DNA of 64,000 nucleotides from Thiomicrorhabdus sp. 6S3-12 (GTDB lineage Bacteria > Pseudomonadota > Gammaproteobacteria > Thiomicrospirales > Thiomicrospiraceae), in assembly GCF_017571475.1 (NCBI RefSeq), contig NZ_JAGETW010000002.1:229752-293751 (forward strand). Direction: 5' to 3'. A model generated the notes under the pieces. That model saw only the letters and a program-made list of their open reading frames with translations, did no database searches and was not told the DNA's origin. This document shows positions 1 to 64,000 of this stretch, piece by piece; positions within the stretch are counted from its first letter, which is position 1; each line of letters begins with the position of its first letter. The translations under genes were made by a program, and so were the position numbers.

Positions 1-1504
1 TAGCCTGCTGTAAAGCCACCTCTATAGCCTGTTGTCGATCGACGATCACTTCGACGTCCTGTGGCGACTGCATACCCTTCAGCACCTGCTCGATAATCTT
101 TTCCGGTTCCTCGTTACGAGGGTTATCCGAAGTCACGATTACCTTATCCGCAAAGCGTTCGGCAACCGCGCCCATTAACGGACGTTTTTTTTGGTCGCGG
201 TCTCCGCCGCAACCGAATACCACCCAAACCCGTCCTTCATGAACGCTTTTATCAATATAAAACGGATCTTTCTGTGCATCACTTGCCTCCTGTTGATGCT
301 GTCGAACCGACTCAAGCAGTTTTTCCAAGGCATCATGAGTATGAGCAAAATCGACCACAACGGTAGGACGCTGGTGAACAATCTGCATCCGTCCCTCCAC
401 CGATTCGACGGTTCTGGCCGCTTCAACCACTTCATCCGGCTCAAAACCGTTGGCCATTACGCAACTGAGTGCACAAAGCAGGTTTTCGGCATTGAAAGCG
501 CCGAGCAAAGGCACATGAATCGGCAGCTTGCGTTGTGCATGCAACAAGATAAATGTCATTCCTTGCGGTGTGAGCTGCAAATCAATGCCAAGATTGACAC
601 ACAGGTTGAGCCACTCTTTCGGCTGCACCTCGTCCTCCAGCTCAGCGTGTTTCAGCTGGTAGCCCCAGAAAACGCAATCGTGCTGTCTAATGCAGTACGG
701 ATGACTGCGGTTCACCAGAGATTGGCCGACCGCATCGTTCAGGTTCAATATTTTGTGCTCGGCCGGAAAATCATGAAACAGCTTTACTTTAGCCGCCTCG
801 TAGGCTTCCTGAGAACCGTGAAAATCGAGATGATCGCTGCTGACCTGAGTCAGTGCCAAGGTCGCGAACCGCACCTTATCAATCCGCCCGAGTTCAATCG
901 CATGCGAGCTGACTTCCATCACCACATAATGCACACCCTGGGCAACAAACTGCGCCAGAAGTCGATGCACTTGAAGCACATCGGGAGTGGTATTCCGCCC
1001 TTTATGCAGCTGACCGAAAACCCCGTATCCCAAAGTGCCGATCACACCGACTTTGACATCCAGGCTTTGTAGCATCTGTGCGCAATAAAATGCTGTCGAG
1101 GTTTTACCATTGGTACCGGTAACGCCGATCACCCTAAGCTTGGAACTCGGAGAGTCATAAAACCAGTCCGCCAATCCGGCCAGTTCGTCTTTTAAAGCGG
1201 CGCAGTAGATAAAGTCTACCTGCAACTGCGCGCACAGCTGGCGCTCGGATTCCGACGGCAGACGGTCTGCCAGAACAACGGCAGCCCCTTTTTCGACCAC
1301 CTGAGGCAGATAATCAAGCCCGTGACTGCGCTGTCCCTGTACGGCGACAAAAACCGTCCCCCTTTCAACCTGACGGGAATCGTTGGTAAGGGAACGCAAC
1401 TCAAGTGTCTGTCCCGCTTTCGAAACATCCTCGTGAGAATGAATAAACTGCTCCAGCGACATCTTGCGCTGGAGATAAACGCTCAATTCGCCGAGGGACT
1501 TCAC
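1..1504 (-). CDS. murE: UDP-MurNAc-L-Ala-D-Glu:meso-DAP ligase MurE (3' end outside window)
   Basis: Cytoplasmic ATP-dependent ligase that adds meso-diaminopimelate to the muropeptide precursor. Translation of the minus strand gives 501 codons before the window edge. The Mur ligase P-loop GVTGTNGKTS lies at about residues 127-136. The motif DNPR at residues 460-463 is the known meso-DAP recognition signature, so DAP rather than lysine is the expected third residue. The start is taken as GTG at 1504, which shares one base with the ftsI stop (TAGTG), implying translational coupling; a G-rich run just upstream could serve as ribosome binding site. An in-frame ATG at about 1462 is a less likely alternative. 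Identity is clear; only the last residues are missing. Confidence 0.96.
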   Translation of the reverse strand, partial: MKSLGELSVYLQRKMSLEQFIHSHEDVSKAGQTLELRSLTNDSRQVERGTVFVAVQGQRSHGLDYLPQVVEKGAAVVLADRLPSESERQLCAQLQVDFIYCAALKDELAGLADWFYDSPSSKLRVIGVTGTNGKTSTAFYCAQMLQSLDVKVGVIGTLGYGVFGQLHKGRNTTPDVLQVHRLLAQFVAQGVHYVVMEVSSHAIELGRIDKVRFATLALTQVSSDHLDFHGSQEAYEAAKVKLFHDFPAEHKILNLNDAVGQSLVNRSHPYCIRQHDCVFWGYQLKHAELEDEVQPKEWLNLCVNLGIDLQLTPQGMTFILLHAQRKLPIHVPLLGAFNAENLLCALSCVMANGFEPDEVVEAARTVESVEGRMQIVHQRPTVVVDFAHTHDALEKLLESVRQHQQEASDAQKDPFYIDKSVHEGRVWVVFGCGGDRDQKKRPLMGAVAERFADKVIVTSDNPRNEEPEKIIEQVLKGMQSPQDVEVIVDRQQAIEVALQQA

Positions 1505-3510
1505 TACATCCCCCCCCGGGCAATCTGTCCGGCAAAACGCGGATCGGAAGCCGGCAATGGCAGATTCGGCAATTCCTGCCAGTCCGGTTTCACCTTACGC
1601 AAACGCAAAGCATTCTGCATGACTTCCTTGAAAACCGGGGCTGCTACCAAACCGCCGTAATACTTGCCGCGCGAAGGTTCGTTGACCGCGACAACCATTA
1701 CCATATCCGGATCGGAAGCCGGAACCATACCGGCAAAAAGTGAAAGATAGGTATTGTCTTCATAGCCCCCTTCACGGGAAACCTTGTGCGACGTTCCGGT
1801 TTTACCGGCAACCTGATACCCCGGAATCATGGCCAGAGGCGCTGTGCCGCCGGGCGCAACCACCTTATTCATCATATCCAGAACTTTCTGGCTCGCCTGC
1901 GGACTGAATATAGGCGTTGAAGCAGGAACCTCGTTTTCGCCCATTTTAAACAGCTGCGCTTCCAACATTCGTCCCTGATTGGCGAAAACCGTATAGGCTC
2001 GCGCCAGGGTCAGCAGGTTCACACTCAAACCGTAACCGTACGATGTTGTCGCCTGATCGATCTCGCTCCATAGAGAAACATCTTTCAGGCGCCCCGCTGT
2101 CTCGCCCGGCAGATAGGTATGCGTTCCCTCTTTGAATCCGAGCTGTTTGAACAGATCGTACTGTACTTCCGCCGGCATACGAAAAGCGATCTTGGCCGTT
2201 CCGACGTTACTGGATTTCTGAATAATTTCTTCCGGCGTCAGTACACCGTGGCGTGAGGTATCTTTAATCAACTTGCCCTGAACGCGCATAAAACCTCGAC
2301 CGGTATCGATCTCGGATTGCAGATCAACCACCCCTTCGTCGAGCGCTTTGGCAATCACGAACGGTTTCATGGTTGATCCCGGTTCCAGCACGTCGGCGAC
2401 AACACGATTTCGAATACCCGGGCCTCTGCGCTGCGCCGTGTCATTTACGTTAAAACTCGGCAGACTGGCCATTGCCAGAACCTCACCGGTTTTGGCATCT
2501 AAGACCACCGCACTGGCGCTCTTCGGCTGATGCTTATACATCACCTGTTTCAGCGCTTTATAGGTCAAATACTGAATATTCTGATCAATACTCAACACTA
2601 GAGGATTGCCGTCCTGCTCCTGCTTTTTTGTTTTCAGCAGATTAATGACATTACCTTTAACGTCCTTAACGACAATTTTTTTGCCGCTGCGGCCGCTCAG
2701 GTGTTTGTTGTAAGCCAACTCAATGCCTTCGATCCCCTTACCGTCGACATTCGTGTAACCGAGCAGATTGGCCATGCTTTCGCCGTTCGGGTAATAGCGT
2801 TTATATTCGGTACTGACATACACATGCGGCAGGCGAAGCGCTTCAATCTTGTCTCTGAAATCCGGCGTCAGACTGCGTTTAACATACATGTGGCGGCGTT
2901 TCTGATTGGCATAGGCGCGCTTGCGCAGCTCAGTGGCCGAAATTCCCAAAACCTTTGCCAGACGGTCAAAGGTATAGATAATGCGATCCAGTTCTTTCTC
3001 GTTGATCCACAGAGAGTGATACTCTTTTTTTACCGAAACTTGTCGCTGCAGACCTTGATACTCGGATACGTAGCTGTGCTCGGTCTTTTTGATATGAACG
3101 CCGGGCAAGGAAAGCTGTTCGATTTTCTCTTTAAGCTCAGGGGTTTTGATATAGCGGATAAAGCTTAGATTACGATCACGGTTCTCGCGCGCCCGTTGCA
3201 GAAGCTGATTGTTCTTCAGCCCGATAAGCTGTAAAAACTCGTGATAATTGGCTTCATTTTTAACGATCTGCTTCGGATCCAGTTCCACCGCGACCATCGG
3301 CGTGCTCATTGCCAGCAGGTTGCCGTTTCGGTCGTAAATCTGACCGCGGACACCGGGAACGTTATAGCTGCGGATATGCCGGTCGTCAGCCTTCTCCTGA
3401 TATTCGTCCGCTTTGACGATTTGGGTAATGAAAGCTTTGGCGACCAGAGCCGACATCATCATCACGATAAGAAAAAAGATCACAATTTCCCGGTTTAGAA
3501 ATCTATTCAC
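1504..3510 (-). CDS. ftsI: Division transpeptidase FtsI (PBP3), with duplicated pedestal module
   Basis: Septal peptidoglycan transpeptidase anchored in the inner membrane. I chose GTG at 3510 (668 residues): an AAGGA ribosome binding site sits 8 bases upstream, and it overlaps the ftsL stop by 8 bases. An upstream in-frame ATG at 3600 gives 698 residues but lacks a ribosome binding site and overlaps ftsL by about 98 bases. One membrane helix lies at about residues 7-27. Active-site motifs are STMK (Ser379), SSN (433-435) and KTG (570-572). The protein is about 80-95 residues longer than usual FtsI (570-590). The excess is explained by two similar segments before the transpeptidase domain, residues 93-140 and 185-232, described in the findings. 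Confidence 0.95.
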   Translation of the reverse strand: MNRFLNREIVIFFLIVMMMSALVAKAFITQIVKADEYQEKADDRHIRSYNVPGVRGQIYDRNGNLLAMSTPMVAVELDPKQIVKNEANYHEFLQLIGLKNNQLLQRARENRDRNLSFIRYIKTPELKEKIEQLSLPGVHIKKTEHSYVSEYQGLQRQVSVKKEYHSLWINEKELDRIIYTFDRLAKVLGISATELRKRAYANQKRRHMYVKRSLTPDFRDKIEALRLPHVYVSTEYKRYYPNGESMANLLGYTNVDGKGIEGIELAYNKHLSGRSGKKIVVKDVKGNVINLLKTKKQEQDGNPLVLSIDQNIQYLTYKALKQVMYKHQPKSASAVVLDAKTGEVLAMASLPSFNVNDTAQRRGPGIRNRVVADVLEPGSTMKPFVIAKALDEGVVDLQSEIDTGRGFMRVQGKLIKDTSRHGVLTPEEIIQKSSNVGTAKIAFRMPAEVQYDLFKQLGFKEGTHTYLPGETAGRLKDVSLWSEIDQATTSYGYGLSVNLLTLARAYTVFANQGRMLEAQLFKMGENEVPASTPIFSPQASQKVLDMMNKVVAPGGTAPLAMIPGYQVAGKTGTSHKVSREGGYEDNTYLSLFAGMVPASDPDMVMVVAVNEPSRGKYYGGLVAAPVFKEVMQNALRLRKVKPDWQELPNLPLPASDPRFAGQIARGGM

Positions 3511-3832
3511 TATCCATTTCCTTATCGACAATATAGACCGTCTGCTTCTGCTTCTGGCTACTGACCATCTTGAGTTCTTCTTTAGCGATGCGTTCGACAT
3601 TGGCCGGTGAAGTCAGATGCATTTTTTCCAGCATCAACTCCCCCCACTCGTGCCGCGCCGCCACAAGTTGGTCGACATTTTTGTAATACTCTTTTTGAAT
3701 GCCTCTGATCTGATGCGACAAATAGATATTGCCGAACAGCAAAGCAAACAAAAACAGGACTAAAAAAATCAATAAAAAAAGCCCACCAGACTTTGAATAA
3801 CTCAAGTTTGCGGGCTTCGACGATTGAGACAT
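3503..3832 (-). CDS. ftsL: Cell division protein FtsL
   Basis: Small bitopic division protein, partner of FtsB and FtsQ in the divisome. The start is ATG at 3832 because AGGAGG lies 4 bases upstream; a longer reading with eight extra residues (to 3856) has no such site. The 109-residue protein has a short cytoplasmic tail, one hydrophobic segment at about residues 17-38, then a periplasmic coiled-coil region ending in the FtsL-like pattern with W, L, P and VE..A residues. It lies between ftsZ and ftsI, as expected for ftsL except that ftsZ replaces rsmH as its direct upstream neighbour. The assignment rests on position, topology and the C-terminal pattern. Confidence 0.9.
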   Translation of the reverse strand: MSQSSKPANLSYSKSGGLFLLIFLVLFLFALLFGNIYLSHQIRGIQKEYYKNVDQLVAARHEWGELMLEKMHLTSPANVERIAKEELKMVSSQKQKQTVYIVDKEMDSE

Positions 3833-3898
3833 CAATCCTCCTAAAGACCCGACCAAGCAGACAGAGGAACTTGGCCGGGCGGGATTTACAGCAGTTTT

Positions 3899-5293
3899 TT
3901 AATCTTTCTGGCGGCGTAGGAAAGCCGGAATATCCAACAGATCACGTTTACCGTATTTATCGTTTACCAGACTGGCCATCGTTGTTTGTGCGGCCGCCTG
4001 AGTTTCGACATCCTGCATCGTCATGGCACCGCTCTGAGGTTGAGCAACACCTGCCTGAGCATTAAAATTCTCGGCTGACATCTGGACCGGCTGGGCAGCT
4101 GGCGCAGCTTCCTGAACTGGTTGCTGAACCGCCTGCGGAGCCTGTTGCGCGGAATAGTTCATTTCAGATGAACTCTGGTGCATAGTGTAATTCGGCTGCT
4201 GATGAGACGGTTGAGCAGGTGCTGTCTGTTCCTGAGTCGCTTGAGTAGAATACTGCACAGACTGCTGCATCTGATTTACCGCACTATTAAGCCCCATATT
4301 GCGAACCTGCTGTGGTTGCGGAGCAGTATCTTCGCGACGCGACAGACCTGTCGCAACGACAGTAACACGAATTTCGTCATTCATGCTCTCGTCCAGAGAG
4401 TTACCGATAATGACTTTGGCATCCGGAGCCGCAACCTGATCGATTACGTCACCGACCGCATTGAATTCGCTGATTGTCAGATTCGGACCACTCGTTACAT
4501 TAATCAGAATTCCTTTGGCGCCAGAGACTTCGATATCGTCAAGCAGAGGGTGAGCAATCGCTTTTTTGGTTGCCTTGATCGCACGATCGTCACCGGTCGC
4601 ATAACCGACACCCATCAACGCCATTCCGCGCTCGGACATAACGGTACGCAAATCTTCAAAGTCAACGTTAATCAGACCAGGACGAGTAACCAGCTCGGTA
4701 ATCCCCTGCACGGCACTCAACAGGATTTCGTTGGCATAGTTGAAAGCGTTGCTTAGCGTAAAGTCATCGCCAACGATTTCCTGCAACTTATCGTTAGGAA
4801 TCGTAATCAGAGAATCGACATGCTGAGTCAGTTCATCAATACCCGCCTGAGCTGCCGCACCGCGACGCTCGTATGAAAACGGCTTACTGACAACACCGAC
4901 GACCAGAATACCCATTTCACGCGCAAGCTGTGCCACAACCGGAGCGGAACCGGTACCGGTACCACCACCCATACCGGCAGCCAAGAACAACATATCCGCA
5001 CCTTCGATTTCGCCTTTAATCGCTTCCATCGAATCTCTGGTTGCCATGCGACCCTTTTCCGGATCAGCACCGGCACCTAAACCTTTCTCACCCAGCTGGA
5101 TACGGTTCTGAACACGGGAATGCGCCAAAGCCTGCGCATCGGTATTGGCGACAATAAAGTCGACACCTTCGATGGTATTTTCCATCATAAAGTTAACGGC
5201 ATTACCGCCACCGCCGCCAAGGCCGATGACCTTGATTACCGGCATGCCGGCTTCGCGAATATCGCTTGCTGCATCATCTGAAATGAATTTCAT
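3899..5293 (-). CDS. ftsZ: Cell division GTPase FtsZ, in unusual dcw position
   Basis: Tubulin-like GTPase that forms the Z ring. The 464-residue protein has the tubulin signature GGGTGTG at 109-115 and the T7 loop NVDFED around 209-214. A Gln/Ala-rich disordered linker runs from about 330 to 445. The conserved C-terminal peptide, core LDIPAFLRRQ, binds FtsA and ZipA in the family. ATG at 5293 has AGAGGA upstream. All catalytic parts look intact, so this is a functional-looking ftsZ. It lies between rsmH and ftsL; in nearly all dcw clusters ftsZ is last, after ftsQ and ftsA. Whether a second ftsZ exists at the distal end cannot be seen from this window. Confidence 0.98.
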   Translation of the reverse strand: MKFISDDAASDIREAGMPVIKVIGLGGGGGNAVNFMMENTIEGVDFIVANTDAQALAHSRVQNRIQLGEKGLGAGADPEKGRMATRDSMEAIKGEIEGADMLFLAAGMGGGTGTGSAPVVAQLAREMGILVVGVVSKPFSYERRGAAAQAGIDELTQHVDSLITIPNDKLQEIVGDDFTLSNAFNYANEILLSAVQGITELVTRPGLINVDFEDLRTVMSERGMALMGVGYATGDDRAIKATKKAIAHPLLDDIEVSGAKGILINVTSGPNLTISEFNAVGDVIDQVAAPDAKVIIGNSLDESMNDEIRVTVVATGLSRREDTAPQPQQVRNMGLNSAVNQMQQSVQYSTQATQEQTAPAQPSHQQPNYTMHQSSSEMNYSAQQAPQAVQQPVQEAAPAAQPVQMSAENFNAQAGVAQPQSGAMTMQDVETQAAAQTTMASLVNDKYGKRDLLDIPAFLRRQKD

Positions 5294-5350
5294 GTCTCTA
5301 TCCTCTGTCTTTCTGAAACTTTTTTACTGCGTTTTGTAATCCAATTACTT

Positions 5351-6289
5351 TTACTGTGTAAGCCTTTCCGCGATTCTTAGGACCGCGCTGCGCGACCGGG
5401 CATTCAACTCACACTCATCCTTGCTGGGAAAAATCGGCTTACCGATTCTTTTTAACACCGGTTCAATTACCTCTATTTGCACCGGTGAGTCCGGGAAAAG
5501 ATCCCGAATTTTTGACTGGTCGCGGATAAACACCTTGGCGATCCGATCCTCCAAAGAATGGAAACTGATCACGGCCAGTCGGCCACCTGGAGCGAGAACA
5601 TCCAGAGAGCCTTGTAATACATTTTTCAATACATCCAGTTCGCGGTTAACGGCAATACGGATTGCCTGAAAAGTTCGCGTTGCAGGATGTTTGTTTTTTT
5701 CTTTTTTCGGTAGCACCCGCTCAACGACTTCAGCCAGATCTTTCGTGGTATTCAGCTCTCCGGCATCGGCTGCTTCTTTTATGACTCTGGCGACCCGTCC
5801 GGAAAACCGCTCTTCGCCGTAATTCTGCAAGACCAGCTTCAGCGTTTTCTCGTCAACCTCTTGCAACCACTCTTTTGCACTGACCCCTTCCTGCGGATTC
5901 ATCCGCATATCCAGAGGCCCTTCACGCATAAAACTGAAACCGCGCTGCGCATCGTCAAGTTGCGGCGAGGACACGCCCAGATCCATCAAAACACCATCTA
6001 CCTTACCCAGCAGATCGCGCTGCCGGCAGTAAGCGTCCAAATGTTCGAAACTGCCATGAATAATTTCAAACCGCGGGTCCTGAAAATGCTCATGCGCATA
6101 GGCGACGGCCTGCGGATCCTGATCGATCGCGTAAAGCTTACCGTTTTCTCCCAGACGATCCAAAATCGCCCGAGAGTGCCCGCCTCTCCCGAAGGTACAA
6201 TCGAAATAGATACCGTCCGGTTTAATATTGAGAGCATCAATGGATTCTTGTAAAAGAACGGAAAAATGCTGGTTAAAATTTTCACTCAT
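5351..6289 (-). CDS. rsmH: 16S rRNA m4C1402 methyltransferase RsmH
   Basis: SAM-dependent N4-methylation of cytidine 1402 in 16S rRNA (formerly MraW). The 312 residues match the family length. The SAM-binding motif FDCTFGRGGHS is at about 29-39, and the later MDLGVSSPQLD and RTFQAIRI stretches are typical of RsmH. It is the second gene of the dcw operon, 32 bases after mraZ. The ribosome binding site before ATG 6289 is weak. The gene is followed by a 57-base gap and then ftsZ instead of ftsL. Confidence 0.97.
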   Translation of the reverse strand: MSENFNQHFSVLLQESIDALNIKPDGIYFDCTFGRGGHSRAILDRLGENGKLYAIDQDPQAVAYAHEHFQDPRFEIIHGSFEHLDAYCRQRDLLGKVDGVLMDLGVSSPQLDDAQRGFSFMREGPLDMRMNPQEGVSAKEWLQEVDEKTLKLVLQNYGEERFSGRVARVIKEAADAGELNTTKDLAEVVERVLPKKEKNKHPATRTFQAIRIAVNRELDVLKNVLQGSLDVLAPGGRLAVISFHSLEDRIAKVFIRDQSKIRDLFPDSPVQIEVIEPVLKRIGKPIFPSKDECELNARSRSAVLRIAERLTQ

Positions 6290-6321
6290 GGGATGGATCG
6301 CTTCTTTTAAATCAGCATTTA

Positions 6322-6777
6322 TTAAAAACTCAGGTCGCCAAGCAGTTCGGACATCTCTTCCAGATCAATCTCTTCCAGAATGTCATCACAGGTCGCATCC
6401 CAAGCCGCTCTATCCCAAAGTTCGAATTTCTTGCCCTGACCGACCAGCGTCGATTCCTTAGCGATTTCCGCATAACCGAGCTGTTCTTTGGTGACCAGAA
6501 TGCGCCCCTGACCATCCATGACCTGCTCAACCGCGCGACCAACGAAGATTCTCTGTAACGCGCGTACGGATTTGGACGAGTTCGGCAGCGCCATAATTTT
6601 GTCTTCAACCGCGCGCCATTCCTGATATGGATAGAGCGCCAGACACTTTGCATTCAGGTCCAGGGCAATAATTAGGGTCGACTTGTGTTCTTCCACCAAG
6701 TATTCACGGAATTTTTTCGGAATTGCGATCCGCCCTTTGGCATCAACGCTCAAATTGTAATTTCCGCGAAAAAACAC
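6322..6777 (-). CDS. mraZ: Transcriptional regulator MraZ
   Basis: AbrB-like (double MraZ domain) DNA-binding protein that represses the dcw operon it heads. It has 151 residues. The N-terminal half opens with FRGNYNLSVDAKGRIAIPKK and the second MraZ repeat contains DGQGRILV. The start is GTG at 6777; the only ribosome-binding-like sequence (GGTGA) overlaps the MraZ operator repeats immediately upstream, so operator binding could also interfere with the ribosome binding region of the DNA leader. Confidence 0.96.
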   Translation of the reverse strand: MFFRGNYNLSVDAKGRIAIPKKFREYLVEEHKSTLIIALDLNAKCLALYPYQEWRAVEDKIMALPNSSKSVRALQRIFVGRAVEQVMDGQGRILVTKEQLGYAEIAKESTLVGQGKKFELWDRAAWDATCDDILEEIDLEEMSELLGDLSF

Positions 6778-6783
6778 CTAATT

Positions 6784-6808
6784 CACCACTTTTCACCACT
6801 TTACCCCA
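6784..6808 (-). promoter_or_regulatory. MraZ operator: three TGG-type direct repeats
   Basis: Read on the minus strand there are three pentamers, TGGGG, TGGTG and TGGTG, each separated by exactly 5 bases (plus-strand positions 6804-6808, 6794-6798, 6784-6788). This is the known MraZ box layout of TGGGN-like repeats with 5-base spacers. It lies 7 bases before the mraZ GTG and downstream of the predicted transcription start, as in the Escherichia coli mra promoter, so autorepression is expected. Confidence 0.88.
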
Positions 6809-6820
6809 CATTCGTAACTA

Positions 6821-6849
6821 ACTATATTCATCCGCCTCATCAGTGTCAA
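6821..6849 (-). promoter_or_regulatory. Sigma-70 promoter of the dcw operon (Pmra)
   Basis: Minus strand: TTGACA (6849-6844), a 17-base spacer, then TATAGT (6826-6821). This matches consensus at 11 of 12 positions with optimal spacing. Transcription would begin near 6814, placing the MraZ operator at about +6 to +30. It is the strongest promoter-like sequence I found in the window and would drive mraZ, rsmH, ftsZ, ftsL, ftsI and murE. Confidence 0.85.
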
Positions 6850-7437
6850 CATAGTGCCTACTCTAAAATTCTTTTATATGACAACAACTTAGAGAGCAAT
6901 AATCACCCCCTTAAGAGAACTTAAATAAAAAATTCCCCTGCCTTTTCATTGACTTATGAATAAATTCAAAAAACAACCTTAAACAAACCTTACAAATAAC
7001 GCCTCTTATACCATGCTCTAAATACCCTGTTTTCTAAAGGGAAAAAACAGCCTATATAGTTACTTAAAATAAAATAAAAACAACATATAGTGGTAAGTAG
7101 AAAAACCCACGTTTTTTTTCAACTTTTTTTTATTTTTTTTCAGGAGTTAACAATTTAATTTTTGATACAATTTTCAAGTTTAAATAAGACAAAAATACAA
7201 GCCGATAGAGAATGGCGGAGAAAACCGGAAAAAAACCTGAAAACACCCGCTTTAAGGCTAAATCGATGAACAAAATCGGAGCACTGATAAGAACGGTGGG
7301 GAATTTTCCCTAAAAAGATTACTTTTGGAGAAAAGTGGCGATTGAAACTTAAAAATTGACGGCTTCTGATGAAGTAAACCGATCGGGAGAAACGAGTCGA
7401 AAAAAGACTCAGACCGGGAACAAGAAAGAAGAAAAAA
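6850..7437. other. AT-rich intergenic region without a recognisable gene
   Basis: About 590 bases between the mraZ promoter and the 3' end of rnpB. It is much richer in A and T than its surroundings, with T-runs of 8 to 9 at 7113-7140. I see no coding frame with a ribosome binding site and no strong hairpin. Minus-strand T-runs just beyond the rnpB 3' end (7420-7440) might help end that transcript, and a short GAGTC/GACTC hairpin lies at about 7395-7411. Apart from these I see nothing interpretable. Confidence 0.5.
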
Positions 7438-7815
<378 letters not shown>

Positions 7816-7822
7816 GGCGCGC

Positions 7823-7828
7823 ATCTTA
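7823..7828 (-). promoter_or_regulatory. Probable -10 box of rnpB
   Basis: TAAGAT on the minus strand, 7 bases before the predicted 5' end of the RNase P RNA at 7815. No good -35 box is visible; the region 17-18 bases upstream reads TCGTTT/GTCGTT. Confidence 0.5.
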
Positions 7829-7900
7829 CCTTATTCGCCGACAAAAAACGACTTAAATAAATTCCGGCCGCTCATCAGCGAAGAATTCCTTCAACTCGGT

Positions 7901-9217
7901 TCACTGCTGTTGTTGACTCAGAATCCGTTGACGAGGCAACTGTGCCCTAAGCGATTTGGCCAGACGGTTGCGGAAATGATACGGCACCCGCTGATTACTA
8001 AGGAAGACAAAAGGAAGCCATTGCTGCTGATGATGCAGATAACCTGCCAAAGTACTGACACCGATTAGAGAGCCGGACTTGGCATAAACCCCCTCTTCGA
8101 CTTCCGGCAGCAGATGGCGCCACGGTTCAAATGCCTGCAGAACCGCCATCAACTGAAACGCACTGATACTGTTATCCCGGGAAAGACCGGCACCATCCAG
8201 AAAACGGACGTCATTACGCTTCCAACCGAAAATAGCTGGTAACTGCTCGGCGTACAGCTTTTGCAGTTTGAGCGCAGAAGCCGGTGCCCCGTAAATTTCT
8301 GCGCAGAGGTTTAACGCGATCTGGTTGGCGATGAAATTTGTCGAATATTTCATCATCGGACGGATAATCTCCGCCAGCGTACGACTGTTATAGTGCCGGT
8401 AGCTGAGTATTTCCAGCGCAGAGTCCTGGTCGGAAAGCGGAGTACTTTGCAATTCGGCGTGCTCGACTTCAATTCCCTCCCGCTGCAAAAAAGCGATCAG
8501 GATTTCCACGGCATACTGTCGGTTAAGCATGTCGTCCTTGCCGATATTGATCCTTTCGCTCTGTCCGACCTTAAGCTTTAACCCCGACTGTTGGGCAATA
8601 CGCATAGAAGTTGCCGTCATAGGCGTCTGCTCTTCAGCGGAAGACCAGCCATCGGCATCTTTACGCAATTTGATGCTATTGAAATTGACCGCAAAGGCGC
8701 CATTTACCGCATCATACGGATTCAGGCTTTCTCCGGTACCCGGCAGACGGATATCCTTTTCGAACCACTGATTCACCAGTTCGATCCGTGAAATACGCTC
8801 GATACCTTGCGCTTTCAGACGTTGAGCCAGATTTCCGGCCAGCAACGCCATTTCTTCGGACACCAGAAAAGGGTCGCCGTAGGCGCTGATCTGCAAAACC
8901 GGCGTCGCTCCAGCCGACGACTGGCGCACCGAGAAATCGGTATAAAAACGGAACCCTTCCCCCCAGTGACGCAAAGCCAGCAACGCGGTAATCAATTTGG
9001 TCGTCGATGCGGGAATCAGCGGTTGATCGACATGGTCGGCAAAAAGCGGCTCGCCGTCTGGCGTAGCTATCAGCAGCGCCGCCGGATCAAGCGTTTTATA
9101 CAAGGCGTACTCTTTACCGGAAAAATGCAGCTTGTCTGTAGAAGCACAGGCGGCAAGACTTAAAAGCAGAACACTGCTTACGGCTGCCTGTCTGAAAATG
9201 CGCAATATCGATCTCAT
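7901..9217 (-). CDS. dacB: D-Ala-D-Ala carboxypeptidase/endopeptidase PBP4 (family S13), lipoprotein form
   Basis: Trims or cleaves peptidoglycan cross-links in the periplasm. The 438 residues carry the S13 active-site motifs: STTK at Ser71-Lys74, an STN in YSTNFIANQ, and KSG in AKSGSLIG. The N-terminus is a signal peptide ending in LAAC (Cys24), a lipobox, so this PBP4 should be lipid-anchored; the residue after Cys is Ala, which favours outer-membrane sorting. The enterobacterial PBP4 is instead soluble or loosely attached. Divergent from rsmJ, with a nested inverted repeat between them. Confidence 0.93.
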   Translation of the reverse strand: MRSILRIFRQAAVSSVLLLSLAACASTDKLHFSGKEYALYKTLDPAALLIATPDGEPLFADHVDQPLIPASTTKLITALLALRHWGEGFRFYTDFSVRQSSAGATPVLQISAYGDPFLVSEEMALLAGNLAQRLKAQGIERISRIELVNQWFEKDIRLPGTGESLNPYDAVNGAFAVNFNSIKLRKDADGWSSAEEQTPMTATSMRIAQQSGLKLKVGQSERINIGKDDMLNRQYAVEILIAFLQREGIEVEHAELQSTPLSDQDSALEILSYRHYNSRTLAEIIRPMMKYSTNFIANQIALNLCAEIYGAPASALKLQKLYAEQLPAIFGWKRNDVRFLDGAGLSRDNSISAFQLMAVLQAFEPWRHLLPEVEEGVYAKSGSLIGVSTLAGYLHHQQQWLPFVFLSNQRVPYHFRNRLAKSLRAQLPRQRILSQQQQ

Positions 9218-9241
9218 TCAAAACCCGTCGGCTTAACAAAA

Positions 9242-9279
9242 TTTCCCGCTCCTTGGTAACGAAGGTTTTTGGCGGGAAA
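9242..9279. promoter_or_regulatory. Nested inverted repeat in the dacB/rsmJ divergent region
   Basis: Outer arms TTTCCCGC (9242-9249) and GCGGGAAA (9272-9279) are perfect 8-base complements. Inside them CCTT and AAGG form a second stem around a 7-base loop. There is no T-run, so it does not look like a terminator. It may be an operator or an mRNA structure; its function is unknown. Confidence 0.45.
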
Positions 9280-9350
9280 GAAAATTTCTTTTATCATAAT
9301 CGTTTTAAGCGCCCGATGCTGACTTACTGCCTACATGAAGAGAGCGACGA

Positions 9351-10178
9351 TTGAGTAAACCGACCACCGAACCGATGCTGACCTGGATAGACGACCGTCA
9401 TTACAGCGATAGCGCCAAAACCCTGCACACCCGACTTGGCCTCCCTCTCTTGAGCGAAGCTTCCGCAGAACATTCTTACGACCCGGAAAAGGACGCTCTT
9501 CTCAGTTGGCAGACGCCGAAAAAGTCCGTAACGCAGCAGCTTACCCTTATCCCACCGAATACCGGAGCCATCAGCATTGACTTCCTCGGCGGCAAAAAAG
9601 CGCACCGCCGCCAGTTTGGCGGCGGCAAAGGTCAGCCCCTGATCCGAGCTATGGGATCGCTGGAAGAACGATTGCCTGAAGTTTTCGATGCCACCGCCGG
9701 TATGGGCGGCGATAGTTTTGTCCTCGCCAGCCTCGGTTTCAATGTCTGGATGAATGAACGCAGCCCGATTGTGCATGCGCTTTTGCAGGACGCCCTGCAA
9801 CGGGCGCAGAACGCCGACGACCTCGAACCCGAAACCCGCGGGATTATCGAACGCCTGAAACTGACGAACGGAGACAGTGCCGAGATTATCCGCCACTGCG
9901 AACAGGAACTGGAAACCATCTACCTTGACCCGATGTACCCGGAAAAGAGAAAGAAAGCGGCGACCAAAAAAGAGATGGCCGCCCTGCAACAGTTGCTCGG
10001 CCCGGATATGGACAGTTCGGATCTGCTGGATGCCGCTCTGAATAAAGCCATTTACCGTGTAGTGGTCAAGCGCCCGAAAGGCGCCGAACCGATCGCTCAC
10101 GAAATCCAGCCGACCACTGCGGTACAAAGCCCAAACACCCGTTATGACATCTATGTCATTAAAACCCTGAAGCGATAA
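9351..10178 (+). CDS. rsmJ: 16S rRNA m2G1516 methyltransferase RsmJ
   Basis: SAM-dependent methylation of guanosine 1516 in 16S rRNA. The 275-residue product (family about 250) has DFLGGKKAHRRQFGGGKGQ, the SAM motif DATAGMGGDSFVLASLG and the catalytic-region motif YLDPMYP, all characteristic of the YhiQ/RsmJ family. The start is TTG at 9351, with GAAGAGAG upstream; an ATG at 9375 is an alternative. The gene is found mainly in gammaproteobacteria, which helps place the organism. Confidence 0.94.
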   Translation: MSKPTTEPMLTWIDDRHYSDSAKTLHTRLGLPLLSEASAEHSYDPEKDALLSWQTPKKSVTQQLTLIPPNTGAISIDFLGGKKAHRRQFGGGKGQPLIRAMGSLEERLPEVFDATAGMGGDSFVLASLGFNVWMNERSPIVHALLQDALQRAQNADDLEPETRGIIERLKLTNGDSAEIIRHCEQELETIYLDPMYPEKRKKAATKKEMAALQQLLGPDMDSSDLLDAALNKAIYRVVVKRPKGAEPIAHEIQPTTAVQSPNTRYDIYVIKTLKR

Positions 10179-10233
10179 AACAGCGGAAATTTTATTTAAA
10201 ATCAACCTTGTTCAAATTTAGCGTTCAAAGCCG

Positions 10234-10261
10234 CTAACAATATCTTTAATCCCCTTATAAT
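10234..10261 (+). promoter_or_regulatory. Candidate promoter of the response-regulator gene
   Basis: CTAACA (10234-10239), 16 bases, TATAAT (10256-10261). The -10 box is perfect and the -35 box matches 4 of 6. It stands 28 bases before the ATG at 10290. Confidence 0.5.
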
Positions 10262-10289
10262 GTAGGAGATTTAAGGCAAAGGTAAACGC

Positions 10290-10664
10290 ATGTATCGTAT
10301 TTTAGTCGTCGATGATTCGGACGTAATCTGCTCACTCCTGAAACTGACTCTGCAGAGTGACGGTCATCAGGTGCAAGTCATGAAAAACCTGCATGACGCG
10401 CAAGAAATTGCCGATAAGGAATTGTTCGATCTGGTTATTGCCGACTATATGCTGGGCCGGGAAGAGAATGGCTTGCAGCTCGTTTCCCACCTGCAACAGA
10501 CGGTAAACGTCTCGACGCCGGTGATTATGCTCAGCGCCGAAGCCATGCCGGAACATAAAGCCGAAGCCAAACAGCTCGGCGTCAATGCCTGGATGAAAAA
10601 ACCCTTTTCACCACACGGTATCCTGAAGATCATCCATAAGGTGATTGAAGAGCGTCAGGCTTAG
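10290..10664 (+). CDS. Single-domain response regulator (CheY-like receiver)
   Basis: A 124-residue stand-alone receiver domain with no output domain. The acidic pair is Asp8-Asp9 in VVDDS, the phosphoacceptor is Asp52 in IADYM, Ser82 is the switch residue and Lys104 lies in MKKPF. All phosphorylation residues are present, so it should be phosphorylated by a histidine kinase and act through protein contact. No kinase gene is nearby. It stands alone with its own promoter-like sequence and converges with rsmI 3 bases later. The target (motility, pilus or other) cannot be told from the sequence. Confidence 0.92.
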   Translation: MYRILVVDDSDVICSLLKLTLQSDGHQVQVMKNLHDAQEIADKELFDLVIADYMLGREENGLQLVSHLQQTVNVSTPVIMLSAEAMPEHKAEAKQLGVNAWMKKPFSPHGILKIIHKVIEERQA

Positions 10665-10667
10665 AAG

Positions 10668-11540
10668 TCACGCATCCTTTAATTCCAGCACCCGCTGATA
10701 GACCGCTTTCTTTTTCACCGAGAAATAATCGGCGACAATTTCCGAAATCTGCTTGACCGGAAGCCCTTGCTTCATCAAAGACTCGATCAAAGGGTCATAA
10801 TCGCTCTGTTGCGACGGCTGCGAACTCTGCTCGAAGCCCTGAACCATCAAAACAAATTCGCCGCGCACCTTATCGCGATTGGCGGAAAAATACTCGACGA
10901 CCTCATGAAACTCGCCGGAAACAAATTGCTCGAACTGTTTACTCAGTTCCCGGGCGACCACGATCTGGCGCGATTCGCCAAAGACCTGCGTCATATCCGC
11001 CAAGGAATCCAGCAGCCTGTGCGGAGACTCATAAAACACCAGCGTTCGAGACTCTTCGGCCAATAAGGTCAGCTGTTGAATACGCTTGGAAGATTTTGCC
11101 GGCAGGAAACCTTCATAGGTAAAGCGGTCGGTCGGCAAACCGGCCGCAGACAAAGCGGTAATCACCGCACTGGCACCCGGAACCGGAACTACGGCTACAC
11201 CGGCCTGGCGCAACCGTTTAACCAGCACATACCCAGGATCGTTGATCAAAGGTGTTCCTGCGTCCGAAACCAAGGCGCCGTTTTCTCCAGCCAGAAGTCT
11301 TTGCAACAACTGTTCGCTGCGTTCACTCTCGTTATGTTCATGCAGACTGATCAGGTTCTGGTTGATCGCGAAGTTCTGTAACAACGGTCTGGTATGCCGG
11401 GTATCTTCGGCCGCCACCCAATCAACGGCGGCTAAGACTTCCAAAGCCCTGTGCGTGATATCCTGCAAATTTCCGATCGGGGTTGCGACTACATAAAGTG
11501 TGCCGCTTCCCGGTTGTAACTGGTTTGAACTCAATAGCAA
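10668..11540 (-). CDS. rsmI: 16S rRNA (cytidine-1402 2'-O)-methyltransferase RsmI
   Basis: Adds the 2'-O-methyl group to C1402, the same nucleotide that RsmH (also in this window) methylates on N4. The 290 residues belong to the tetrapyrrole-methylase-like fold: GTLYVVATPIGNLQDIT near the N-terminus, VAAEDTRHT, VSDAGTPLINDPG, PVPGASAVITALSAAGLP and YESPHRL are all family motifs. Back to back with lpoA, as in many gammaproteobacteria, across a region holding a hexanucleotide repeat. Confidence 0.97.
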   Translation of the reverse strand: MLLSSNQLQPGSGTLYVVATPIGNLQDITHRALEVLAAVDWVAAEDTRHTRPLLQNFAINQNLISLHEHNESERSEQLLQRLLAGENGALVSDAGTPLINDPGYVLVKRLRQAGVAVVPVPGASAVITALSAAGLPTDRFTYEGFLPAKSSKRIQQLTLLAEESRTLVFYESPHRLLDSLADMTQVFGESRQIVVARELSKQFEQFVSGEFHEVVEYFSANRDKVRGEFVLMVQGFEQSSQPSQQSDYDPLIESLMKQGLPVKQISEIVADYFSVKKKAVYQRVLELKDA

Positions 11541-11592
11541 AATAAATAACCTGCTTTTTTAATTGTCGATGGGCAGCGGACGGTTACATTAA

Positions 11593-11646
11593 CGAATACG
11601 AATACGAATACGAATACGAATACGAATACGCATACGCATACGCAAT
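11593..11646. repeat. Hexanucleotide tandem repeat (CGAATA)6(CGCATA)2
   Basis: Six perfect copies of CGAATA run from 11593 to 11628, followed by two CGCATA copies (11629-11640) and a degenerate CGCAAT. The array is in the intergenic region between the divergent rsmI and lpoA genes, 50 to 130 bases from either start. Short perfect repeats of this kind can change copy number by slippage and so alter promoter spacing. Confidence 0.95.
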
Positions 11647-11723
11647 CGTTGCGATAATGCCCTGTGCCTAACGGATAAATCGCTTATAATTTTGGCTATT
11701 CTAACTAAATTTTTCGCTTGCAT

Positions 11724-13418
11724 ATGTCGTTTTACTTTCTGTCCCGTGTTTTCCCCTTTTCCTTTTTGCCCGCCGGCAGGGCTCAATCGAAAACCGCATT
11801 AAAATCTCTGGCGGTTGCCTTAGCCTCGGCCAGTCTTCTGCATGGCTGTTCGAGTCCGCAACCGCAAGCGGAGAAAACCGCTCCCGAAGCGGTTAAACCG
11901 GAACAACCGATAGTGGAAATCAGCGCTGTCAAACAGCCTGAACTGCTGGTTTCCATCGATCCGGAATTGGAGCGCCAAAAAGCGTTTGAAAATCGCGACT
12001 GGCCTGCATATCTGCAATTCAGCTACGACCTGTGGCAGGAATCTCCGCCGGCCAGACAGGCGGAAATCGAAGATCAGGCCTGGGAAGCCCTGCTGCCGCT
12101 GGACGACATGACGTTGCAGCAGCTTGACGACAACAGCGATCCTCGGGTCAATGCCTGGTCGCACCTGATTCAGGTTTTCCGTTTGCAGGGACTCCCTTTC
12201 GAACACGCACTTTCCGATCTGCAACTTTTCGAAAGCGATGCCATCTATCGTTCGCACCTGCTTCCCAAACTGCTGAGCCAGCTTCCACCGGAAGAAGAGA
12301 TTCGCAATGTCGCCGTCTTTTTACCGATGCAGAGCAAATTCAAACCGGTTGCCGAGCAGATCCAGAACGGTATTCTCAAAGCCTACTACCGGAACGAGAA
12401 TCTGAACCGAAAATTGCGCCTGAACTTCTATGACAGTACCGACATTACTCAGGTCAGCAGTCTGTACTTTCAGGCCAAGCAGGAAGGTGCCGACGTGATT
12501 ATCGGTCCTTTGCGTAAAAACGCCGTCGAACAGTTACAGGGATTCGACGATCGCAATATCGTTGCGCTTAACACCATTGACGGAATCACCTCCTTCACCC
12601 AGTTCAGTCTGAAATCCAGCGACAAAATTCAACAACTGGCGGAAGGTTTTGCCCAGCAGCAGTACCGTATGCTCGGCATCCTCAACAGCGACGAGAAAGA
12701 AAACGCGCTTAATGCTGCGCTTCTGGCCAGCGTGTGGAACCAGCCGCCGCAACAGTCTCTGGTTCAGGTCTCTTATTCCGATGAAAAGCCGGAGTTACGC
12801 AAAGCATTTGATCAGCTGGTCAACGCCAGCAACAGTATCGAACGCAAAAACACTCTGAGATGGACGATCGGCGAGAAGGTCGAATTCTATCCACGCGTGC
12901 GCGAAGATCTGAATGCTATCGTCGTTTTTGACAGCGCCAACCGTCTGGCGGTCATTAATCCGCAGAAAGGGCTCTATCTGCTGAAGACCCCGGTGTACAC
13001 AGCGACAGAGCTGAACCAGCAGAACCTCAAGGCTCTTAAGAACAACCACGACCTGAAAGAAGTGGAACTTTTAACGCAACCGGTGACCCTGAACCCGGAA
13101 GACCTTCAAGGAACTTTCGAAGCGTTCGGCTGGGACAGTCTGCAAGTTGCGGCCAACCTGCCCAAACTTAAAAAAGGTGCCTGCCTGAGCAATACCAAAA
13201 CCGGTTATTTGCGGATCGTAGACAATCAGGTCCAGCAGACGCTGGTATGGGCAAAGTTCGACGATAAGGGGCAACTCACCCCGTATCGCTTGCCGCATAT
13301 TGCACCGCAACAGATCCTTGAAGAAGAGATGGCTCCGCAATCAGACGCTGAAGAAGCGCTCCAGCAGCGTCTGCGGGATGAATTGAAATCCAGCGACATG
13401 GAAAGCGTATCGCCTTAA
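11724..13418 (+). CDS. lpoA: Outer-membrane lipoprotein LpoA (penicillin-binding protein activator)
   Basis: LpoA activates the synthase PBP1A from the outer membrane in Escherichia coli. This protein has a signal peptide ending in the lipobox LHGC, a tetratricopeptide-like helical N-terminal part, and a C-terminal half with the periplasmic-binding-protein-like fold of the family: NVAVFLPMQSKFKPVAEQIQ, ADVIIGPLRKNAVEQL and QGTFEAFGWDSL. It is shorter (564 residues) than the enterobacterial form (about 680). The start is ATG 11724; a TTG two codons earlier (11718) is possible, and the stretch before the hydrophobic core is unusually long. Followed by yraN 20 bases on, the usual gene order. Confidence 0.88.
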   Translation: MSFYFLSRVFPFSFLPAGRAQSKTALKSLAVALASASLLHGCSSPQPQAEKTAPEAVKPEQPIVEISAVKQPELLVSIDPELERQKAFENRDWPAYLQFSYDLWQESPPARQAEIEDQAWEALLPLDDMTLQQLDDNSDPRVNAWSHLIQVFRLQGLPFEHALSDLQLFESDAIYRSHLLPKLLSQLPPEEEIRNVAVFLPMQSKFKPVAEQIQNGILKAYYRNENLNRKLRLNFYDSTDITQVSSLYFQAKQEGADVIIGPLRKNAVEQLQGFDDRNIVALNTIDGITSFTQFSLKSSDKIQQLAEGFAQQQYRMLGILNSDEKENALNAALLASVWNQPPQQSLVQVSYSDEKPELRKAFDQLVNASNSIERKNTLRWTIGEKVEFYPRVREDLNAIVVFDSANRLAVINPQKGLYLLKTPVYTATELNQQNLKALKNNHDLKEVELLTQPVTLNPEDLQGTFEAFGWDSLQVAANLPKLKKGACLSNTKTGYLRIVDNQVQQTLVWAKFDDKGQLTPYRLPHIAPQQILEEEMAPQSDAEEALQQRLRDELKSSDMESVSP

Positions 13419-13438
13419 AGGCGGCATGGGAGTGGAGG

Positions 13439-13840
13439 GTGAGTAATTCTCAGCGTCGCAAACTCCCGAAGCTGCCGGATCTTGTCAGCAAACTGATCGG
13501 GCAGCAGAAAGAGCAGCAGGCAGAACGCTGGCTGCAAGCACAGAACATCAAGATACTGGAACGTAACTTCCGCTGTGACCGCTTCAAAAAAGGCGAAATC
13601 GATCTGATCGGAATGGAAAAAGACCATCAGACGTTGATCTTTTTCGAAGTGAAATACCGCAAGAACTGCGACTTCGGCCACCCGCTGGAATTTATCACGT
13701 CCGGCCAGCAGGCTCGAATCCGTCGTTGTGCGGAAGTCTTTCTGCAAAAACATCCGCAATATCAAACCAGCGACTGCCGCTTCGACGTCATAAGCTTCAC
13801 TGCCGATGACGATCCGGAGTGGATTAAAAACGCCTTTTAA
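13439..13840 (+). CDS. yraN: YraN family protein (UPF0102, endonuclease-like fold)
   Basis: A 133-residue protein with the UPF0102 pattern: AERWLQAQNIKILERNFRC, then GEIDLIG, LIFFEVKYRKN and a C-terminal RFDVISF. The E..D...F.EVK arrangement resembles the restriction-endonuclease-like active site, which suggests but does not prove nuclease activity; the cellular role is unknown. The start is GTG at 13439, preceded by a GGAG site. It directly follows lpoA and is probably cotranscribed with it. Confidence 0.92.
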   Translation: MSNSQRRKLPKLPDLVSKLIGQQKEQQAERWLQAQNIKILERNFRCDRFKKGEIDLIGMEKDHQTLIFFEVKYRKNCDFGHPLEFITSGQQARIRRCAEVFLQKHPQYQTSDCRFDVISFTADDDPEWIKNAF

Positions 13841-13859
13841 TCCGCCCGGAACGTGCGTG

Positions 13860-16334
13860 CTATGGAATCACCATTTCGCTTGGTGAAAGTTTGCGAGCCT
13901 TGGCCCCGCCCCCTTTGCTCTCCGCCTGAAGAATCAACGGCAGGGTTTTCAAAACCGAATCCGGATTCAGACTCATCGCATCAATCCCCAATTCAACCAA
14001 AAACTCGGCAAAATCCGGAAAATCCGACGGTGCCTGACCGCACAGACTGATATGTTTGCCGTTGCGCTTGGCGCCTTCAACCGCCCAACGCACCATTTTC
14101 TTGACCCCCGGGTCGCGCTCATCGTAGTCGTAAGCGACCTTTCCGGAATCCCGGTCGACACCGAGCACCAGCTGAGTCAGATCGTTAGTCCCGATCGAGA
14201 AGCCATCGAAATATTCGGAAAATTCGTCAATCATTAGTACATTGTTCGGAATCTCGCACATCATATAAACTTTAAGACCGTTCTGACCGCGTACCAGCCC
14301 GTTAGCGGACAAATTATCGATTACCGCCTTGGCCTCCTCGACACGACGGCAGAACGGCACCATAACAATGACATTATCCATTCCCATCTGTTCGCGAACC
14401 TGCTTGATCGCCTGACATTCCAGCGCGAAGGCCGGCGCAAACTCTTCATCGTTATAGCGTGAAGCGCCGCGGAAACCGATCATCGGATTCTCCTCCCGCT
14501 CTTCAAAGAACTTGCCGCCGATCAGATTGGCATATTCGTTCGATTTGAAATCCGACAGACGCAAGACAACCGGCTTCGGATAAAAACCGGCTGCTAGGGT
14601 GCCGATCCCTTCGGAAAGTTTGCGTACAAAATATTCAGAACCGTTGGCATAGCCTTCGGTGAGCTTATCGATCTTACCCGCAATCTTTGAAGAAGTAACC
14701 TTGTCCGGTTGCAGCAGTGCCAGCGGATGCACCTTGATCTCGTTATTAATAATGAATTCCATACGCGCCAAACCGACTCCGGCGTTTGGAATCGTATTCA
14801 CCTGAAATGCGATCTCCGGATTACCGACATTCAACATCACCTCTGTTTCCGGCTCTTCCAAACTGCTCAAATCCGTCTCTTCGACTTCATAGCGCAGCTG
14901 TCCGTTGTAGACCCGTCCGAGATCGCCTTGCGCACAGGAGATAGTGACCATCTCACCGGTTTTTATCTTCTCGGTTCCCGATTCGGTACCAACCACCGCC
15001 GGAATTCCCAACTCGCGGGCGATAATCGCCGCATGGCAGGTACGCCCGCCACGATTGGTCACCAGCGCCGAGGCGATCTTCATCACCGGTTCCCAGTCCG
15101 GCGTAGTGATATCGGAGACCAGCACTTCGCCGGGCTTAAATTCATTCAGATGTTCAATCGATTCAATCACGCGGGCGCGACCGAATGCGATTTTGGCCCC
15201 GACCGAACGGCCGGTGACAATCGGCGTCATCAAATCGGCTTCATCGCAGATTTTATATTGTTCCAGCACCTGCTGACGCTTCTGCGAAGCGACCGTTTCC
15301 GGACGCGCCTGAACGATAAACAGTTCACCGGTCTGACCATCTTTGGCCCACTCGATATCCATCGGACGCAGCTTACCGGCCTTGGCACTGTAATGTTTCT
15401 CGATAATGCCCGCATAACCGGCCAGCTGCAGCACTTCCTTATCGCTGATACAGAATTTCTGACGTTCGAAATTACTGGTCGGAACGTTGCGCACCGGATT
15501 GCGCTGATTGGAATCGGAAGAATAGACCATTTTGATTTTTTTCGCGCCGATATGGCGTTTCAGAACCTTGCGGTATCCCTGATCGAAAGTCGGCTTATGC
15601 ACATAAAACTCGTCCGGATCGACGACCCCCTGAACGACGTTTTCACCCAGACCGTAAGCGCCGGTGATCAGCATTACATCCTTAAAACCGGTCTCGGTGT
15701 CGATTGTAAACATAACCCCGGACGACGCCAGATCCGAGCGCACCATCAGCTGCACCCCGATCGACAGCGCCACTTCGAAGTGATCGAACCCCTGATCGAT
15801 CCGGTAGTGAATCGCGCGGTCGGTAAACAGGCTGGCGAAACAGCGTTTACAGGCATCGATAAAAGAGGAAAGTCCGCTGATATTCAGATAGGTATCCTGC
15901 TGCCCGGCAAAACTGGCGGTCGGCAGATCTTCGGCCGTCGCCGAACTGCGAACGGCAAACGAAACTTCTGAACCGTACTCATCGACCAAAGCGTTATAGG
16001 CTTCGACCATTTCATGAAACAACTCGTCCGGAATCTGTGCGCCGTAGATCGCATCCCGCACCAGGGCTCCGCGCATCTGCAGATCGCGCGGGTCTTCCGG
16101 ATTCAAAGCATCCAGATATTCATGCAGTTTCGGCCATAGATCATTGTGTTCAATGACATAACGGTAAGCTTCGGCGGTAATGGCAAAGCCGTTCGGCACC
16201 GGCACCCCTTTCGGAACCAACTCCTGATACATCTCGCCAAGAGAAGCGTTCTTCCCTCCGACTAAAGGGATATCCTCGATACGCAGTTCATCGAAAAAAC
16301 GTATATATTGAAATTTAGGGGTCACACCGGCCAT
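13860..16334 (-). CDS. ppsA: Phosphoenolpyruvate synthase
   Basis: Converts pyruvate and ATP to phosphoenolpyruvate, AMP and phosphate. The N-terminal ATP-binding domain contains [14 protein letters not shown]. The swivelling phosphohistidine domain contains [14 protein letters not shown] with the catalytic His434, and the C-terminal PEP-binding domain ends with CGQAPSDFP. The chosen start, ATG 16334 (824 residues), has a GGAG site 6 bases upstream; an earlier in-frame GTG at 16352 would include that site within the coding region. The gene is monocistronic, and a long hairpin upstream separates it from the methyltransferase gene. Confidence 0.97.
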
Positions 16335-16429
16335 AAAACACTCCTGGCTCACGCTCTGCTGAAATTTGTTGAAGAAGCTTACAGGTTACGCACTTCGCGC
16401 AAAGAAGAAAGTGTTTTTTCGGTAAGAAA

Positions 16430-16471
16430 AACGCTTTTTTGATCTCGCTTAAGAGAGATCGAAAAAGCGTT
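16430..16471 (-). terminator. Long hairpin, probable rho-independent terminator upstream of ppsA
   Basis: Two 17-base arms (16430-16446 and 16455-16471) are complementary except for one G-T pair, around an 8-base loop. On the minus strand the stem is followed by a T-rich stretch, so it should end transcripts from the methyltransferase gene that stops at 16526. Because it lies in the leader region of ppsA, a role as an attenuator is also possible. Confidence 0.65.
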
Positions 16472-16525
16472 GATTCAAAGGTAAAAAGTAAAACCTTGGC
16501 GCGCCGCAAGCGCTTAAGACAGGAG

Positions 16526-17215
16526 TTAAGAGTGAAGCGGTTTTTCGACAACCAACCGGGTCATTCGCCCCATCGGCGTCTGTTCCACCAGTTCGAAACC
16601 GGCCTGTTCGAGCATATAGATCAAGTCCTCGGCGTGATAGCGGTTGTGCTCGAGAAAATGCTCGAAGACCTCTTCGATCTCTTCTTTCTCGACCGCATCG
16701 TCCCACAGACGTTTATCGGGAAATTTATAATCCAGATACACCTGCAACGGCTGGCGAACCAGATCGATAATGCACCAGCGTCCGCCCGGCTTCAACCATT
16801 GATAGACCGCTTTGATCAGCGTCACCGGCTGCGGCAATTCATGCAGAAGCATATTGGCCATCACCGCTGCGGCACTTCCATGATCGACCCAGTTTTGCGG
16901 CGCTAACAGATCCCCGCGCAACAGACGACCGTTTTCCGGCAGTTTCAAACCGGCGACCAGCATATATTCGGCCGCTTCGATACCGATGGCGCGGTTCTGC
17001 GGATAACGCAACGCCAGATCATTGACGAACTGGCCGATACCGGCGCCCAGATCGAGCAAGACATCATCCGGCTGGATTGCGCCCGCCATCTGCTGATTCC
17101 AGAACTCCCAGAACTCGCAATCATGCCGCCGCTCGTAACTTTGGGTGATCATCTCTCTGGCATGTTCACCGTCTCCGCCGTGGTGACGGAGTATCTGCTG
17201 CTGTGTTTTTTCCAT
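16526..17215 (-). CDS. Class I SAM-dependent methyltransferase, substrate unknown
   Basis: A 229-residue protein with a Rossmann methyltransferase core: motif I VLLDLGAGIGQFVNDLA at about residues 52-68, an acidic end of strand 2 (AIGIEAAEY), and WLKPGGRWCIIDLVR later. I cannot assign a substrate from motifs. The start ATG 17215 is well supported by AAAGGAG 7 bases upstream. It lies 61 bases downstream of the AddA-like helicase gene on the same strand and may be the last gene of that operon; a hairpin terminator follows. Confidence 0.85.
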   Translation of the reverse strand: MEKTQQQILRHHGGDGEHAREMITQSYERRHDCEFWEFWNQQMAGAIQPDDVLLDLGAGIGQFVNDLALRYPQNRAIGIEAAEYMLVAGLKLPENGRLLRGDLLAPQNWVDHGSAAAVMANMLLHELPQPVTLIKAVYQWLKPGGRWCIIDLVRQPLQVYLDYKFPDKRLWDDAVEKEEIEEVFEHFLEHNRYHAEDLIYMLEQAGFELVEQTPMGRMTRLVVEKPLHS

Positions 17216-17276
17216 CTGCTCTCTCCTTTACCTTGCCTGAGAAGGCGCACTGAAAGGTGGCAGTTTAAATCGTTCG

Positions 17277-20200
17277 TTAATCGACTTCCACCCAGGCGTC
17301 AATCTCTGCCAGATAGAGTACAAGCTTTTGCGTTCTGGATTCTTGAGCCGAGAAAAGTTCTGCGTAACGATTCAGCTGCGAACGATAATATTCGCTCTGC
17401 TGCTGAATAAATGTGTTGCGTTTCTGCGGTTGATCGCAATCATCGCAGGCGCTGGTCTTGTAATCGATAATCCAGCGCACACCGTCTTGATCGACCAGTG
17501 TCCGGTCGATAATATGCAGCTCAATCTCGCCTTGCGCATTGATTGACTGCAACTCATACTCGCTCATCGCCTGTGACTGGCTGTTCGACAGCGCCCAGCG
17601 CACCTTCGGGTTTCGATAAGCGTTTTGCAGACAGCGTTGCACCTTATCCCATGCCTTGTCCACCTGAGAAGCGTTTAATCCCTGCTGTTGCAGCCAGCGC
17701 AAATAAAACGCCTGCTGGGTCTTCAGGAAATTATCGGCAACCGTTTCTATGCCGATCCGCGCCCATTGCTCAAGAACATTGTGCACCAGATTCCCAGACG
17801 CTTTGCTGACCAGATTGGCGCCCTGCCAGTAATCCGGCTCCAGATTCTCATCCGCCGGAGTCGTATCGACCGACTTGGTCGTTTTCTCTTTCGCTTCCGG
17901 GGGGGATAAAGCCGGCCTAGGCAAGTGCGCCAAATAATCGAACAGTCCCGCGCGCTCCAGCGGCAGACGGGAAACCAAAATAGCTTCCTCATGCTCACCG
18001 ACGTCCTCGCCAGACGGCAACTCCTGAGTCAGGCGCTCGCAGATCGCTTCCTGCACCGACCCGCCCAAAGCCGGCCACAGCGCTTCCAGCATCGAACCTT
18101 TCGGCGTGCTATAACTCTCTTCGTCGGTTTTTTCGTCAATTTTCAGTTCCGCAAACAGATGCAACTGCGCTTTGGCGCGCGTACAGGCGACATACAGCAG
18201 ACGCCCCAGCTCAAAGCCCTGTTTCTGCGATTCGAACTGGTTTAACAGCCGGCTCAGATAGGATTTATCCTGCCCTTTCTGGTCGATCGGCGCGAGCACC
18301 AGATGTTCCTGCCCGGCCGAATCCATAAACTGGAACCAGGACACCAGTTCCGGATCATCATTGCGAGCCTTTTTCGCCAGCCCCGGCAGAATGACGGTAT
18401 CGAACTCCAGCCCCTTGGATTTATGCATGGTCATCAGCTCAATCTGCTGACTCGGCTCAGAGGCATCGGCGCTGGCGAAAAGCGTTTCCACCAGCTCTTC
18501 GAGACGTTCCAGATCCAGCGCTTCGTGATCAAATTCGCCGAGAACATCAAAATAGGCGGCGACATTTTGCAAGGCCACCGGGCTTTCCACACTCAAAGCG
18601 CCATCCAGCATCAGCCAGCACTCTTTGAGCAGTTTTGAAAACGGATAAATGCCCAGCTGAGCAATCGCCGTCTGCAACACCGGCCATGCCTTTTGGATGC
18701 GCTGCTGCCCCTCAAGACTCAACTCGCCCAAATCAATCAGGCCGTCGCTGTGCAATGCCTGCTCGACACAGAAAGCAACGGTTTTATAGGGTTTAGAGGC
18801 GATCAGCGCGTGCAAATCATGCAGATTCAAACCGACCAGAGGCGAACGCAAAAGCGCGATCCACGCGGCACGGTCGCCCAAATGCAGCAGTGCCCGGCTT
18901 AAGGCCAGACAATCCTGTACCTCCTGACGCTCCTGCAAGGTTTCCAGCTCTACCGCCCGGAAAGGGATGGCCGACTTTTTCAGCTCCGTAGCGATGGCCA
19001 GAAGATGCGAACGCGAACGCCCGAGCACGGCAATTTTGCGACTGTAGATCGCTTCTTCGTAACTGCGCTCCTGTTGACGCTGTTGCTCCAGACGCTCAAC
19101 AATAAAATCGACAACACTCCGGCTCTGATCGCCGTCGCCGTGAAATTCCCAATGGTTAAAGACCGCTGGCTCGGTATCCTCGCGCGGGGTCAGCGCATGG
19201 CTGAACTTAACTGCCCCCTTGGCCATATCGTCTTCTTTCGGCAGCACCTGTTTAAAGGTCTGGTTGACCCACTCCACCACCTGTTTCTGCGAGCGAAAGT
19301 TGACCGTCAGATTCAACGGTTGCAGGCTTACCGGCCCGAAAGTTCCTTGCCACGCCTTCAGAAAGTTAGCCACCTCCGCTTCGCGGAAACGGTAGATCGA
19401 TTGCATCGGGTCACCGACGATAAACAGAGTACGAGCATCGTCCGGCTGCCAGCCGGCAACCAGTTTATTGACCAGTTCAAACTGCTTGGAGCTGGTGTCC
19501 TGAAATTCGTCAATCAGCAGATGCTGAATCTGATAATCGAGTTGCAGCGCCAGATCGGTCGGCTCCTCTTTTTCTCCCAGTGCCTGCGAAGCAGCCTGCG
19601 CGATCTCGATGAAATCCGCTTCGGAACGACTCTGGAAAACCACCTTAAGATAAGCCGCGCACACCTTGAGCAGTTGCATCAGGCTTTGCAGTTTCAACCA
19701 TTGGTCATCGCTGTAATGCGGATCGGGCAGATCTTTTAACGAAGCCAGCGCCGTCACCAAGGAACCCTGACGGTCGTCGGCATCGGCAATTCCCTGAATG
19801 ACCTGCGCCATCTGGTCCTTGCGCTCTTTGGCTTCGCCCTTTCCGGCCGGAAAACCTTCGTTTTTAGTCAGGCGACCGCGCAGTTTCTTGCCGTCTTTGG
19901 TCAAGACCCAGGAGGCAAGAATACGCCAGGATTCGGTATCTTCTTCGGCAAACGGCCAGGCTCCAGCGATTCTGGACAGGTCAGGCTGATCGTTATGCTG
20001 GGCATAGTCGGCAATGTCGCAGACTTCTCTTAACAAGTCGCTGACCTTGCTCAGACTTTTACGATGCTGACGCAGTTCGCTGAAAACAATTTCCTGCAGA
20101 GACTGCTCTAGCGCGTGGCGCTGATCCGAGTCGGCATAAGGCAGATAATCCATCCACTGGTCACGTTTGGCGAGCATATCGCTGAGCAGATTCTGCGCGC

Positions 20201-20798
20201 GCGAATAACGTCCATTGACCAAGTCCAAGAGCTGTTCGACCAGCGGCGCAAAATTCTCATCCTGCAATACCTGGCGCACCGCTTCCAGATAAGCCTGATG
20301 CGGTTTGTCGCTGAGATTCAGTTGCGCCCCCATCTTCGACAACAGCGGCATCTGTCCGACCAGAAAACTGTTAAAGCCGTCGATCGTCTTGATCCGCAAG
20401 CGGTTCGGGTTATTCAGCAGCTGCCAGTCCATTTCGGCATCGCGCTGCAGCGCTTTCTGCGCTAGCTTCCAGGTATTGCGATCCACCAGAGAAGCATCCG
20501 ATGCAAGCGGACGGGAACCGAAAACCAGCGCTTTCATAATCCGCTCGCGCATTTCCGCCGCTGCCTTTTTGGTAAAGGTCATGGCGATAATCTGTTCCGG
20601 CGCTTTGACCTGCGACAAGAGTCCCAGATAGCGCTGAGTCAGCAGCGAGGTTTTTCCCGAACCGGCCGGAGCCTGCACAATAAAAGAGTGAAACGGGTCA
20701 ATCGCCTGCAAGCGAGGCTGCGCATCCGCCAACTGGCTGTCCAGTTCCAGGCCGAATAGCTGCTGCGGACTTGGGTAAACAGAAGCTTCTAAACTCAT
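17277..20798 (-). CDS. UvrD/RecB-like helicase-nuclease (AddA-like)
   Basis: A 1173-residue superfamily 1A helicase with a C-terminal nuclease. The Walker A motif APAGSGKT is at 43-50, followed by TFTKKAAAEM. Motif II is LIDEFQDTSS, and the helicase motif V/VI region has TMHKSKGLEFDTVILPG. Near the C-terminus, IDRTLVDQDGVRWIIDYKTS is a RecB-family PD-(D/E)XK nuclease motif. Its start overlaps the stop of the upstream nuclease gene by 4 bases (ATGA). Together the pair resembles AddAB, the double-strand-break resecting enzyme used instead of RecBCD; the biochemical role here is inferred. No recC- or recD-like gene is visible. Confidence 0.9.
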   Translation of the reverse strand: MSLEASVYPSPQQLFGLELDSQLADAQPRLQAIDPFHSFIVQAPAGSGKTSLLTQRYLGLLSQVKAPEQIIAMTFTKKAAAEMRERIMKALVFGSRPLASDASLVDRNTWKLAQKALQRDAEMDWQLLNNPNRLRIKTIDGFNSFLVGQMPLLSKMGAQLNLSDKPHQAYLEAVRQVLQDENFAPLVEQLLDLVNGRYSRAQNLLSDMLAKRDQWMDYLPYADSDQRHALEQSLQEIVFSELRQHRKSLSKVSDLLREVCDIADYAQHNDQPDLSRIAGAWPFAEEDTESWRILASWVLTKDGKKLRGRLTKNEGFPAGKGEAKERKDQMAQVIQGIADADDRQGSLVTALASLKDLPDPHYSDDQWLKLQSLMQLLKVCAAYLKVVFQSRSEADFIEIAQAASQALGEKEEPTDLALQLDYQIQHLLIDEFQDTSSKQFELVNKLVAGWQPDDARTLFIVGDPMQSIYRFREAEVANFLKAWQGTFGPVSLQPLNLTVNFRSQKQVVEWVNQTFKQVLPKEDDMAKGAVKFSHALTPREDTEPAVFNHWEFHGDGDQSRSVVDFIVERLEQQRQQERSYEEAIYSRKIAVLGRSRSHLLAIATELKKSAIPFRAVELETLQERQEVQDCLALSRALLHLGDRAAWIALLRSPLVGLNLHDLHALIASKPYKTVAFCVEQALHSDGLIDLGELSLEGQQRIQKAWPVLQTAIAQLGIYPFSKLLKECWLMLDGALSVESPVALQNVAAYFDVLGEFDHEALDLERLEELVETLFASADASEPSQQIELMTMHKSKGLEFDTVILPGLAKKARNDDPELVSWFQFMDSAGQEHLVLAPIDQKGQDKSYLSRLLNQFESQKQGFELGRLLYVACTRAKAQLHLFAELKIDEKTDEESYSTPKGSMLEALWPALGGSVQEAICERLTQELPSGEDVGEHEEAILVSRLPLERAGLFDYLAHLPRPALSPPEAKEKTTKSVDTTPADENLEPDYWQGANLVSKASGNLVHNVLEQWARIGIETVADNFLKTQQAFYLRWLQQQGLNASQVDKAWDKVQRCLQNAYRNPKVRWALSNSQSQAMSEYELQSINAQGEIELHIIDRTLVDQDGVRWIIDYKTSACDDCDQPQKRNTFIQQQSEYYRSQLNRYAELFSAQESRTQKLVLYLAEIDAWVEVD

Positions 20799-23671
20799 TC
20801 GTTCGTCTCCTCTGCCTGCAACTTCAATTGCTGACGTACCTCCGGCAGACGCAAAGCCAGATAGGCCTGCGCATATTGAACATCGGTCTCTTTGGCAAAC
20901 TGCATACGCGCATCACCCTGCTGAATCTGTCGGGCCAAGGTTTCCACTTCCTCTTTTAACGACTGCAACAGATCCTCCCATTGCACCTGATAGAACTCGC
21001 TCTTTTCGTTTTCCGCCAGTTTGCTGAACACCTTGATGCCGCGCCCCGGAAGCAGATCGCCCTCCTCGGTCAAGGCACTGAAACTGACGCCGTCGTCGGA
21101 GTGCAACAGACCATAGCCGATGCCGCAGATCTGCTCACTCAATTGCGCCACAAACTTATCCTGCGATTCCTCTCCGATCTGTTCCAAGGCGTGCAGATAA
21201 ACTGCCAACTGTGGTGCCTGCAGCGGCGTTTTCAGCAGATCATTGATCGACGCCTTACCGCTCTTGTAATCGATAATCAGCGCCCTGCCGTCCACCTGAT
21301 CGATACGATCGACAATCACCTTGAACTGAATGCCCGCCAGCGTAATATAGACTTCCTGCTCGGTGGAAAAGTTGGCAAAACTGGCGCGCGTTTTTTCCAG
21401 CTCAAGCCAGTCCCGGCACAGCTGTTTAATACGTGCCATTTCCAGCTGTAGCAAACTCTCGCTCAGGGTGTTATGCACTTCGTCGAAAACCGTCTGCAAA
21501 TGTCGGTCGAGCAGTTCGCTCAGTTCATCCTCACTTAATGCAATCAGCGCCGTCTGGGTTTTCAGCTCATCCCAAACCAATTCCAGAACACGATGCAGCA
21601 TCGAGCCCTGATTGGTGGACTGCAACGTCTCTTCGACCTGCTGTAAACCGTATTTGGCACCGAGACGATAATCCAGAAACGCCATCAACGGGCATTTACT
21701 CTGTGCCTGCAGAATGCCGCTGCCGCCCGGCGCGCTTTCGCCTTCAGGCACTTCCGGCCCGCGATCATCCAGCTGCCATTCAATCAGAGAGTTGTCGGGC
21801 CAGAAGCCATCATTTTGTCTGTCAGCATTTTGCGCACTGAACACTGTCTGAGCCAGAGAGATAAATTCAAGCATCTGCCACGGCTCGCCGTCAAACTCGG
21901 CCAGCAACGGCGACGGCAGCAGCTCCGCTTCACCGGAAAAACGCGGATAGCTTAATACCAGCTGCTCGGCAGCATTCTGCAGACGCTGATTGATCTGCCG
22001 AGCGTACAGCAGCTCGCGATGACCGTCGGCGCGCGGCAGTTTATGTTCACGTTGCAGGTGCATCGGAATAAACGGATTCGGATTGGAAGCGCGCGGCCAC
22101 GCCTGATCGCTCAGGCCGAGCACCCACAAGGCGTCAAACTGCTGACCGCCAGCTTCCAGCATCCCCATAATCTGAATCGGACGATCGCCCTTGGTCTGCG
22201 GCTGGTGCAGCTGTTCAGCAATATAACTCTGCAACAGCGGCAACCACTGCGCCACCGTCTGCTCGCGCACCAGCCCTTGCATGGAAGCGAAACTGTTCAG
22301 CGCGTCCCAGAACGCCTGCTGTTGCTGGTATTCGCTGCTGCTCAGCGTGCGGCTTCCCGGCCAGCCCATACGGTTCAGCGTCTGTTGACAGGCATCGATA
22401 AACGCCTGCTGCGACAGTTTGCCGGAGTACTGAACGCCGGCTTGCGCTTCCAGCGCTTCAAGCAGACCTTTAGGCAAAATCAGCGGCAGCAGACGTTCTT
22501 CGTCTTCGAGATAATCAACACACTCGTTCAGCAGTCGCGGCAAGCTGATCTGTGACCATTGCAGACGACGCAGCTGCAAATCCGCCTGCTGGCGTTTGGT
22601 CAGATCACCCTGCGTATAGGGCGAAATCAGCCACTGACTCCAGTCAGCAAAACGGTACGGCTTATGCGGCTGCAGAAACAGCTGCAGACTCAACAGAGCG
22701 TTCTGCACCAGCGGTACGGTATTCAGAGGCTGACCCAGAGACAGGTTATAGAGTTTATTGTCTTCTTTGAGCAGATCGAATTTCTGCACACCCTGTAAAA
22801 CCAGATACTCGTCGAGCGCGTTCTGCAACGGCTGTTTATAGAGCTGCATGTCGGGTGCAATAATACCGATTTTGATATTGTCTCTGCCTTGCACGGCTTG
22901 TAGCGCTTCAAGTGACTGCCACGCCCAGGCGGCGGCCTGCTGCGCTTCGTCACGAATATCCTGCGCGGCGAAAAGCAGTGTGCTTTGCGGCTGTTTGTCG
23001 CCCGGCGTTTCTTCGATTACTTCCACGCCCGCCTGCGTCATGATCTCCAGCCACTGTTTGAGAAACGGCGTGTAGTCATCGAAACCGTGCAGTTGAATGC
23101 ATTCAGGCAACAGCGATTTAAGTGCTTCCGGCTGGTTATTTAATAAGCCCTCCAGCAATGAGAGCGACGCTTTCTGCAGCAAAACTGAATCCAGCCAGTC
23201 GCGCTTTTGCATCTGCGATTGATAGAGTTCGCTGACCTCTTTATAGAGTTGATTTTCCGGATTAAGAAACGACTCATCCTGCCAGCCTTCGGGCAGAAAT
23301 TCATTGCTCAGCTGCCACGCCTGATAGAGCTGTTTGGCCGTCTGCTGCGGATTCAACAGCGCGATCTCCTCGCCCTGTTTTTCACTGCGTTTAAGTACTT
23401 CCATCAGTGCCTGTTCAAACCACCACACCGCTTCGAAATCGCTTAACAGCCGCTGGTAATCAACCGTTCCCAAACCGCTGAAAGCGACACTGTCGCGCCA
23501 CTGCTGCCACCAGTTGGCAATCGTCAGCGCCTGCAGACTCGGTGCAACCTTGCGATAGGTTCCCGAAGCGGTTTCGGCCTGTGCCTGCACGGCCTGCTGC
23601 TTGAGCGACATCGCCAAACGGTTATTGGCGCAGAGATGGAGAGTGTTTTGGCTGGATTCTGACAGAGTCAT
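20795..23671 (-). CDS. PD-(D/E)XK nuclease, AddB-like partner ('probable DNA repair protein' family)
   Basis: A 958-residue protein that looks like a helicase-fold protein with degenerate ATPase motifs and an active RecB-type nuclease end: VDRIDQVDGRALIIDYKSGK near residue 810. It matches the proteobacterial family found beside an AddA-like helicase. Unlike Gram-positive AddB, the C-terminus has no CxxCxxxxxC cluster, so no iron-sulfur cluster is expected. It is the first gene of the pair; the start ATG 23671 is the first good one. Role in double-strand-break repair is inferred from the partner. Confidence 0.82.
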   Translation of the reverse strand: MTLSESSQNTLHLCANNRLAMSLKQQAVQAQAETASGTYRKVAPSLQALTIANWWQQWRDSVAFSGLGTVDYQRLLSDFEAVWWFEQALMEVLKRSEKQGEEIALLNPQQTAKQLYQAWQLSNEFLPEGWQDESFLNPENQLYKEVSELYQSQMQKRDWLDSVLLQKASLSLLEGLLNNQPEALKSLLPECIQLHGFDDYTPFLKQWLEIMTQAGVEVIEETPGDKQPQSTLLFAAQDIRDEAQQAAAWAWQSLEALQAVQGRDNIKIGIIAPDMQLYKQPLQNALDEYLVLQGVQKFDLLKEDNKLYNLSLGQPLNTVPLVQNALLSLQLFLQPHKPYRFADWSQWLISPYTQGDLTKRQQADLQLRRLQWSQISLPRLLNECVDYLEDEERLLPLILPKGLLEALEAQAGVQYSGKLSQQAFIDACQQTLNRMGWPGSRTLSSSEYQQQQAFWDALNSFASMQGLVREQTVAQWLPLLQSYIAEQLHQPQTKGDRPIQIMGMLEAGGQQFDALWVLGLSDQAWPRASNPNPFIPMHLQREHKLPRADGHRELLYARQINQRLQNAAEQLVLSYPRFSGEAELLPSPLLAEFDGEPWQMLEFISLAQTVFSAQNADRQNDGFWPDNSLIEWQLDDRGPEVPEGESAPGGSGILQAQSKCPLMAFLDYRLGAKYGLQQVEETLQSTNQGSMLHRVLELVWDELKTQTALIALSEDELSELLDRHLQTVFDEVHNTLSESLLQLEMARIKQLCRDWLELEKTRASFANFSTEQEVYITLAGIQFKVIVDRIDQVDGRALIIDYKSGKASINDLLKTPLQAPQLAVYLHALEQIGEESQDKFVAQLSEQICGIGYGLLHSDDGVSFSALTEEGDLLPGRGIKVFSKLAENEKSEFYQVQWEDLLQSLKEEVETLARQIQQGDARMQFAKETDVQYAQAYLALRLPEVRQQLKLQAEETNE

Positions 23672-23782
23672 CGATTTCCTAAAGCGAGTTAACGAAGTGC
23701 AGAAAGAGATTCTAAATCATTTTACTAATTCGTCTAGGTAATAAGCGGAAAGGAAGAATGAAGAAAATATTCCTTCCTTAGT

Positions 23783-24505
23783 TTACTCAGCCAAAAACAA
23801 CATCATTTGCCCACCATTTTGTTTTAGATAGGTTTTGGCTTGCGGGGTTTTGGGATAATGGGATTGCACCAGCGACCAGAAGTCGCGAGAGTGGTTGGGG
23901 TGAACGAGATGGGCGAGTTCATGGACGATGACATAGTCCACCACCCATTCGGGGGCTTGCAGCAGTTTCCAGTTGAATTGCACCAGCCCGCGCCGGTGGT
24001 AGCAGTTGCCCCAGCAGGATTTATAGTTTTTTACCTTGATCTGTTTGGGCGCCAGCTGCATCTGCTCGGCATAGAAGGCCACTTTCGGATGCAGATAAGC
24101 TTGCGCTTCTTTGATCAGTCCGCTTTCCAGTTCTGCGAGTTCGCATTCAATCCGGCGTTTCTGACCGAGCCAGAAAAATTCCGAACCTTGCTGCAGCGGT
24201 ACGTTTTCTTGCTGTTGCACCCGGTTGTGAATTTTCGGTTCGTGGCGATCAATAAAAGCCTGCAGATCGGCGTGATGACTTTGCAGCATGGAACGCACTT
24301 TTTTCGGCGAGACGTTTTGCGGACAATAGAGCTTCCAGCCCTCTTGCAGATATTTCAGGCCGATCGAGCGGTTGCGACGGGTATATTTAATGGTGACCTG
24401 CGTCGGCTCGTTATTAACCTGCATCGGCCAGTGTTGCGGATATTCCTCTTGCGGAGCCGCCTTATTGGCAAGTTTGTCGACTAATTTTCTGGCAAAATGT
24501 GACAT
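23783..24505 (-). CDS. YgjP-like metal-dependent hydrolase (DUF45/SprT-like)
   Basis: A 240-residue protein with a zincin-type metal site: HELAH at 195-199 and further His residues at 202 and 205 (HPNHSRDFW). The YgjP family also shows the preceding SCWGNC and the QFNWKLLQAPEWVVDYVIVH region, both present. It is predicted to be a cytoplasmic metalloprotease, but no substrate is established. It stands alone, divergent from the pseudouridine synthase gene. Confidence 0.87.
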   Translation of the reverse strand: MSHFARKLVDKLANKAAPQEEYPQHWPMQVNNEPTQVTIKYTRRNRSIGLKYLQEGWKLYCPQNVSPKKVRSMLQSHHADLQAFIDRHEPKIHNRVQQQENVPLQQGSEFFWLGQKRRIECELAELESGLIKEAQAYLHPKVAFYAEQMQLAPKQIKVKNYKSCWGNCYHRRGLVQFNWKLLQAPEWVVDYVIVHELAHLVHPNHSRDFWSLVQSHYPKTPQAKTYLKQNGGQMMLFLAE

Positions 24506-24568
24506 TCAAAACTCTGTGTAATCCGTTACGCTAACTTCATTCAAACTGACGCCTGACTATATTACCTT

Positions 24569-25483
24569 ATGACCGATGCAAAAAACGTCCACCTGTCTGA
24601 AAATACGGTTTCCGATAACCGGCATTTTCAGGTAACTGCCGATCACGAAGCAAGCGCTCTGGAGTTGTTGGCACAAGCCTGCCCTTTCAGTAAGGCGAAA
24701 CTGAAAGACTTTGCGCAGAAAGGCGCGATCTGGCTCAGTCACGGCGGTAAAAAGGCCGAAGCGATTCGCCGCTTGAAGCGCACCTTAAAACTCGGTCAGC
24801 AGCTTGACCTATACTACAACCCAAAACTGTTGCAACAGCCTCTGCTCGGCGAGGAGTTTCAGGCGACACTGATCAAGGATTTCGGCGCTTATTCGGTCTG
24901 GTTTAAACCGCGCGGCATGCTGTCGCAGGGCAGTAAATACGGCGATTTTCAGAGTCTTCCGCGCTGGATCGAACTGCGCTCGGAGTTACTGTTTGGGCAG
25001 ATTCGCCAATGCTGGCAGATTCACCGTCTGGACCGCGCGACCGAAGGGCTGATGCTGATTGCGCACAATAAAAAAACCGCGGCGGCTCTGACTCGACTGT
25101 TTGAAGAAAAGCAGATTCACAAAACCTATCTGGCCAATGTCTGGGGCGCACCGGAGCAATCCGAATGGAGTTGCCTCGAACCGATCGACGGCAAAAAAGC
25201 GATCAGTCATTTCAAACTGATCAGCCGTTCGCAAATCGATGGACAAGCGGTCAGTCGTATCGAGATAGCTATCGAAACCGGCCGCAAGCACCAGATCCGC
25301 AAACATCTGGCCTCGGCGAATCTGCCGATTATCGGCGACCGCCTGTACGGCAATGCACAATTGAATAAGCAATACGATTTTGATCTGCAACTGAGCGCCT
25401 ATAAACTGCGTTGGATCTGTCCGATTAATCATGACGAACAAACCATCCAGCTTTCCGACGAACTCCTGACGTTGATCGACTAA
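24569..25483 (+). CDS. RluA-family RNA pseudouridine synthase
   Basis: Isomerises uridine to pseudouridine in rRNA or tRNA. The catalytic motif HRLDRATEG is at 152-160 with Asp155 as nucleophile; later KTYLANVWG, ETGRKHQIRKHLA and IIGDRLYG are family motifs. The N-terminal third (about 30-80) could be an S4-like RNA-binding domain, since FSKAKLKDFAQKGAIWL resembles that fold. The target uridine cannot be told. Length 304 residues, normal for the family. Confidence 0.9.
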   Translation: MTDAKNVHLSENTVSDNRHFQVTADHEASALELLAQACPFSKAKLKDFAQKGAIWLSHGGKKAEAIRRLKRTLKLGQQLDLYYNPKLLQQPLLGEEFQATLIKDFGAYSVWFKPRGMLSQGSKYGDFQSLPRWIELRSELLFGQIRQCWQIHRLDRATEGLMLIAHNKKTAAALTRLFEEKQIHKTYLANVWGAPEQSEWSCLEPIDGKKAISHFKLISRSQIDGQAVSRIEIAIETGRKHQIRKHLASANLPIIGDRLYGNAQLNKQYDFDLQLSAYKLRWICPINHDEQTIQLSDELLTLID

Positions 25484-25591
25484 CGCAAAGCGGATTTTGC
25501 CTTTCAGCCAGCGCCTCAACCATTGCATATTTGCAATTATTTAACCGCGGTTTTAAAGTAGTTATCACTCCGATAACCACAGTGATTGCCA

Positions 25592-25999
25592 ATGCGATTG
25601 ACTCTGCGCTTTCCAATTAAAGGACTGTATTACTACGCCGCCGACGCGCTCTGGCCGCATTTTAGCACTGGGAAACACTTCAAAATACAGACCGAACCGG
25701 ACAATCCTTACGATGCCAATGCGGTACAACTGCTGTGGCGAACCTCGGAAACAAGTGCGCTGATCGGCTATATTCCGCGACAACTGGCTAAAATCCTCGC
25801 GCAGATCTACAGCGCCAACGAGATCGAAAATCTCGACAACCGCATCAGCTTTCTGTGGCAACAGGGAAAATGGCAGGAAATCGAACTGCAAATGACGCTC
25901 GACCTTCCGTGGCATAAGGCCTTGGAATCGGTTCTGCTGTCGCTGTGGCTGCGCAAAAAACACCAGTGGCAGCGCTTTCGTCGCAAGAAAAGTCGCTAA
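25592..25999 (+). CDS. HIRAN-domain protein
   Basis: A 135-residue stand-alone HIRAN-like domain: GLYYYAADALWP, then FKIQTEPDNPYDANAVQL and IGYIPRQLAKIL. The NPYDANA and IGYIP motifs are the hallmark. HIRAN domains in the eukaryotic helicase HLTF bind single-stranded 3' DNA ends; small bacterial versions are uncharacterised. The start is ATG 25592, with a TTG two codons before it as alternative and no clear ribosome binding site. A very basic C-terminus (RKKHQWQRFRRKKSR) fits nucleic-acid binding. It sits 69 bases before an exonuclease gene on the same strand. Confidence 0.8.
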   Translation: MRLTLRFPIKGLYYYAADALWPHFSTGKHFKIQTEPDNPYDANAVQLLWRTSETSALIGYIPRQLAKILAQIYSANEIENLDNRISFLWQQGKWQEIELQMTLDLPWHKALESVLLSLWLRKKHQWQRFRRKKSR

Positions 26000-26068
26000 T
26001 GACTTTACGAAGCCTGCGTGAATCTGCAACAATTCACCGCATAATTTTTGTAAATCAAGAGATTCCAA

Positions 26069-26950
26069 ATGAGCGATAACGCCTCACTCGCACAATGTGC
26101 CCAACTGTTAAACCAGTCCGATGATTATCAGGTTCTGCGCAAACTCAAAGCAACCGAACAGTTCAATGTTCCGCAACAGGAAAACTATCATCGCGTCTGC
26201 GTCATTGATACCGAAACCACCGGTCTGAATACGGCCGAGTGCGAAATTATCGAGCTCGGTTATCAGATTATCGAGTTTGACAGTCAGGGGCACTTCTACC
26301 GCGTACTGGCCGCCAAAAACTTCCTTAACGAACCGGAAGGTGAAATCACCCCGGAAGTCACTAAGGTCACCGGCTTGACCATGGAAGACGTTGCCGGACA
26401 TCAGATTCCCTGGGATCAGGTCGCCGACGACATCGCCCAAGCGCAACTGTGCGTGGCGCATAATGCCGCTTTCGACCGTCCGGTGCTGGAACGCTACCAC
26501 GATGTTTTTGTCGACAAAATCTGGGGCTGCTCGGTAGTACAGATTGACTGGGAAGCACTGACCGATGTCGGTTCGCGCTCGCAGGAATTTCTGTGCTGGA
26601 AGATCGGCCAGTTTTTCTACGGAGCGCACCGTGCACTGGACGACGTTCAGGCGCTTTCCGAACTGCTTTCGCAAGCGGTCGGCGAAGCGAAAATGCCGGC
26701 CTTCCACTATCTGCTGAAAAAAATCCGCGTTGCCAAATCGATTATTCAGGCAACCGGCGCGCCTTTCGATATCAAGGATCAGCTGCGCAGTCGCGGTTAC
26801 CGCTGGGATGCCAGTTTAAGAGTGTGGAAAAAGCTGATTGACGACGATCAATTGGAGACAGAAACCGTCTGGCTGGCGGAAAACTCGACCCCGAATCCGA
26901 CGATCAACAAACTTAAAGCGACCGATACCTTCTCGATTCGCGCGCAATAG
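26069..26950 (+). CDS. DEDDh 3'-5' exonuclease with C-terminal extension
   Basis: DnaQ/RNase T-like exonuclease. The catalytic residues are visible: DTET at 47-50, HNAAFDRP around 135 and GAHRALDDVQ with the essential His and Asp around 190. The last 80 residues form a separate small module with QLRSRGYRWDASLRVWKK, seen in some DnaQ-like exonucleases; its role is unknown. It is too short and differently built to be the normal polymerase III epsilon subunit. The nearby HIRAN gene suggests a shared role at DNA ends, which is inference. Confidence 0.87.
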   Translation: MSDNASLAQCAQLLNQSDDYQVLRKLKATEQFNVPQQENYHRVCVIDTETTGLNTAECEIIELGYQIIEFDSQGHFYRVLAAKNFLNEPEGEITPEVTKVTGLTMEDVAGHQIPWDQVADDIAQAQLCVAHNAAFDRPVLERYHDVFVDKIWGCSVVQIDWEALTDVGSRSQEFLCWKIGQFFYGAHRALDDVQALSELLSQAVGEAKMPAFHYLLKKIRVAKSIIQATGAPFDIKDQLRSRGYRWDASLRVWKKLIDDDQLETETVWLAENSTPNPTINKLKATDTFSIRAQ

Positions 26951-26984
26951 CCCTTTCCTGCTGGCAAGCGTGCCGCCAATCCCG

Positions 26985-27010
26985 GAGAGGCGATATCTTT
27001 ACCGCCTCTC
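26985..27010. promoter_or_regulatory. Perfect 8-bp hairpin upstream of the cytochrome b561 gene
   Basis: GAGAGGCG (26985-26992) and CGCCTCTC (27003-27010) are perfect complements around a 10-base loop. No T-run follows on the plus strand. A second small palindrome, GGGAC-ATAA-GTCCC, lies at 27035-27048. The first may be a weak terminator after the exonuclease gene; the second could be an operator for the b561 gene. Confidence 0.35.
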
Positions 27011-27157
27011 GCAAAACCCGACCGATCCTCACACGGGACATAAGTCCCATATCTCTTGAGCACGCTTAAGAATGCCTTTCACTAGGCTATTTGTCGATTG
27101 CTTTTCGCCGTAAAGTGGCGCCAAATAACAGAACCTTAAATGACAGGGAGAAGTTAT

Positions 27158-27700
27158 ATGCAGTGGTTAAACAATCTGGAGCGTTATGGACTCCTGTCGA
27201 TTTTTCTGCACTGGGTCATGGTTGTTTTGATTGCACTGGCGTATCTGTCGATCGAACTCGAAGATATCTTCGATAAAGGCTCTGCGGGCAGAGAGTTTAT
27301 GGAGTACAGCCATTTTGTCATCGGCCTCTCGGTACTGACTCTGGTCTTATTCCGCCTGCTGGTTAAATGGCTGCAGCAATCGCCGGTGCTCCCGGGCGAT
27401 CCGAATTCCATGCAAACCAAGGCTGCCGGCGGCGTACATATCGGTCTGTATCTGTTTATGGTGCTTATGCCGCTTTTTGGCTGGCTGATTATCAGTGCCG
27501 AAGGCGAACAGGTTATGATTTTCGGTTCCCAGCTGCCGAATTTAATCGGCGAGAGTCATAATGCTGCGGAATTCTTTGAAGAGGTGCACGAGCTGGTCGG
27601 AAACCTGGGCTATTTTATTATCGGGATTCACGCTCTGGCAGCGCTGTGGCACCACTACATTCTGCGCGACGATGTCCTGCGTCGCATGCTGTGGAAATAA
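27158..27700 (+). CDS. Cytochrome b561 (di-heme membrane electron carrier)
   Basis: A 180-residue inner-membrane protein with four hydrophobic helices and His residues placed as in the prokaryotic b561 family: HW in FLHWVMV (helix 1), YSHFVIG (helix 2), HIGLYLF (helix 3) and HALAALWHH (helix 4). It probably carries electrons between quinol and a periplasmic partner; superoxide oxidase activity is known for one Escherichia coli member. The start is ATG 27158, with GGGAGAAG upstream; the ATG at 27140 would place that site inside the gene. Confidence 0.88.
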   Translation: MQWLNNLERYGLLSIFLHWVMVVLIALAYLSIELEDIFDKGSAGREFMEYSHFVIGLSVLTLVLFRLLVKWLQQSPVLPGDPNSMQTKAAGGVHIGLYLFMVLMPLFGWLIISAEGEQVMIFGSQLPNLIGESHNAAEFFEEVHELVGNLGYFIIGIHALAALWHHYILRDDVLRRMLWK

Positions 27701-27782
27701 ATTCCGGCCCGCAAAAGCAGACTGACCAAATGGTCATAATCTGAGAAGGCGACAGAGATCGGCATAGACAGGCATCGGGTCG

Positions 27783-28160
27783 CTATAAACCGCCCATGAT
27801 TTTCGAAATCAAAAAGCCCGCCCAGACAACGGCGGCGATAAAGAACGACAGAAAGACCGCCGCCGAAGCCTGATCTTTCGCCCTGCCCGAGAGCTTGTGA
27901 TAATCGTCGCCGATCCGATCGACGGTCGACTCAATGGCGGTATTGAGCAGCTCTACCAGTAAAACGATCATCAGTACCGCGATCAGAATGGCTCGTTCAA
28001 AGGCGCTTTCGCCGATCCAGAAAGCCAGCGGCAGCAGCAGTACAAACAGGATCACCTCCTGACGGAAAGCCGCCTCATGTTTCCAGGTCGATTTAAACCC
28101 TTTCCAGGAATAACCTGCGGCGTGAACAACCCGTTTGAAACCGCTGTGCGGTGATTTCAT
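27783..28160 (-). CDS. dgkA: Diacylglycerol kinase DgkA
   Basis: Phosphorylates diacylglycerol (by-product of periplasmic glucan or lipid A modification) back to phosphatidic acid. The 125 residues contain the family core ELLNTAIESTVDRIG and KDQASAAVFLS, and three membrane helices. ATG 28160 has AAAGGA upstream and lies 12 bases after the ggt stop codon, so the two genes are probably cotranscribed. Confidence 0.95.
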   Translation of the reverse strand: MKSPHSGFKRVVHAAGYSWKGFKSTWKHEAAFRQEVILFVLLLPLAFWIGESAFERAILIAVLMIVLLVELLNTAIESTVDRIGDDYHKLSGRAKDQASAAVFLSFFIAAVVWAGFLISKIMGGL

Positions 28161-28172
28161 AGTCTTTCCTTT

Positions 28173-30017
28173 TTATTCAAGCACTTTTGCCTGACCGCGG
28201 CCGCGCCAGTCGGCCGCCGCCTGCCAGCCATCTTCGCCACGCCAGATCAGCTGTACATCGCCGAGATAGTTATTGCGCTTAAGCTGATAGCCCATCAGCG
28301 CCAGGTCCTCTTTAACCTCATCGGCAAGATCCGGGTGATAAACAATCAGGTCTTTCGGCAGCAATTGATGATGCACCCGCGGTGCATCGACCGCCTGCTG
28401 AGCGTTCATGTTTTCGTGATACAGATTAATCAGCGTCTGGAAGACTGAGGTAATAATCGTCGAACCGCCCGGCGTACCGACGACCGTTTCGACTTTACCG
28501 TTTTTGAGCACCAGCGTCGGAGACATCGAAGAGAGCATGCGTTTCTGCGGCGCAACTTCGTTGGCCTTGCCGCCAACCACGCCAAACAGATTAGCCACCC
28601 CCGGTTTGGTCGAGAAATCGTCCATTTCGTTATTCATTAAGAACCCGGCCCCGTCAATGACTACGCCGTTGCCGAACGGCATATTCAAAGTATAGGTATT
28701 GGAAACCGCATTCCCGTATGGGTCAATAATCGAAAAGTGCGTCGTTTCCGGCGATTCGATTTTTCCCGGACGGATCGCTTCGGTTTTGGAAATGGCTTCG
28801 AAATTAACTTCCTGTGCCCGGTTTTTCAGATAGTCGGCGGATAACAGCGTGTCAATCGGCACTTCGAAAAAGTCGCTATCGCCGAGATATTCGGCACGGT
28901 CGGCGTACACCCGTTTTTCCAGCTCGGCGTAAAAATGCGCTTTAACGACCGTTTTCGGAAGCCCGGCATGCTCGGCGTGGGCCAAAGCGTCCTGATATTC
29001 GGGCTGTAGAAATTCATACATTTTCAACAGCTGGCCGATGGCGATTCCGCCGGAACTCGGCGGCGGCGCGGAGACGACTTCTCGACCGAACCACTCGACC
29101 TTCACCGGCTCACGCCATTTCGCCTGATAGGCATTCAAATCCTCTAAGGTAATCAAACCGCCGTTGGCCTGATACTGTTTTGCCATCAGCTCGGCCGTTT
29201 TTCCCTGATAAAACCCCTGCGCGCCTTTATCGGCAATTCGCTGTAATGTCTGCGCCAGCTCCGGCTGCTTGAATGTTTTCCCGGCTTCAAGCTGAGCAAA
29301 GTAGCGATTGAAGTTAAGCGGTTCCTGACTCTTATCTGCTACCCATTGCTGATACCATGCTCGGGTTTTTGCCAGATGTTCGGAGACGACAAAACCGTTG
29401 GCGGCCGCATCGATCGCCGGCTGCAAAAGTCGTTGCCACGACAGAGAACCGAATTTGCTATGCGCCTGCCACAATCCCATTACCGTGCCCGGAACACCGG
29501 AAGCCGCATAACCCACAAGAGACTTATAAGGTATCACTTCGCCCTTTTCGTCCAGATAAAGATCGCGAAAAGCCGCCTGAGGAGCCATTTCACGGTAATC
29601 CAGAAACCACGGCTGCTTACTTTCGCCCTGTCCCATCGCCAGAGTCATAAAGCCGCCCCCGCCAAGGTTGCCCGCTTCCGGATAGGTCACGGCCAGCATA
29701 AAGCCGGCTGCTACCGCGGCATCAACGGCATTCCCGCCGTCGGCAAAAACCTTCTCGACCACCTGCGCACTGTAAGTGTCCGGCATCGCATAGGCGCCTT
29801 TAAAAACACCTTTTTGCACGGTCGATGCGGAGTGATTGACCCGCGTCTCTGACGTTTGCTGGAATTTGGAGGGCACAGACATCAGATCCTGAGCATGAAC
29901 GCTCAAGGAAGACAGCGACAAGGCGGTCGCCAGAGCAGCGGATGCAACAGCGGAAGTCAGCAGAGCAAAGAATCCGGTCGGCAGAGGTTTTTGATTTGGT
30001 AATGAGGAGATTTTCAT
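28173..30017 (-). CDS. ggt: Gamma-glutamyltransferase (periplasmic, self-cleaving)
   Basis: Hydrolyses or transfers the gamma-glutamyl group of glutathione in the periplasm. An N-terminal hydrophobic signal of about 42 residues ends in VHAQ. The large-subunit motif GNAVDAAVAAGFMLAVTYPE is followed by GGGGFMT. Autocleavage should occur before the first Thr of TTHFSIID (around residue 423), which becomes the nucleophile; GGSTIITSVFQ near the end belongs to the small subunit. Length 614 is a little above the usual 580. Confidence 0.95.
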   Translation of the reverse strand: MKISSLPNQKPLPTGFFALLTSAVASAALATALSLSSLSVHAQDLMSVPSKFQQTSETRVNHSASTVQKGVFKGAYAMPDTYSAQVVEKVFADGGNAVDAAVAAGFMLAVTYPEAGNLGGGGFMTLAMGQGESKQPWFLDYREMAPQAAFRDLYLDEKGEVIPYKSLVGYAASGVPGTVMGLWQAHSKFGSLSWQRLLQPAIDAAANGFVVSEHLAKTRAWYQQWVADKSQEPLNFNRYFAQLEAGKTFKQPELAQTLQRIADKGAQGFYQGKTAELMAKQYQANGGLITLEDLNAYQAKWREPVKVEWFGREVVSAPPPSSGGIAIGQLLKMYEFLQPEYQDALAHAEHAGLPKTVVKAHFYAELEKRVYADRAEYLGDSDFFEVPIDTLLSADYLKNRAQEVNFEAISKTEAIRPGKIESPETTHFSIIDPYGNAVSNTYTLNMPFGNGVVIDGAGFLMNNEMDDFSTKPGVANLFGVVGGKANEVAPQKRMLSSMSPTLVLKNGKVETVVGTPGGSTIITSVFQTLINLYHENMNAQQAVDAPRVHHQLLPKDLIVYHPDLADEVKEDLALMGYQLKRNNYLGDVQLIWRGEDGWQAAADWRGRGQAKVLE

Positions 30018-30086
30018 AGCAACAATATTCGGTTAACAGACGTTGCCCATTATTCACGCTTGCCGGACAATTGCCAAACCTTATGC

Positions 30087-31196
30087 TCAAAAAACATCGG
30101 TAATCTTTGCCAGATGTGCGGTGAATTGTTCGCTGGCCGAACGCCAGTTAAAGTTATCCACCGATTGCGCAATCCTGTGAGTATCTTTGAGTCGCAGAGC
30201 CTGCTCAATGGCGTAGTGCAGATCGTCATCGAGAAAACCGTTCACCCCATTGCGGACGCTGTCTTTCGGGCCGGTCACATTAAACGCCGCAACCGGCGTA
30301 CCGCAGGCCATGGCCTCGATATTGACGACGCCGAAAGTATCGGTCAGCGACGGAAAAACAAAAACATCCGCTGCCGCATAGCATTTCGCCAACTCGGCTC
30401 CTTTCTTTTTCCCCAGAAACTTAACCTGTGGATAAGTTGTTTGTAACTCGGATAACAGCGGGCCGTCGCCGACAACAATTTTAGTTCCGGGAATATCCAG
30501 ATCAAGAAAAGCCTGAATGTTTTTTTCCGGCGCAACGCGGCCGACATACAGCAGAAAAGGTCGCGACCAATTGCCGTCGAACGGAAAGTCCGCCTCAAGT
30601 TCATCCACCTCATACAGCCGGAAAATCTGGCGATCAACCCCTCTGCTCATAATCTCCACCGGAGAAAAACCCTGCTCTTCAAGCTCTTCGCGAATCGATA
30701 GCGCCGGAACAAAGGTGGTCTGCGCCGGTTGGTGAAAACGGTATAGCAGTTTGTAAATCCATTTTTCGGAAATAAACGGTAAACGCTGACGGATATACTG
30801 GGGATATTTGGTGTGGTAGGCGGTGGTAAAAGGCCAGTTATTTTTCAACGCCAGCGCGCGTACTTTCCATCCCAGCGTGCCTTCGGTCGCGATATGAATC
30901 GCATCCGGCTGAAAAGCGCGAATGCGCGCTTCCAGATCCGGCGCGCGCGTCACCAGACGGATTTCCGGATAGGTCGGCAGAGGAAAGGTCTTATAGTTTT
31001 CCGGATTGATGACCTCGACGGCCATACCCTGAAGACGCAGTTCTTCGATCAGATGCGATAAAGTCGTGACGACCCCGTTGACCTGAGGGTACCAGGCATC
31101 CGTCACCAGAAGCAGTCTGCGGATTGTTTTATCCGACGCCGCTACGGCAGAAAGCGTAAAGGTTTCGTCAGGAGCGAAAAATCTTGAATTAAGCAT
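30087..31196 (-). CDS. Glycosyltransferase family 4
   Basis: A GT-B retaining glycosyltransferase of 369 residues. The N-terminal domain has LLLVTDAWYPQVNGVV and the acceptor-side YHTKYPQY. The C-terminal domain has YVGRVAPEKN, KIVVGDGP and the donor-binding DTFGVVNIEAMACGTPVAA. The N-terminal pattern is the one seen in GT4 enzymes acting on lipid or mannosyl acceptors such as diacylglycerol. The substrate is not determined. It lies 69 bases upstream of ggt on the same strand. Confidence 0.88.
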   Translation of the reverse strand: MLNSRFFAPDETFTLSAVAASDKTIRRLLLVTDAWYPQVNGVVTTLSHLIEELRLQGMAVEVINPENYKTFPLPTYPEIRLVTRAPDLEARIRAFQPDAIHIATEGTLGWKVRALALKNNWPFTTAYHTKYPQYIRQRLPFISEKWIYKLLYRFHQPAQTTFVPALSIREELEEQGFSPVEIMSRGVDRQIFRLYEVDELEADFPFDGNWSRPFLLYVGRVAPEKNIQAFLDLDIPGTKIVVGDGPLLSELQTTYPQVKFLGKKKGAELAKCYAAADVFVFPSLTDTFGVVNIEAMACGTPVAAFNVTGPKDSVRNGVNGFLDDDLHYAIEQALRLKDTHRIAQSVDNFNWRSASEQFTAHLAKITDVF

Positions 31197-31282
31197 AGGG
31201 CGCTGAACTCAATTAATAAATTGGGTTCAGCTTAGCGAGAGCAGATGACAGTTTGATTAAACAATTAAGAAAACTGTGCGGC

Positions 31283-31942
31283 TTATTTTGCCGGATCGAT
31301 CTGTCCGCCGAGACTGTTATTGCAGCGGAACCAGCCGGCAATACTGACACGCGGCTGTTGTGTCGGCAAGACTTCGTGCGGAAGGTTTTCACTCATAAAG
31401 ATCGCCAGACGCCCAATTTGCGGCGTGACACTGGCCAGAACGGTTTGCTGCTGATCATCGTCCGGATAAAGAAGCAGCTCTCCGCCCCACTGTTTATCCC
31501 ATTCAGGATTAAGATACAGTACCGTCGTCAGGATACGGTTGGCCGCGCCTTTAAAGCTGTCTCTGTGACGCTTATAAAAATCGCCTTTATCGTACAGCGC
31601 AAAATGCGCCTCGTATTCAAACAGGCCGAGGAAAAGCGCCCGGTTGATCTGAAACTGCAGTTCGGCCATCATTTTCAGATAGAGAATCTGCGAGGTGGTA
31701 TTACCGTCCAGCCATTTAATCTTATCGCGGCGAACGTCGCTTTTCAGTTGATGATCGTCACCGCGCCCGATGCCGGCTTTGTACATCTCACCTTCCTGTT
31801 CGAGCTGTTGAACTTCGTTCAACAGAGCCAGACACAGAGCTTGCGGAATAGCATCATCCCAGATATAAAACCCCTGCTCCACCAGAGAGTCGAGCATCTC
31901 ATTTAACAGAGACTCTTGCCACTGCCAATCAAAAGCTTCCAT
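31283..31942 (-). CDS. 2-oxoglutarate/Fe(II)-dependent oxygenase (prolyl-hydroxylase-like)
   Basis: A 219-residue protein with the double-stranded beta-helix iron site: His126-x-Asp128 (KRHRDSF) and His189 (LPHEV), with Arg198 to bind 2-oxoglutarate, followed by GWFR. This matches the SM-20/prolyl 4-hydroxylase-like group. In bacteria some members hydroxylate EF-Tu or ribosomal proteins; the target here is unknown. Stands alone with short gaps on both sides. Confidence 0.87.
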   Translation of the reverse strand: MEAFDWQWQESLLNEMLDSLVEQGFYIWDDAIPQALCLALLNEVQQLEQEGEMYKAGIGRGDDHQLKSDVRRDKIKWLDGNTTSQILYLKMMAELQFQINRALFLGLFEYEAHFALYDKGDFYKRHRDSFKGAANRILTTVLYLNPEWDKQWGGELLLYPDDDQQQTVLASVTPQIGRLAIFMSENLPHEVLPTQQPRVSIAGWFRCNNSLGGQIDPAK

Positions 31943-32079
31943 TTTCCGCCTAACCCGATTATAAAAAGTGCGCGAATTATGCGCCTAAGCCACTGTTTTG
32001 GCAATAAAAATCGAATCGAAAAATGGCTGTTTTTCAAGCCGGGGATAAAACGGCCAATAAGGCGCCCTGCAAAGGGAAT

Positions 32080-34128
32080 CTAGTGTGAAGAGGAAGGTCT
32101 CTGTTCAAGTGTGGTTTGCAAAGTGAATCGGGGCAATGGCGCTTCGAGATTAAGGGCAATGGCCAGAATCAGTTCTTCTTCCGCTTCGGTCAGGACTCCG
32201 TCTTTTTCCACCAGCGCCACCATCGCCTTAAGCAGTTCGCCTTTCAGCGTCCAATCCAGCTGTTGAAGGCGATTCACGGCCCGTTGGACCTGTTGCTCGT
32301 CAAGTTGCTCGGTGGGGATCAGCGGTATCGCTTCGATATCATGAATACCGAGCAGAGATAGTGCGTGCCGATAATCGTTTTCCGGAACGGCGCTTAGAGC
32401 AATCCGTCGGCTCATATAGGAAAACAGCAACTGCAATTCAGGCTGCACAATGCGCCAGCGGCGAATACGACTGCGTGCAACTTGCTTTAATCCCAGATTA
32501 GCCTGCAGATAGTGATTAATCAATCCGAGTAACGCCGTTTCAAAGAGGGTCACCTTGCGGTCAAACGCCACCGTTTCATCAAGCAGTTCAGCAAACTGCC
32601 GGTACTGAACCTCGGACAGTACTTTTAGCGCCGGCATCCCAAGTTCGATTAACAGCAGGCGGTTGATTTGTCCAAGCGACTGCAAACGCTGTAGTTGCTG
32701 AATGACCAGCGAATCCAACCCGTCAATCGAACGCCAATGTTGCTTATTTTCAGCATTCAACTGGGCTGCAAACTCTGCGACTAAAGACGGCGCCGAATAA
32801 GCTTTATCATGCAGTGCGCCATATTGTCTGGCGAGCAACACCGCAAAAACCAGTGCCATCGCATCCAAGGGTTCATTGAGCGAGGCCAAAAGTGCTTCGA
32901 GCTGCGCTTTTTGCGAGGTTCCGGGTTCTTTTCCGTTCTGTGTCAGCAAAGGTAAAAGCAGCGCCAGATTCTGCACAGACTCCAGCTGCAGGTCTGTGAG
33001 CGGATTTCCTGTTAAAGCTTTGGCGGCGGCTGAGGATGAATCGTCATCACTCTGTTCTGCATCGAAGTGCGTATTGGTTTCATGCAGCGGAAGCCCTTCC
33101 AGCGTTTCGCCGTTCCAGTTCGGGTAAATACGCTGTAAACGTTCTTCAAGCGGCGGATGGGTCGCATACCAGTGAAAACGTTTGAATAACGCCTGAGCAA
33201 AAAACAGGTGCGCCACTTCTTCGAGATTATCCGCCCGCAGATAAGAGCGCCCCTGAGCATGAGCCAGGACTTTTAAAGCCCCGCCGATGCCATCCGGGTT
33301 GCGGGTAAACTGCAAAGAGCTGGCATCGGCCAGAAACTCCCTCTGACGGCTGATTCCCGCCTGCAGAAGACGCGAGAAAATTTCGCCGAACCAACCCAGA
33401 AAACGCAGCAGCAAACCGACCAGAACAATCACCCCGCCGCTGCGGTTACTTCTGCGCGACGAGTGGTAACGTCGTCGCCCCGGCGACAGAAAGCGCCCGA
33501 CCGAGCCGATAAACTCGATACCGTGCAACAGCATAATCAGACGAAGATTAAGACGCATATCGCCATTGAGAATATGGCTGAACTCGTGCCCGATAACGCC
33601 TTGCAACTGATCGCGGTTAAGCCGTTCCAGAGCGCCGCGGGTCACGGTAATGACTGCATCCGAGGGGTACAGACCTGCGGCAAAGGCGTTGATGGAGGTT
33701 TCCTCGGGCAGCAGATAGAGCTGCGGCACTGGCATATTGGCGGCAATCGCCATTTCCTGAACGATATTTAACGCCCGTCGCTGCAGCGGATGCTGGCTGT
33801 TCTGCGGCACCAGACGTGCTCCGAGCTGAACGGCGACCGCCTCCCCTCCTTTGGATAATTCACGCCCTTTAAGATAGGAACTCAGCGCCGCGCCGAAGAA
33901 AATGAATCCGCTCATGCCAAGCAAGATCGGCCAGTTATCCAAGGTATAAACTGAACCCGCCAGATACTGCGAATCGAGCCGGATTGCATGCGCGCCGGTA
34001 AAAAGCGGAATCAGCAGCATCAATACCAGAGAACTGAGAACGGAAATAAACAGCAGGATCATGACATACCAGAACACCAGCCAGCGTGTCCGGCTTCGGG
34101 CCTGATCCTGTGCGCCGAAAAAATCCAT
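32080..34128 (-). CDS. M48 membrane metallopeptidase (HtpX-like) with long C-terminal domain
   Basis: Zinc-dependent inner-membrane protease. Two hydrophobic helices (about 16-43 and 68-84) precede the catalytic motif HEFSH at 181-185, and a third hydrophobic stretch follows at about 232-248. The remaining 430 residues form a helical extension not found in HtpX, which is about 290 residues long. The gene follows lemA by 25 bases; the LemA-M48 pair is a known recurring arrangement. Confidence 0.9.
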   Translation of the reverse strand: MDFFGAQDQARSRTRWLVFWYVMILLFISVLSSLVLMLLIPLFTGAHAIRLDSQYLAGSVYTLDNWPILLGMSGFIFFGAALSSYLKGRELSKGGEAVAVQLGARLVPQNSQHPLQRRALNIVQEMAIAANMPVPQLYLLPEETSINAFAAGLYPSDAVITVTRGALERLNRDQLQGVIGHEFSHILNGDMRLNLRLIMLLHGIEFIGSVGRFLSPGRRRYHSSRRSNRSGGVIVLVGLLLRFLGWFGEIFSRLLQAGISRQREFLADASSLQFTRNPDGIGGALKVLAHAQGRSYLRADNLEEVAHLFFAQALFKRFHWYATHPPLEERLQRIYPNWNGETLEGLPLHETNTHFDAEQSDDDSSSAAAKALTGNPLTDLQLESVQNLALLLPLLTQNGKEPGTSQKAQLEALLASLNEPLDAMALVFAVLLARQYGALHDKAYSAPSLVAEFAAQLNAENKQHWRSIDGLDSLVIQQLQRLQSLGQINRLLLIELGMPALKVLSEVQYRQFAELLDETVAFDRKVTLFETALLGLINHYLQANLGLKQVARSRIRRWRIVQPELQLLFSYMSRRIALSAVPENDYRHALSLLGIHDIEAIPLIPTEQLDEQQVQRAVNRLQQLDWTLKGELLKAMVALVEKDGVLTEAEEELILAIALNLEAPLPRFTLQTTLEQRPSSSH

Positions 34129-34153
34129 GCTTTACACTTTCAGCAACTGAAGG

Positions 34154-34747
34154 CTAGAACTGAACTTTCGGTGCCTGCTGAATCTGTTCCTTATCGACAA
34201 ATTCCAAAAGCGTGGCATCGAGCGGATGACCGAAAGTCGCCGCAAACAGAATCGGCGGAAAACTCTGACGATAGGCGTTATAGAACATCACCGCGTCATT
34301 GAACGCCTGTCGGGCAAAAGCGATGCGGTTTTCGGTGGAAGAGAGTTCTTCATTGAGCTGCATCATGGTCTGGTTGGTTTTCAAATCGGGATAGGCTTCA
34401 ACCAGAACATTAAAGCCGCTCAGGGAACTTTGCAGTTTCGCTTCGGCCTGCTGGAAGTTCTGCATCGCCTTTGCATCACCGGGATTGTTGGCGGCCTGCT
34501 GCAGCGCGGCGTGCGCGAGATTACGCGCCGCAATCACTTCCGTCAGCGTCTGGCGCTCGTGCTGCATCGCCTGCTTGGCCACTTCGATCAGATTGGGAAT
34601 CAGGTCGTAGCGACGTTTCATCTGCACATCAATTTGCGCGAACGCATTCTGATAACGGTTTTTCAGTTTGACCAGCTGATTGTAGATCACGATCAGGTAC
34701 AGAGCGATCGCGATAATAATAAAAAGAATCACCAGCAAGGTTGTCAT
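34154..34747 (-). CDS. lemA: LemA family protein
   Basis: A 197-residue membrane-anchored helical protein. It has an N-terminal membrane helix (3-24), then the LemA core: NRYQNAFAQIDVQMKRRYDLIPNLIEVAK, SGFNVLVEAYPDLKTNQ and FARQAFNDAVMFYNAYRQSFP. The function is unknown; it usually occurs beside M48 peptidases, as here. It probably forms an operon with the downstream peptidase gene. Confidence 0.93.
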   Translation of the reverse strand: MTTLLVILFIIIAIALYLIVIYNQLVKLKNRYQNAFAQIDVQMKRRYDLIPNLIEVAKQAMQHERQTLTEVIAARNLAHAALQQAANNPGDAKAMQNFQQAEAKLQSSLSGFNVLVEAYPDLKTNQTMMQLNEELSSTENRIAFARQAFNDAVMFYNAYRQSFPPILFAATFGHPLDATLLEFVDKEQIQQAPKVQF

Positions 34748-34970
34748 AAGCGCCTCATATTCTTAACATTTTTCAATTCAAATCAGAATACTCAACGGCA
34801 TGGAAATTCACAAGCACCCCCGCTCGAAAAGTTGGTCTGGCGCAACTTGTACACACCCCCGACTACCTAAAGTCTTAAGCGAATAGTCATGCTTAAAAGT
34901 GCGCAAACCGGACAGGCTTCATATTAGAATGTGACAAACGCAGTTTTCAACTTGAAAAAGGATCAACGCA

Positions 34971-35606
34971 ATGAAATTAAAATCATGGATTCAAAGTGCT
35001 CTTCTGGTAACGGTCTGTTCCCTTGGCGCCCAGACTCCGGTCATGGCCGAAGACGATGTCGATTCAGCCGACTCCGACGGCCAGTTCATCAAGCGCACCA
35101 CGGACAAGGATTATGATGAAACCATCCGCGCCTTTAAGAACGCCCCTAAATCCGCGGCATTTTTCGATCACGCCTACGGCTATGCTATTTTTCCAGTTGT
35201 CGGTAAGGTCGGTTTTGTCATCGGCGGTGCTTACGGCGAAGGACGCGTCTATAAACAGGGCAACTTTACCGGTATGACGAAATTGACTCAGGCTTCACTC
35301 GGCTTTCAGTTCGGCGGACAGGCGTACAGCGAAATCATCTTTTTCCAGGATCAGCGCGCTTATGACGAATTCGTCAGCGGCAGCTTTGAATTCGGCGCTC
35401 AAGCCTCTGCGGTGGTCATTACCGCCGGTGTTTCCGGAGAAGCCTCAACCAAAGGGACTTCCGCAACCGCTAATGCCGGAGACAAATACGTCGCCGCCGA
35501 CGGTCAGTACTACAAAGGCATGGCCGTATTTAATCTGGTCAAAGCCGGTCTGATGTACGAAGCGGCAATCAGCGGTCAGAAATTCAGTTTCGACCCGGCT
35601 CACTAA
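34971..35606 (+). CDS. SYLF-domain (Ysc84-like) lipid-binding protein, secreted
   Basis: A 211-residue protein with a cleavable signal peptide ending PVMA-ED. The SYLF/DUF500 domain follows: FDHAYGYAIFPVVGKVGFVIGGAYGEGRVY, then FQFGGQAYSEIIFF. Eukaryotic SYLF domains bind phosphoinositides; bacterial forms are periplasmic or envelope proteins with no fixed role. ATG 34971 is preceded by AAGGA. A bidirectional terminator follows. Confidence 0.88.
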   Translation: MKLKSWIQSALLVTVCSLGAQTPVMAEDDVDSADSDGQFIKRTTDKDYDETIRAFKNAPKSAAFFDHAYGYAIFPVVGKVGFVIGGAYGEGRVYKQGNFTGMTKLTQASLGFQFGGQAYSEIIFFQDQRAYDEFVSGSFEFGAQASAVVITAGVSGEASTKGTSATANAGDKYVAADGQYYKGMAVFNLVKAGLMYEAAISGQKFSFDPAH

Positions 35607-35628
35607 GCAAAATCAGCCGAAAACAAAA

Positions 35629-35650
35629 AAGCCGCATTTAAGCGGCTTTT
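35629..35650. terminator. Bidirectional rho-independent terminator
   Basis: GCCGC (35631-35635) pairs with GCGGC (35642-35646), extended by A/T pairs on both flanks. The hairpin is followed by a T-run on both strands. It ends the SYLF gene (plus) and the parvulin gene (minus), which converge here. Confidence 0.88.
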
Positions 35651-35672
35651 CTTTTTCTGAAGGCAATCTCAA

Positions 35673-35951
35673 TTAACTGCGGCTGGTCACTTCAACCAAA
35701 TGATAGCCGAACTGAGTTTTAACCGGCCCTTCCACTGAACCGATATCGGCGCTAAACACAACCTTATCGAATTCCGGAACCATCATGCCCGGACCGAACT
35801 GTCCAAGGTCGCCACCGTTTTGACCGGACGGACACTGAGAATTGGCTTTGGCCACTTCCGCGAAGTCTGCTCCGTCAAGAATCTGCTGCTTTAATTCATT
35901 ACATTTTTCTTCGCTGTCTACCAGAATGTGGCGTGCGGTTGCTAAGGCCAT
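35673..35951 (-). CDS. ppiC: Peptidyl-prolyl cis-trans isomerase, small parvulin (PpiC type)
   Basis: A 92-residue cytoplasmic parvulin: ATARHILVDSEEKCNELKQQI, then SGQNGGDLGQFGPGMMVPEFDKVVF and a C-terminal KTQFGYHLVEVTSR. It consists of the isomerase domain only, the usual size for PpiC. The start is ATG 35951 with AAAGGA upstream; the longer reading to 36041 has no support. Confidence 0.95.
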   Translation of the reverse strand: MALATARHILVDSEEKCNELKQQILDGADFAEVAKANSQCPSGQNGGDLGQFGPGMMVPEFDKVVFSADIGSVEGPVKTQFGYHLVEVTSRS

Positions 35952-36125
35952 AGTTTTTCCTTTGTCTCTTTTGTTATTGGTCAGTGATCGCCGATTTTTA
36001 TATCGTTGAACGCTTTCAGGATCAATATAAGGACAAAGCACTTTTTTTCAAGCCTGTTCCTAAGCAAATCTTCCGGCGCGCAGATTCCATAAACAATTCT
36101 TTTACCCAAAATTTGAGTCAGCTTT

Positions 36126-36131
36126 TATAAT
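36126..36131 (+). promoter_or_regulatory. Perfect -10 box 7 bp before the HMG-CoA reductase start
   Basis: TATAAT ends 7 bases before the ATG at 36139, which would place transcription initiation at or within a base of the start codon. The -35 region is poor (TTTACC about 19 bases upstream). There is no ribosome binding site between the box and the ATG. Confidence 0.5.
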
Positions 36132-36138
36132 AGCGCCT

Positions 36139-37203
36139 ATGAAAAATAACACTGAAACCTCTACCCAGACCTTCGCCTCAATTCCGATGCAGGCCGTCGG
36201 TCCGTTCAAACTGATCGGCGATGTTGAAACCGATAATTTAATGGTTCCTATGGCGACCTATGAAACGCCGCTGTGGCCATCGGTCGCCCGCGGCGCGCGC
36301 GTTGCTGCGCACTCGGGTGGAATTCGCGTCACGGTCATCGACGAACGCATGACCCGATCCATCCTGCTTCAGGCTCCGCACGCCGGTATTGCCGCCAGAC
36401 ACCTGGCCTCTTTGCAGAACCGCCAAGGCGAGATGCAGGATGTCGTCAGCCAGTCGAGCCGCTTTGCCAAACTGATCGATACGCATTTTCAGGTGGTCGG
36501 CAATCTGATCTACCTGCGTCTGGAGTTCCATACCGGCGATGCTTCCGGACATAATATGGCGACCAATGCCGCCGACAAGCTGATCCCGTGGATTCTTGAA
36601 AACTATTCCGATCTGGAATATGTTTCGATCTCTGCCAACTACTGTACCGACAAAAAAGTGTCGGCGGTCAACGGCATTCTCGGTCGCGGGAAATATGTGG
36701 TCTGCGAATGTACGATTCCGGAAAAATTCTGTAAACGCTTCCTGAAAACCACACCTCAGGCTCTGGTTGATCTGCATATCAAAAAAGACCTGATCGGCAG
36801 CATCGTCTCCGGCGGTCTGCGCAGTGCCAACGCGCATGTTGCCAATATGCTGCTCGGCTTCTATCTGGCGACCGGTCAGGATGCGGCGAATATCGTTGAA
36901 GGTTCGCAGGCGATCAACCACGCCGAAGTCACGCCTGAGGGCGATCTCTACTTCTCGACCACCCTGCCGAATCTGATTGTCGGCACGGTCGGTAACGGTA
37001 AAGGGCTGGATTTTGTACTGGAAAATCTGGAACTGCTCGGCTGCAATGATCGCGACGCGGAACCGGGAGCCAATGCCCGCCGTCTGGCCTGCATTGCCGG
37101 GGCGACCGCTTTCTGCGGAGAACTCTCCCTTCTGGCGGCGCAAACCAATCCGGGCGAACTGATGCAGGCGCACATCAAACTCGAACGCGCACAACATTCA
37201 TAA
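36139..37203 (+). CDS. mvaA: Hydroxymethylglutaryl-CoA reductase (class I-like)
   Basis: Reduces HMG-CoA to mevalonate, the committed step of the mevalonate pathway. Catalytic residues can be placed: Glu42 in TYETPLWP, Lys in DKK (171-173), Asp248 in TGQDAANIVEG and His345 in LMQAHIKLER. The substrate and cofactor motifs HTGDASGHNM and VGTVGNGKGL are also present. At 354 residues it contains only the soluble catalytic domain, with no membrane segment. It is the first gene of a six-gene mevalonate block and may be translated from a leaderless message. Confidence 0.94.
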   Translation: MKNNTETSTQTFASIPMQAVGPFKLIGDVETDNLMVPMATYETPLWPSVARGARVAAHSGGIRVTVIDERMTRSILLQAPHAGIAARHLASLQNRQGEMQDVVSQSSRFAKLIDTHFQVVGNLIYLRLEFHTGDASGHNMATNAADKLIPWILENYSDLEYVSISANYCTDKKVSAVNGILGRGKYVVCECTIPEKFCKRFLKTTPQALVDLHIKKDLIGSIVSGGLRSANAHVANMLLGFYLATGQDAANIVEGSQAINHAEVTPEGDLYFSTTLPNLIVGTVGNGKGLDFVLENLELLGCNDRDAEPGANARRLACIAGATAFCGELSLLAAQTNPGELMQAHIKLERAQHS

Positions 37204-37221
37204 CCGTAAGCGAAGCAGTGC

Positions 37222-38289
37222 ATGAGCAAAGAGCCAAACCAGCAACAGCAAATTACCCAGCGCAAGCAGGATCATATCCGGGCGATTCTTGAGGATCCGC
37301 AGATCGAACGTCACAGCGACTTCGAACAGATCCGCCTGATGCACCGTGCGCTTCCGGAGATCGACTATGCTCAGGTCGACACCTCCTGCGAATTTCTCGG
37401 TAAAAAACTGCGCTTCCCGTTTTTGATCTCGTCGATGACCGGAGGCGCCGCGCAGAACCTTCAGCAGATCAACCGCCATCTGGCTGAAGCCGCTGAAAGC
37501 AGTCAGGTCGCGATGGCGGTCGGCTCGCAGCGCACCATGATTCGCAATGCTTCCGCCGAAGAAAGCTTTAAGATTCGCCAATATGCGCCGAGCATTCCGC
37601 TGATTGCCAATATCGGTGCGGTGCAGTTGAACTATGGTTTCGGAGCGGACGAAATCCGTCGGGCTGTCGATATCCTGCAGGCCGATGCGATCTATCTGCA
37701 TTTGAATCCGCTGCAGGAGATCATTCAGCCGGAGGGCGACAGCAACTTCTCCGCGCTGGCGGATAAAATCGCCAAGCTGGCCGCACAGATCGAACAGCCG
37801 ATTATTCTTAAGGAAGTCGGTTCCGGTTTAAGTCCTCAGGACATACAGCTCGGTTTGGATGCCGGTATAGAGTGGTTTGACCTGGCCGGCCACGGCGGTA
37901 CCTCGTGGAGCCGAATCGAAGCGCACCGCTCGGACAACGATCTTGGTATCCTGCTTCAGGACTGGGGCTTAAGCACTTGCGAAAGCCTCTATCTGGCTCA
38001 GCCTTTTATCCCGCAGGCCAAACTTATCGCCAGCGGCGGAATCCGCAGCGGAATTGATATGCTCAAATCGGTTGTAATGGGCGCACGCCTGGCGGGTGTG
38101 GCCGCCCCCCTGCTACAGCCGGCAATGACCTCAAGTGACGAAGTCGCAGCCAAAATAGCACAGTTTCATCAAGAGTTTACGGCCGGACAATTCCTTCTGG
38201 GTATTGAAAAATTTGCGGATTTGCACTTTAATAGCGACCTTATTTTACAGTCGCCATGGCATAGCCTGTCGAAAAAGCGTAGCGGATAA
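37222..38289 (+). CDS. fni: Type 2 isopentenyl-diphosphate delta-isomerase (FMN-dependent)
   Basis: Interconverts IPP and DMAPP using reduced FMN. The 355-residue TIM-barrel protein has RKQDHIRAIL at the N-terminus, FLISSMTGGAA, HLNPLQEIIQPEGD, the FMN-region AGHGGTSW and ASGGIRSGIDMLKS. Type 2 enzymes occur in bacteria and archaea that use mevalonate. It lies 18 bases after the HMG-CoA reductase gene. Confidence 0.96.
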   Translation: MSKEPNQQQQITQRKQDHIRAILEDPQIERHSDFEQIRLMHRALPEIDYAQVDTSCEFLGKKLRFPFLISSMTGGAAQNLQQINRHLAEAAESSQVAMAVGSQRTMIRNASAEESFKIRQYAPSIPLIANIGAVQLNYGFGADEIRRAVDILQADAIYLHLNPLQEIIQPEGDSNFSALADKIAKLAAQIEQPIILKEVGSGLSPQDIQLGLDAGIEWFDLAGHGGTSWSRIEAHRSDNDLGILLQDWGLSTCESLYLAQPFIPQAKLIASGGIRSGIDMLKSVVMGARLAGVAAPLLQPAMTSSDEVAAKIAQFHQEFTAGQFLLGIEKFADLHFNSDLILQSPWHSLSKKRSG

Positions 38290-38359
38290 TCACCCTGGCC
38301 CCTTTTCGGTGCAGCAGGGACATAAAATAAAAGCACAAGATAAAGCCGTAATAAACCGA

Positions 38360-38365
38360 TATAAT
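38360..38365 (+). promoter_or_regulatory. Candidate -10 box of an internal promoter for mvaS
   Basis: TATAAT 44 bases before the mvaS start, inside the 120-base gap between fni and mvaS, the longest gap of the block. The -35 region is not convincing. Confidence 0.35.
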
Positions 38366-38409
38366 TCTCTACTCACTTTTGATAGAGATTTCAAATTTAA
38401 CTGGACATT

Positions 38410-39594
38410 ATGAAAGTTGGTATTGATTTAATCCATTTTGCAACATCTGACTACTTCCTAGGCATGGATACCTTTGCTCGGGAAAAAGGCATCGATGTGA
38501 ATAAGTTCTATATCGGTATCGGCCAAGAAAAAATGTCCATTGCTCCGCCGGACGAAGATATCGTTACTCTGGCTGCCAAGGCCGTTGAACCGATTCTGCA
38601 ACAGATCGACCGCCAGGAAGTGACCGCGGTTCTGTTCGCAACGGAAACCGGAATTGACCAGTCCAAGTCAGCGGGCGTCTATCTGCATAAGCTGCTCAAC
38701 CTGTCCAGCCGATGCCGTATGGTTGAACTGAAACACGCCTGCTACGCCGGAGCAGCCGGACTGCAAATGGCAACCGCAATGGTTAAGGCGAACCCGCAGG
38801 AAAAGATTCTGGTCATCGCCGCGGACATTGCCAAATACGATCAGAATTCGTCCGGCGAAGCGACTCAGGGCTGCGGTGCCGTCGGCATGCTGATCACCGC
38901 CAATCCGCGGATTATCGAAATCGAACCGGGCTCCGGTTATTTTACCGATGACGTCATGGATTTCTGGCGCCCGAACCATCGTACGACCGCGCTTGTGGAC
39001 GGAAAATATTCGACCAAAGTGTATCTGAACAGCCTCAAACAGGCGTGGGAGCACTTTACCGAGCAGACCGGCCGCGTGTTTGATGACATCGATTACTTCT
39101 GTTACCACATTCCGTTCACCAAAATGGCGGAAAAGGCACACCATACACTGATCCGCAAAGTCGGAGCCAAACTGGAAAAGGCGCAGGCCGATGCCAAAAC
39201 GCTTCCGGGGCAGATCTACAACCGCATTGTCGGTAACAGCTACAGTGCGTCCCTGTTTGTCGGCTTTATCTCGCTATTGGATAATGTCAAAGACCGTCTG
39301 GACAATAAGCGCGTCAGCTTTTTCAGCTACGGTTCCGGCTGCGTCGCCGAATTCTTTACCGGCATCGTTCAACCGGGCTACGACAAAGTTCTGATGAGCG
39401 AAAGTCACCGCAAACAGATCGAAGAGCGCGAAGAACTCGATTACCAGACCTATCTGGAATTTTACTATCAGACCGACTTTTCCCAGTCCAATCTGACTCT
39501 GCCGCAACACAATAAAGGCCCTTATCGCTTCTGCGGCATTGAGGACGATAAACGCATCTATTGCGCTACCAAGCAAAACAGTCAGCAAGATTAA
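38410..39594 (+). CDS. mvaS: Hydroxymethylglutaryl-CoA synthase
   Basis: Condenses acetyl-CoA with acetoacetyl-CoA. The catalytic triad falls exactly where bacterial HMG-CoA synthases have it: Glu79 in FATETGIDQSKSAG, Cys111 in ELKHACYAGAAG and His233 in CYHIPFTKMAEKAH. The 394 residues match the bacterial family length. No acetoacetyl-CoA thiolase is encoded in this window, so that substrate must come from elsewhere. Confidence 0.97.
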   Translation: MKVGIDLIHFATSDYFLGMDTFAREKGIDVNKFYIGIGQEKMSIAPPDEDIVTLAAKAVEPILQQIDRQEVTAVLFATETGIDQSKSAGVYLHKLLNLSSRCRMVELKHACYAGAAGLQMATAMVKANPQEKILVIAADIAKYDQNSSGEATQGCGAVGMLITANPRIIEIEPGSGYFTDDVMDFWRPNHRTTALVDGKYSTKVYLNSLKQAWEHFTEQTGRVFDDIDYFCYHIPFTKMAEKAHHTLIRKVGAKLEKAQADAKTLPGQIYNRIVGNSYSASLFVGFISLLDNVKDRLDNKRVSFFSYGSGCVAEFFTGIVQPGYDKVLMSESHRKQIEEREELDYQTYLEFYYQTDFSQSNLTLPQHNKGPYRFCGIEDDKRIYCATKQNSQQD

Positions 39595-39647
39595 GCGCCC
39601 CTCGGCTATAATCGCTCAATACCGGTAATAGTCGATGCGATACTGAG

Positions 39648-40694
39648 ATGAGTCAACCTCTTACTGCTTTCTGCCAAGTGCCCAGTAAATTGATTCTCTG
39701 CGGCGAGCACTCCGTTCTCTACGGCTCTACAGCCCTAAGTCTGGCAATCGATATGCCAACCACTTGCCGGATTGAATTCAGCGCCGCTGAGCAAAACGAT
39801 TCGCCTCCCCTTCAGCGCTTTACAATCGCCCTCCCTGATCTGAACGTCCACGGCGAAACCGACGAAAAACAGTGGCGTCAGGAACTTCAGGAGATCGATA
39901 AACGCTACCGTGCATTCCAATCGGCACCGGAGCAGGTTCCCGCCCCTCTGACACATCCGCAACAGTTGATTTTGCTGTGCCTGTACCAAATCGATCAGAT
40001 TCATCCCTTACCATCGGGACTGTGGCAGATCAAGATTCATTCAGAAAACTGGCTCGGACGTGGTATGGGCAGTTCAGCAGCAGTTATACTGGCAACTCTT
40101 CAGGGTATCGCCCAAATCGTGCAACTTGAGTTAAGCCGGGAACGGCTTCTGCAAATGGCGACCGAAGTCGAATGCTATCAGCACGGGCGCTCCAGCGGAT
40201 TGGATCCGGCCACCCTGCTGGCAAAGACTGTGATTGAATATAAGATTCCCGGACTGCTTGAGCCGCTGAATTTATCCGAATTTCCATTGCAGGCTTGGCT
40301 GATCGATACCGGACAGCCCATCAGCAATACAGGACAGTGCGTCCTGCAGGTGAGAGAACAGTTTGCCGATAATGATGCCCTGTGGCATGAGTTTGCGCAG
40401 GTGGTACAACAAATTAAATTCGCCTGGCAGCGCAATCAACAAACTGAGTTTGTCGAAGGCATACGGCATAATCAACGTCTTTTGGAGCAGATTGGCGTTG
40501 TTCCGGCAAGGATTCGCACATTTATCCGCAAACTGGACAGCTTGAGCGAACACGCCTGCGCCAAAGTCTGCGGCGCAGGTGCCGTGACGGGAGATGCCGC
40601 CGGAGTGGTCGTCTATTTCGGCGAGCAAGCCCCGGATAAATTATGCCATTCGATGGGCTTTAAGAGCCGACCACTTGAACTCGTCCATCCATGA
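39648..40694 (+). CDS. GHMP kinase, probable mevalonate kinase
   Basis: A 348-residue GHMP-family kinase. It has the mevalonate kinase N-terminal motif SKLILCGEHSVLYG with the conserved Lys14, the ATP-binding GRGMGSSAAVILATL, and HGRSSGLDP with the catalytic Asp. The C-terminal GHMP motif is KVCGAGAVTGDAAG. Of the two kinases in this block it keeps all mevalonate kinase hallmarks, so I assign the first phosphorylation to it; that split is inference. Confidence 0.82.
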   Translation: MSQPLTAFCQVPSKLILCGEHSVLYGSTALSLAIDMPTTCRIEFSAAEQNDSPPLQRFTIALPDLNVHGETDEKQWRQELQEIDKRYRAFQSAPEQVPAPLTHPQQLILLCLYQIDQIHPLPSGLWQIKIHSENWLGRGMGSSAAVILATLQGIAQIVQLELSRERLLQMATEVECYQHGRSSGLDPATLLAKTVIEYKIPGLLEPLNLSEFPLQAWLIDTGQPISNTGQCVLQVREQFADNDALWHEFAQVVQQIKFAWQRNQQTEFVEGIRHNQRLLEQIGVVPARIRTFIRKLDSLSEHACAKVCGAGAVTGDAAGVVVYFGEQAPDKLCHSMGFKSRPLELVHP

Positions 40695-40719
40695 CTAAAA
40701 AGAGTATCAGAAGGTAGAA

Positions 40720-41745
40720 ATGACCATGCAAAGATTCATCTCAAAAGCTCCGGCTAATACGATGCTACTGGGCGAACACAGCGTGGTTTACGGCCAACCG
40801 GCTCTGGCATGCGCTCTGGATCAATGGATTGAAATTGAATGGCAGCCACGGGAAGATAAGCAGATTCTGATTTTTTCGGAAATTGCTCAGCACACCTGCG
40901 ACCTGCAACAACTCGAAGTACATCCTAAACTGCAATTCATCGGACTGGCCCTGAAGCATTTTCAGAATGCGCTCTTGCAAATTGGACACGGCTGGGAGTT
41001 ACGCGTGCTCAGCGAATTTCCATCCACCATCGGCCTCGGCAGTTCCGCCGCAGTTCTCGCTGCGACCCTGGCCGGTCTGAATCAGATTACCGGAGATAAG
41101 CTCTCCAAGCTTGAACTCTGGCAGATCGGCAAAGAGATCATTGTCGAAATTCAGGGCCGCGGTTCGGCAACGGATCTGGCCGCCAGCCTTTTTGGCGGCG
41201 TGGTATTTATTCAACCGCCGACGGAAAAACACGCACTGAAAATCGAATCTCTCCCGGTCAATATGGATATTCTTCTTGTATACAGCGGCTATAAGACTCC
41301 AACCGCCGAAGTTCTGGAGATCGTTGCGCAGAACTGGAAAACGCAACCTGAAATGCTCGATGCGCTCTATCGGGAGATGGGACAGATCACCCAAGGCGCC
41401 TACCAGGCGCTGACAGAACACAACTGGCCGGTTTTTTACCACAGTTTCGAGCAATACCAGACATTGATGGAACGTCTCGGCGTCAGCGACATGACGCTGG
41501 ATTTCCTGATCGCCCAACTGCGTGCCTGCCCGCTAATCTGGGCCAGCAAAATATCCGGTTCCGGCCTCGGCGACTGTGTACTCGCGATAGGCGAAGTCTA
41601 TTCGAAACACCGGCCTCAGCGCGAGAAAAAACCGCTGTTGCACGAATGTCCCGAACCGGAAGTCGTCAAAAATTATTTACAGCTCCAGCTGCCGATCAGC
41701 CCTATCGGCACACATATTAAAAACGAACCTGTACAGCAAGCATGA
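40720..41745 (+). CDS. GHMP kinase, probable phosphomevalonate kinase (or second mevalonate kinase)
   Basis: A 341-residue GHMP kinase clearly related to the preceding gene (GEHSVVYG motif), with IGLGSSAAVLAATLAG, QGRGSATDLAASLFGG and KISGSGLGDCVL. The Lys that begins the mevalonate kinase motif is replaced by Asn13 (APANTMLLGEH). A complete pathway needs a phosphomevalonate kinase, and this is the only candidate here. It differs from the eukaryote-type enzyme, so the function is inferred from context. The last bases overlap mvaD (ATGA). Confidence 0.72.
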   Translation: MTMQRFISKAPANTMLLGEHSVVYGQPALACALDQWIEIEWQPREDKQILIFSEIAQHTCDLQQLEVHPKLQFIGLALKHFQNALLQIGHGWELRVLSEFPSTIGLGSSAAVLAATLAGLNQITGDKLSKLELWQIGKEIIVEIQGRGSATDLAASLFGGVVFIQPPTEKHALKIESLPVNMDILLVYSGYKTPTAEVLEIVAQNWKTQPEMLDALYREMGQITQGAYQALTEHNWPVFYHSFEQYQTLMERLGVSDMTLDFLIAQLRACPLIWASKISGSGLGDCVLAIGEVYSKHRPQREKKPLLHECPEPEVVKNYLQLQLPISPIGTHIKNEPVQQA

Positions 41746-42779
41746 ACAACGATCAAAAAAGACAAGCGGCATTCATACGCCACCTTCTTCAATCCAGCAA
41801 AAACAGCAGTCCGCTCACGCCACAGAAAGCCTGTGGCGTCGGTACAGCACCGGTTAATATCGCTCTTAGCAAGTACTGGGGAAAACGTGACAAGGCACTT
41901 AATCTGCCGATTAACGGCAGTGTTTCGATCAGTCTTCCCGGACTGGGCACGGAAACCAGACTGAAACCGATTAACGCCGGAAAAGATCGAATTTCCCTTA
42001 ACGGAAAACCACTTGCCGACAACGCCGTTTTTGCCGAACGTCTTAGCCGCTTTCTGGACTGGTTCCGCGATGACCGCGAGAGCGCTTTCGAAGTGGAAAC
42101 TCATAATACGGTACCGACCGCCGCGGGCCTGGCCTCCTCGGCATCGGGCTATGCGGCGCTGGTTCTGGCACTGGATGATCTTTTCGACTGGCAACTGCCG
42201 AAAGAAACCCTTTCCCTGCTGGCGCGGTTCGGCAGCGGAAGCGCGAGCCGTTCGCTTTTCAACGGCTTTGCCATCTGGCACAGAGGGAGCCGCGAAGACG
42301 GCCTCGATAGTTTTGCCGAGCCGCTACAGGTCGAATGGCCGGATCTGACGATCGGACTGGTCAAAGTGAATACCGGAGAAAAACCGGTCGGTTCAACCGC
42401 CGGAATGCAACAGACCGTAGAAACCTGCGACCTCTACCAATCCTGGCCGCAACAGGCAGAACGCGACCTGCAAACCATTATCAACGCGATCAAATCCAAC
42501 GACTTCAGCACCATGGGAAAAACCGCCGAGCATAATGCACTGAGCATGCATGCCACCATGATCGCCACCTGGCCGCCGATTGTCTACTGGCAGCCGGAGT
42601 CGCTCTCGGCCATGCAGCTGGTATGGTCTCTGCGCGAGCAGAATATCGAAGTCTATTTCACAATGGACGCCGGTCCGAACTTGAAGCTGCTTCTACAGGA
42701 AAAAGATCGCGCCGCGGTACAAAAGGCGTTTCAGGAACGCGGTATCGGTATCGAATTTCTGCACCCGTTTTCCGGTTAA
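41742..42779 (+). CDS. mvaD: Diphosphomevalonate decarboxylase
   Basis: ATP-dependent decarboxylation of mevalonate diphosphate to IPP. The 345 residues have NIALSKYWGKRD at about 39-50, the P-loop NTVPTAAGLASSASG, GSGSASRSLF, and FTMDAGPNLK near the end. These distinguish it from the related GHMP kinases. Overlaps the kinase gene by 4 bases; a strong terminator follows the stop codon. Confidence 0.96.
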   Translation: MNNDQKRQAAFIRHLLQSSKNSSPLTPQKACGVGTAPVNIALSKYWGKRDKALNLPINGSVSISLPGLGTETRLKPINAGKDRISLNGKPLADNAVFAERLSRFLDWFRDDRESAFEVETHNTVPTAAGLASSASGYAALVLALDDLFDWQLPKETLSLLARFGSGSASRSLFNGFAIWHRGSREDGLDSFAEPLQVEWPDLTIGLVKVNTGEKPVGSTAGMQQTVETCDLYQSWPQQAERDLQTIINAIKSNDFSTMGKTAEHNALSMHATMIATWPPIVYWQPESLSAMQLVWSLREQNIEVYFTMDAGPNLKLLLQEKDRAAVQKAFQERGIGIEFLHPFSG

Positions 42780-42835
42780 GGTTAGTCGAATTTCTGTTAA
42801 GTACGAAACCGGCCCACTGTAAAAAGCACAATAAA

Positions 42836-42870
42836 AAACCCCGAAGCGGCATTCCGCTTCGGGGTTTGTT
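42836..42870. terminator. Strong bidirectional rho-independent terminator
   Basis: 14-base arms (42836-42849 and 42854-42867) form a GC-rich stem with a 4-base loop, with T-runs on both strands. It ends the mevalonate block (plus) and sspA-sspB (minus). Confidence 0.93.
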
Positions 42871-42892
42871 TGAATCGCAGACGAACAAACTT

Positions 42893-43363
42893 TTATTTTA
42901 CGATCGACAAGGTCGGACGCTTTTTCTTATCGCTGCCACTCTCGGCGTTATCGCTTTTTTCCGCTTTAGCACCTTTAGAAGCAGGTTCAACCGCTTTCAG
43001 AGGCGAGCTGGCTTGCGACTCACCGCCCTCCTCGGTCGTAGCCTCTTCAGGATATGGCTCGGCCGGGAACGGCATCCCCTGCCCGTTTTCACGGGCGAAA
43101 ACCGCCAGAACCGCCTCAGGCGGAAACGACACGCTCTGTTCCATCCCCTGAAAACGGGCGCTGAAAGAGATCTCTTCGTTGCCCATTTCCAAACCGACAA
43201 CCGCGGTCGGACTGGTGTTGAGAACAATCATGCCTTCCTGTACAAACTGCTGCGGAACATAGGTTCCAGGATAGTTTGCATCCACCTGCATATGCGGCGT
43301 CCAGCCATTATCGACAATCCAGTCATAGATGGCGCGAACCAGATAAGGACGGCTTGAAGTCAT
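42893..43363 (-). CDS. sspB: ClpXP adaptor SspB
   Basis: Stringent starvation protein B delivers ssrA-tagged peptides to ClpXP. The N-terminal tag-binding domain (RPYLVRAIYDWIVDNGWTPH; then GMIVLNTSPTAV and ISFSARF) is followed by a flexible acidic linker and the short C-terminal ClpX-binding tail RPTLSIVK. All three functional parts are present. It lies 3 bases after sspA. Confidence 0.96.
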   Translation of the reverse strand: MTSSRPYLVRAIYDWIVDNGWTPHMQVDANYPGTYVPQQFVQEGMIVLNTSPTAVVGLEMGNEEISFSARFQGMEQSVSFPPEAVLAVFARENGQGMPFPAEPYPEEATTEEGGESQASSPLKAVEPASKGAKAEKSDNAESGSDKKKRPTLSIVK

Positions 43364-43366
43364 AGC

Positions 43367-43999
43367 TTAGTCTCGCATGTCCAGTTCATCGTCCGAAAGA
43401 CTCTCGCCGAACATTTCGCGATTCAATACTTTCTCTGCGTAATCCATAATCGGCTTGGCGCTCTTTGGCAGATCAATTCCAAGATACGGCAGACGCCACA
43501 ACAGAACCGACATGGAAATATCGACCAGAGAATAGTCGTCGCTCATAAAGAAGTCTTTATGCGCAAAAACCGGAATCAGCTGAATCAAACGTTCCTGAAG
43601 GTCGCGGCGAGCGGTTTTAATCGCTTCTTCGTCGCCGGAGTGAGTGATGGTTTCGACCAGCGGATACCACTCGGTTTCAATCTGACGCAGCATCTGACGC
43701 GCACGCGCTTTGGAAATCGGGTCAACCGACATCAACGGCGGATGCGGGAAACGCTCGTCCAGATACTCGATAATCACTTGCGGATCGTAAAGAACCAATT
43801 CGCGATCAACCAGAGTCGGCAAGGTGCCGTAAGGGTTCAGTTCCAACAGGTCTTCAGGCAGGCTGTCCTGGTCGACTTCAATAATATCCATCGGGATATC
43901 TTTTTCTTTGGCAACCAGGCGCACGCGATGGCAGCTAGGACTTTTTGAATCAGAAAATAAAACCATTTGTGAACGCTTGGTCACAGGTACATCACTCAT
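43367..43999 (-). CDS. sspA: Stringent starvation protein A (GST-fold RNA polymerase partner)
   Basis: A glutathione-S-transferase-like protein that binds RNA polymerase and alters transcription in starvation or virulence. The thioredoxin-like half opens with MVLFSDSKSPSCHRVRLVAKEK; NPYGTLPTLVDRELVLYD and the helical half follow. ATG 43999 has AAGGAG 7 bases upstream. The first gene of sspAB; the upstream 230-base gap holds TTGACA (44097-44102) and TATAAT (44083-44088) on the minus strand, but only 8 bases apart. Confidence 0.94.
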   Translation of the reverse strand: MSDVPVTKRSQMVLFSDSKSPSCHRVRLVAKEKDIPMDIIEVDQDSLPEDLLELNPYGTLPTLVDRELVLYDPQVIIEYLDERFPHPPLMSVDPISKARARQMLRQIETEWYPLVETITHSGDEEAIKTARRDLQERLIQLIPVFAHKDFFMSDDYSLVDISMSVLLWRLPYLGIDLPKSAKPIMDYAEKVLNREMFGESLSDDELDMRD

Positions 44000-44230
44000 T
44001 AATTAACTCCTTAATCCAATCCAAAATGAACCGGCATCGGCACCATGCAGAGCCTGTCATCGTTTGGTACAGTGAATTAATTATTATACACCACCTTGTC
44101 AAGCCCTCTAAAAGCCCTAAAAGCGCAAGAGCGCAAATAAAAACAACACCTTACCCATTTACAAACAAATACAAGCAAATGATCGCAACCGATTATTTGG
44201 TAAGATTGCAAGCAACTCCCAACAAGGCTC

Positions 44231-45664
44231 TTGCTTCCCATGTTTGATTTTTTTTGCCAACGGCCGGCTAACAACACGCCGGTGCTGATATTCGTTTTAA
44301 CGGCGGCCTTCGCGTGCGGCTCGAATGCGCAGCAACCCGAACAAGACAGTTTGCAAGAAAACTTTCAACAGAGCGCTCAAAAAACCGCTGCTGACGGCGT
44401 TAAAGAAAAGGAACTTAAAGCCTACCGGTATAGTGACCGCGATCTGTGGGCCAGCCTGCCACAGACGGACTACGATTTCGCCGGCGAAGCGCTCACCCTG
44501 CGAAAAATCGACCAGCCCGAAGCGGACGGTTCACACCTGTTCCTGTTTATCGGTGAAACCGCCGTGCCGAATAACGGCGATGCCCTGGTCATGCAGCATC
44601 TGGCCGAAAAAAATCCGCATAGCGAAATCTGGTTTATCGATACGCCGGATGCGTTGTTTATCGAACGGGAACGCACCGGTATGCGCAATAACGCAGGCGA
44701 TTTCATGCTGCCGATTATGCAGCAGATCACGCAAACCTTCGCGTCGATTACCCTGATCACGATGGACATTGTCAGCGTCCCGGTTCTGCGCGGTTTGAAT
44801 CAATGGCAGTCACAAACCGATCAAGCCCACTTGAGCAAACTGTCGCAACTGATCCTGCTCTACCCCAGTCTGTACGTCAATACACCGGCTGCAGGACGAG
44901 AAAGAGAACTGTTTCCGATCGTAGAACGCAGCGCCTTACCGATCAGCGTTTTTCAGCCACAACTTGGCGCCCAGGCCAATTACATTGATGAATCGGTTAT
45001 AGCACTGCGTCGCGGCGGCAGTTTTGTTCAGCTGGAAAAAATCGCTGACGCGACCGACGGTATCTATAAATTTCAGGATATCCGTGCAATGGCGAAGATC
45101 TGCTCGGATATGATTGATCGCAGTGAAAAGAAAATGCGCCAACTCCGCCAGACAATTAATTATCAGGTTCTGCCGGTGGCACGATTCGACGCGAGCGACT
45201 CACCAAAAAGCGAAATCGTCTCCGGCCTGATTAAGCTGGACGGCACGGCCCAAATGCCCGATATCAAGCTGCATGATTTACAAGGCAATGCGATTGACGT
45301 TCTGGCTGAACACGCGGGAAAAGCGCTACTGATTAATTTCTGGGCAACCTGGTGTCCGCACTGTGTGGAAGAGATTCCGTCGATGAATCGTGCGCTGGCT
45401 CAACTGGATCAGGACCGCTTTGCCATGATCTCCATCTCCTATAAAGATACCGCCGAGATCATGCGTCAGTTCACCCGGGAAATACAGGTCGATTTTCCGA
45501 TTCTCATGGACTATGAAGGTCGTGTTTCCGCGCAATGGAAAGTATTCGCCTTTCCAAGCAGCTTCTTAGTCGACCGTCACGGAGTCATTCGCTACTCCAT
45601 AAACGCCGGTGCAATCTGGGACAGCCCCGATATGCTGGAAAAACTCAGGGAAATCAGTCAATAA
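44231..45664 (+). CDS. Secreted fusion: unknown N-terminal domain plus TlpA-like thioredoxin
   Basis: A 477-residue exported protein. After a hydrophobic signal (about 17-34), residues 80-290 form a domain I do not recognise; alternating strands and helices such as HLFLFIGETAVP and SEIWFIDTPDALF suggest an alpha/beta fold, but no GxSxG motif is seen. The C-terminal 150 residues are a TlpA/ResA-type thioredoxin: PDIKLHDLQGN, INFWATWCPHC (Cys375 and Cys378), and FPSSFLVDRHGVIRY. It probably acts as a periplasmic thiol reductant or oxidant. Start may be TTG 44231 or ATG 44240. Confidence 0.82.
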   Translation: MLPMFDFFCQRPANNTPVLIFVLTAAFACGSNAQQPEQDSLQENFQQSAQKTAADGVKEKELKAYRYSDRDLWASLPQTDYDFAGEALTLRKIDQPEADGSHLFLFIGETAVPNNGDALVMQHLAEKNPHSEIWFIDTPDALFIERERTGMRNNAGDFMLPIMQQITQTFASITLITMDIVSVPVLRGLNQWQSQTDQAHLSKLSQLILLYPSLYVNTPAAGRERELFPIVERSALPISVFQPQLGAQANYIDESVIALRRGGSFVQLEKIADATDGIYKFQDIRAMAKICSDMIDRSEKKMRQLRQTINYQVLPVARFDASDSPKSEIVSGLIKLDGTAQMPDIKLHDLQGNAIDVLAEHAGKALLINFWATWCPHCVEEIPSMNRALAQLDQDRFAMISISYKDTAEIMRQFTREIQVDFPILMDYEGRVSAQWKVFAFPSSFLVDRHGVIRYSINAGAIWDSPDMLEKLREISQ

Positions 45665-45670
45665 CGGAGA

Positions 45671-46666
45671 TCATGCCTGCTGAACGCCAAACGGAATAAC
45701 CGCCTCAATCTGCCGCTCACCCTGCTGCAGCATTAACAGCCGGTCAACGCCGAGCGCCACCCCGCAACAGTCGGGGAGCGATTTTTCCGTCAGCGTCTGC
45801 AACAGCTTTTCATCCAGCGGCACTGGCGGCAAGCCCAGCTGCGAGCGCTGAGCTAAACTCTCCTCGAAGCGCTGCCGATAAAGACCGGCATCGGCCAGTT
45901 CGTGATAACCGTTAGCCAACTCCATGGCATCGACAAAAACCTCAAAACGTTCGGCAACCTCCGGATTCTGCGGATCAATCAACGCCAGAGCAGCATCGCG
46001 GGCCGGAAAATCCTTGAGCACTGTAATGACGCCCTGACCGAGCTGCGGCTCAATGACTTCGGTCAGAATCAGCTGCTCCCAAAGCGGTTTATCATCTTCA
46101 TCGACGCCGACAATTTCCGGCACCTTGTTCAGTTGCAGGCAGGTCCGACACTGCTCGGCGTTGGCTCGAAAAATATCCTCGACCCCGGCAAATTCCGCAA
46201 ACGCCTGTCGGTAGCTTAACTGCTGCACACTGCGCGGCTTCGGAAGAAGCTGATTAATCAGTTCCAACACCTCGTCGATCAGTTCCTGTAGAGAAAAACC
46301 GACACGGTACCACTCCAGCATCGTAAACTCGATCTGGTGTCGCGGGCTCAAATCCCCGTCACGAAACACCTTGCCGAGATAGAAAATATCTCCGGACCCT
46401 TCGCACAACAAGCGTTTCATAGGATACTCCGGCGATGTATGCCAGAAATATTCCTGCCGCTCGCGTTCGCCCGGAACCTGCAGCCAGCTGCTGAGCGAAC
46501 GCAGATGCACATCCGGCGTCGCCCCCTGAGACAACATCGGTGTATCGACTTCGAGTACCTGACGCTGATAAAAAAACGCCCGCAGTCTTTGCAGAAACTG
46601 CGAGCGTTTTTCCAATTGAAGCCGACGATCCGAAGTTTTTGAAACTGTCGAAAAATCGTTCATCAT
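45671..46666 (-). CDS. epmA: EF-P lysine ligase EpmA (PoxA/GenX)
   Basis: A class II lysyl-tRNA synthetase paralogue without the anticodon-binding domain. It attaches (R)-beta-lysine to Lys34 of EF-P. Motif 2 region YFWHTSPEYPMKRLL and FRDGDLSPRHQIEFTMLEWY and motif 3 GVALGVDRLLML are visible in 331 residues. It starts directly after the efp stop codon (TAAATG), so enzyme and substrate are cotranscribed. Confidence 0.96.
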   Translation of the reverse strand: MMNDFSTVSKTSDRRLQLEKRSQFLQRLRAFFYQRQVLEVDTPMLSQGATPDVHLRSLSSWLQVPGERERQEYFWHTSPEYPMKRLLCEGSGDIFYLGKVFRDGDLSPRHQIEFTMLEWYRVGFSLQELIDEVLELINQLLPKPRSVQQLSYRQAFAEFAGVEDIFRANAEQCRTCLQLNKVPEIVGVDEDDKPLWEQLILTEVIEPQLGQGVITVLKDFPARDAALALIDPQNPEVAERFEVFVDAMELANGYHELADAGLYRQRFEESLAQRSQLGLPPVPLDEKLLQTLTEKSLPDCCGVALGVDRLLMLQQGERQIEAVIPFGVQQA

Positions 46667-47233
46667 TTATTTCGCACGAGAAACGTATTCGCCTTTTTCA
46701 GTGTTGACGATTACCTTTTCACCGATCTGTACAAATAGCGGAACCTGGACAACTGCACCGGTCGATAGAGTCGCCGGTTTACCGCCGGTTCCCGCCGTAT
46801 CGCCTTTCAGACCCGGATCGGTTTCAACAATTTCCAGCGTTACCTGCTTAGGCGGAATAACCGAAATAGGCTGACCGTTGAAGAGAGTAACCACACACAT
46901 ATCCTGTTCAATCAACCATTTGGCAACATCAGCCACGGCAGACTCAGGCGCCTGATACTGTTCGAAAGATTCCGCATCCATAAAGTGCCAGAATTCACCG
47001 TCGGTATACAGATACTGCAGTTCGGTATCCATAACGTCAGCCGCTTCAACCTTTTCACCCGACTTAAAGGTTTTTTCCAAAACGCGCCCGGTCATCAGGT
47101 TACGGTACTTAACGCGGTTAAACGCCTGACCTTTACCCGGCTGAACGATGGTATTATCAACGATGGTACAAGGCTGGCCGTCCATCAGGAATTTCAGACC
47201 GTTTTTAAATTCGTTTGTGCTTACTGTTGCCAT
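46667..47233 (-). CDS. efp: Translation elongation factor P
   Basis: Rescues ribosomes stalled at polyproline. The 188 residues have the modification loop VQPGKGQAF with Lys34, the site of beta-lysylation. Domains II and III are of normal length, and GEYVSRA is the typical C-terminus. Clients in the window would include the mshK-like protein with its run of seven prolines. Divergent from epmB. Confidence 0.97.
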
Positions 47234-47324
47234 AATTTTTTCCAGAAGTATTTGCAGATCTGGACAAACGGGTTTTCCGAATGACCATGATCCTATAATA
47301 AAATTTTGGTCGCATTTTACCGCA

Positions 47325-47344
47325 AAACCGCTTCGGTTTAAAAT
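47325..47344 (+). promoter_or_regulatory. Palindrome and -10 box before epmB
   Basis: AAACCG (47325-47330), CTT, CGGTTT (47334-47339) is a perfect 6-base inverted repeat that runs into TAAAAT (47339-47344), a plausible -10 box. TTTACC lies 17 bases upstream. The palindrome would sit within the spacer of this promoter. Confidence 0.45.
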
Positions 47345-47379
47345 AGTCCGATTTTATTCACTTGCTATCGAGCCCATTT

Positions 47380-48333
47380 ATGCGCAAACCGTCCGCCACA
47401 GCCCAATCTCTTATTACCGATCTAGGTCTTCAGGACGCTTTGCAACAGGAACTGACCGAAAGCGCGTTTGCCTTCAAAGCGCCGCGCCACTTCATAGCGC
47501 AGATCAAAACTGCGGATGCCGAGGACCCACTACTTAAACAGGTTCTGCCGCTTCAAGCCGAAAATCACTCACCGGAGGGATACCAGACCGATCCGGTCGG
47601 CGATCACCTTAAAAACCCGCAACCGTCGCTGATTCATAAATACCACGGTCGTGTGCTGCTGATTGCCAGCCCGAAATGCGATATTCATTGCCGTTACTGT
47701 TTCCGCCGCCATTTCCCGTACGAGAATCACGCCAATCAGCGCCATTGGCAAAAAGCATTGGAAACCATAAGCGCTGATCCAACACTGCATGAAGTGATTC
47801 TCAGCGGTGGCGATCCGATGAGTTTAAGCGAAAACGCCCTGTTAAAACTGTGCCGACAAATCGAAGCGATCGAGCAGATTAGCACCCTGCGAGTCCATAG
47901 CAGAACACCGGTAGTCGCCCCGGATAAAGCGGCGCAAAACCAGTGGCTGGCATGGACGCGGGAAACCCGCCTGAATGTCGTAATGGTTGTGCACAGCAAC
48001 CACGCCAATGAACTCAGCGAGGAGACTGCCGAACTGTTCCGCTCTTACCGTGAGGCGGGTATGACATTACTGAATCAGAGCGTGCTGCTCAAAGGCGTCA
48101 ACGACTCAATCGAGGTTCTGGAAGCGCTGAGTCATAAGCTTTTTGCTCAAGGCATCCTACCCTACTATCTGCATCAACTGGATAAGGTGAACGGTGCCAG
48201 CCATTTCGAAGTTGAAGATCGGCTGGCGTTAAATCTTCACGAGCAGTTGCGACAGAGGCTACCTGGCTATCTGGTTCCGAAACTGGTGAGGGAAATCGCC
48301 GGCGAGCCCTATAAAACGCCTTTGACGCCTTGA
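47380..48333 (+). CDS. epmB: Lysine 2,3-aminomutase EpmB for EF-P modification
   Basis: A radical-SAM, PLP-dependent enzyme that makes (R)-beta-lysine for EpmA. The iron-sulfur motif is CDIHCRYCFRRHFPY (CxxxCxxC). LSGGDPMSL and the late YYLHQLDKVNGA are family signatures, and it lacks the long oligomerisation regions of clostridial aminomutases. ATG 47380 gives 317 residues; a TTG six codons upstream (47362) is the alternative. Neither has a strong ribosome binding site. It is divergent from efp-epmA, completing the modification set apart from EpmC. Confidence 0.95.
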   Translation: MRKPSATAQSLITDLGLQDALQQELTESAFAFKAPRHFIAQIKTADAEDPLLKQVLPLQAENHSPEGYQTDPVGDHLKNPQPSLIHKYHGRVLLIASPKCDIHCRYCFRRHFPYENHANQRHWQKALETISADPTLHEVILSGGDPMSLSENALLKLCRQIEAIEQISTLRVHSRTPVVAPDKAAQNQWLAWTRETRLNVVMVVHSNHANELSEETAELFRSYREAGMTLLNQSVLLKGVNDSIEVLEALSHKLFAQGILPYYLHQLDKVNGASHFEVEDRLALNLHEQLRQRLPGYLVPKLVREIAGEPYKTPLTP

Positions 48334-48360
48334 ACCTCCTTCACCGCCTGACCTAAGGCG

Positions 48361-49878
48361 TTATTCGCCCAATTGATACTTCTCTTTAAAGCCGCAATGC
48401 CCCTTCGGTAACCATTCCGGCGGCAGGTAATAATTCCGGTACACCGTTTCGAGGATTTTTTCCCGGTAGAGGCGATAGTTGAAGTCTTCTCCGATAAAGA
48501 GCATATAGGTCTGTCCGGCAACTTTGCGCAAAGGTTTAAGCCGGTAGTTTTTGAAATAAGGCGTTACCAATTGCAGATCCGAACTTTTGACCAGCAGGAT
48601 TCGCATCTGGCTGCCAGCGAAATCGGCGAAATTGATCCGCTTATCGTCTTCACGACCAAACTTCGAAGTACTGGCAAAGACATGCAGATCGCTACGGCGG
48701 CAATGCTGACTCAGCGTCGCCTGAGAACTGTATCCGAGGGTAAACAGTGTATCGGCAGGAAGTTGCTCGCAGAGCGCCTGTGGCTCAAGATACAACGGCG
48801 CACGCAACTTGGCCGTTCCCTTTAAAAAGTCCATCGCATTGGCAAGTAACAACAGCAAGGTTACAGCGGCCAAAACCGATAGCAGCGCATTAAACCAGAA
48901 TAGTCTGATCTGCTGGCGCTCATCCAGCACAGCATAGGAGGCGTACAACCAAACCACCGAGATCAGCGGCCAATGCAGACCCACCTGATTACTGAGACTG
49001 ACAACCAGCAGAACCAATAACAACGGCAGGCTGGAATACCACAGCAATACCGGAAGCCGTCCCAATTCACGTCTCTGACGATACAGATAATAGAGACCCA
49101 GGGGGGAAAGCATCAACACCAGCATCAGTAGGTAAGACAGCAGATACACCCACCCCAGAGTACTGTCCTGAGTTCGGGAGAAAAAGTTGAACAAAATATT
49201 GTTCCAGCAGTGCTGGTAGTTAAACCACAGATTTTGAGCAATAAAAAGCACAACGATAACGATCATCAACGTAATTAAACGCCAATTGACCGGAGCATGA
49301 CCTAAGGGTTTGCGCCGCGTGAAAGACAGCACATATAAAAGCAGCCCGAACAGCAGAAAAACCGCAAAATACTTGGAAAGAAAAGCCATCCCGAGCATCA
49401 CACCGGCCAATACGGCAAAAAGCGTCGAATCGTCTTTCAGCGCACGCGAAAACCAGTAAAACCCGAGAGCAGCAAAAAAAACCAGAACGGTGTCGTTGGC
49501 GGTCAGGACAAACATCAATGAAACCGGAGAAACCCAGAAGATCATCGCCGCCCAAAACGCCTTATCCCGTGCGACTTCGGCAAACATACATAACCATTGA
49601 TAGAGCAGGTAGGCCACCACAAGCGAGGTCGCAAAAGCAAAACTGCGATACCAGGCCAGATTTTCGGACAGTAGACTCATTAAGCCGAGAATCCACCCCA
49701 CGGCGGGAGGATGATCGTAATATCCGGAAGCCAGCTGCTGCCCCCAGACAATAAAATAGGCTTCATCGCCGGTTAGAGGAAGCTGCCATAAAAGCACCAG
49801 CTTTAAGGCGGTGAATAGCATCAGCGCAGACAGTTGCGCCACGGATAGGGAAGGCAAAGCGTATTTCAAATTCAACAA
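48361..49878 (-). CDS. ArnT/PMT-like membrane glycosyltransferase (GT-C fold)
   Basis: A 505-residue inner-membrane protein with about ten hydrophobic segments. The first periplasmic loop has GDEAYFIVWGQQLASGYYDHPP, where the Asp-Glu pair is the catalytic signature of lipid-phosphate-linked GT-C enzymes (ArnT, PMT). A soluble C-terminal domain follows. It could add a sugar to lipid A, a glycan or protein; the substrate is unknown. The start is uncertain: TTG at 49878 or 49875, or a GTG further in. Confidence 0.82.
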   Translation of the reverse strand: MLNLKYALPSLSVAQLSALMLFTALKLVLLWQLPLTGDEAYFIVWGQQLASGYYDHPPAVGWILGLMSLLSENLAWYRSFAFATSLVVAYLLYQWLCMFAEVARDKAFWAAMIFWVSPVSLMFVLTANDTVLVFFAALGFYWFSRALKDDSTLFAVLAGVMLGMAFLSKYFAVFLLFGLLLYVLSFTRRKPLGHAPVNWRLITLMIVIVVLFIAQNLWFNYQHCWNNILFNFFSRTQDSTLGWVYLLSYLLMLVLMLSPLGLYYLYRQRRELGRLPVLLWYSSLPLLLVLLVVSLSNQVGLHWPLISVVWLYASYAVLDERQQIRLFWFNALLSVLAAVTLLLLLANAMDFLKGTAKLRAPLYLEPQALCEQLPADTLFTLGYSSQATLSQHCRRSDLHVFASTSKFGREDDKRINFADFAGSQMRILLVKSSDLQLVTPYFKNYRLKPLRKVAGQTYMLFIGEDFNYRLYREKILETVYRNYYLPPEWLPKGHCGFKEKYQLGE

Positions 49879-49884
49879 ACCGGA

Positions 49885-50520
49885 TTATTCTCTTGAGTGT
49901 CGCTTATGAAACACCGACTTCTGAAAACAGTCAAATGCTTCGTTTAGCTCGGTGTAAATGCAACCATCCTCCTGCAACTGAGCGAGCAGTTCACCGACCG
50001 CTTCAAGCGTAGACAGACTGTCGCTGTTTTTCTGTTTGCGGATGAAATACTGAGAAGCCTTGCGCGGTTCAACGCTAATCCGCGGCAGACTTTGCAGCTG
50101 CGGGTTTAACATAAGCATCTTATAGGTTTTCCGCCAGGTTCCGTCAAGCACCAGTATCTGACTGTCTTGCAGATTTGGCCGCAAAGACTCAACTGTGACA
50201 AGCGGCAAGGTTGGCGAATCGTCTTCGGTTTTCGGATATAAAAGGTAAGTGTGCTTGCCATTTACCAACCAGCGATTCAGTTCCATCGCGCTATCTTGCA
50301 ACACCAGTGCACAAATCTGAGCGTCTGAAACCGTCTCGCCCTTCCAGAGTTGAACCCGATTCAGACATTTAACCAGTAAAGGAACGGTTGATTTGGCCTG
50401 TTTGGCTTCATCGGGATGTTGCAAAATACCGATTTCGATCCGGTTAGCGACCGCTCTGCTACAATGGCACCAGCAGGCATTGACAGGCCTTACGCAGCCT
50501 TGGCAAATTGTTCGTGCCAT
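49885..50520 (-). CDS. DTW-domain tRNA-uridine aminocarboxypropyltransferase
   Basis: A 211-residue DTW-family protein, known to attach the acp group to U47 of tRNA in Escherichia coli (TapT/TuaA). The N-terminal zinc-binding cysteines CQGCVRPVNACWC and the DGTWRKTYKML motif are both present. Ends 7 bases before the first start of the glycosyltransferase gene. Divergent from the GNAT gene. Confidence 0.88.
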   Translation of the reverse strand: MARTICQGCVRPVNACWCHCSRAVANRIEIGILQHPDEAKQAKSTVPLLVKCLNRVQLWKGETVSDAQICALVLQDSAMELNRWLVNGKHTYLLYPKTEDDSPTLPLVTVESLRPNLQDSQILVLDGTWRKTYKMLMLNPQLQSLPRISVEPRKASQYFIRKQKNSDSLSTLEAVGELLAQLQEDGCIYTELNEAFDCFQKSVFHKRHSRE

Positions 50521-50588
50521 TTTTCGTTCGACTCACTCAAGCGGCAAAATACATTGTGACCATTTTAGCAAACTGCGCATTTGTGGAT

Positions 50589-51038
50589 ATGTCAAAACAA
50601 CCTCTCGACAGTGCCCTGATCTATAAACTCAAACACTTCCTGAAACAGGCTCAGCAAAAAAACTGGCAACAGAGCGATCAGGTTTTTCTCGTTGTGCATC
50701 AAAACAGCGTTATCGGCTATGCACGCATAGTCCCTCAGGAGAACGGCGCTTTTTGGCTGCGCGGACTCTATGTCGATCCGCAATGGCGTAAACAGGGAGT
50801 CGCTAGCGCACTGATCCGCAACGCCGAAAATGCTTTAGCGGCAACCGAAAGTGGACAGGTTATCTGTTTTGCACTGGCGCATTTAGAACACTTTTACCGA
50901 CGACTCGGCTATCAGCCACTTGACGAATCGCAACTGCAGAACATCGATCCGCACCTGCATACACGTTTTCGCCAAGCGCAGGAAAGCGGAAAAAGCTGGC
51001 TGCTACTGCACAAAGCTTTACACCAAGTCTGTCGTTAA
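50589..51038 (+). CDS. GNAT-family N-acetyltransferase
   Basis: A 149-residue acetyltransferase. Motif A, the acetyl-CoA site, is LYVDPQWRKQGVASALI (Q/RxxGxA), and FYRRLGYQPL is motif B. The substrate is unknown. I chose ATG 50589; an extension to 50508 would run into the divergent tRNA-modification gene. Its stop overlaps that of rmuC by two bases (convergent). Confidence 0.87.
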   Translation: MSKQPLDSALIYKLKHFLKQAQQKNWQQSDQVFLVVHQNSVIGYARIVPQENGAFWLRGLYVDPQWRKQGVASALIRNAENALAATESGQVICFALAHLEHFYRRLGYQPLDESQLQNIDPHLHTRFRQAQESGKSWLLLHKALHQVCR

Positions 51039-52492
51039 TCCGGGTCCTGTAAAAGCGGCGCACCATGCGCTTCTTGCAACAAATGTTCCGGGATCTCTTT
51101 CTTGGTCTTACCGGCTAACTCCTTAAGCATTTCTGCCTGGCGCACCAGATTACCGTTGCCTTCCATCATGCGCGTTTTGGCCTGATGATAACTGTTATTG
51201 ACCGCATCCAGCTGCTTGCCGACCTTTTCAAAAGATTCGACGAAACCGACAAACTTATCATGCACTTCGGCGGCACGTTTGATCAGTTTGACGGTGTTCT
51301 CACTCTGTCGTTCATAACGCCAAAGCTGTTCTATGGTTTTTAAGGTTGTGAAGAGCGTCGTCGGAGTCACCACGGCCACCCGTTTATCGAAGGCTTCCTC
51401 GAAAATCCTCGGCTCGGCTTCAATAGCCATCAGATATGCCCCTTCAACCGGTATAAACATCAATACAAAATCCGGAGCGTTTAACAGTTCCAGGTGGTCG
51501 TAGCGTTTACTCGCCAGTGCATCGATATGCTTGCGCAGGCTCTGCAAATGGGATTTCAGGGCAATCTGCTGATGCTGGGCGTTATCGCTGTTGAGCGCCT
51601 GCTCATAGTGTTTCAACGATACTTTGGAGTCGATAATAATGTGCTTATTGCCGGGCAGGTTTAGAATGACATCCGGTCTCAAGCGGCTACCGTCCTGCTG
51701 AGAAAAACTTTTTTCCCGCTCAAACTCTTCTCCTTCTCTAAGCCCCGAACGCTCAAGTAACCGCTCGAGAACCAGTTCCCCCCAATTCCCCTGCGTTTTA
51801 CTGTCGCCTTTCAGTGCTTGAGTCAGGTTTTTAGTCTCCTCAGTCATTTGCGAATTGAGTTCCTGCAGTTGTTTAAGCTGCTGCTGAAGACTGGCCCGTC
51901 CTTCCAGGCTCTCTTTATGCGTGGTCTCAACCCTTTGTTTAAAGCTCTCTAGAGTCGTTTGCATCGGCTGGAGAATTGCCCCCAGGGATTCCTTATTCAA
52001 GCGGGAAAATTCTTGTTGTTTAGTCTCGAAAATATGGTTAGCCAGGTTCTTAAACTCGTTTTCCAGCTGTTGCTTAGCTTCCCGCTGAAACAACAGTTTT
52101 TCCTCGGCATTTTTCTGCTGAAGCTCCAAAGAGGTCTCAAGCGTGGCTACTCTGGCCTGTTCCTGGGCCAGTACCTGATTCAAGGCCTCAAGCTTCCGTT
52201 CTTTATCTTTCAGCGTTTCCTGTGCCGCCTGCAATTGCTGTTCAATCTGGCCGAATTGTCCCTGTATCGCATTCAGCTGCCGCAGCTGCTGTTCCAGTTC
52301 TTGCTGATCCTGTAGCCATTTTTGCTGACTCTGGCGCAGAGTTTCCAGCTCATATAATGACGGCTGCACTTCCTGGCGATAGTTGTCCAACGCCTCAATA
52401 CGATGACGCTGCTGAACAAATAAATACCCCAGAATTAAAATGAAAAAGCCCGCAACAGTCAGTGCGGGCCAAAAGAGTTCGCTGATATTCAT
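51035..52492 (-). CDS. rmuC: DNA recombination protein RmuC
   Basis: A 485-residue protein with an N-terminal membrane helix (about 8-27), a long coiled coil (about 30-190) and the RmuC nuclease-like domain: GNWGELVLERLLERSGLREG, RLRPDVILNLPGNKHIIIDSKVSLKHYE and FIPVEGAYLMAIE. It limits inversions at short inverted repeats. ATG 52492 lies 2 bases after the stop of the mshK-like gene, so it appears to be the last gene of the pilus operon. Confidence 0.95.
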   Translation of the reverse strand: MNISELFWPALTVAGFFILILGYLFVQQRHRIEALDNYRQEVQPSLYELETLRQSQQKWLQDQQELEQQLRQLNAIQGQFGQIEQQLQAAQETLKDKERKLEALNQVLAQEQARVATLETSLELQQKNAEEKLLFQREAKQQLENEFKNLANHIFETKQQEFSRLNKESLGAILQPMQTTLESFKQRVETTHKESLEGRASLQQQLKQLQELNSQMTEETKNLTQALKGDSKTQGNWGELVLERLLERSGLREGEEFEREKSFSQQDGSRLRPDVILNLPGNKHIIIDSKVSLKHYEQALNSDNAQHQQIALKSHLQSLRKHIDALASKRYDHLELLNAPDFVLMFIPVEGAYLMAIEAEPRIFEEAFDKRVAVVTPTTLFTTLKTIEQLWRYERQSENTVKLIKRAAEVHDKFVGFVESFEKVGKQLDAVNNSYHQAKTRMMEGNGNLVRQAEMLKELAGKTKKEIPEHLLQEAHGAPLLQDPD

Positions 52493-52494
52493 AT

Positions 52495-53280
52495 CTATTG
52501 AGAATTCGGTTTCGTTGCTGTCGGTTGTGAAGTAAGAATTTTAACCTGTTCCAGCGTGTCTTTCGCAACCCTTTCTTTGGTTTTCGGCAGCGCTTTACCT
52601 TTCGCTTTTTCTTTCTGAACCAGCTGATAGGTCGGAATGACTTTCGGTTTTCTTGGCAACAGTGTGCTTCCTACCGGAACGACCTGCTCTTTCCCCAAGA
52701 TATCGAATGCGACGCCTTTCTCTGTCGTATGTTCTTTATTGATTGAAATATGCTTGGAGTAGGTACGGTTATATTTACCGTTCACGCGGGCTAAAGAGTC
52801 TCCGTTCGGTTTAATGACCAAAGCGGAAACGGCAAGCTTGTATGGCAGATAGATACGTTTTTTCTTTGCTTTTCCGGTACCTGTTCCTTTACCCGGAGGC
52901 GGTGGTGGAGGAATTTTTTCCACATCCTGAGCCTCAGGAGGATTGATATAGGCCGCTCTTTGTCGGTCGATTTTTTCTCGGGTCGGTTTATCCAGAAGAA
53001 TCGTCTGAAGATTCAGAGGTTTATTCAGAACATCGTTTCCGGCCCCGGATATTTGCGGTTTTTTCTGCTCTGGTGCCGCTTTCTGCGTTTCCGCCTGATC
53101 CGTTGGCGTTTCGGTTCGAACCTTCAGCTTACCGTCCTGCCCTCTTTCCAGCACAATCACATCGGCACTTTGAGGCACATTCTGCGGTACATTTTGTACC
53201 GGAGCCGGATCGGCCGCCGTCCCCATGATCGGTACAAGCGATGCGACCAGCAATGTTGCACAACTCGTTAAAAATTTCAT
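52495..53280 (-). CDS. Secreted proline-rich protein, MshK-like by position
   Basis: A 261-residue exported protein with a signal peptide ending MGTAA. Low-complexity Pro/Gln/Thr sequence and a run of seven prolines (PPPPPPP-type) around 125 precede KAKKKRIYLPYK. A small folded part then follows: LAVSALVIKPNGDSLARVNGKY and GKEQVVPVGSTLLPRK. The 'make-and-keep' pattern (VNGKY plus VGS.L) and its place after mshJ resemble MshK/PilP, the periplasmic link to the secretin, but the similarity is weak. ATG 53280 has AAAGGGG upstream. Confidence 0.55.
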   Translation of the reverse strand: MKFLTSCATLLVASLVPIMGTAADPAPVQNVPQNVPQSADVIVLERGQDGKLKVRTETPTDQAETQKAAPEQKKPQISGAGNDVLNKPLNLQTILLDKPTREKIDRQRAAYINPPEAQDVEKIPPPPPPGKGTGTGKAKKKRIYLPYKLAVSALVIKPNGDSLARVNGKYNRTYSKHISINKEHTTEKGVAFDILGKEQVVPVGSTLLPRKPKVIPTYQLVQKEKAKGKALPKTKERVAKDTLEQVKILTSQPTATKPNSQ

Positions 53281-53363
53281 ACAGAACCCCTTTTTATTTA
53301 TCTACTCTCAGGCTTCCGGCAGACATCTTCTATGTCTCGCTCACAAGCAGCCTTAGGTTCAAA

Positions 53364-54047
53364 TTATCGACTTGCCACGACTTTGGTTTCTTTCGGGTCT
53401 TTCTTCTTACCCAGATTCAAATGCGTATGGAAAACAACGATGGTACAGACGCTTTTAACGTTTCCTTCGGTCAAGTTAAAGTTCGCGTTAACCTTATGGT
53501 CGTCAGAACGTAATTCGTTATTACAAGATTCAATCAAATACAGAGGAGATACCCGTTCATTGATTGATTCGAACAAACGCAATAAATCTTCTTCATGCTG
53601 AAGTTCCATGGTCAGCTTGATACGGCTGAAATAGAACATTTTCTGCGGGACCTGAATGGTTTTGAATAACGAGCTGCTCAGAGGTTTTTCCGGCAAAAAT
53701 TCAAAACTGAACTTAGGCATCAGATATCCCTGTTTGAGCTTAATCAGGTTATCCGCCCAGAAAACGCGATCCTGTTTCTTCACCAGACCTTTTTTCATCA
53801 GCTCGGCATATTTCTCACCATACTGCTGGAAGAGGCGAACCTGCTGTTCCAAAAAGGTCACTTCGCTCTTCAACTGATTAAGCTTGGCAATTTTCGGCTG
53901 CGCTTGCGCTTTAAGATCCTTGCTTAACTCGTCAAAACCGTACCAGGCCCCACCGATTGCTGCGACCAAAAGAACGAGGACAATCAACAGGTTCCGAAAG
54001 AAACGCTTAAAAAAGGGATCTTGGACAATATTATTTAGACTCGCCAT
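53364..54047 (-). CDS. MSHA biogenesis MshJ-like (PilO-like) membrane protein
   Basis: A 227-residue bitopic protein with one N-terminal helix (about 18-40), then a coiled coil (55-95) and a small periplasmic domain, the layout of PilO/GspM/MshJ. It overlaps the mshI-like gene by 17 bases. In the machine this protein pairs with the PilN-like partner and links the cytoplasmic ATPase to the secretin. Assigned by topology and gene order. Confidence 0.72.
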   Translation of the reverse strand: MASLNNIVQDPFFKRFFRNLLIVLVLLVAAIGGAWYGFDELSKDLKAQAQPKIAKLNQLKSEVTFLEQQVRLFQQYGEKYAELMKKGLVKKQDRVFWADNLIKLKQGYLMPKFSFEFLPEKPLSSSLFKTIQVPQKMFYFSRIKLTMELQHEEDLLRLFESINERVSPLYLIESCNNELRSDDHKVNANFNLTEGNVKSVCTIVVFHTHLNLGKKKDPKETKVVASR

Positions 54048-55596
54048 CTTTAACCCTCAAAGTTATGCTGAAAGGCAGAGCTTCGACTTCACCTTCATCC
54101 GTATTAATTTTGGTTGCCTGCTTCAAATTACGGTTCAATGGTTCTTCATCCAAGGAAACCGACTCAATGTTTTTCAATTTTTTGAGGTCATCGACCAGAG
54201 CATCCACCCAGTAAACCGGCTTTCTGTAGGTTTCATAAAACGGGAAAACCCAGCCTTCGATGGCGATTTCATGCCGTTGGCTGTCCATTGCCTGAAGGTT
54301 TTTCCAATTCATGTCTTTGAGTTGAATATTCGGATGGCGTTTTAAGGTTTCGCTGAAATCCTGAATATTAAAACCAACCAGTCTGTCGACACGCAGACTC
54401 AGAACCGCTTCTGAAAACTCAACCGAAGCTTTGATCTGCTGGGCGTCGTCCTGGAGCTTGACCAGCTCGGTCAAACGCTGCTTTTCTCTCTCGTGCGCCA
54501 CGATATTTTGATCAAGCAATCCCAGTTTTTGCCAGTTCAGATAGTTATCAACCGAATTCACTAAGACAAACGCCAGCCCACCGAGAAGAAGCGCTATATT
54601 AACCGCATACAGACTTTTACGCGCCAGCTGGAAGTTTTGCAAGCGTTCAATATAAGGCGTGCTATAAAAGCCTTTGAGTGAATGGTTGAAAAGGAAATCA
54701 ACCGCCGCCTGTTCGGAATAGCAGCGGGCTTCTTCATTGCAATATTGCAGCCCTCCGCCCAACTCTTTGTAGGTCTTTTTCGCAAAGTAGAAGTTATTAC
54801 CCCATGAACCGCGAATGATCCCGTTTTCACGACAATCTTCTTCGATATCCTTTAAAACGGCCTCATTCTCATCAAGAAAGATCAGACCAATAGGATGATT
54901 GAACGGGATAATTTTCTGGTTGTACACATAGGTAATCGCCAACTTGGTCTCTTCAAGAAGCGCTTTATGAATCTCGTCCGCCTGCTTAAACTCCTCTTCA
55001 ATCTGTACCGGGCGACTTAAACGCATCTGGCCGCCGTGGAAGAAAGTCTGTCGGTAATTTCTTTCTGAGTGACGGGAAATAATCAGAAAAGGAAGCTGTT
55101 CCTGTTCTTTAGATAATTTAAGTTCAGGCTTAACGACACTGCGGAAATACTCCTGCAGCAGGAACGGTTTGGAATAAATCCCTTTAATTAAAACCTGTGC
55201 GGCTTCAAGACTGTTCAAAAAACGTGTTAGCTTGAACGAATCGCTGATGGTAGCAGAAAGAATCAACTCCTCTTTACGCCCTTCGTCCGATTTACGATTC
55301 TGATTCGTTGAATGAACTTCGGAGAGCGCGATATTCTCGCCCATCAAACGTTCGCGGCGACGTTTCAGAAGCGCGCTCTTCTCCCAAGGCATCACTTTCG
55401 GAACCCATTCGAAGAAAAGGTCTTCATCCACCAGATCAAGCAGAAGCATCACCTCGCTTTTGGCAGAAAGCCCGGAAATGAAGAGATCAATCTGCGCGAT
55501 ATCGTCCCATTCAAATGTTTCGACTTCCTCTCCGACTTCCCTTACATTTTTGTAAGCCTTAAAGCCGGATTCAGTAACATAAAGTACATATTGCAT
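54031..55596 (-). CDS. MSHA biogenesis MshI-like (PilM-PilN-like) protein
   Basis: A 521-residue protein: a large cytoplasmic part (1-325), one membrane helix at about 332-352 (VNIALLLGGLAFVLVNSV), a coiled coil and a periplasmic end. This fits MshI, in which a PilM-like cytoplasmic domain and PilN are fused. No clear actin-like ATP motif is visible. The start is ATG 55596, one base after the stop of the 34-codon mshG-like frame (TAATATG); a longer reading to 55644 would run across that frame. Confidence 0.68.
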   Translation of the reverse strand: MQYVLYVTESGFKAYKNVREVGEEVETFEWDDIAQIDLFISGLSAKSEVMLLLDLVDEDLFFEWVPKVMPWEKSALLKRRRERLMGENIALSEVHSTNQNRKSDEGRKEELILSATISDSFKLTRFLNSLEAAQVLIKGIYSKPFLLQEYFRSVVKPELKLSKEQEQLPFLIISRHSERNYRQTFFHGGQMRLSRPVQIEEEFKQADEIHKALLEETKLAITYVYNQKIIPFNHPIGLIFLDENEAVLKDIEEDCRENGIIRGSWGNNFYFAKKTYKELGGGLQYCNEEARCYSEQAAVDFLFNHSLKGFYSTPYIERLQNFQLARKSLYAVNIALLLGGLAFVLVNSVDNYLNWQKLGLLDQNIVAHEREKQRLTELVKLQDDAQQIKASVEFSEAVLSLRVDRLVGFNIQDFSETLKRHPNIQLKDMNWKNLQAMDSQRHEIAIEGWVFPFYETYRKPVYWVDALVDDLKKLKNIESVSLDEEPLNRNLKQATKINTDEGEVEALPFSITLRVKDGESK

Positions 55597-55597
55597 A

Positions 55598-55702
55598 TTA
55601 TTGTACCTGCGAAATAGTATCGTAAATCGGACCGAGAACGGCAATTAAGACCCAGCCAACGATAAAGCCGATGATAATGGTTAAAAATAGTTCGATCATC
55701 AT
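55598..55702 (-). CDS. 34-codon frame duplicating the MshG C-terminus
   Basis: A short frame (ATG 55702 to TAA 55598) encodes a single membrane helix whose sequence matches the last 32 residues of MshG, 26 of them identical, including GFIVGW, IAVLGPIYDTISQVQ. Thirteen of the 26 conserved residues use a different synonymous codon, so the copy is old and was under protein-level selection. The mshG stop lies 31 bases upstream and the mshI-like start 1 base downstream. There is no strong ribosome binding site. It may be a translated microprotein or the tail of a lost second mshG. Confidence 0.6.
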   Translation of the reverse strand: MMIELFLTIIIGFIVGWVLIAVLGPIYDTISQVQ

Positions 55703-55733
55703 GCCAAATATGACCCGTGGTATTGTCCGACGA

Positions 55734-56939
55734 TCATAGTTGAACCTGAGAAATCGTGTCGTAAATCGGACCTAGTACTGCAATCATAATCCAACCTACA
55801 ATAAATCCCATGATCACGGTCAAAAGCGGTTCAATTGTTGGCTCGATTTTTTCAATCAGTTCTTTCGCTTCACGGTCATAGAAATAACTGACGTTCTTTA
55901 AAGCGACATCCATCTTACCGGTTAACTCTCCGGACTTGATCATACGCACTGCCATCATAGGGAAGGCATCGGAATCCCGGAATGAAACCCAGATCTCTTT
56001 ACCGTCCTCGATCATATTGACGGCATTCAGGAAATTCGTTTCCAGAAACTTATTACCCGCGGTCATACTGGCCATTCGCAGACTTTCAGGAAAGCTGACA
56101 CCGGCACCGTACATAACCGACAGAGAGTTGGCTACGCGTGCCAGTTTCAATTTATGCAAGACGACGCCGATAATGGGAATCTTCAAATGAAACTCGTCCG
56201 ATTTGAGCTTGAATTCCGGAGATTGTTTGCGCCACCAGGAATAGACAAATACGAAGATTACCGGCGCCATCATCAGCTCAAGAATATATGTTTGGATAAA
56301 GTCTGAAGTGGCAATCAAAGCGACTGTCGCAAAACCGATTTCCCCACCCATTGAGGTAATAAAGCCCAATAGCTCCGGTACCACAAACAACATCATCAGG
56401 ATAACAACCGCGATAACAACGGTAGCCACAATGGCCGGGTAGATCATGACCTTCTTCGCCTTGGAAGCCAGTTCGTCTTCCCACTTCATCATATTACCGA
56501 GATCGCGCAGAATGTCTTCCAGCTTACCGGTTTTTTCACCCACCGAGACTAGAGAGATATACACCTGACCAAATTCTTTTTCGAAATCAGCCAGTGACTC
56601 GGAAAAGGTATTCCCCCCTTCCATCGACTCGTAAATATTGGCCAGCATCTCTTTAGCTGCGTCATTTTCAAAGGAGTCTTTCATATCCTCGATGATTTCC
56701 ATCAGAGGAACACCCGCTTCAAGCATCTGCTCAAGCTGGAAAGTAATCGTGATAATGTCGCGTTTCTTGATTTTAGACCCAAAAGAAAGCGATAAGCCTT
56801 TACCCTGTTGACGGTAACTCAAGAGGTCAATTTGCGACTTTTTCAGCTTTTGCTCAAGATCCTGCTCATTGTTCGCCGGCATGACGCCCGAGACACGCTT
56901 ACCAAGCTGATTGATCCCTGTGTAATTATAGTTTTGCAT
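55734..56939 (-). CDS. mshG: MSHA pilus inner-membrane platform protein MshG (GspF/PilC family)
   Basis: A 401-residue type II secretion F family protein with two repeats of the GspF domain and membrane helices at about 170-190, 215-235 and 375-395. VSVGEKTGKLEDIL and MIKSGELTGKMD are the paired family motifs. It anchors the assembly ATPase MshE and takes up pilin. ATG 56939 has AAGGAG upstream and follows mshE by 10 bases. Confidence 0.93.
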   Translation of the reverse strand: MQNYNYTGINQLGKRVSGVMPANNEQDLEQKLKKSQIDLLSYRQQGKGLSLSFGSKIKKRDIITITFQLEQMLEAGVPLMEIIEDMKDSFENDAAKEMLANIYESMEGGNTFSESLADFEKEFGQVYISLVSVGEKTGKLEDILRDLGNMMKWEDELASKAKKVMIYPAIVATVVIAVVILMMLFVVPELLGFITSMGGEIGFATVALIATSDFIQTYILELMMAPVIFVFVYSWWRKQSPEFKLKSDEFHLKIPIIGVVLHKLKLARVANSLSVMYGAGVSFPESLRMASMTAGNKFLETNFLNAVNMIEDGKEIWVSFRDSDAFPMMAVRMIKSGELTGKMDVALKNVSYFYDREAKELIEKIEPTIEPLLTVIMGFIVGWIMIAVLGPIYDTISQVQL

Positions 56940-56949
56940 CGATTGCTCC

Positions 56950-58635
56950 TTACAACAGCTCAGTCAAGTCAACAACACGGCTGACTTCATCCAAAGTCGT
57001 GTCTCCTTTCTTGACCCAGTTAATGCCGGCATGTGCCATATCGATAAACCCTTTTTCCTTTGCCTTATTTAAAATGGCGTGCTGTGAAGCACCTTCCAAT
57101 AAGAGATCATCCATTTCACCGTTAAAACGCATGGTTTCCAACAGAGCCAAACGGCCTTTATATCCGACACCATTACACTTGGTGCAGCCTTTCGGGTGAT
57201 ACAGAGTAATGTCTTCATCCGGCTCAAGGCCCAATAGCTTTTTCTCGAACGACTCGGGCTGGTATGGTTCTTTGCACTGACTGCAGAGTTTACGTACCAA
57301 TCGCTGAGCGACAATACCGATAATATTTCCGGATAGAATCGAACGCGATACACCAATATCCAAAAGACGGGGAATCGCACCAATGGCCGAGTTAGTATGC
57401 AAAGTCGCGAATACCTGGTGCCCCGTCATCGCCGCACGCAAGGCCATTTCCGCGGTTTCCCCGTCTCGAATCTCACCGATCAGAATAATATCCGGATCCT
57501 GACGCAACAGCGAACGTATCCCTGCGGCAAAATCCATCCCGATCTCTTCATTAACAGGCGTCTGACGTATCAACGACATCGGGTATTCGACAGGATCTTC
57601 CAAAGTCATGATATTGACGCCCATATCATTCAACTCATTCAAAATCGAATAAAGCGTCGTCGTTTTACCGGAACCGGTCGGCCCTGTAACCAGGAATATT
57701 CCCGTCGGACGAGCGATCATTAATTTCAAGTCGTGATAGGCTTCTTCGGCCAGTCCTAGTTTATCAAGAGGAACAATCCCCTTTTCACGGTCGAGGATAC
57801 GTAACACGAAGTTCTCACCGTGAGTACAGGGCAGAGAGGAGACACGGAAATCGATTCTTCTCCCTTGAACCACCAGAGTCATTCGACCATCTTGAGGTAG
57901 CCTCTGCTCGGTCAAATCCAGATTGGACATAACTTTCAAACGTACGACTAAGCCGGACCAGAACATCTTATGCAGCAGGCGGATCTCCTGCAGTACGCCA
58001 TCAATACGGTAACGGATGCGAATATAGTCTTCTTCAGGCTCAAAGTGGATATCCGAGGCATTGCGCTTAACCGCATCTGTCAACAGGTTATCCACAAGTC
58101 GGACCATTGGTTGGGCATACTCGTTCGAGTTGCTGGTCGCCGTCATATCGACTTGACCGGTCTCAAGCTCCTTTAATATGCCCTCGATCGATAACTCATA
58201 GCCATAATAGTTATCAATCGCATTTTGTATTTCCGCCTCTACAACCAGTACCGGTTCAATACGCACATCACTGCGTTGCAGATGACGTCTCAATTTGTCC
58301 AGAACCAGAATATCGCCCGGGTTCGACATACCGACCTTAAGTACATTGTCGGATAAACTGATCGGCATTAATGTGTAGTTGTGGGCAAAGGTTTCTGAAA
58401 CCAGCGAAATCGCTTTTGGATCCGGAACAACATCCTTTAAGCTCATGGCGGTAAAACCGCCATAGGTCCCTACGACTTCACGCAGTGTATCAACACTGAT
58501 AAAGCCCATACCGACCAGTGTTTCGCCCAGCTTTTGACCGTTTCGCTTCTGTTCAGTTAAAGCGATATTTAACTGATCGCGAGTAATGTAGCCATCGCGT
58601 ATTAAACGCTCACCGAGACGCTCCGGATATTGCAT
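56950..58635 (-). CDS. mshE: MSHA pilus assembly ATPase MshE (GspE/PilB family)
   Basis: A hexameric secretion ATPase of 561 residues. The N-terminal MshEN domain (ERLGERLIRDGYITRDQLNIAL), known to bind c-di-GMP in Vibrio MshE, is followed by the Walker A motif GPTGSGKTTTLYS around residue 317, the Asp box and Walker B (DIILIGEIRDGETAEMA), and a tetracysteine zinc site CSQC...CTKC. The start ATG 58635 shares one base with the mshN stop (TGATG), with GGAG upstream. Confidence 0.95.
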   Translation of the reverse strand: MQYPERLGERLIRDGYITRDQLNIALTEQKRNGQKLGETLVGMGFISVDTLREVVGTYGGFTAMSLKDVVPDPKAISLVSETFAHNYTLMPISLSDNVLKVGMSNPGDILVLDKLRRHLQRSDVRIEPVLVVEAEIQNAIDNYYGYELSIEGILKELETGQVDMTATSNSNEYAQPMVRLVDNLLTDAVKRNASDIHFEPEEDYIRIRYRIDGVLQEIRLLHKMFWSGLVVRLKVMSNLDLTEQRLPQDGRMTLVVQGRRIDFRVSSLPCTHGENFVLRILDREKGIVPLDKLGLAEEAYHDLKLMIARPTGIFLVTGPTGSGKTTTLYSILNELNDMGVNIMTLEDPVEYPMSLIRQTPVNEEIGMDFAAGIRSLLRQDPDIILIGEIRDGETAEMALRAAMTGHQVFATLHTNSAIGAIPRLLDIGVSRSILSGNIIGIVAQRLVRKLCSQCKEPYQPESFEKKLLGLEPDEDITLYHPKGCTKCNGVGYKGRLALLETMRFNGEMDDLLLEGASQHAILNKAKEKGFIDMAHAGINWVKKGDTTLDEVSRVVDLTELL

Positions 58636-60587
58636 CAAGGCTCCATCAAACTGTGCTGTTTCAGAATGACCAAACGCTCTTTAATTGCAGACTGGTCAAT
58701 CGCTGTCGTGCTATTTGCATAAACAAGAGCCTGGGTATAGTAATCCGCAGCCAATTTATACTTGTTCAGATGATCCAGACTAATCGCCAGATTCATCAAA
58801 TACACCGCTTGATTCGATTCAATTGAAACAGCATTGAAATACGACTCCTGAGCCTTGAACCAATCTTGTTTGCGAGCCATGAAGTTTCCTAAAGCATTTT
58901 GCAGGACAGCAGATTTAGGATTTCTTTCCGCAAGCTCTGTCAATTGCTGCAACCAATCATCGGTCGGAGCCGTAACAGAATTTGCAATTTCTGCGACCGC
59001 TTCTAGAGCAAACGGATTGCCTGGAGCGAGCTTAAGAACCTGCAAATAGGTTTCAACGGACGTGGACGGATCCCCAAGTGCATTTTGCGAAGCCGCCAAC
59101 CCGATTAGCGCTTTGATATTTTGCGGATCACGCTCCGAAACAGCCTTAAAAGCATCTTGCGCATTTTGCCATTCGCCCCGCTGATAATATTCATACCCCT
59201 GCACCAGCTGCTGTTGTGAAGGCGTCAGTGCTTTTGAACGCGTAATCATAGCCGCTTTGGCAGCAGGCTTAGGCTGAATAATCGTTGAGTTGACAGTATT
59301 GAGGACCAATACCTTGTCAGTTGTTCTCAGCGGCTTCGCTTTAGGCTCAGATTTTGTCGAAACCGCTTTAGAAGATTTCGATACGCCACTCGAACTGGTC
59401 GCTTTTGTCACCGATCGGGCTGGTTTGACAGCATTCGTAGATGCAATCGACTGATCAGAAGTTTGACTATCAATCGCCGTGGTTTCCTGTGTTTCATTTG
59501 AAGCCGGTTCCATTGTAGAATCGGCCATAACAGTGTCACCGTTTAAGCCATCCACCTTATCCGATTCAGTATCAACCTGTTCAGGAATTTTAGGCAGCTC
59601 AACTTGAATCGGCGTAATTTTATATTTATCAAAACTTGCTTCAAGCGCCTGGTTTTGCTGATCGAAATAGAAAGCCGTGTATAGACCGATACAAACAAAT
59701 GCCGTTAAGGAAGTTAAAGCCAGCAACGTTTTCGGATTGCTCAATAAACCGCCTGTTGAGTAAGGTTTACTATGCGCATTTTTGGTCAATACAGAGTTCT
59801 TGGCGAGTTTTCGTTCTTCCTCGCTACTCTCAGCTCCCTGATTTACGGCACTAGCCGCAACTTCTTTCTTACTCGCCTCTCCATCGGGAACATAAGCAGG
59901 AAGCTGCTCAAGACCCCACTCGAAACTGTCGTCCTCAGATTTGGCCTCTTTAACCTTGCTGTCATCAACCTGCTTTGCAGTCGTTTCCTTTTCAGCTGAA
60001 GCGGGTTTAGCAGAGTTCATAACAGGTGACAAATCAGGTTCAGGCAAAGAATCTTCATCAAGCGAACCAGTTTCAATTACCGGTAAATCTGTAGATTTGC
60101 TTGATTCTGGATTTGCGCTTGTAGGCTGTGATAATTTTTCCACTTCAGAATCAGACACGTCTTCAGTAGGGATGGAAAAATTAAGCTTAGTCGCAGGAGG
60201 CGTTTGCTGACGGGCTTCCAACTCAACATCATCGATCGAATTGCTTTCCTGAGCTGAGTAGATATTACCTCTCACCGGGGTTGCCGCCGATTCAGGTTCC
60301 TGAATAAGTTCATCAAGATCTCGCGAGCCACTTGTTTGTACAGGTGTTGCTGGCTCGAGTTTCAAAGAAACCGTAGCCTCAGGCACAGAGGGTTCTCCGG
60401 TTTCCGGTGCAGAAGAAGCAGTCTCAGGAGCGCTATCAATCTCTCCCGGAACGCCTTCTGAAGAAAATGAGCTGTTCGTTTCCGAGGGGTCTTTTTCACT
60501 TGGAGAGGACTCAACCTCAGACTCCTTGGCAGCTAACTTGTTCTTTTCTTCAGCTGCTTTTTTTAAAGCTTCAAGTAATACACTCAC
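58635..60587 (-). CDS. mshN: MSHA biogenesis MshN-like protein (TPR, bitopic)
   Basis: A 650-residue protein. The first 285 residues are acidic, Ser/Glu/Pro-rich and probably disordered, apart from an N-terminal helix. A single membrane helix lies at about 288-310 (LLALTSLTAFVCIGLYTAF), then a second low-complexity region, and TPR repeats from about 450 to the end. MshN in Vibrio has the same plan but is shorter. The start is GTG at 60587. Located between mshL and mshE as in other MSHA loci. Confidence 0.8.
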   Translation of the reverse strand: MSVLLEALKKAAEEKNKLAAKESEVESSPSEKDPSETNSSFSSEGVPGEIDSAPETASSAPETGEPSVPEATVSLKLEPATPVQTSGSRDLDELIQEPESAATPVRGNIYSAQESNSIDDVELEARQQTPPATKLNFSIPTEDVSDSEVEKLSQPTSANPESSKSTDLPVIETGSLDEDSLPEPDLSPVMNSAKPASAEKETTAKQVDDSKVKEAKSEDDSFEWGLEQLPAYVPDGEASKKEVAASAVNQGAESSEEERKLAKNSVLTKNAHSKPYSTGGLLSNPKTLLALTSLTAFVCIGLYTAFYFDQQNQALEASFDKYKITPIQVELPKIPEQVDTESDKVDGLNGDTVMADSTMEPASNETQETTAIDSQTSDQSIASTNAVKPARSVTKATSSSGVSKSSKAVSTKSEPKAKPLRTTDKVLVLNTVNSTIIQPKPAAKAAMITRSKALTPSQQQLVQGYEYYQRGEWQNAQDAFKAVSERDPQNIKALIGLAASQNALGDPSTSVETYLQVLKLAPGNPFALEAVAEIANSVTAPTDDWLQQLTELAERNPKSAVLQNALGNFMARKQDWFKAQESYFNAVSIESNQAVYLMNLAISLDHLNKYKLAADYYTQALVYANSTTAIDQSAIKERLVILKQHSLMEP

Positions 60588-60607
60588 ATTTCAACCCTCA
60601 TTGCCGG

Positions 60608-62305
60608 TTACATGCTTTGAGTTTTGAGGAATTGACTCACTGATCGCAAATCGCCGTTATAAACATCCGGGTTATCAATAATAATTGGACGAATAAAGAT
60701 AACTAACTCGCTCTTAGTCGCCTGGTCATCACGGGCAGAGAAAAGATCACCGACATAAGGCGTATCGCTTAACCAAGGAATACCATTTCTGTTATTGGAG
60801 TTTTCATCTTCGATCAAACCTCCAATAATCGCGACCTGACGGTCCTGCAGACGCAAGACGGATGACATCTCTTTTTCCTGAATGATCGGAATAAGACTCT
60901 CAACCCCAGAATTCACTAAGGCCGGGTTAGGATCAGCTACTTGGCCAATTAGACGGGAAAGCGTCGGACGGACATTCAAAGTCACTGTCCCCTCGTCGCT
61001 TACGAAAGGCGTTACGCTCATCGTAAAACCAACCGGAACTGTCTGGACTTCTGTTTCGTAGGTTGTTTGCGAAGTCTGAGTTCCCGTTGTGGTATTCACA
61101 TCAACGGTAAAATAGACTAGGTTGTTAACGACCTTAAGAAGCGCCGTCTGGTTGTTGATCGCCATGATTTTAGGGCTGGAAAGAACTTTGGAATCACCAA
61201 ACTGTTTCAGTAATTTCAAGTTAGCCAAGATATTCCAGTCGCCAGATGCAACAGAACCGGCCGCCCCTAAAGGGTTAACCGTACCAATCGAGAAACCGTC
61301 TGATGGACCGGAAAATGGTGAAGAGAAACTGATCCCACCACTGGAACCAAATGCACTGCTGTTAATCATGGACCAATCAATACCAGCCTGATATTGATCG
61401 TTAAGCGTTACTTCGACAACCGTTGCTTCGATTAACACCTGTTTCTCGGCTCTTTGAGTGACCTGTTCAATATATTTCTTGATCGCGCGGTGTTTTTTAT
61501 CTGTCGTAAAGACCGAGATCACACCAGCTTCTGGGTTCACAACGGTATTCTGAGAAACTTTCTGACTGCCGCCTTTTTTATCCTTTTCCGTTTCAGCAAC
61601 TACTTCTGAAATCGAATAAGGGTCCAATTGAGCAAGTTTCTGGATATTATTATCCAACTGAACCCAGAAATCGTGCTTGGACTCGACTTTCACCTGAGAA
61701 GAACTTCCCTTACCGAGAGTTGAACTTGCCCCGTCCACAGAGGACGAAACATTCATTTTCATATCAATACTATCCGTACTGGTTTTAGTAATATTGACAT
61801 AATCCACTTTATAGTTGCGCCACTCAGGTACATCCGGACGGATTTTAATGACGTTATCACGCATTTCGAAGACGAAATTAGCCTGTTCCGACATGCGATC
61901 TAGAATCTGTTCAAGCGGCTGATTGATAGCGTTAATAGTGACAGTGCCTTCAACACCATTACTGATATCGATTTCTTTTGCCGAATCTTGAGAAATCTGG
62001 AAAAGCAGTTCAGTTACAGGAACTTTAATTGCAGTGATGGAATACAACTCTTTTTGAGTCAGATCTAATGGTGGCAATTTGGCTGTAGACGCGGTCGAAA
62101 TACCAGGGATAGCATTAATATCAGGTTGTTGTTCGGCCATTTGCTGCGGCGAATCAATGTGACCTTTCGGAATAAAATCTTCTGCAACCGGAGGCGCCGG
62201 CGGATCACGCTTGACTGCTGATGTCTCACAACCGGAAATCATTAACAGAGCAATGATCGAACTCGTTAACGTAATGACTTTAAAAGTTTTGTTTCTAACT
62301 AACAT
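60608..62305 (-). CDS. mshL: MSHA pilus secretin MshL (outer-membrane lipoprotein)
   Basis: Forms the outer-membrane channel for the pilus. A 26-residue signal with the lipobox ISGC starts at ATG 62305; an upstream start at 62320 would lengthen the signal. The N-terminal secretin/STN domain (NGVEGTVTINAINQPLEQILDRM) and the C-terminal secretin core (VLIEATVVEV, VLSSPKIMAINNQTA, RDDQATKSELVIFIRP) are clear. Overlaps the end of mshM by 11 bases. Confidence 0.94.
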   Translation of the reverse strand: MLVRNKTFKVITLTSSIIALLMISGCETSAVKRDPPAPPVAEDFIPKGHIDSPQQMAEQQPDINAIPGISTASTAKLPPLDLTQKELYSITAIKVPVTELLFQISQDSAKEIDISNGVEGTVTINAINQPLEQILDRMSEQANFVFEMRDNVIKIRPDVPEWRNYKVDYVNITKTSTDSIDMKMNVSSSVDGASSTLGKGSSSQVKVESKHDFWVQLDNNIQKLAQLDPYSISEVVAETEKDKKGGSQKVSQNTVVNPEAGVISVFTTDKKHRAIKKYIEQVTQRAEKQVLIEATVVEVTLNDQYQAGIDWSMINSSAFGSSGGISFSSPFSGPSDGFSIGTVNPLGAAGSVASGDWNILANLKLLKQFGDSKVLSSPKIMAINNQTALLKVVNNLVYFTVDVNTTTGTQTSQTTYETEVQTVPVGFTMSVTPFVSDEGTVTLNVRPTLSRLIGQVADPNPALVNSGVESLIPIIQEKEMSSVLRLQDRQVAIIGGLIEDENSNNRNGIPWLSDTPYVGDLFSARDDQATKSELVIFIRPIIIDNPDVYNGDLRSVSQFLKTQSM

Positions 62306-63824
62306 CTGATCCACCACCATTATTAAGGTACTTAACTGCTTGATCTAGGCTTTTACGAACAACTGAAAAGGGAGTAATGAAAGGCTTTGATGAAAGAAAG
62401 CGCTTTGGTAATGCCTGGTACTTTCTTTTTGCTTCATCATAGCTTACCACTTCCGAATAATAGACTTTTATTCTAAAAACCGAATCTTCAACTTTATAAT
62501 CCAGCACATAATTCACACTATCTTGAGAAAGGCCGGACCTTTGAATATCTGATTTAAATTTTGGCAGGCTGCTAAATGCAATGGTTGCCAACTGAATCGT
62601 GTAACCTTTACCCTCTAATGAGTCCACCCATATTCTTGAAGTTTCATAATAACCATCAAGATCTACAGGCGTTACGGGTTCCTTTTCAATCGCATTATTT
62701 TCAGAGACCAACTGAATTTCCGGCTTTTCCGAGATCGTCGGTTGGATCTGTATTTCATTATTATTCAGGGAGGCTTCATCGGCTTTCACTGGTTGCTCAA
62801 AGCTTTCCACTTTTGCAGCGATTTGAGTACCAGTATAATCATTCTGCACTTCTTCTACTTTATCTATATCATCTTTTATAACACTTTTCTCCGTACTCGC
62901 CTCTACATTAACGTCGGAAAAAAGGGGCTTACTGTCATATACGAAAAAATAAACCGCCGCAAGTGCCGCAAAAATGAATATCGCGGATGTCAAATACAGC
63001 ATTTTGAAAGAACTGCTTTGCGAATTCTCGTAAGAATCCAGAGACCTAAAATGTTTGGTTTTAGCAACCTTATCCTGCTGGCTATAAACCACCATCAGAA
63101 GTTTATCCGCCAAGACGTTTATTCCTCGTGGATAACCGTTTGTCATATCAAAAATACGTTTGGCCACTGGTTTGGTGAAAACATCAATTCCAGAATAGCC
63201 GCTTCTGCGCATTCTGAAATTCAGATAAGACAAAACGTCATCTACGGAAAATGGCGGGATATAGATGCTATAGGTTATGCGGCTTTTCAATTGACGGATA
63301 TTGGGGTTATCCAGAGCTCTGTCAAGCTCGGGTTGGCCGAATAGAACTATTTGCAGAAGCTTATCGCTATCCGTTTCAAGATTGCTTAACAGACGAATCT
63401 CTTCCAAACCGTCCAAAGTCATAGCCTGCGCTTCATCAATCAGCATAACAACCCGAGAGCCCTGTGCATAAAGTTCTAACAACCGGTTCTGCAATCGGTT
63501 AATCAGGGTAAACTTTTGCGAGCTTTCAGTAACCTCAAGTCCCAGTTCGGTACAGATAAATAACAGAATATCTTTAGAGGACAGATTTGGAGAATTAACA
63601 TAGATAAGCTTGAAGTTATCCGCCAGTGTATTTGCAAGCAGGCGAAGGATCATCGTCTTACCGCAACCAACCTCGCCGACAACCTTGAGTATTCCGTCCC
63701 CTCTCTCTACGGTATATTTCAAGGCTTGAAGGATCTCTTCTCTGGATCCCTCGTTATAGAACATCTCCAATTCAGGAGTTGTTTTGAAAGGCAATTGCGA
63801 CAAACCAAAATAAGGTCGATACAT
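62295..63824 (-). CDS. mshM: MshM-like AAA ATPase fused to a SPOR domain
   Basis: The N-terminal 265 residues are an ExeA/GspA-type AAA ATPase: FGLSQLPFKTTPE, Walker A GEVGCGKT (50-57), Walker B VVMLIDEAQ (125-133) and FGQPELD. A membrane helix follows at 275-295, then a low-complexity periplasmic linker, and at about 407-485 a domain with the SPOR pattern (GYTIQLATIAFSS...FRIKVYYSEVVSYDEAKRK), which in other proteins binds septal, denuded peptidoglycan. Ordinary MshM ends near residue 280. First gene of the operon. Confidence 0.85.
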   Translation of the reverse strand: MYRPYFGLSQLPFKTTPELEMFYNEGSREEILQALKYTVERGDGILKVVGEVGCGKTMILRLLANTLADNFKLIYVNSPNLSSKDILLFICTELGLEVTESSQKFTLINRLQNRLLELYAQGSRVVMLIDEAQAMTLDGLEEIRLLSNLETDSDKLLQIVLFGQPELDRALDNPNIRQLKSRITYSIYIPPFSVDDVLSYLNFRMRRSGYSGIDVFTKPVAKRIFDMTNGYPRGINVLADKLLMVVYSQQDKVAKTKHFRSLDSYENSQSSSFKMLYLTSAIFIFAALAAVYFFVYDSKPLFSDVNVEASTEKSVIKDDIDKVEEVQNDYTGTQIAAKVESFEQPVKADEASLNNNEIQIQPTISEKPEIQLVSENNAIEKEPVTPVDLDGYYETSRIWVDSLEGKGYTIQLATIAFSSLPKFKSDIQRSGLSQDSVNYVLDYKVEDSVFRIKVYYSEVVSYDEAKRKYQALPKRFLSSKPFITPFSVVRKSLDQAVKYLNNGGGSDVS

Positions 63825-63918
63825 ACGAATATTCCATTCTCTTCGTATGGGCTATAGTACTGTGTTTCAGATAGAAACAAAAGCAATCGAAATAAAATAC
63901 AGAGATTATTTCAGGCAT

Positions 63919-63952
63919 AAAAAAAGCCCGCTGGATTAACCTAGCGGGCTTT
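63919..63952 (-). terminator. rRNA operon terminator
   Basis: On the minus strand AAAGCCCGCT (63952-63943) and AGCGGGCTTT (63932-63923) form a 10-base stem with a 10-base loop, followed by a run of seven T. It directly follows the 5S rRNA, so it ends the rRNA transcript and insulates the msh operon. Confidence 0.93.
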
Positions 63953-63962
63953 CGGGATATAA

Positions 63963-64000
63963 GCTTGGCGATGACCTACTCTCACATGGGACCTCCCACA
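63963..64000 (-). rRNA. rrf: 5S ribosomal RNA, 3' end only
   Basis: The minus strand reads TGTGGGAGGTCCCATGTGAG then AGTAGGTCATCGCC, the conserved 3' end of bacterial 5S rRNA. The 5' part lies beyond the window, so an rRNA operon on this strand must continue to the right. The exact 3' end is uncertain by a few bases. Confidence 0.9.

Follow-up and report, generated by a model that had tools for sequence, protein, structure and literature searches.

Organisation of the mshG–mshI junction

The window, by which we mean the whole stretch of 64,000 nucleotides analysed here, comes from a bacterium grouped with Thiomicrorhabdus (genome G000). On its minus strand it carries, in this order, mshE, mshG, a frame of 34 codons, mshI and a pilO-like gene; gene order and a preliminary description of the DNA are the basis for the names mshG, mshI and pilO-like. 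The features of the junction are as follows.

56950–58638, minus strand: mshE, the assembly ATPase and upstream gene (Pfam T2SSE and MshEN; NCBIfam MshE-related c-di-GMP domain).
55734–56939, minus strand: mshG, the inner-membrane platform protein of 401 amino acids (Pfam T2SSF), ending in ...QVQL-TGA.
55740–55835, minus strand: the tail of 32 codons now attached to mshG, possibly incoming as weakly suggested by difference counts over 96 nt against relatives.
55744–55747, minus strand: AGGT, found in the sequence 6 nt ahead of the ATG that overlaps the mshG stop.
55699–55737, minus strand: a 12-codon frame, MIVGQYHGSYLA, whose ATG overlaps the mshG stop (ATGA) and whose stop overlaps the start of the 34-codon frame (ATGA).
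55703–55733, minus strand: a 31-nt spacer between the mshG stop and the 34-codon frame, with a pattern confined to G000 and one other genome, G020.
55598–55702, minus strand: the 34-codon frame, a likely displaced mshG 3' end according to the frame itself, the mshG search and the junction and codon comparisons.
55605–55608, minus strand: AGGT, the Shine-Dalgarno-like site of mshI, within the QVQ codons of the displaced tail and 8 nt before the ATG.
54031–55596, minus strand: mshI, starting 1 nt past the stop of the displaced tail, with an N-terminus, MQYVLYVTESGF, similar to that of relatives.
53364–54047, minus strand: the next gene, mshJ/pilO-like by position only, which overlaps mshI and has no NCBIfam match.

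The mshI product had no match in Pfam or NCBIfam. The layout of the 12-codon frame is the same in G020, with Y changed to F.

Sequence of the 34-codon frame and the spacer

The 34-codon frame, hereafter the fragment, lies between mshG and mshI at the position and on the strand given in the preliminary description, and its translation is MMIELFLTIIIGFIVGWVLIAVLGPIYDTISQVQ. A codon alignment over 96 nt agreed with two further claims of that description: 26 of the 32 residues are identical to the last MshG residues before the terminal Leu, and exactly half of the identical ones (13 of 26, the codon rows being compared by eye) are written with other codons. In all, the fragment and the mshG tail are separated by 6 amino acid, 23 nucleotide and 18 third-position differences. 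The likeness to MshG is not due to chance, as judged by the E-value of 8.1e-11 obtained when the genome was searched with its own MshG. The fragment alone gave nothing significant against Pfam (the best hit, E = 0.078, fell below the cut-off), and its peptide is hydrophobic, with a 19-residue mean hydropathy of 2.9.

The preliminary description had also pointed to TATGATCGT at the mshG stop as an echo of TATGACCGT that may mark the junction. The former is indeed present, but we rejected it as a junction marker and read the echo as coincidence, because TATGAT is simply the overlap of the mshG stop with the following ATG and is also found at the mshG stop of another genome, G024, where other bases follow. 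By eye, the spacer has no visible likeness to the mshG codons expected ahead of the tail. A 30-nt stretch covering most of it (at most 3 mismatches allowed) occurred once each in G000 and G020 and in 0 of the 56 other genomes among the 58 searched; the spacers of G000 and G020 differ at 2 of 31 positions.

The fragment in related genomes

We searched 58 genomes with MshG, of which 56 matched; allowing one place per genome, we used the 30 with the highest scores as loci and examined the mshG–mshI junction of every one. The other 28 of the 58 genomes stand outside this count and are made up of 24 that belong to other genera and four congeneric ones (G006, G010, G014 and G031) with no, partial or only distant match to MshG. 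The start of mshI falls within −4 to +8 nt of the mshG stop at 27 of the 30 loci; G000 and G020 have 137 nt between the two, and G024 has 50 nt. The frame, which had been described as conserved, is absent from 28 of the 30 junctions, but in one other species, G020, it is open and nearly identical (2 nt different). Across the order, 55 of 62 genomes had at least one match to the tail, and only G000 and G020 had two copies. The fragment is a real feature of two species, and an assembly error is not favoured, as the element turns up in G000 and in G020, which are separate genomes, and one of the two is a single contig.

In G024, the TGA stop of mshG overlaps the ATG of a 16-codon frame that ends in ...YDTIAQVP-TAA, 3 nt before mshI. 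This frame keeps about 8 of the tail codons together with CAGGT, and its last codon reads Pro. From its sequence we read it as a shorter remnant of an mshG end, and such a vestige agrees with what one would expect to be left if nothing but the mshI initiation site and a bridge to it mattered. Since G024 and G000 are not sisters in the tree, accounting for both remnants takes two events, a single event followed by losses, or a transfer.

Which copy is the resident mshG end

The fragment and the mshI start that follows it are contiguous with the mshG end and mshI start of G013, G025 and G011, at 85, 80 and 78% identity, respectively, over 116–136 nt, and a 23-nt stretch of this junction, CAGGTACAATAATATGCAATATG, is identical in G025. 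It is the fragment, rather than the tail now on mshG, that lies flush with mshI as in these relatives, and for this reason the alignments make it likely that the fragment is the 3' end of the resident mshG, displaced from its gene. A complete gene is accompanied here by a displaced homologous fragment of its own end.

The tail now on mshG is the extra copy, and unlike most relatives it ends in ...QVQL with a TGA overlapping an ATG. Among the best 120 of 459 homologues, a QVQL or KVQL end was found in five (P0001, P0002, P0005, P0006 and P0080). P0005, of 401 amino acids, is 87% identical to MshG of the window and has the same QVQL end.

In trees, nucleotides 1–1050 of mshG group with G011, G013 and G025, as do mshE, mshI and pilO together. 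Because the body of the gene groups with the same sisters as its neighbours, mshG is native as a whole, and we rejected the reading of a wholly foreign mshG. The preliminary description had considered that the fragment could be the tail left when a divergent incoming mshG replaced most of a resident gene: a left-over tail is what the junctions support, but replacement of most of the gene does not agree with the native body. As for the last 96 nt of mshG, these show 14 differences to each of G024 and G002 (G020 aside), and 16, 21 and 21 to G025, G013 and G011, respectively, which gives a weak indication that the last ~100 nt may be foreign. This origin is weak because a similar affinity to G024 is seen elsewhere, and because a tree of the 96-nt tail did not resolve the grouping. 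When 96-nt segments of four genes were compared, G024 was nearer to G000 than all three sisters in 104 of 1468, and nearer by at least 2 differences in 79 of 1468, most of them in mshE and five being the tail itself. No integrase-bearing element lies between mshG and the fragment, only the 31-nt spacer, and the 201-nt region had no match in plasmid and phage collections. A mobile element or phage as the source of the insert was rejected on this result and on the absence of the spacer pattern from the 56 other genomes.

Selection on the fragment

Between the fragment and the mshG tail, dS is about 2 and dN 0.10, which suggests that, for most of the time since they separated, both were coding DNA under constraint. 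Constraint on both tails is expected if they come from different mshG lineages. Against the mshG tails of G000, G013 and G025, the fragment gave dN/dS values of 0.05–0.13, where dS is near saturation and some pairs, including that with G011, gave no dS estimate, so that these ratios are rough. The dN of the fragment to the tails of the sisters was 0.10–0.14, against 0.03–0.06 among the functional pairs compared (G000/G020, at 0.00, was left aside). Five residues are private to the fragment (Leu, Phe, Ile, Ile and Leu at tail positions 3, 4, 7, 9 and 17), occurring in 0 of 20 functional tails; at three of these sites (3, 9 and 17) every one of the 20 has Pro, Met and Met, respectively. Functional tails within the genus have at most one private residue each, those of G000 and G020 being near copies that cannot show any, while the outgroup G033 has four. 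On these residues, the fragment peptide looks relaxed since its displacement. Selection on the protein, as put forward in the preliminary description, fits the time as a working mshG end, but after displacement the five private residues and the raised dN look like relaxation. Compared directly, the G000 and G020 fragments differ in a single codon (TTA/ACA, L/T in the helix), which amounts to 2 nonsynonymous and 0 synonymous changes.

At third positions, 0 of 34 codons of the fragment differ between G000 and G020, whereas in gene interiors 3422 of 15,004 do (22.8%; 43 genes of the window passing the filter). By simple arithmetic, 0 of 34 at this rate has a probability of about 1.5e-4. Gene ends differ according to their spacing: in the last 33 codons, 8.6% of third positions differ in genes closely followed by another (12 genes) vs 19.0% in 30 others (p = 0.0013 in a one-sided Mann-Whitney test, with mshG counted in neither group), and at 8.6% the probability of 0 of 34 is about 0.05, which is borderline. 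The fragment behaves like the end of a gene abutting its neighbour, because its 0 of 34 compares with 8.6% at abutting ends and 22.8% in interiors. Conservation is likewise seen in the present mshG tail, where 2 of 33 third positions differ, though this tail no longer abuts mshI. Closely spaced gene ends in general conserve their third positions between G000 and G020 beyond gene interiors, as exemplified by the last 33 codons of mshE with 0 differences.

The low divergence of the fragment could instead stem from recent exchange between the two species, of which a 1.8-kb near-identical tract elsewhere in the window may be another example. The insert is not part of a long near-identical tract, as the 300 nt at 55849–55550 hold 10 differences between G000 and G020. 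Across the comparison, 9% of all 136-nt segments have at most 4 differences and are as similar as the insert.

The probable initiation site of mshI and the overlapping frames

AGGT was found within 20 nt upstream of mshI at 29 of the 30 loci, within the terminal codons of mshG or of its remnant, and its spacing to mshI is 6 to 10 nt in 28 of those 29, with 15 nt in G036. On sequence grounds, the end of mshG is likely also the ribosome site of mshI. In G000 and G020 this Shine-Dalgarno-like site lies in the fragment, and in G024 CAGGT is kept.

From mshG to mshI, the frames overlap or nearly touch in a series of ATGA, 12 codons, ATGA, 34 codons and TAAT-ATG, which is the same in G020. Each start is at or near the stop upstream of it, with steps of −4, −4 and +1 nt, a geometry that would suit translational coupling. 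In shuffled sequences, with starts within 8 nt of a stop, such a relay arose by chance in 9.3, 6.6 and 6.0% of cases under three schemes when only ATG was allowed as start, and in 26, 24 and 18% with ATG, GTG or TTG; the bridge in G024 arose in about 70% of shuffles with the ends kept. Since shuffling gives a relay this often, we describe it as anatomy and not as a statistical result.

Published work in E. coli (PMC10666635) found that a gap of 38 nt lowered reinitiation by 80–90% for two gene pairs and abolished it for another, and that the terminal 15 nt of the upstream gene were enough for coupling. By analogy, a gap of 137 nt devoid of frames would be expected to break the coupling of mshG and mshI, and the relay would keep it. 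An RNA element at the junction is unsupported: folding of 55570–55760 gave z = −0.09, and Rfam had no match in 55300–56000.

Discussion

We favour the explanation, at a probability of roughly 0.55, that the fragment is the original mshG 3' end, displaced by an inserted second end and kept for the mshI site and the frame that it carries; the case is built from sequence comparison. A second mshG 3' end together with the 31-nt spacer would have been inserted ahead of the old end by recombination with related DNA, perhaps through one-sided homology. The fragment would then have been kept for its last codons, which hold the Shine-Dalgarno-like site of mshI, and its frame, if the relay is used, would pass ribosomes on to the mshI start; the peptide itself would probably be without function. 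Retention for the initiation and coupling of mshI is outside the readings of the preliminary description. In its most specific form, which we put forward tentatively from the arrangement of the frames, the displaced gene end may have turned into a ribosome relay, with two tiny serial frames leading from mshG to mshI across a 137-nt scar and a shorter version in G024.

A plain recombination scar is the main rival, less favoured and in our judgement rather doubtful, though serious. The displaced tail would here be neutral except for the last ~15–20 nt with the mshI start site, and the frame would be open owing to a recent event or exchange. This accords with the five private residues, with the fact that the sole difference between the G000 and G020 fragments is one double-hit, nonsynonymous codon, with the existence of near-identical tracts between G000 and G020 and with G024, which retains a short vestige only. 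On the other hand, all 34 third positions are unchanged where 22.8% usually differ in gene interiors, and the spacer has only 2 of 31 changes; nor does the insert lie in a long near-identical tract (10 differences in the 300 nt around it). Another view of the origin, whatever the function, is an ancient tandem duplication in the common ancestor of the six species G000, G020, G011, G013, G025 and G024, after which the second copy disappeared from G011 and from G013/G025 and decayed in G024. The tail end GWIM...QVQL shared by G000, G020, P0005 and P0006 (a close match to MshG of G024), the TATGAT common to the stops of G000, G020 and G024, and a divergence of the copies near saturation all speak for it. 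We nevertheless regard it as unlikely: given the tree, it needs two clean losses that each restore the tight mshG–mshI junction, and the protein encoded by the copy would have lasted for long in G000, yet been lost in G024.

The preliminary description also offered a translated one-helix membrane microprotein with its own function alongside MshG or MshI, for which we found little positive support and which we consider improbable, the least supported of the readings. The frame is open in two species and hydrophobic, its dN/dS to the mshG tails is low (with dS near saturation), and its start codon overlaps the stop of the preceding short frame, so that translation is possible. The low dN/dS is, however, accounted for by its past as an mshG end, and the private residues include the sites of the Pro and two Met that are invariant in the 20 functional tails. 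The L/T difference in the helix without any synonymous change, and the absence of the frame from nearly all junctions, also argue against it. A protein search with a 43-codon stretch of the fragment frame, restricted to proteins of similar length, gave no candidate sharing three 5-residue words.

Displaced gene ends of the kind that we propose have counterparts in several systems. In genomic islands of the Islander type, the target gene reportedly regains its 3' end from the incoming DNA, and the displaced end of the target remains downstream. The icd/icdC pair with e14 is a parallel case, with a regained 3' end and the old end downstream. Unlike such ends, the fragment is accompanied by no island or integrase, and only 31 nt separate it from mshG.

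In the Acinetobacter cdi loci (PMC6336857), old gene ends are displaced 3' and persist as orphan remnants, like the fragment, and illegitimate recombination beside homologous sequence is proposed as their origin. The new ends there are non-homologous, whereas the new mshG end encodes almost the same residues. With termination–reinitiation coupling at 4-nt and 1-nt overlaps (PMC10666635, PMC6728339), the locus shares the ATGA overlaps and the Shine-Dalgarno-like site inside the upstream gene, and in those systems short upstream 3' fragments are enough and long gaps abolish coupling. Those cases are coupled whole genes, unlike the present series of a displaced gene end and a 12-codon frame, which is known here from its sequence. 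The nearest mechanism is that of the mycobacterial interspersed repetitive units (MIRUs), repeats that insert at start codons and seem to be mobile (PMC12548453). The junction has in common with them a frame of its own coupled at −4 nt, by position only, with ATGA overlaps where mshG ends and where the 34-codon frame begins. Unlike MIRUs, the fragment is single-copy and derived from the upstream gene, and repetition in the genome was not seen, the 30-nt spacer pattern being single in both G000 and G020. A further likeness is the minigene of the axe-txe operon, a tiny frame before a gene that raises the expression of that gene in cis; it has two codons and, unlike the fragment, does not come from a neighbouring gene (PMC8708949). 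Among the papers listed for mshG, mshI and MSHA, the titles and abstract openings suggested no such element, which does not prove that none has been published.

Fragments of genes that lie between the members of an operon are often dismissed as scars or proposed as microproteins. The reading favoured here offers a third possibility, namely that a fragment stays since the end of one gene doubles as the start site of the next, and it could help to explain the synonymous-site conservation at abutting gene ends in G000 and G020. If it is true, displaced gene ends can be retained as coupling elements rather than as peptides. G000, G020, G024 and the uninterrupted relatives provide natural variants of the junction that bear on the coupling constraint of gene ends.

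Divergence elsewhere in the window

Other parts of the window vary widely in their divergence between G000 and G020. At 41700–43499, 1.8 kb hold only 9 differences in a region that is otherwise about 10% different, and this tract looks like a recent exchange between the two species; it covers a diphosphomevalonate decarboxylase-like gene, sspB and part of a GST-domain gene (sspA-like by position). A local peak of divergence lies at 44300–44399, where 39 of 100 bases differ, and may be an alignment artefact. In the msh region, 101 of 1206 nt differ in mshG and 100 of 1689 in mshE, and the TPR-containing gene upstream of mshE (58635–60587), with 285 of 1953 nt different, diverges far faster.
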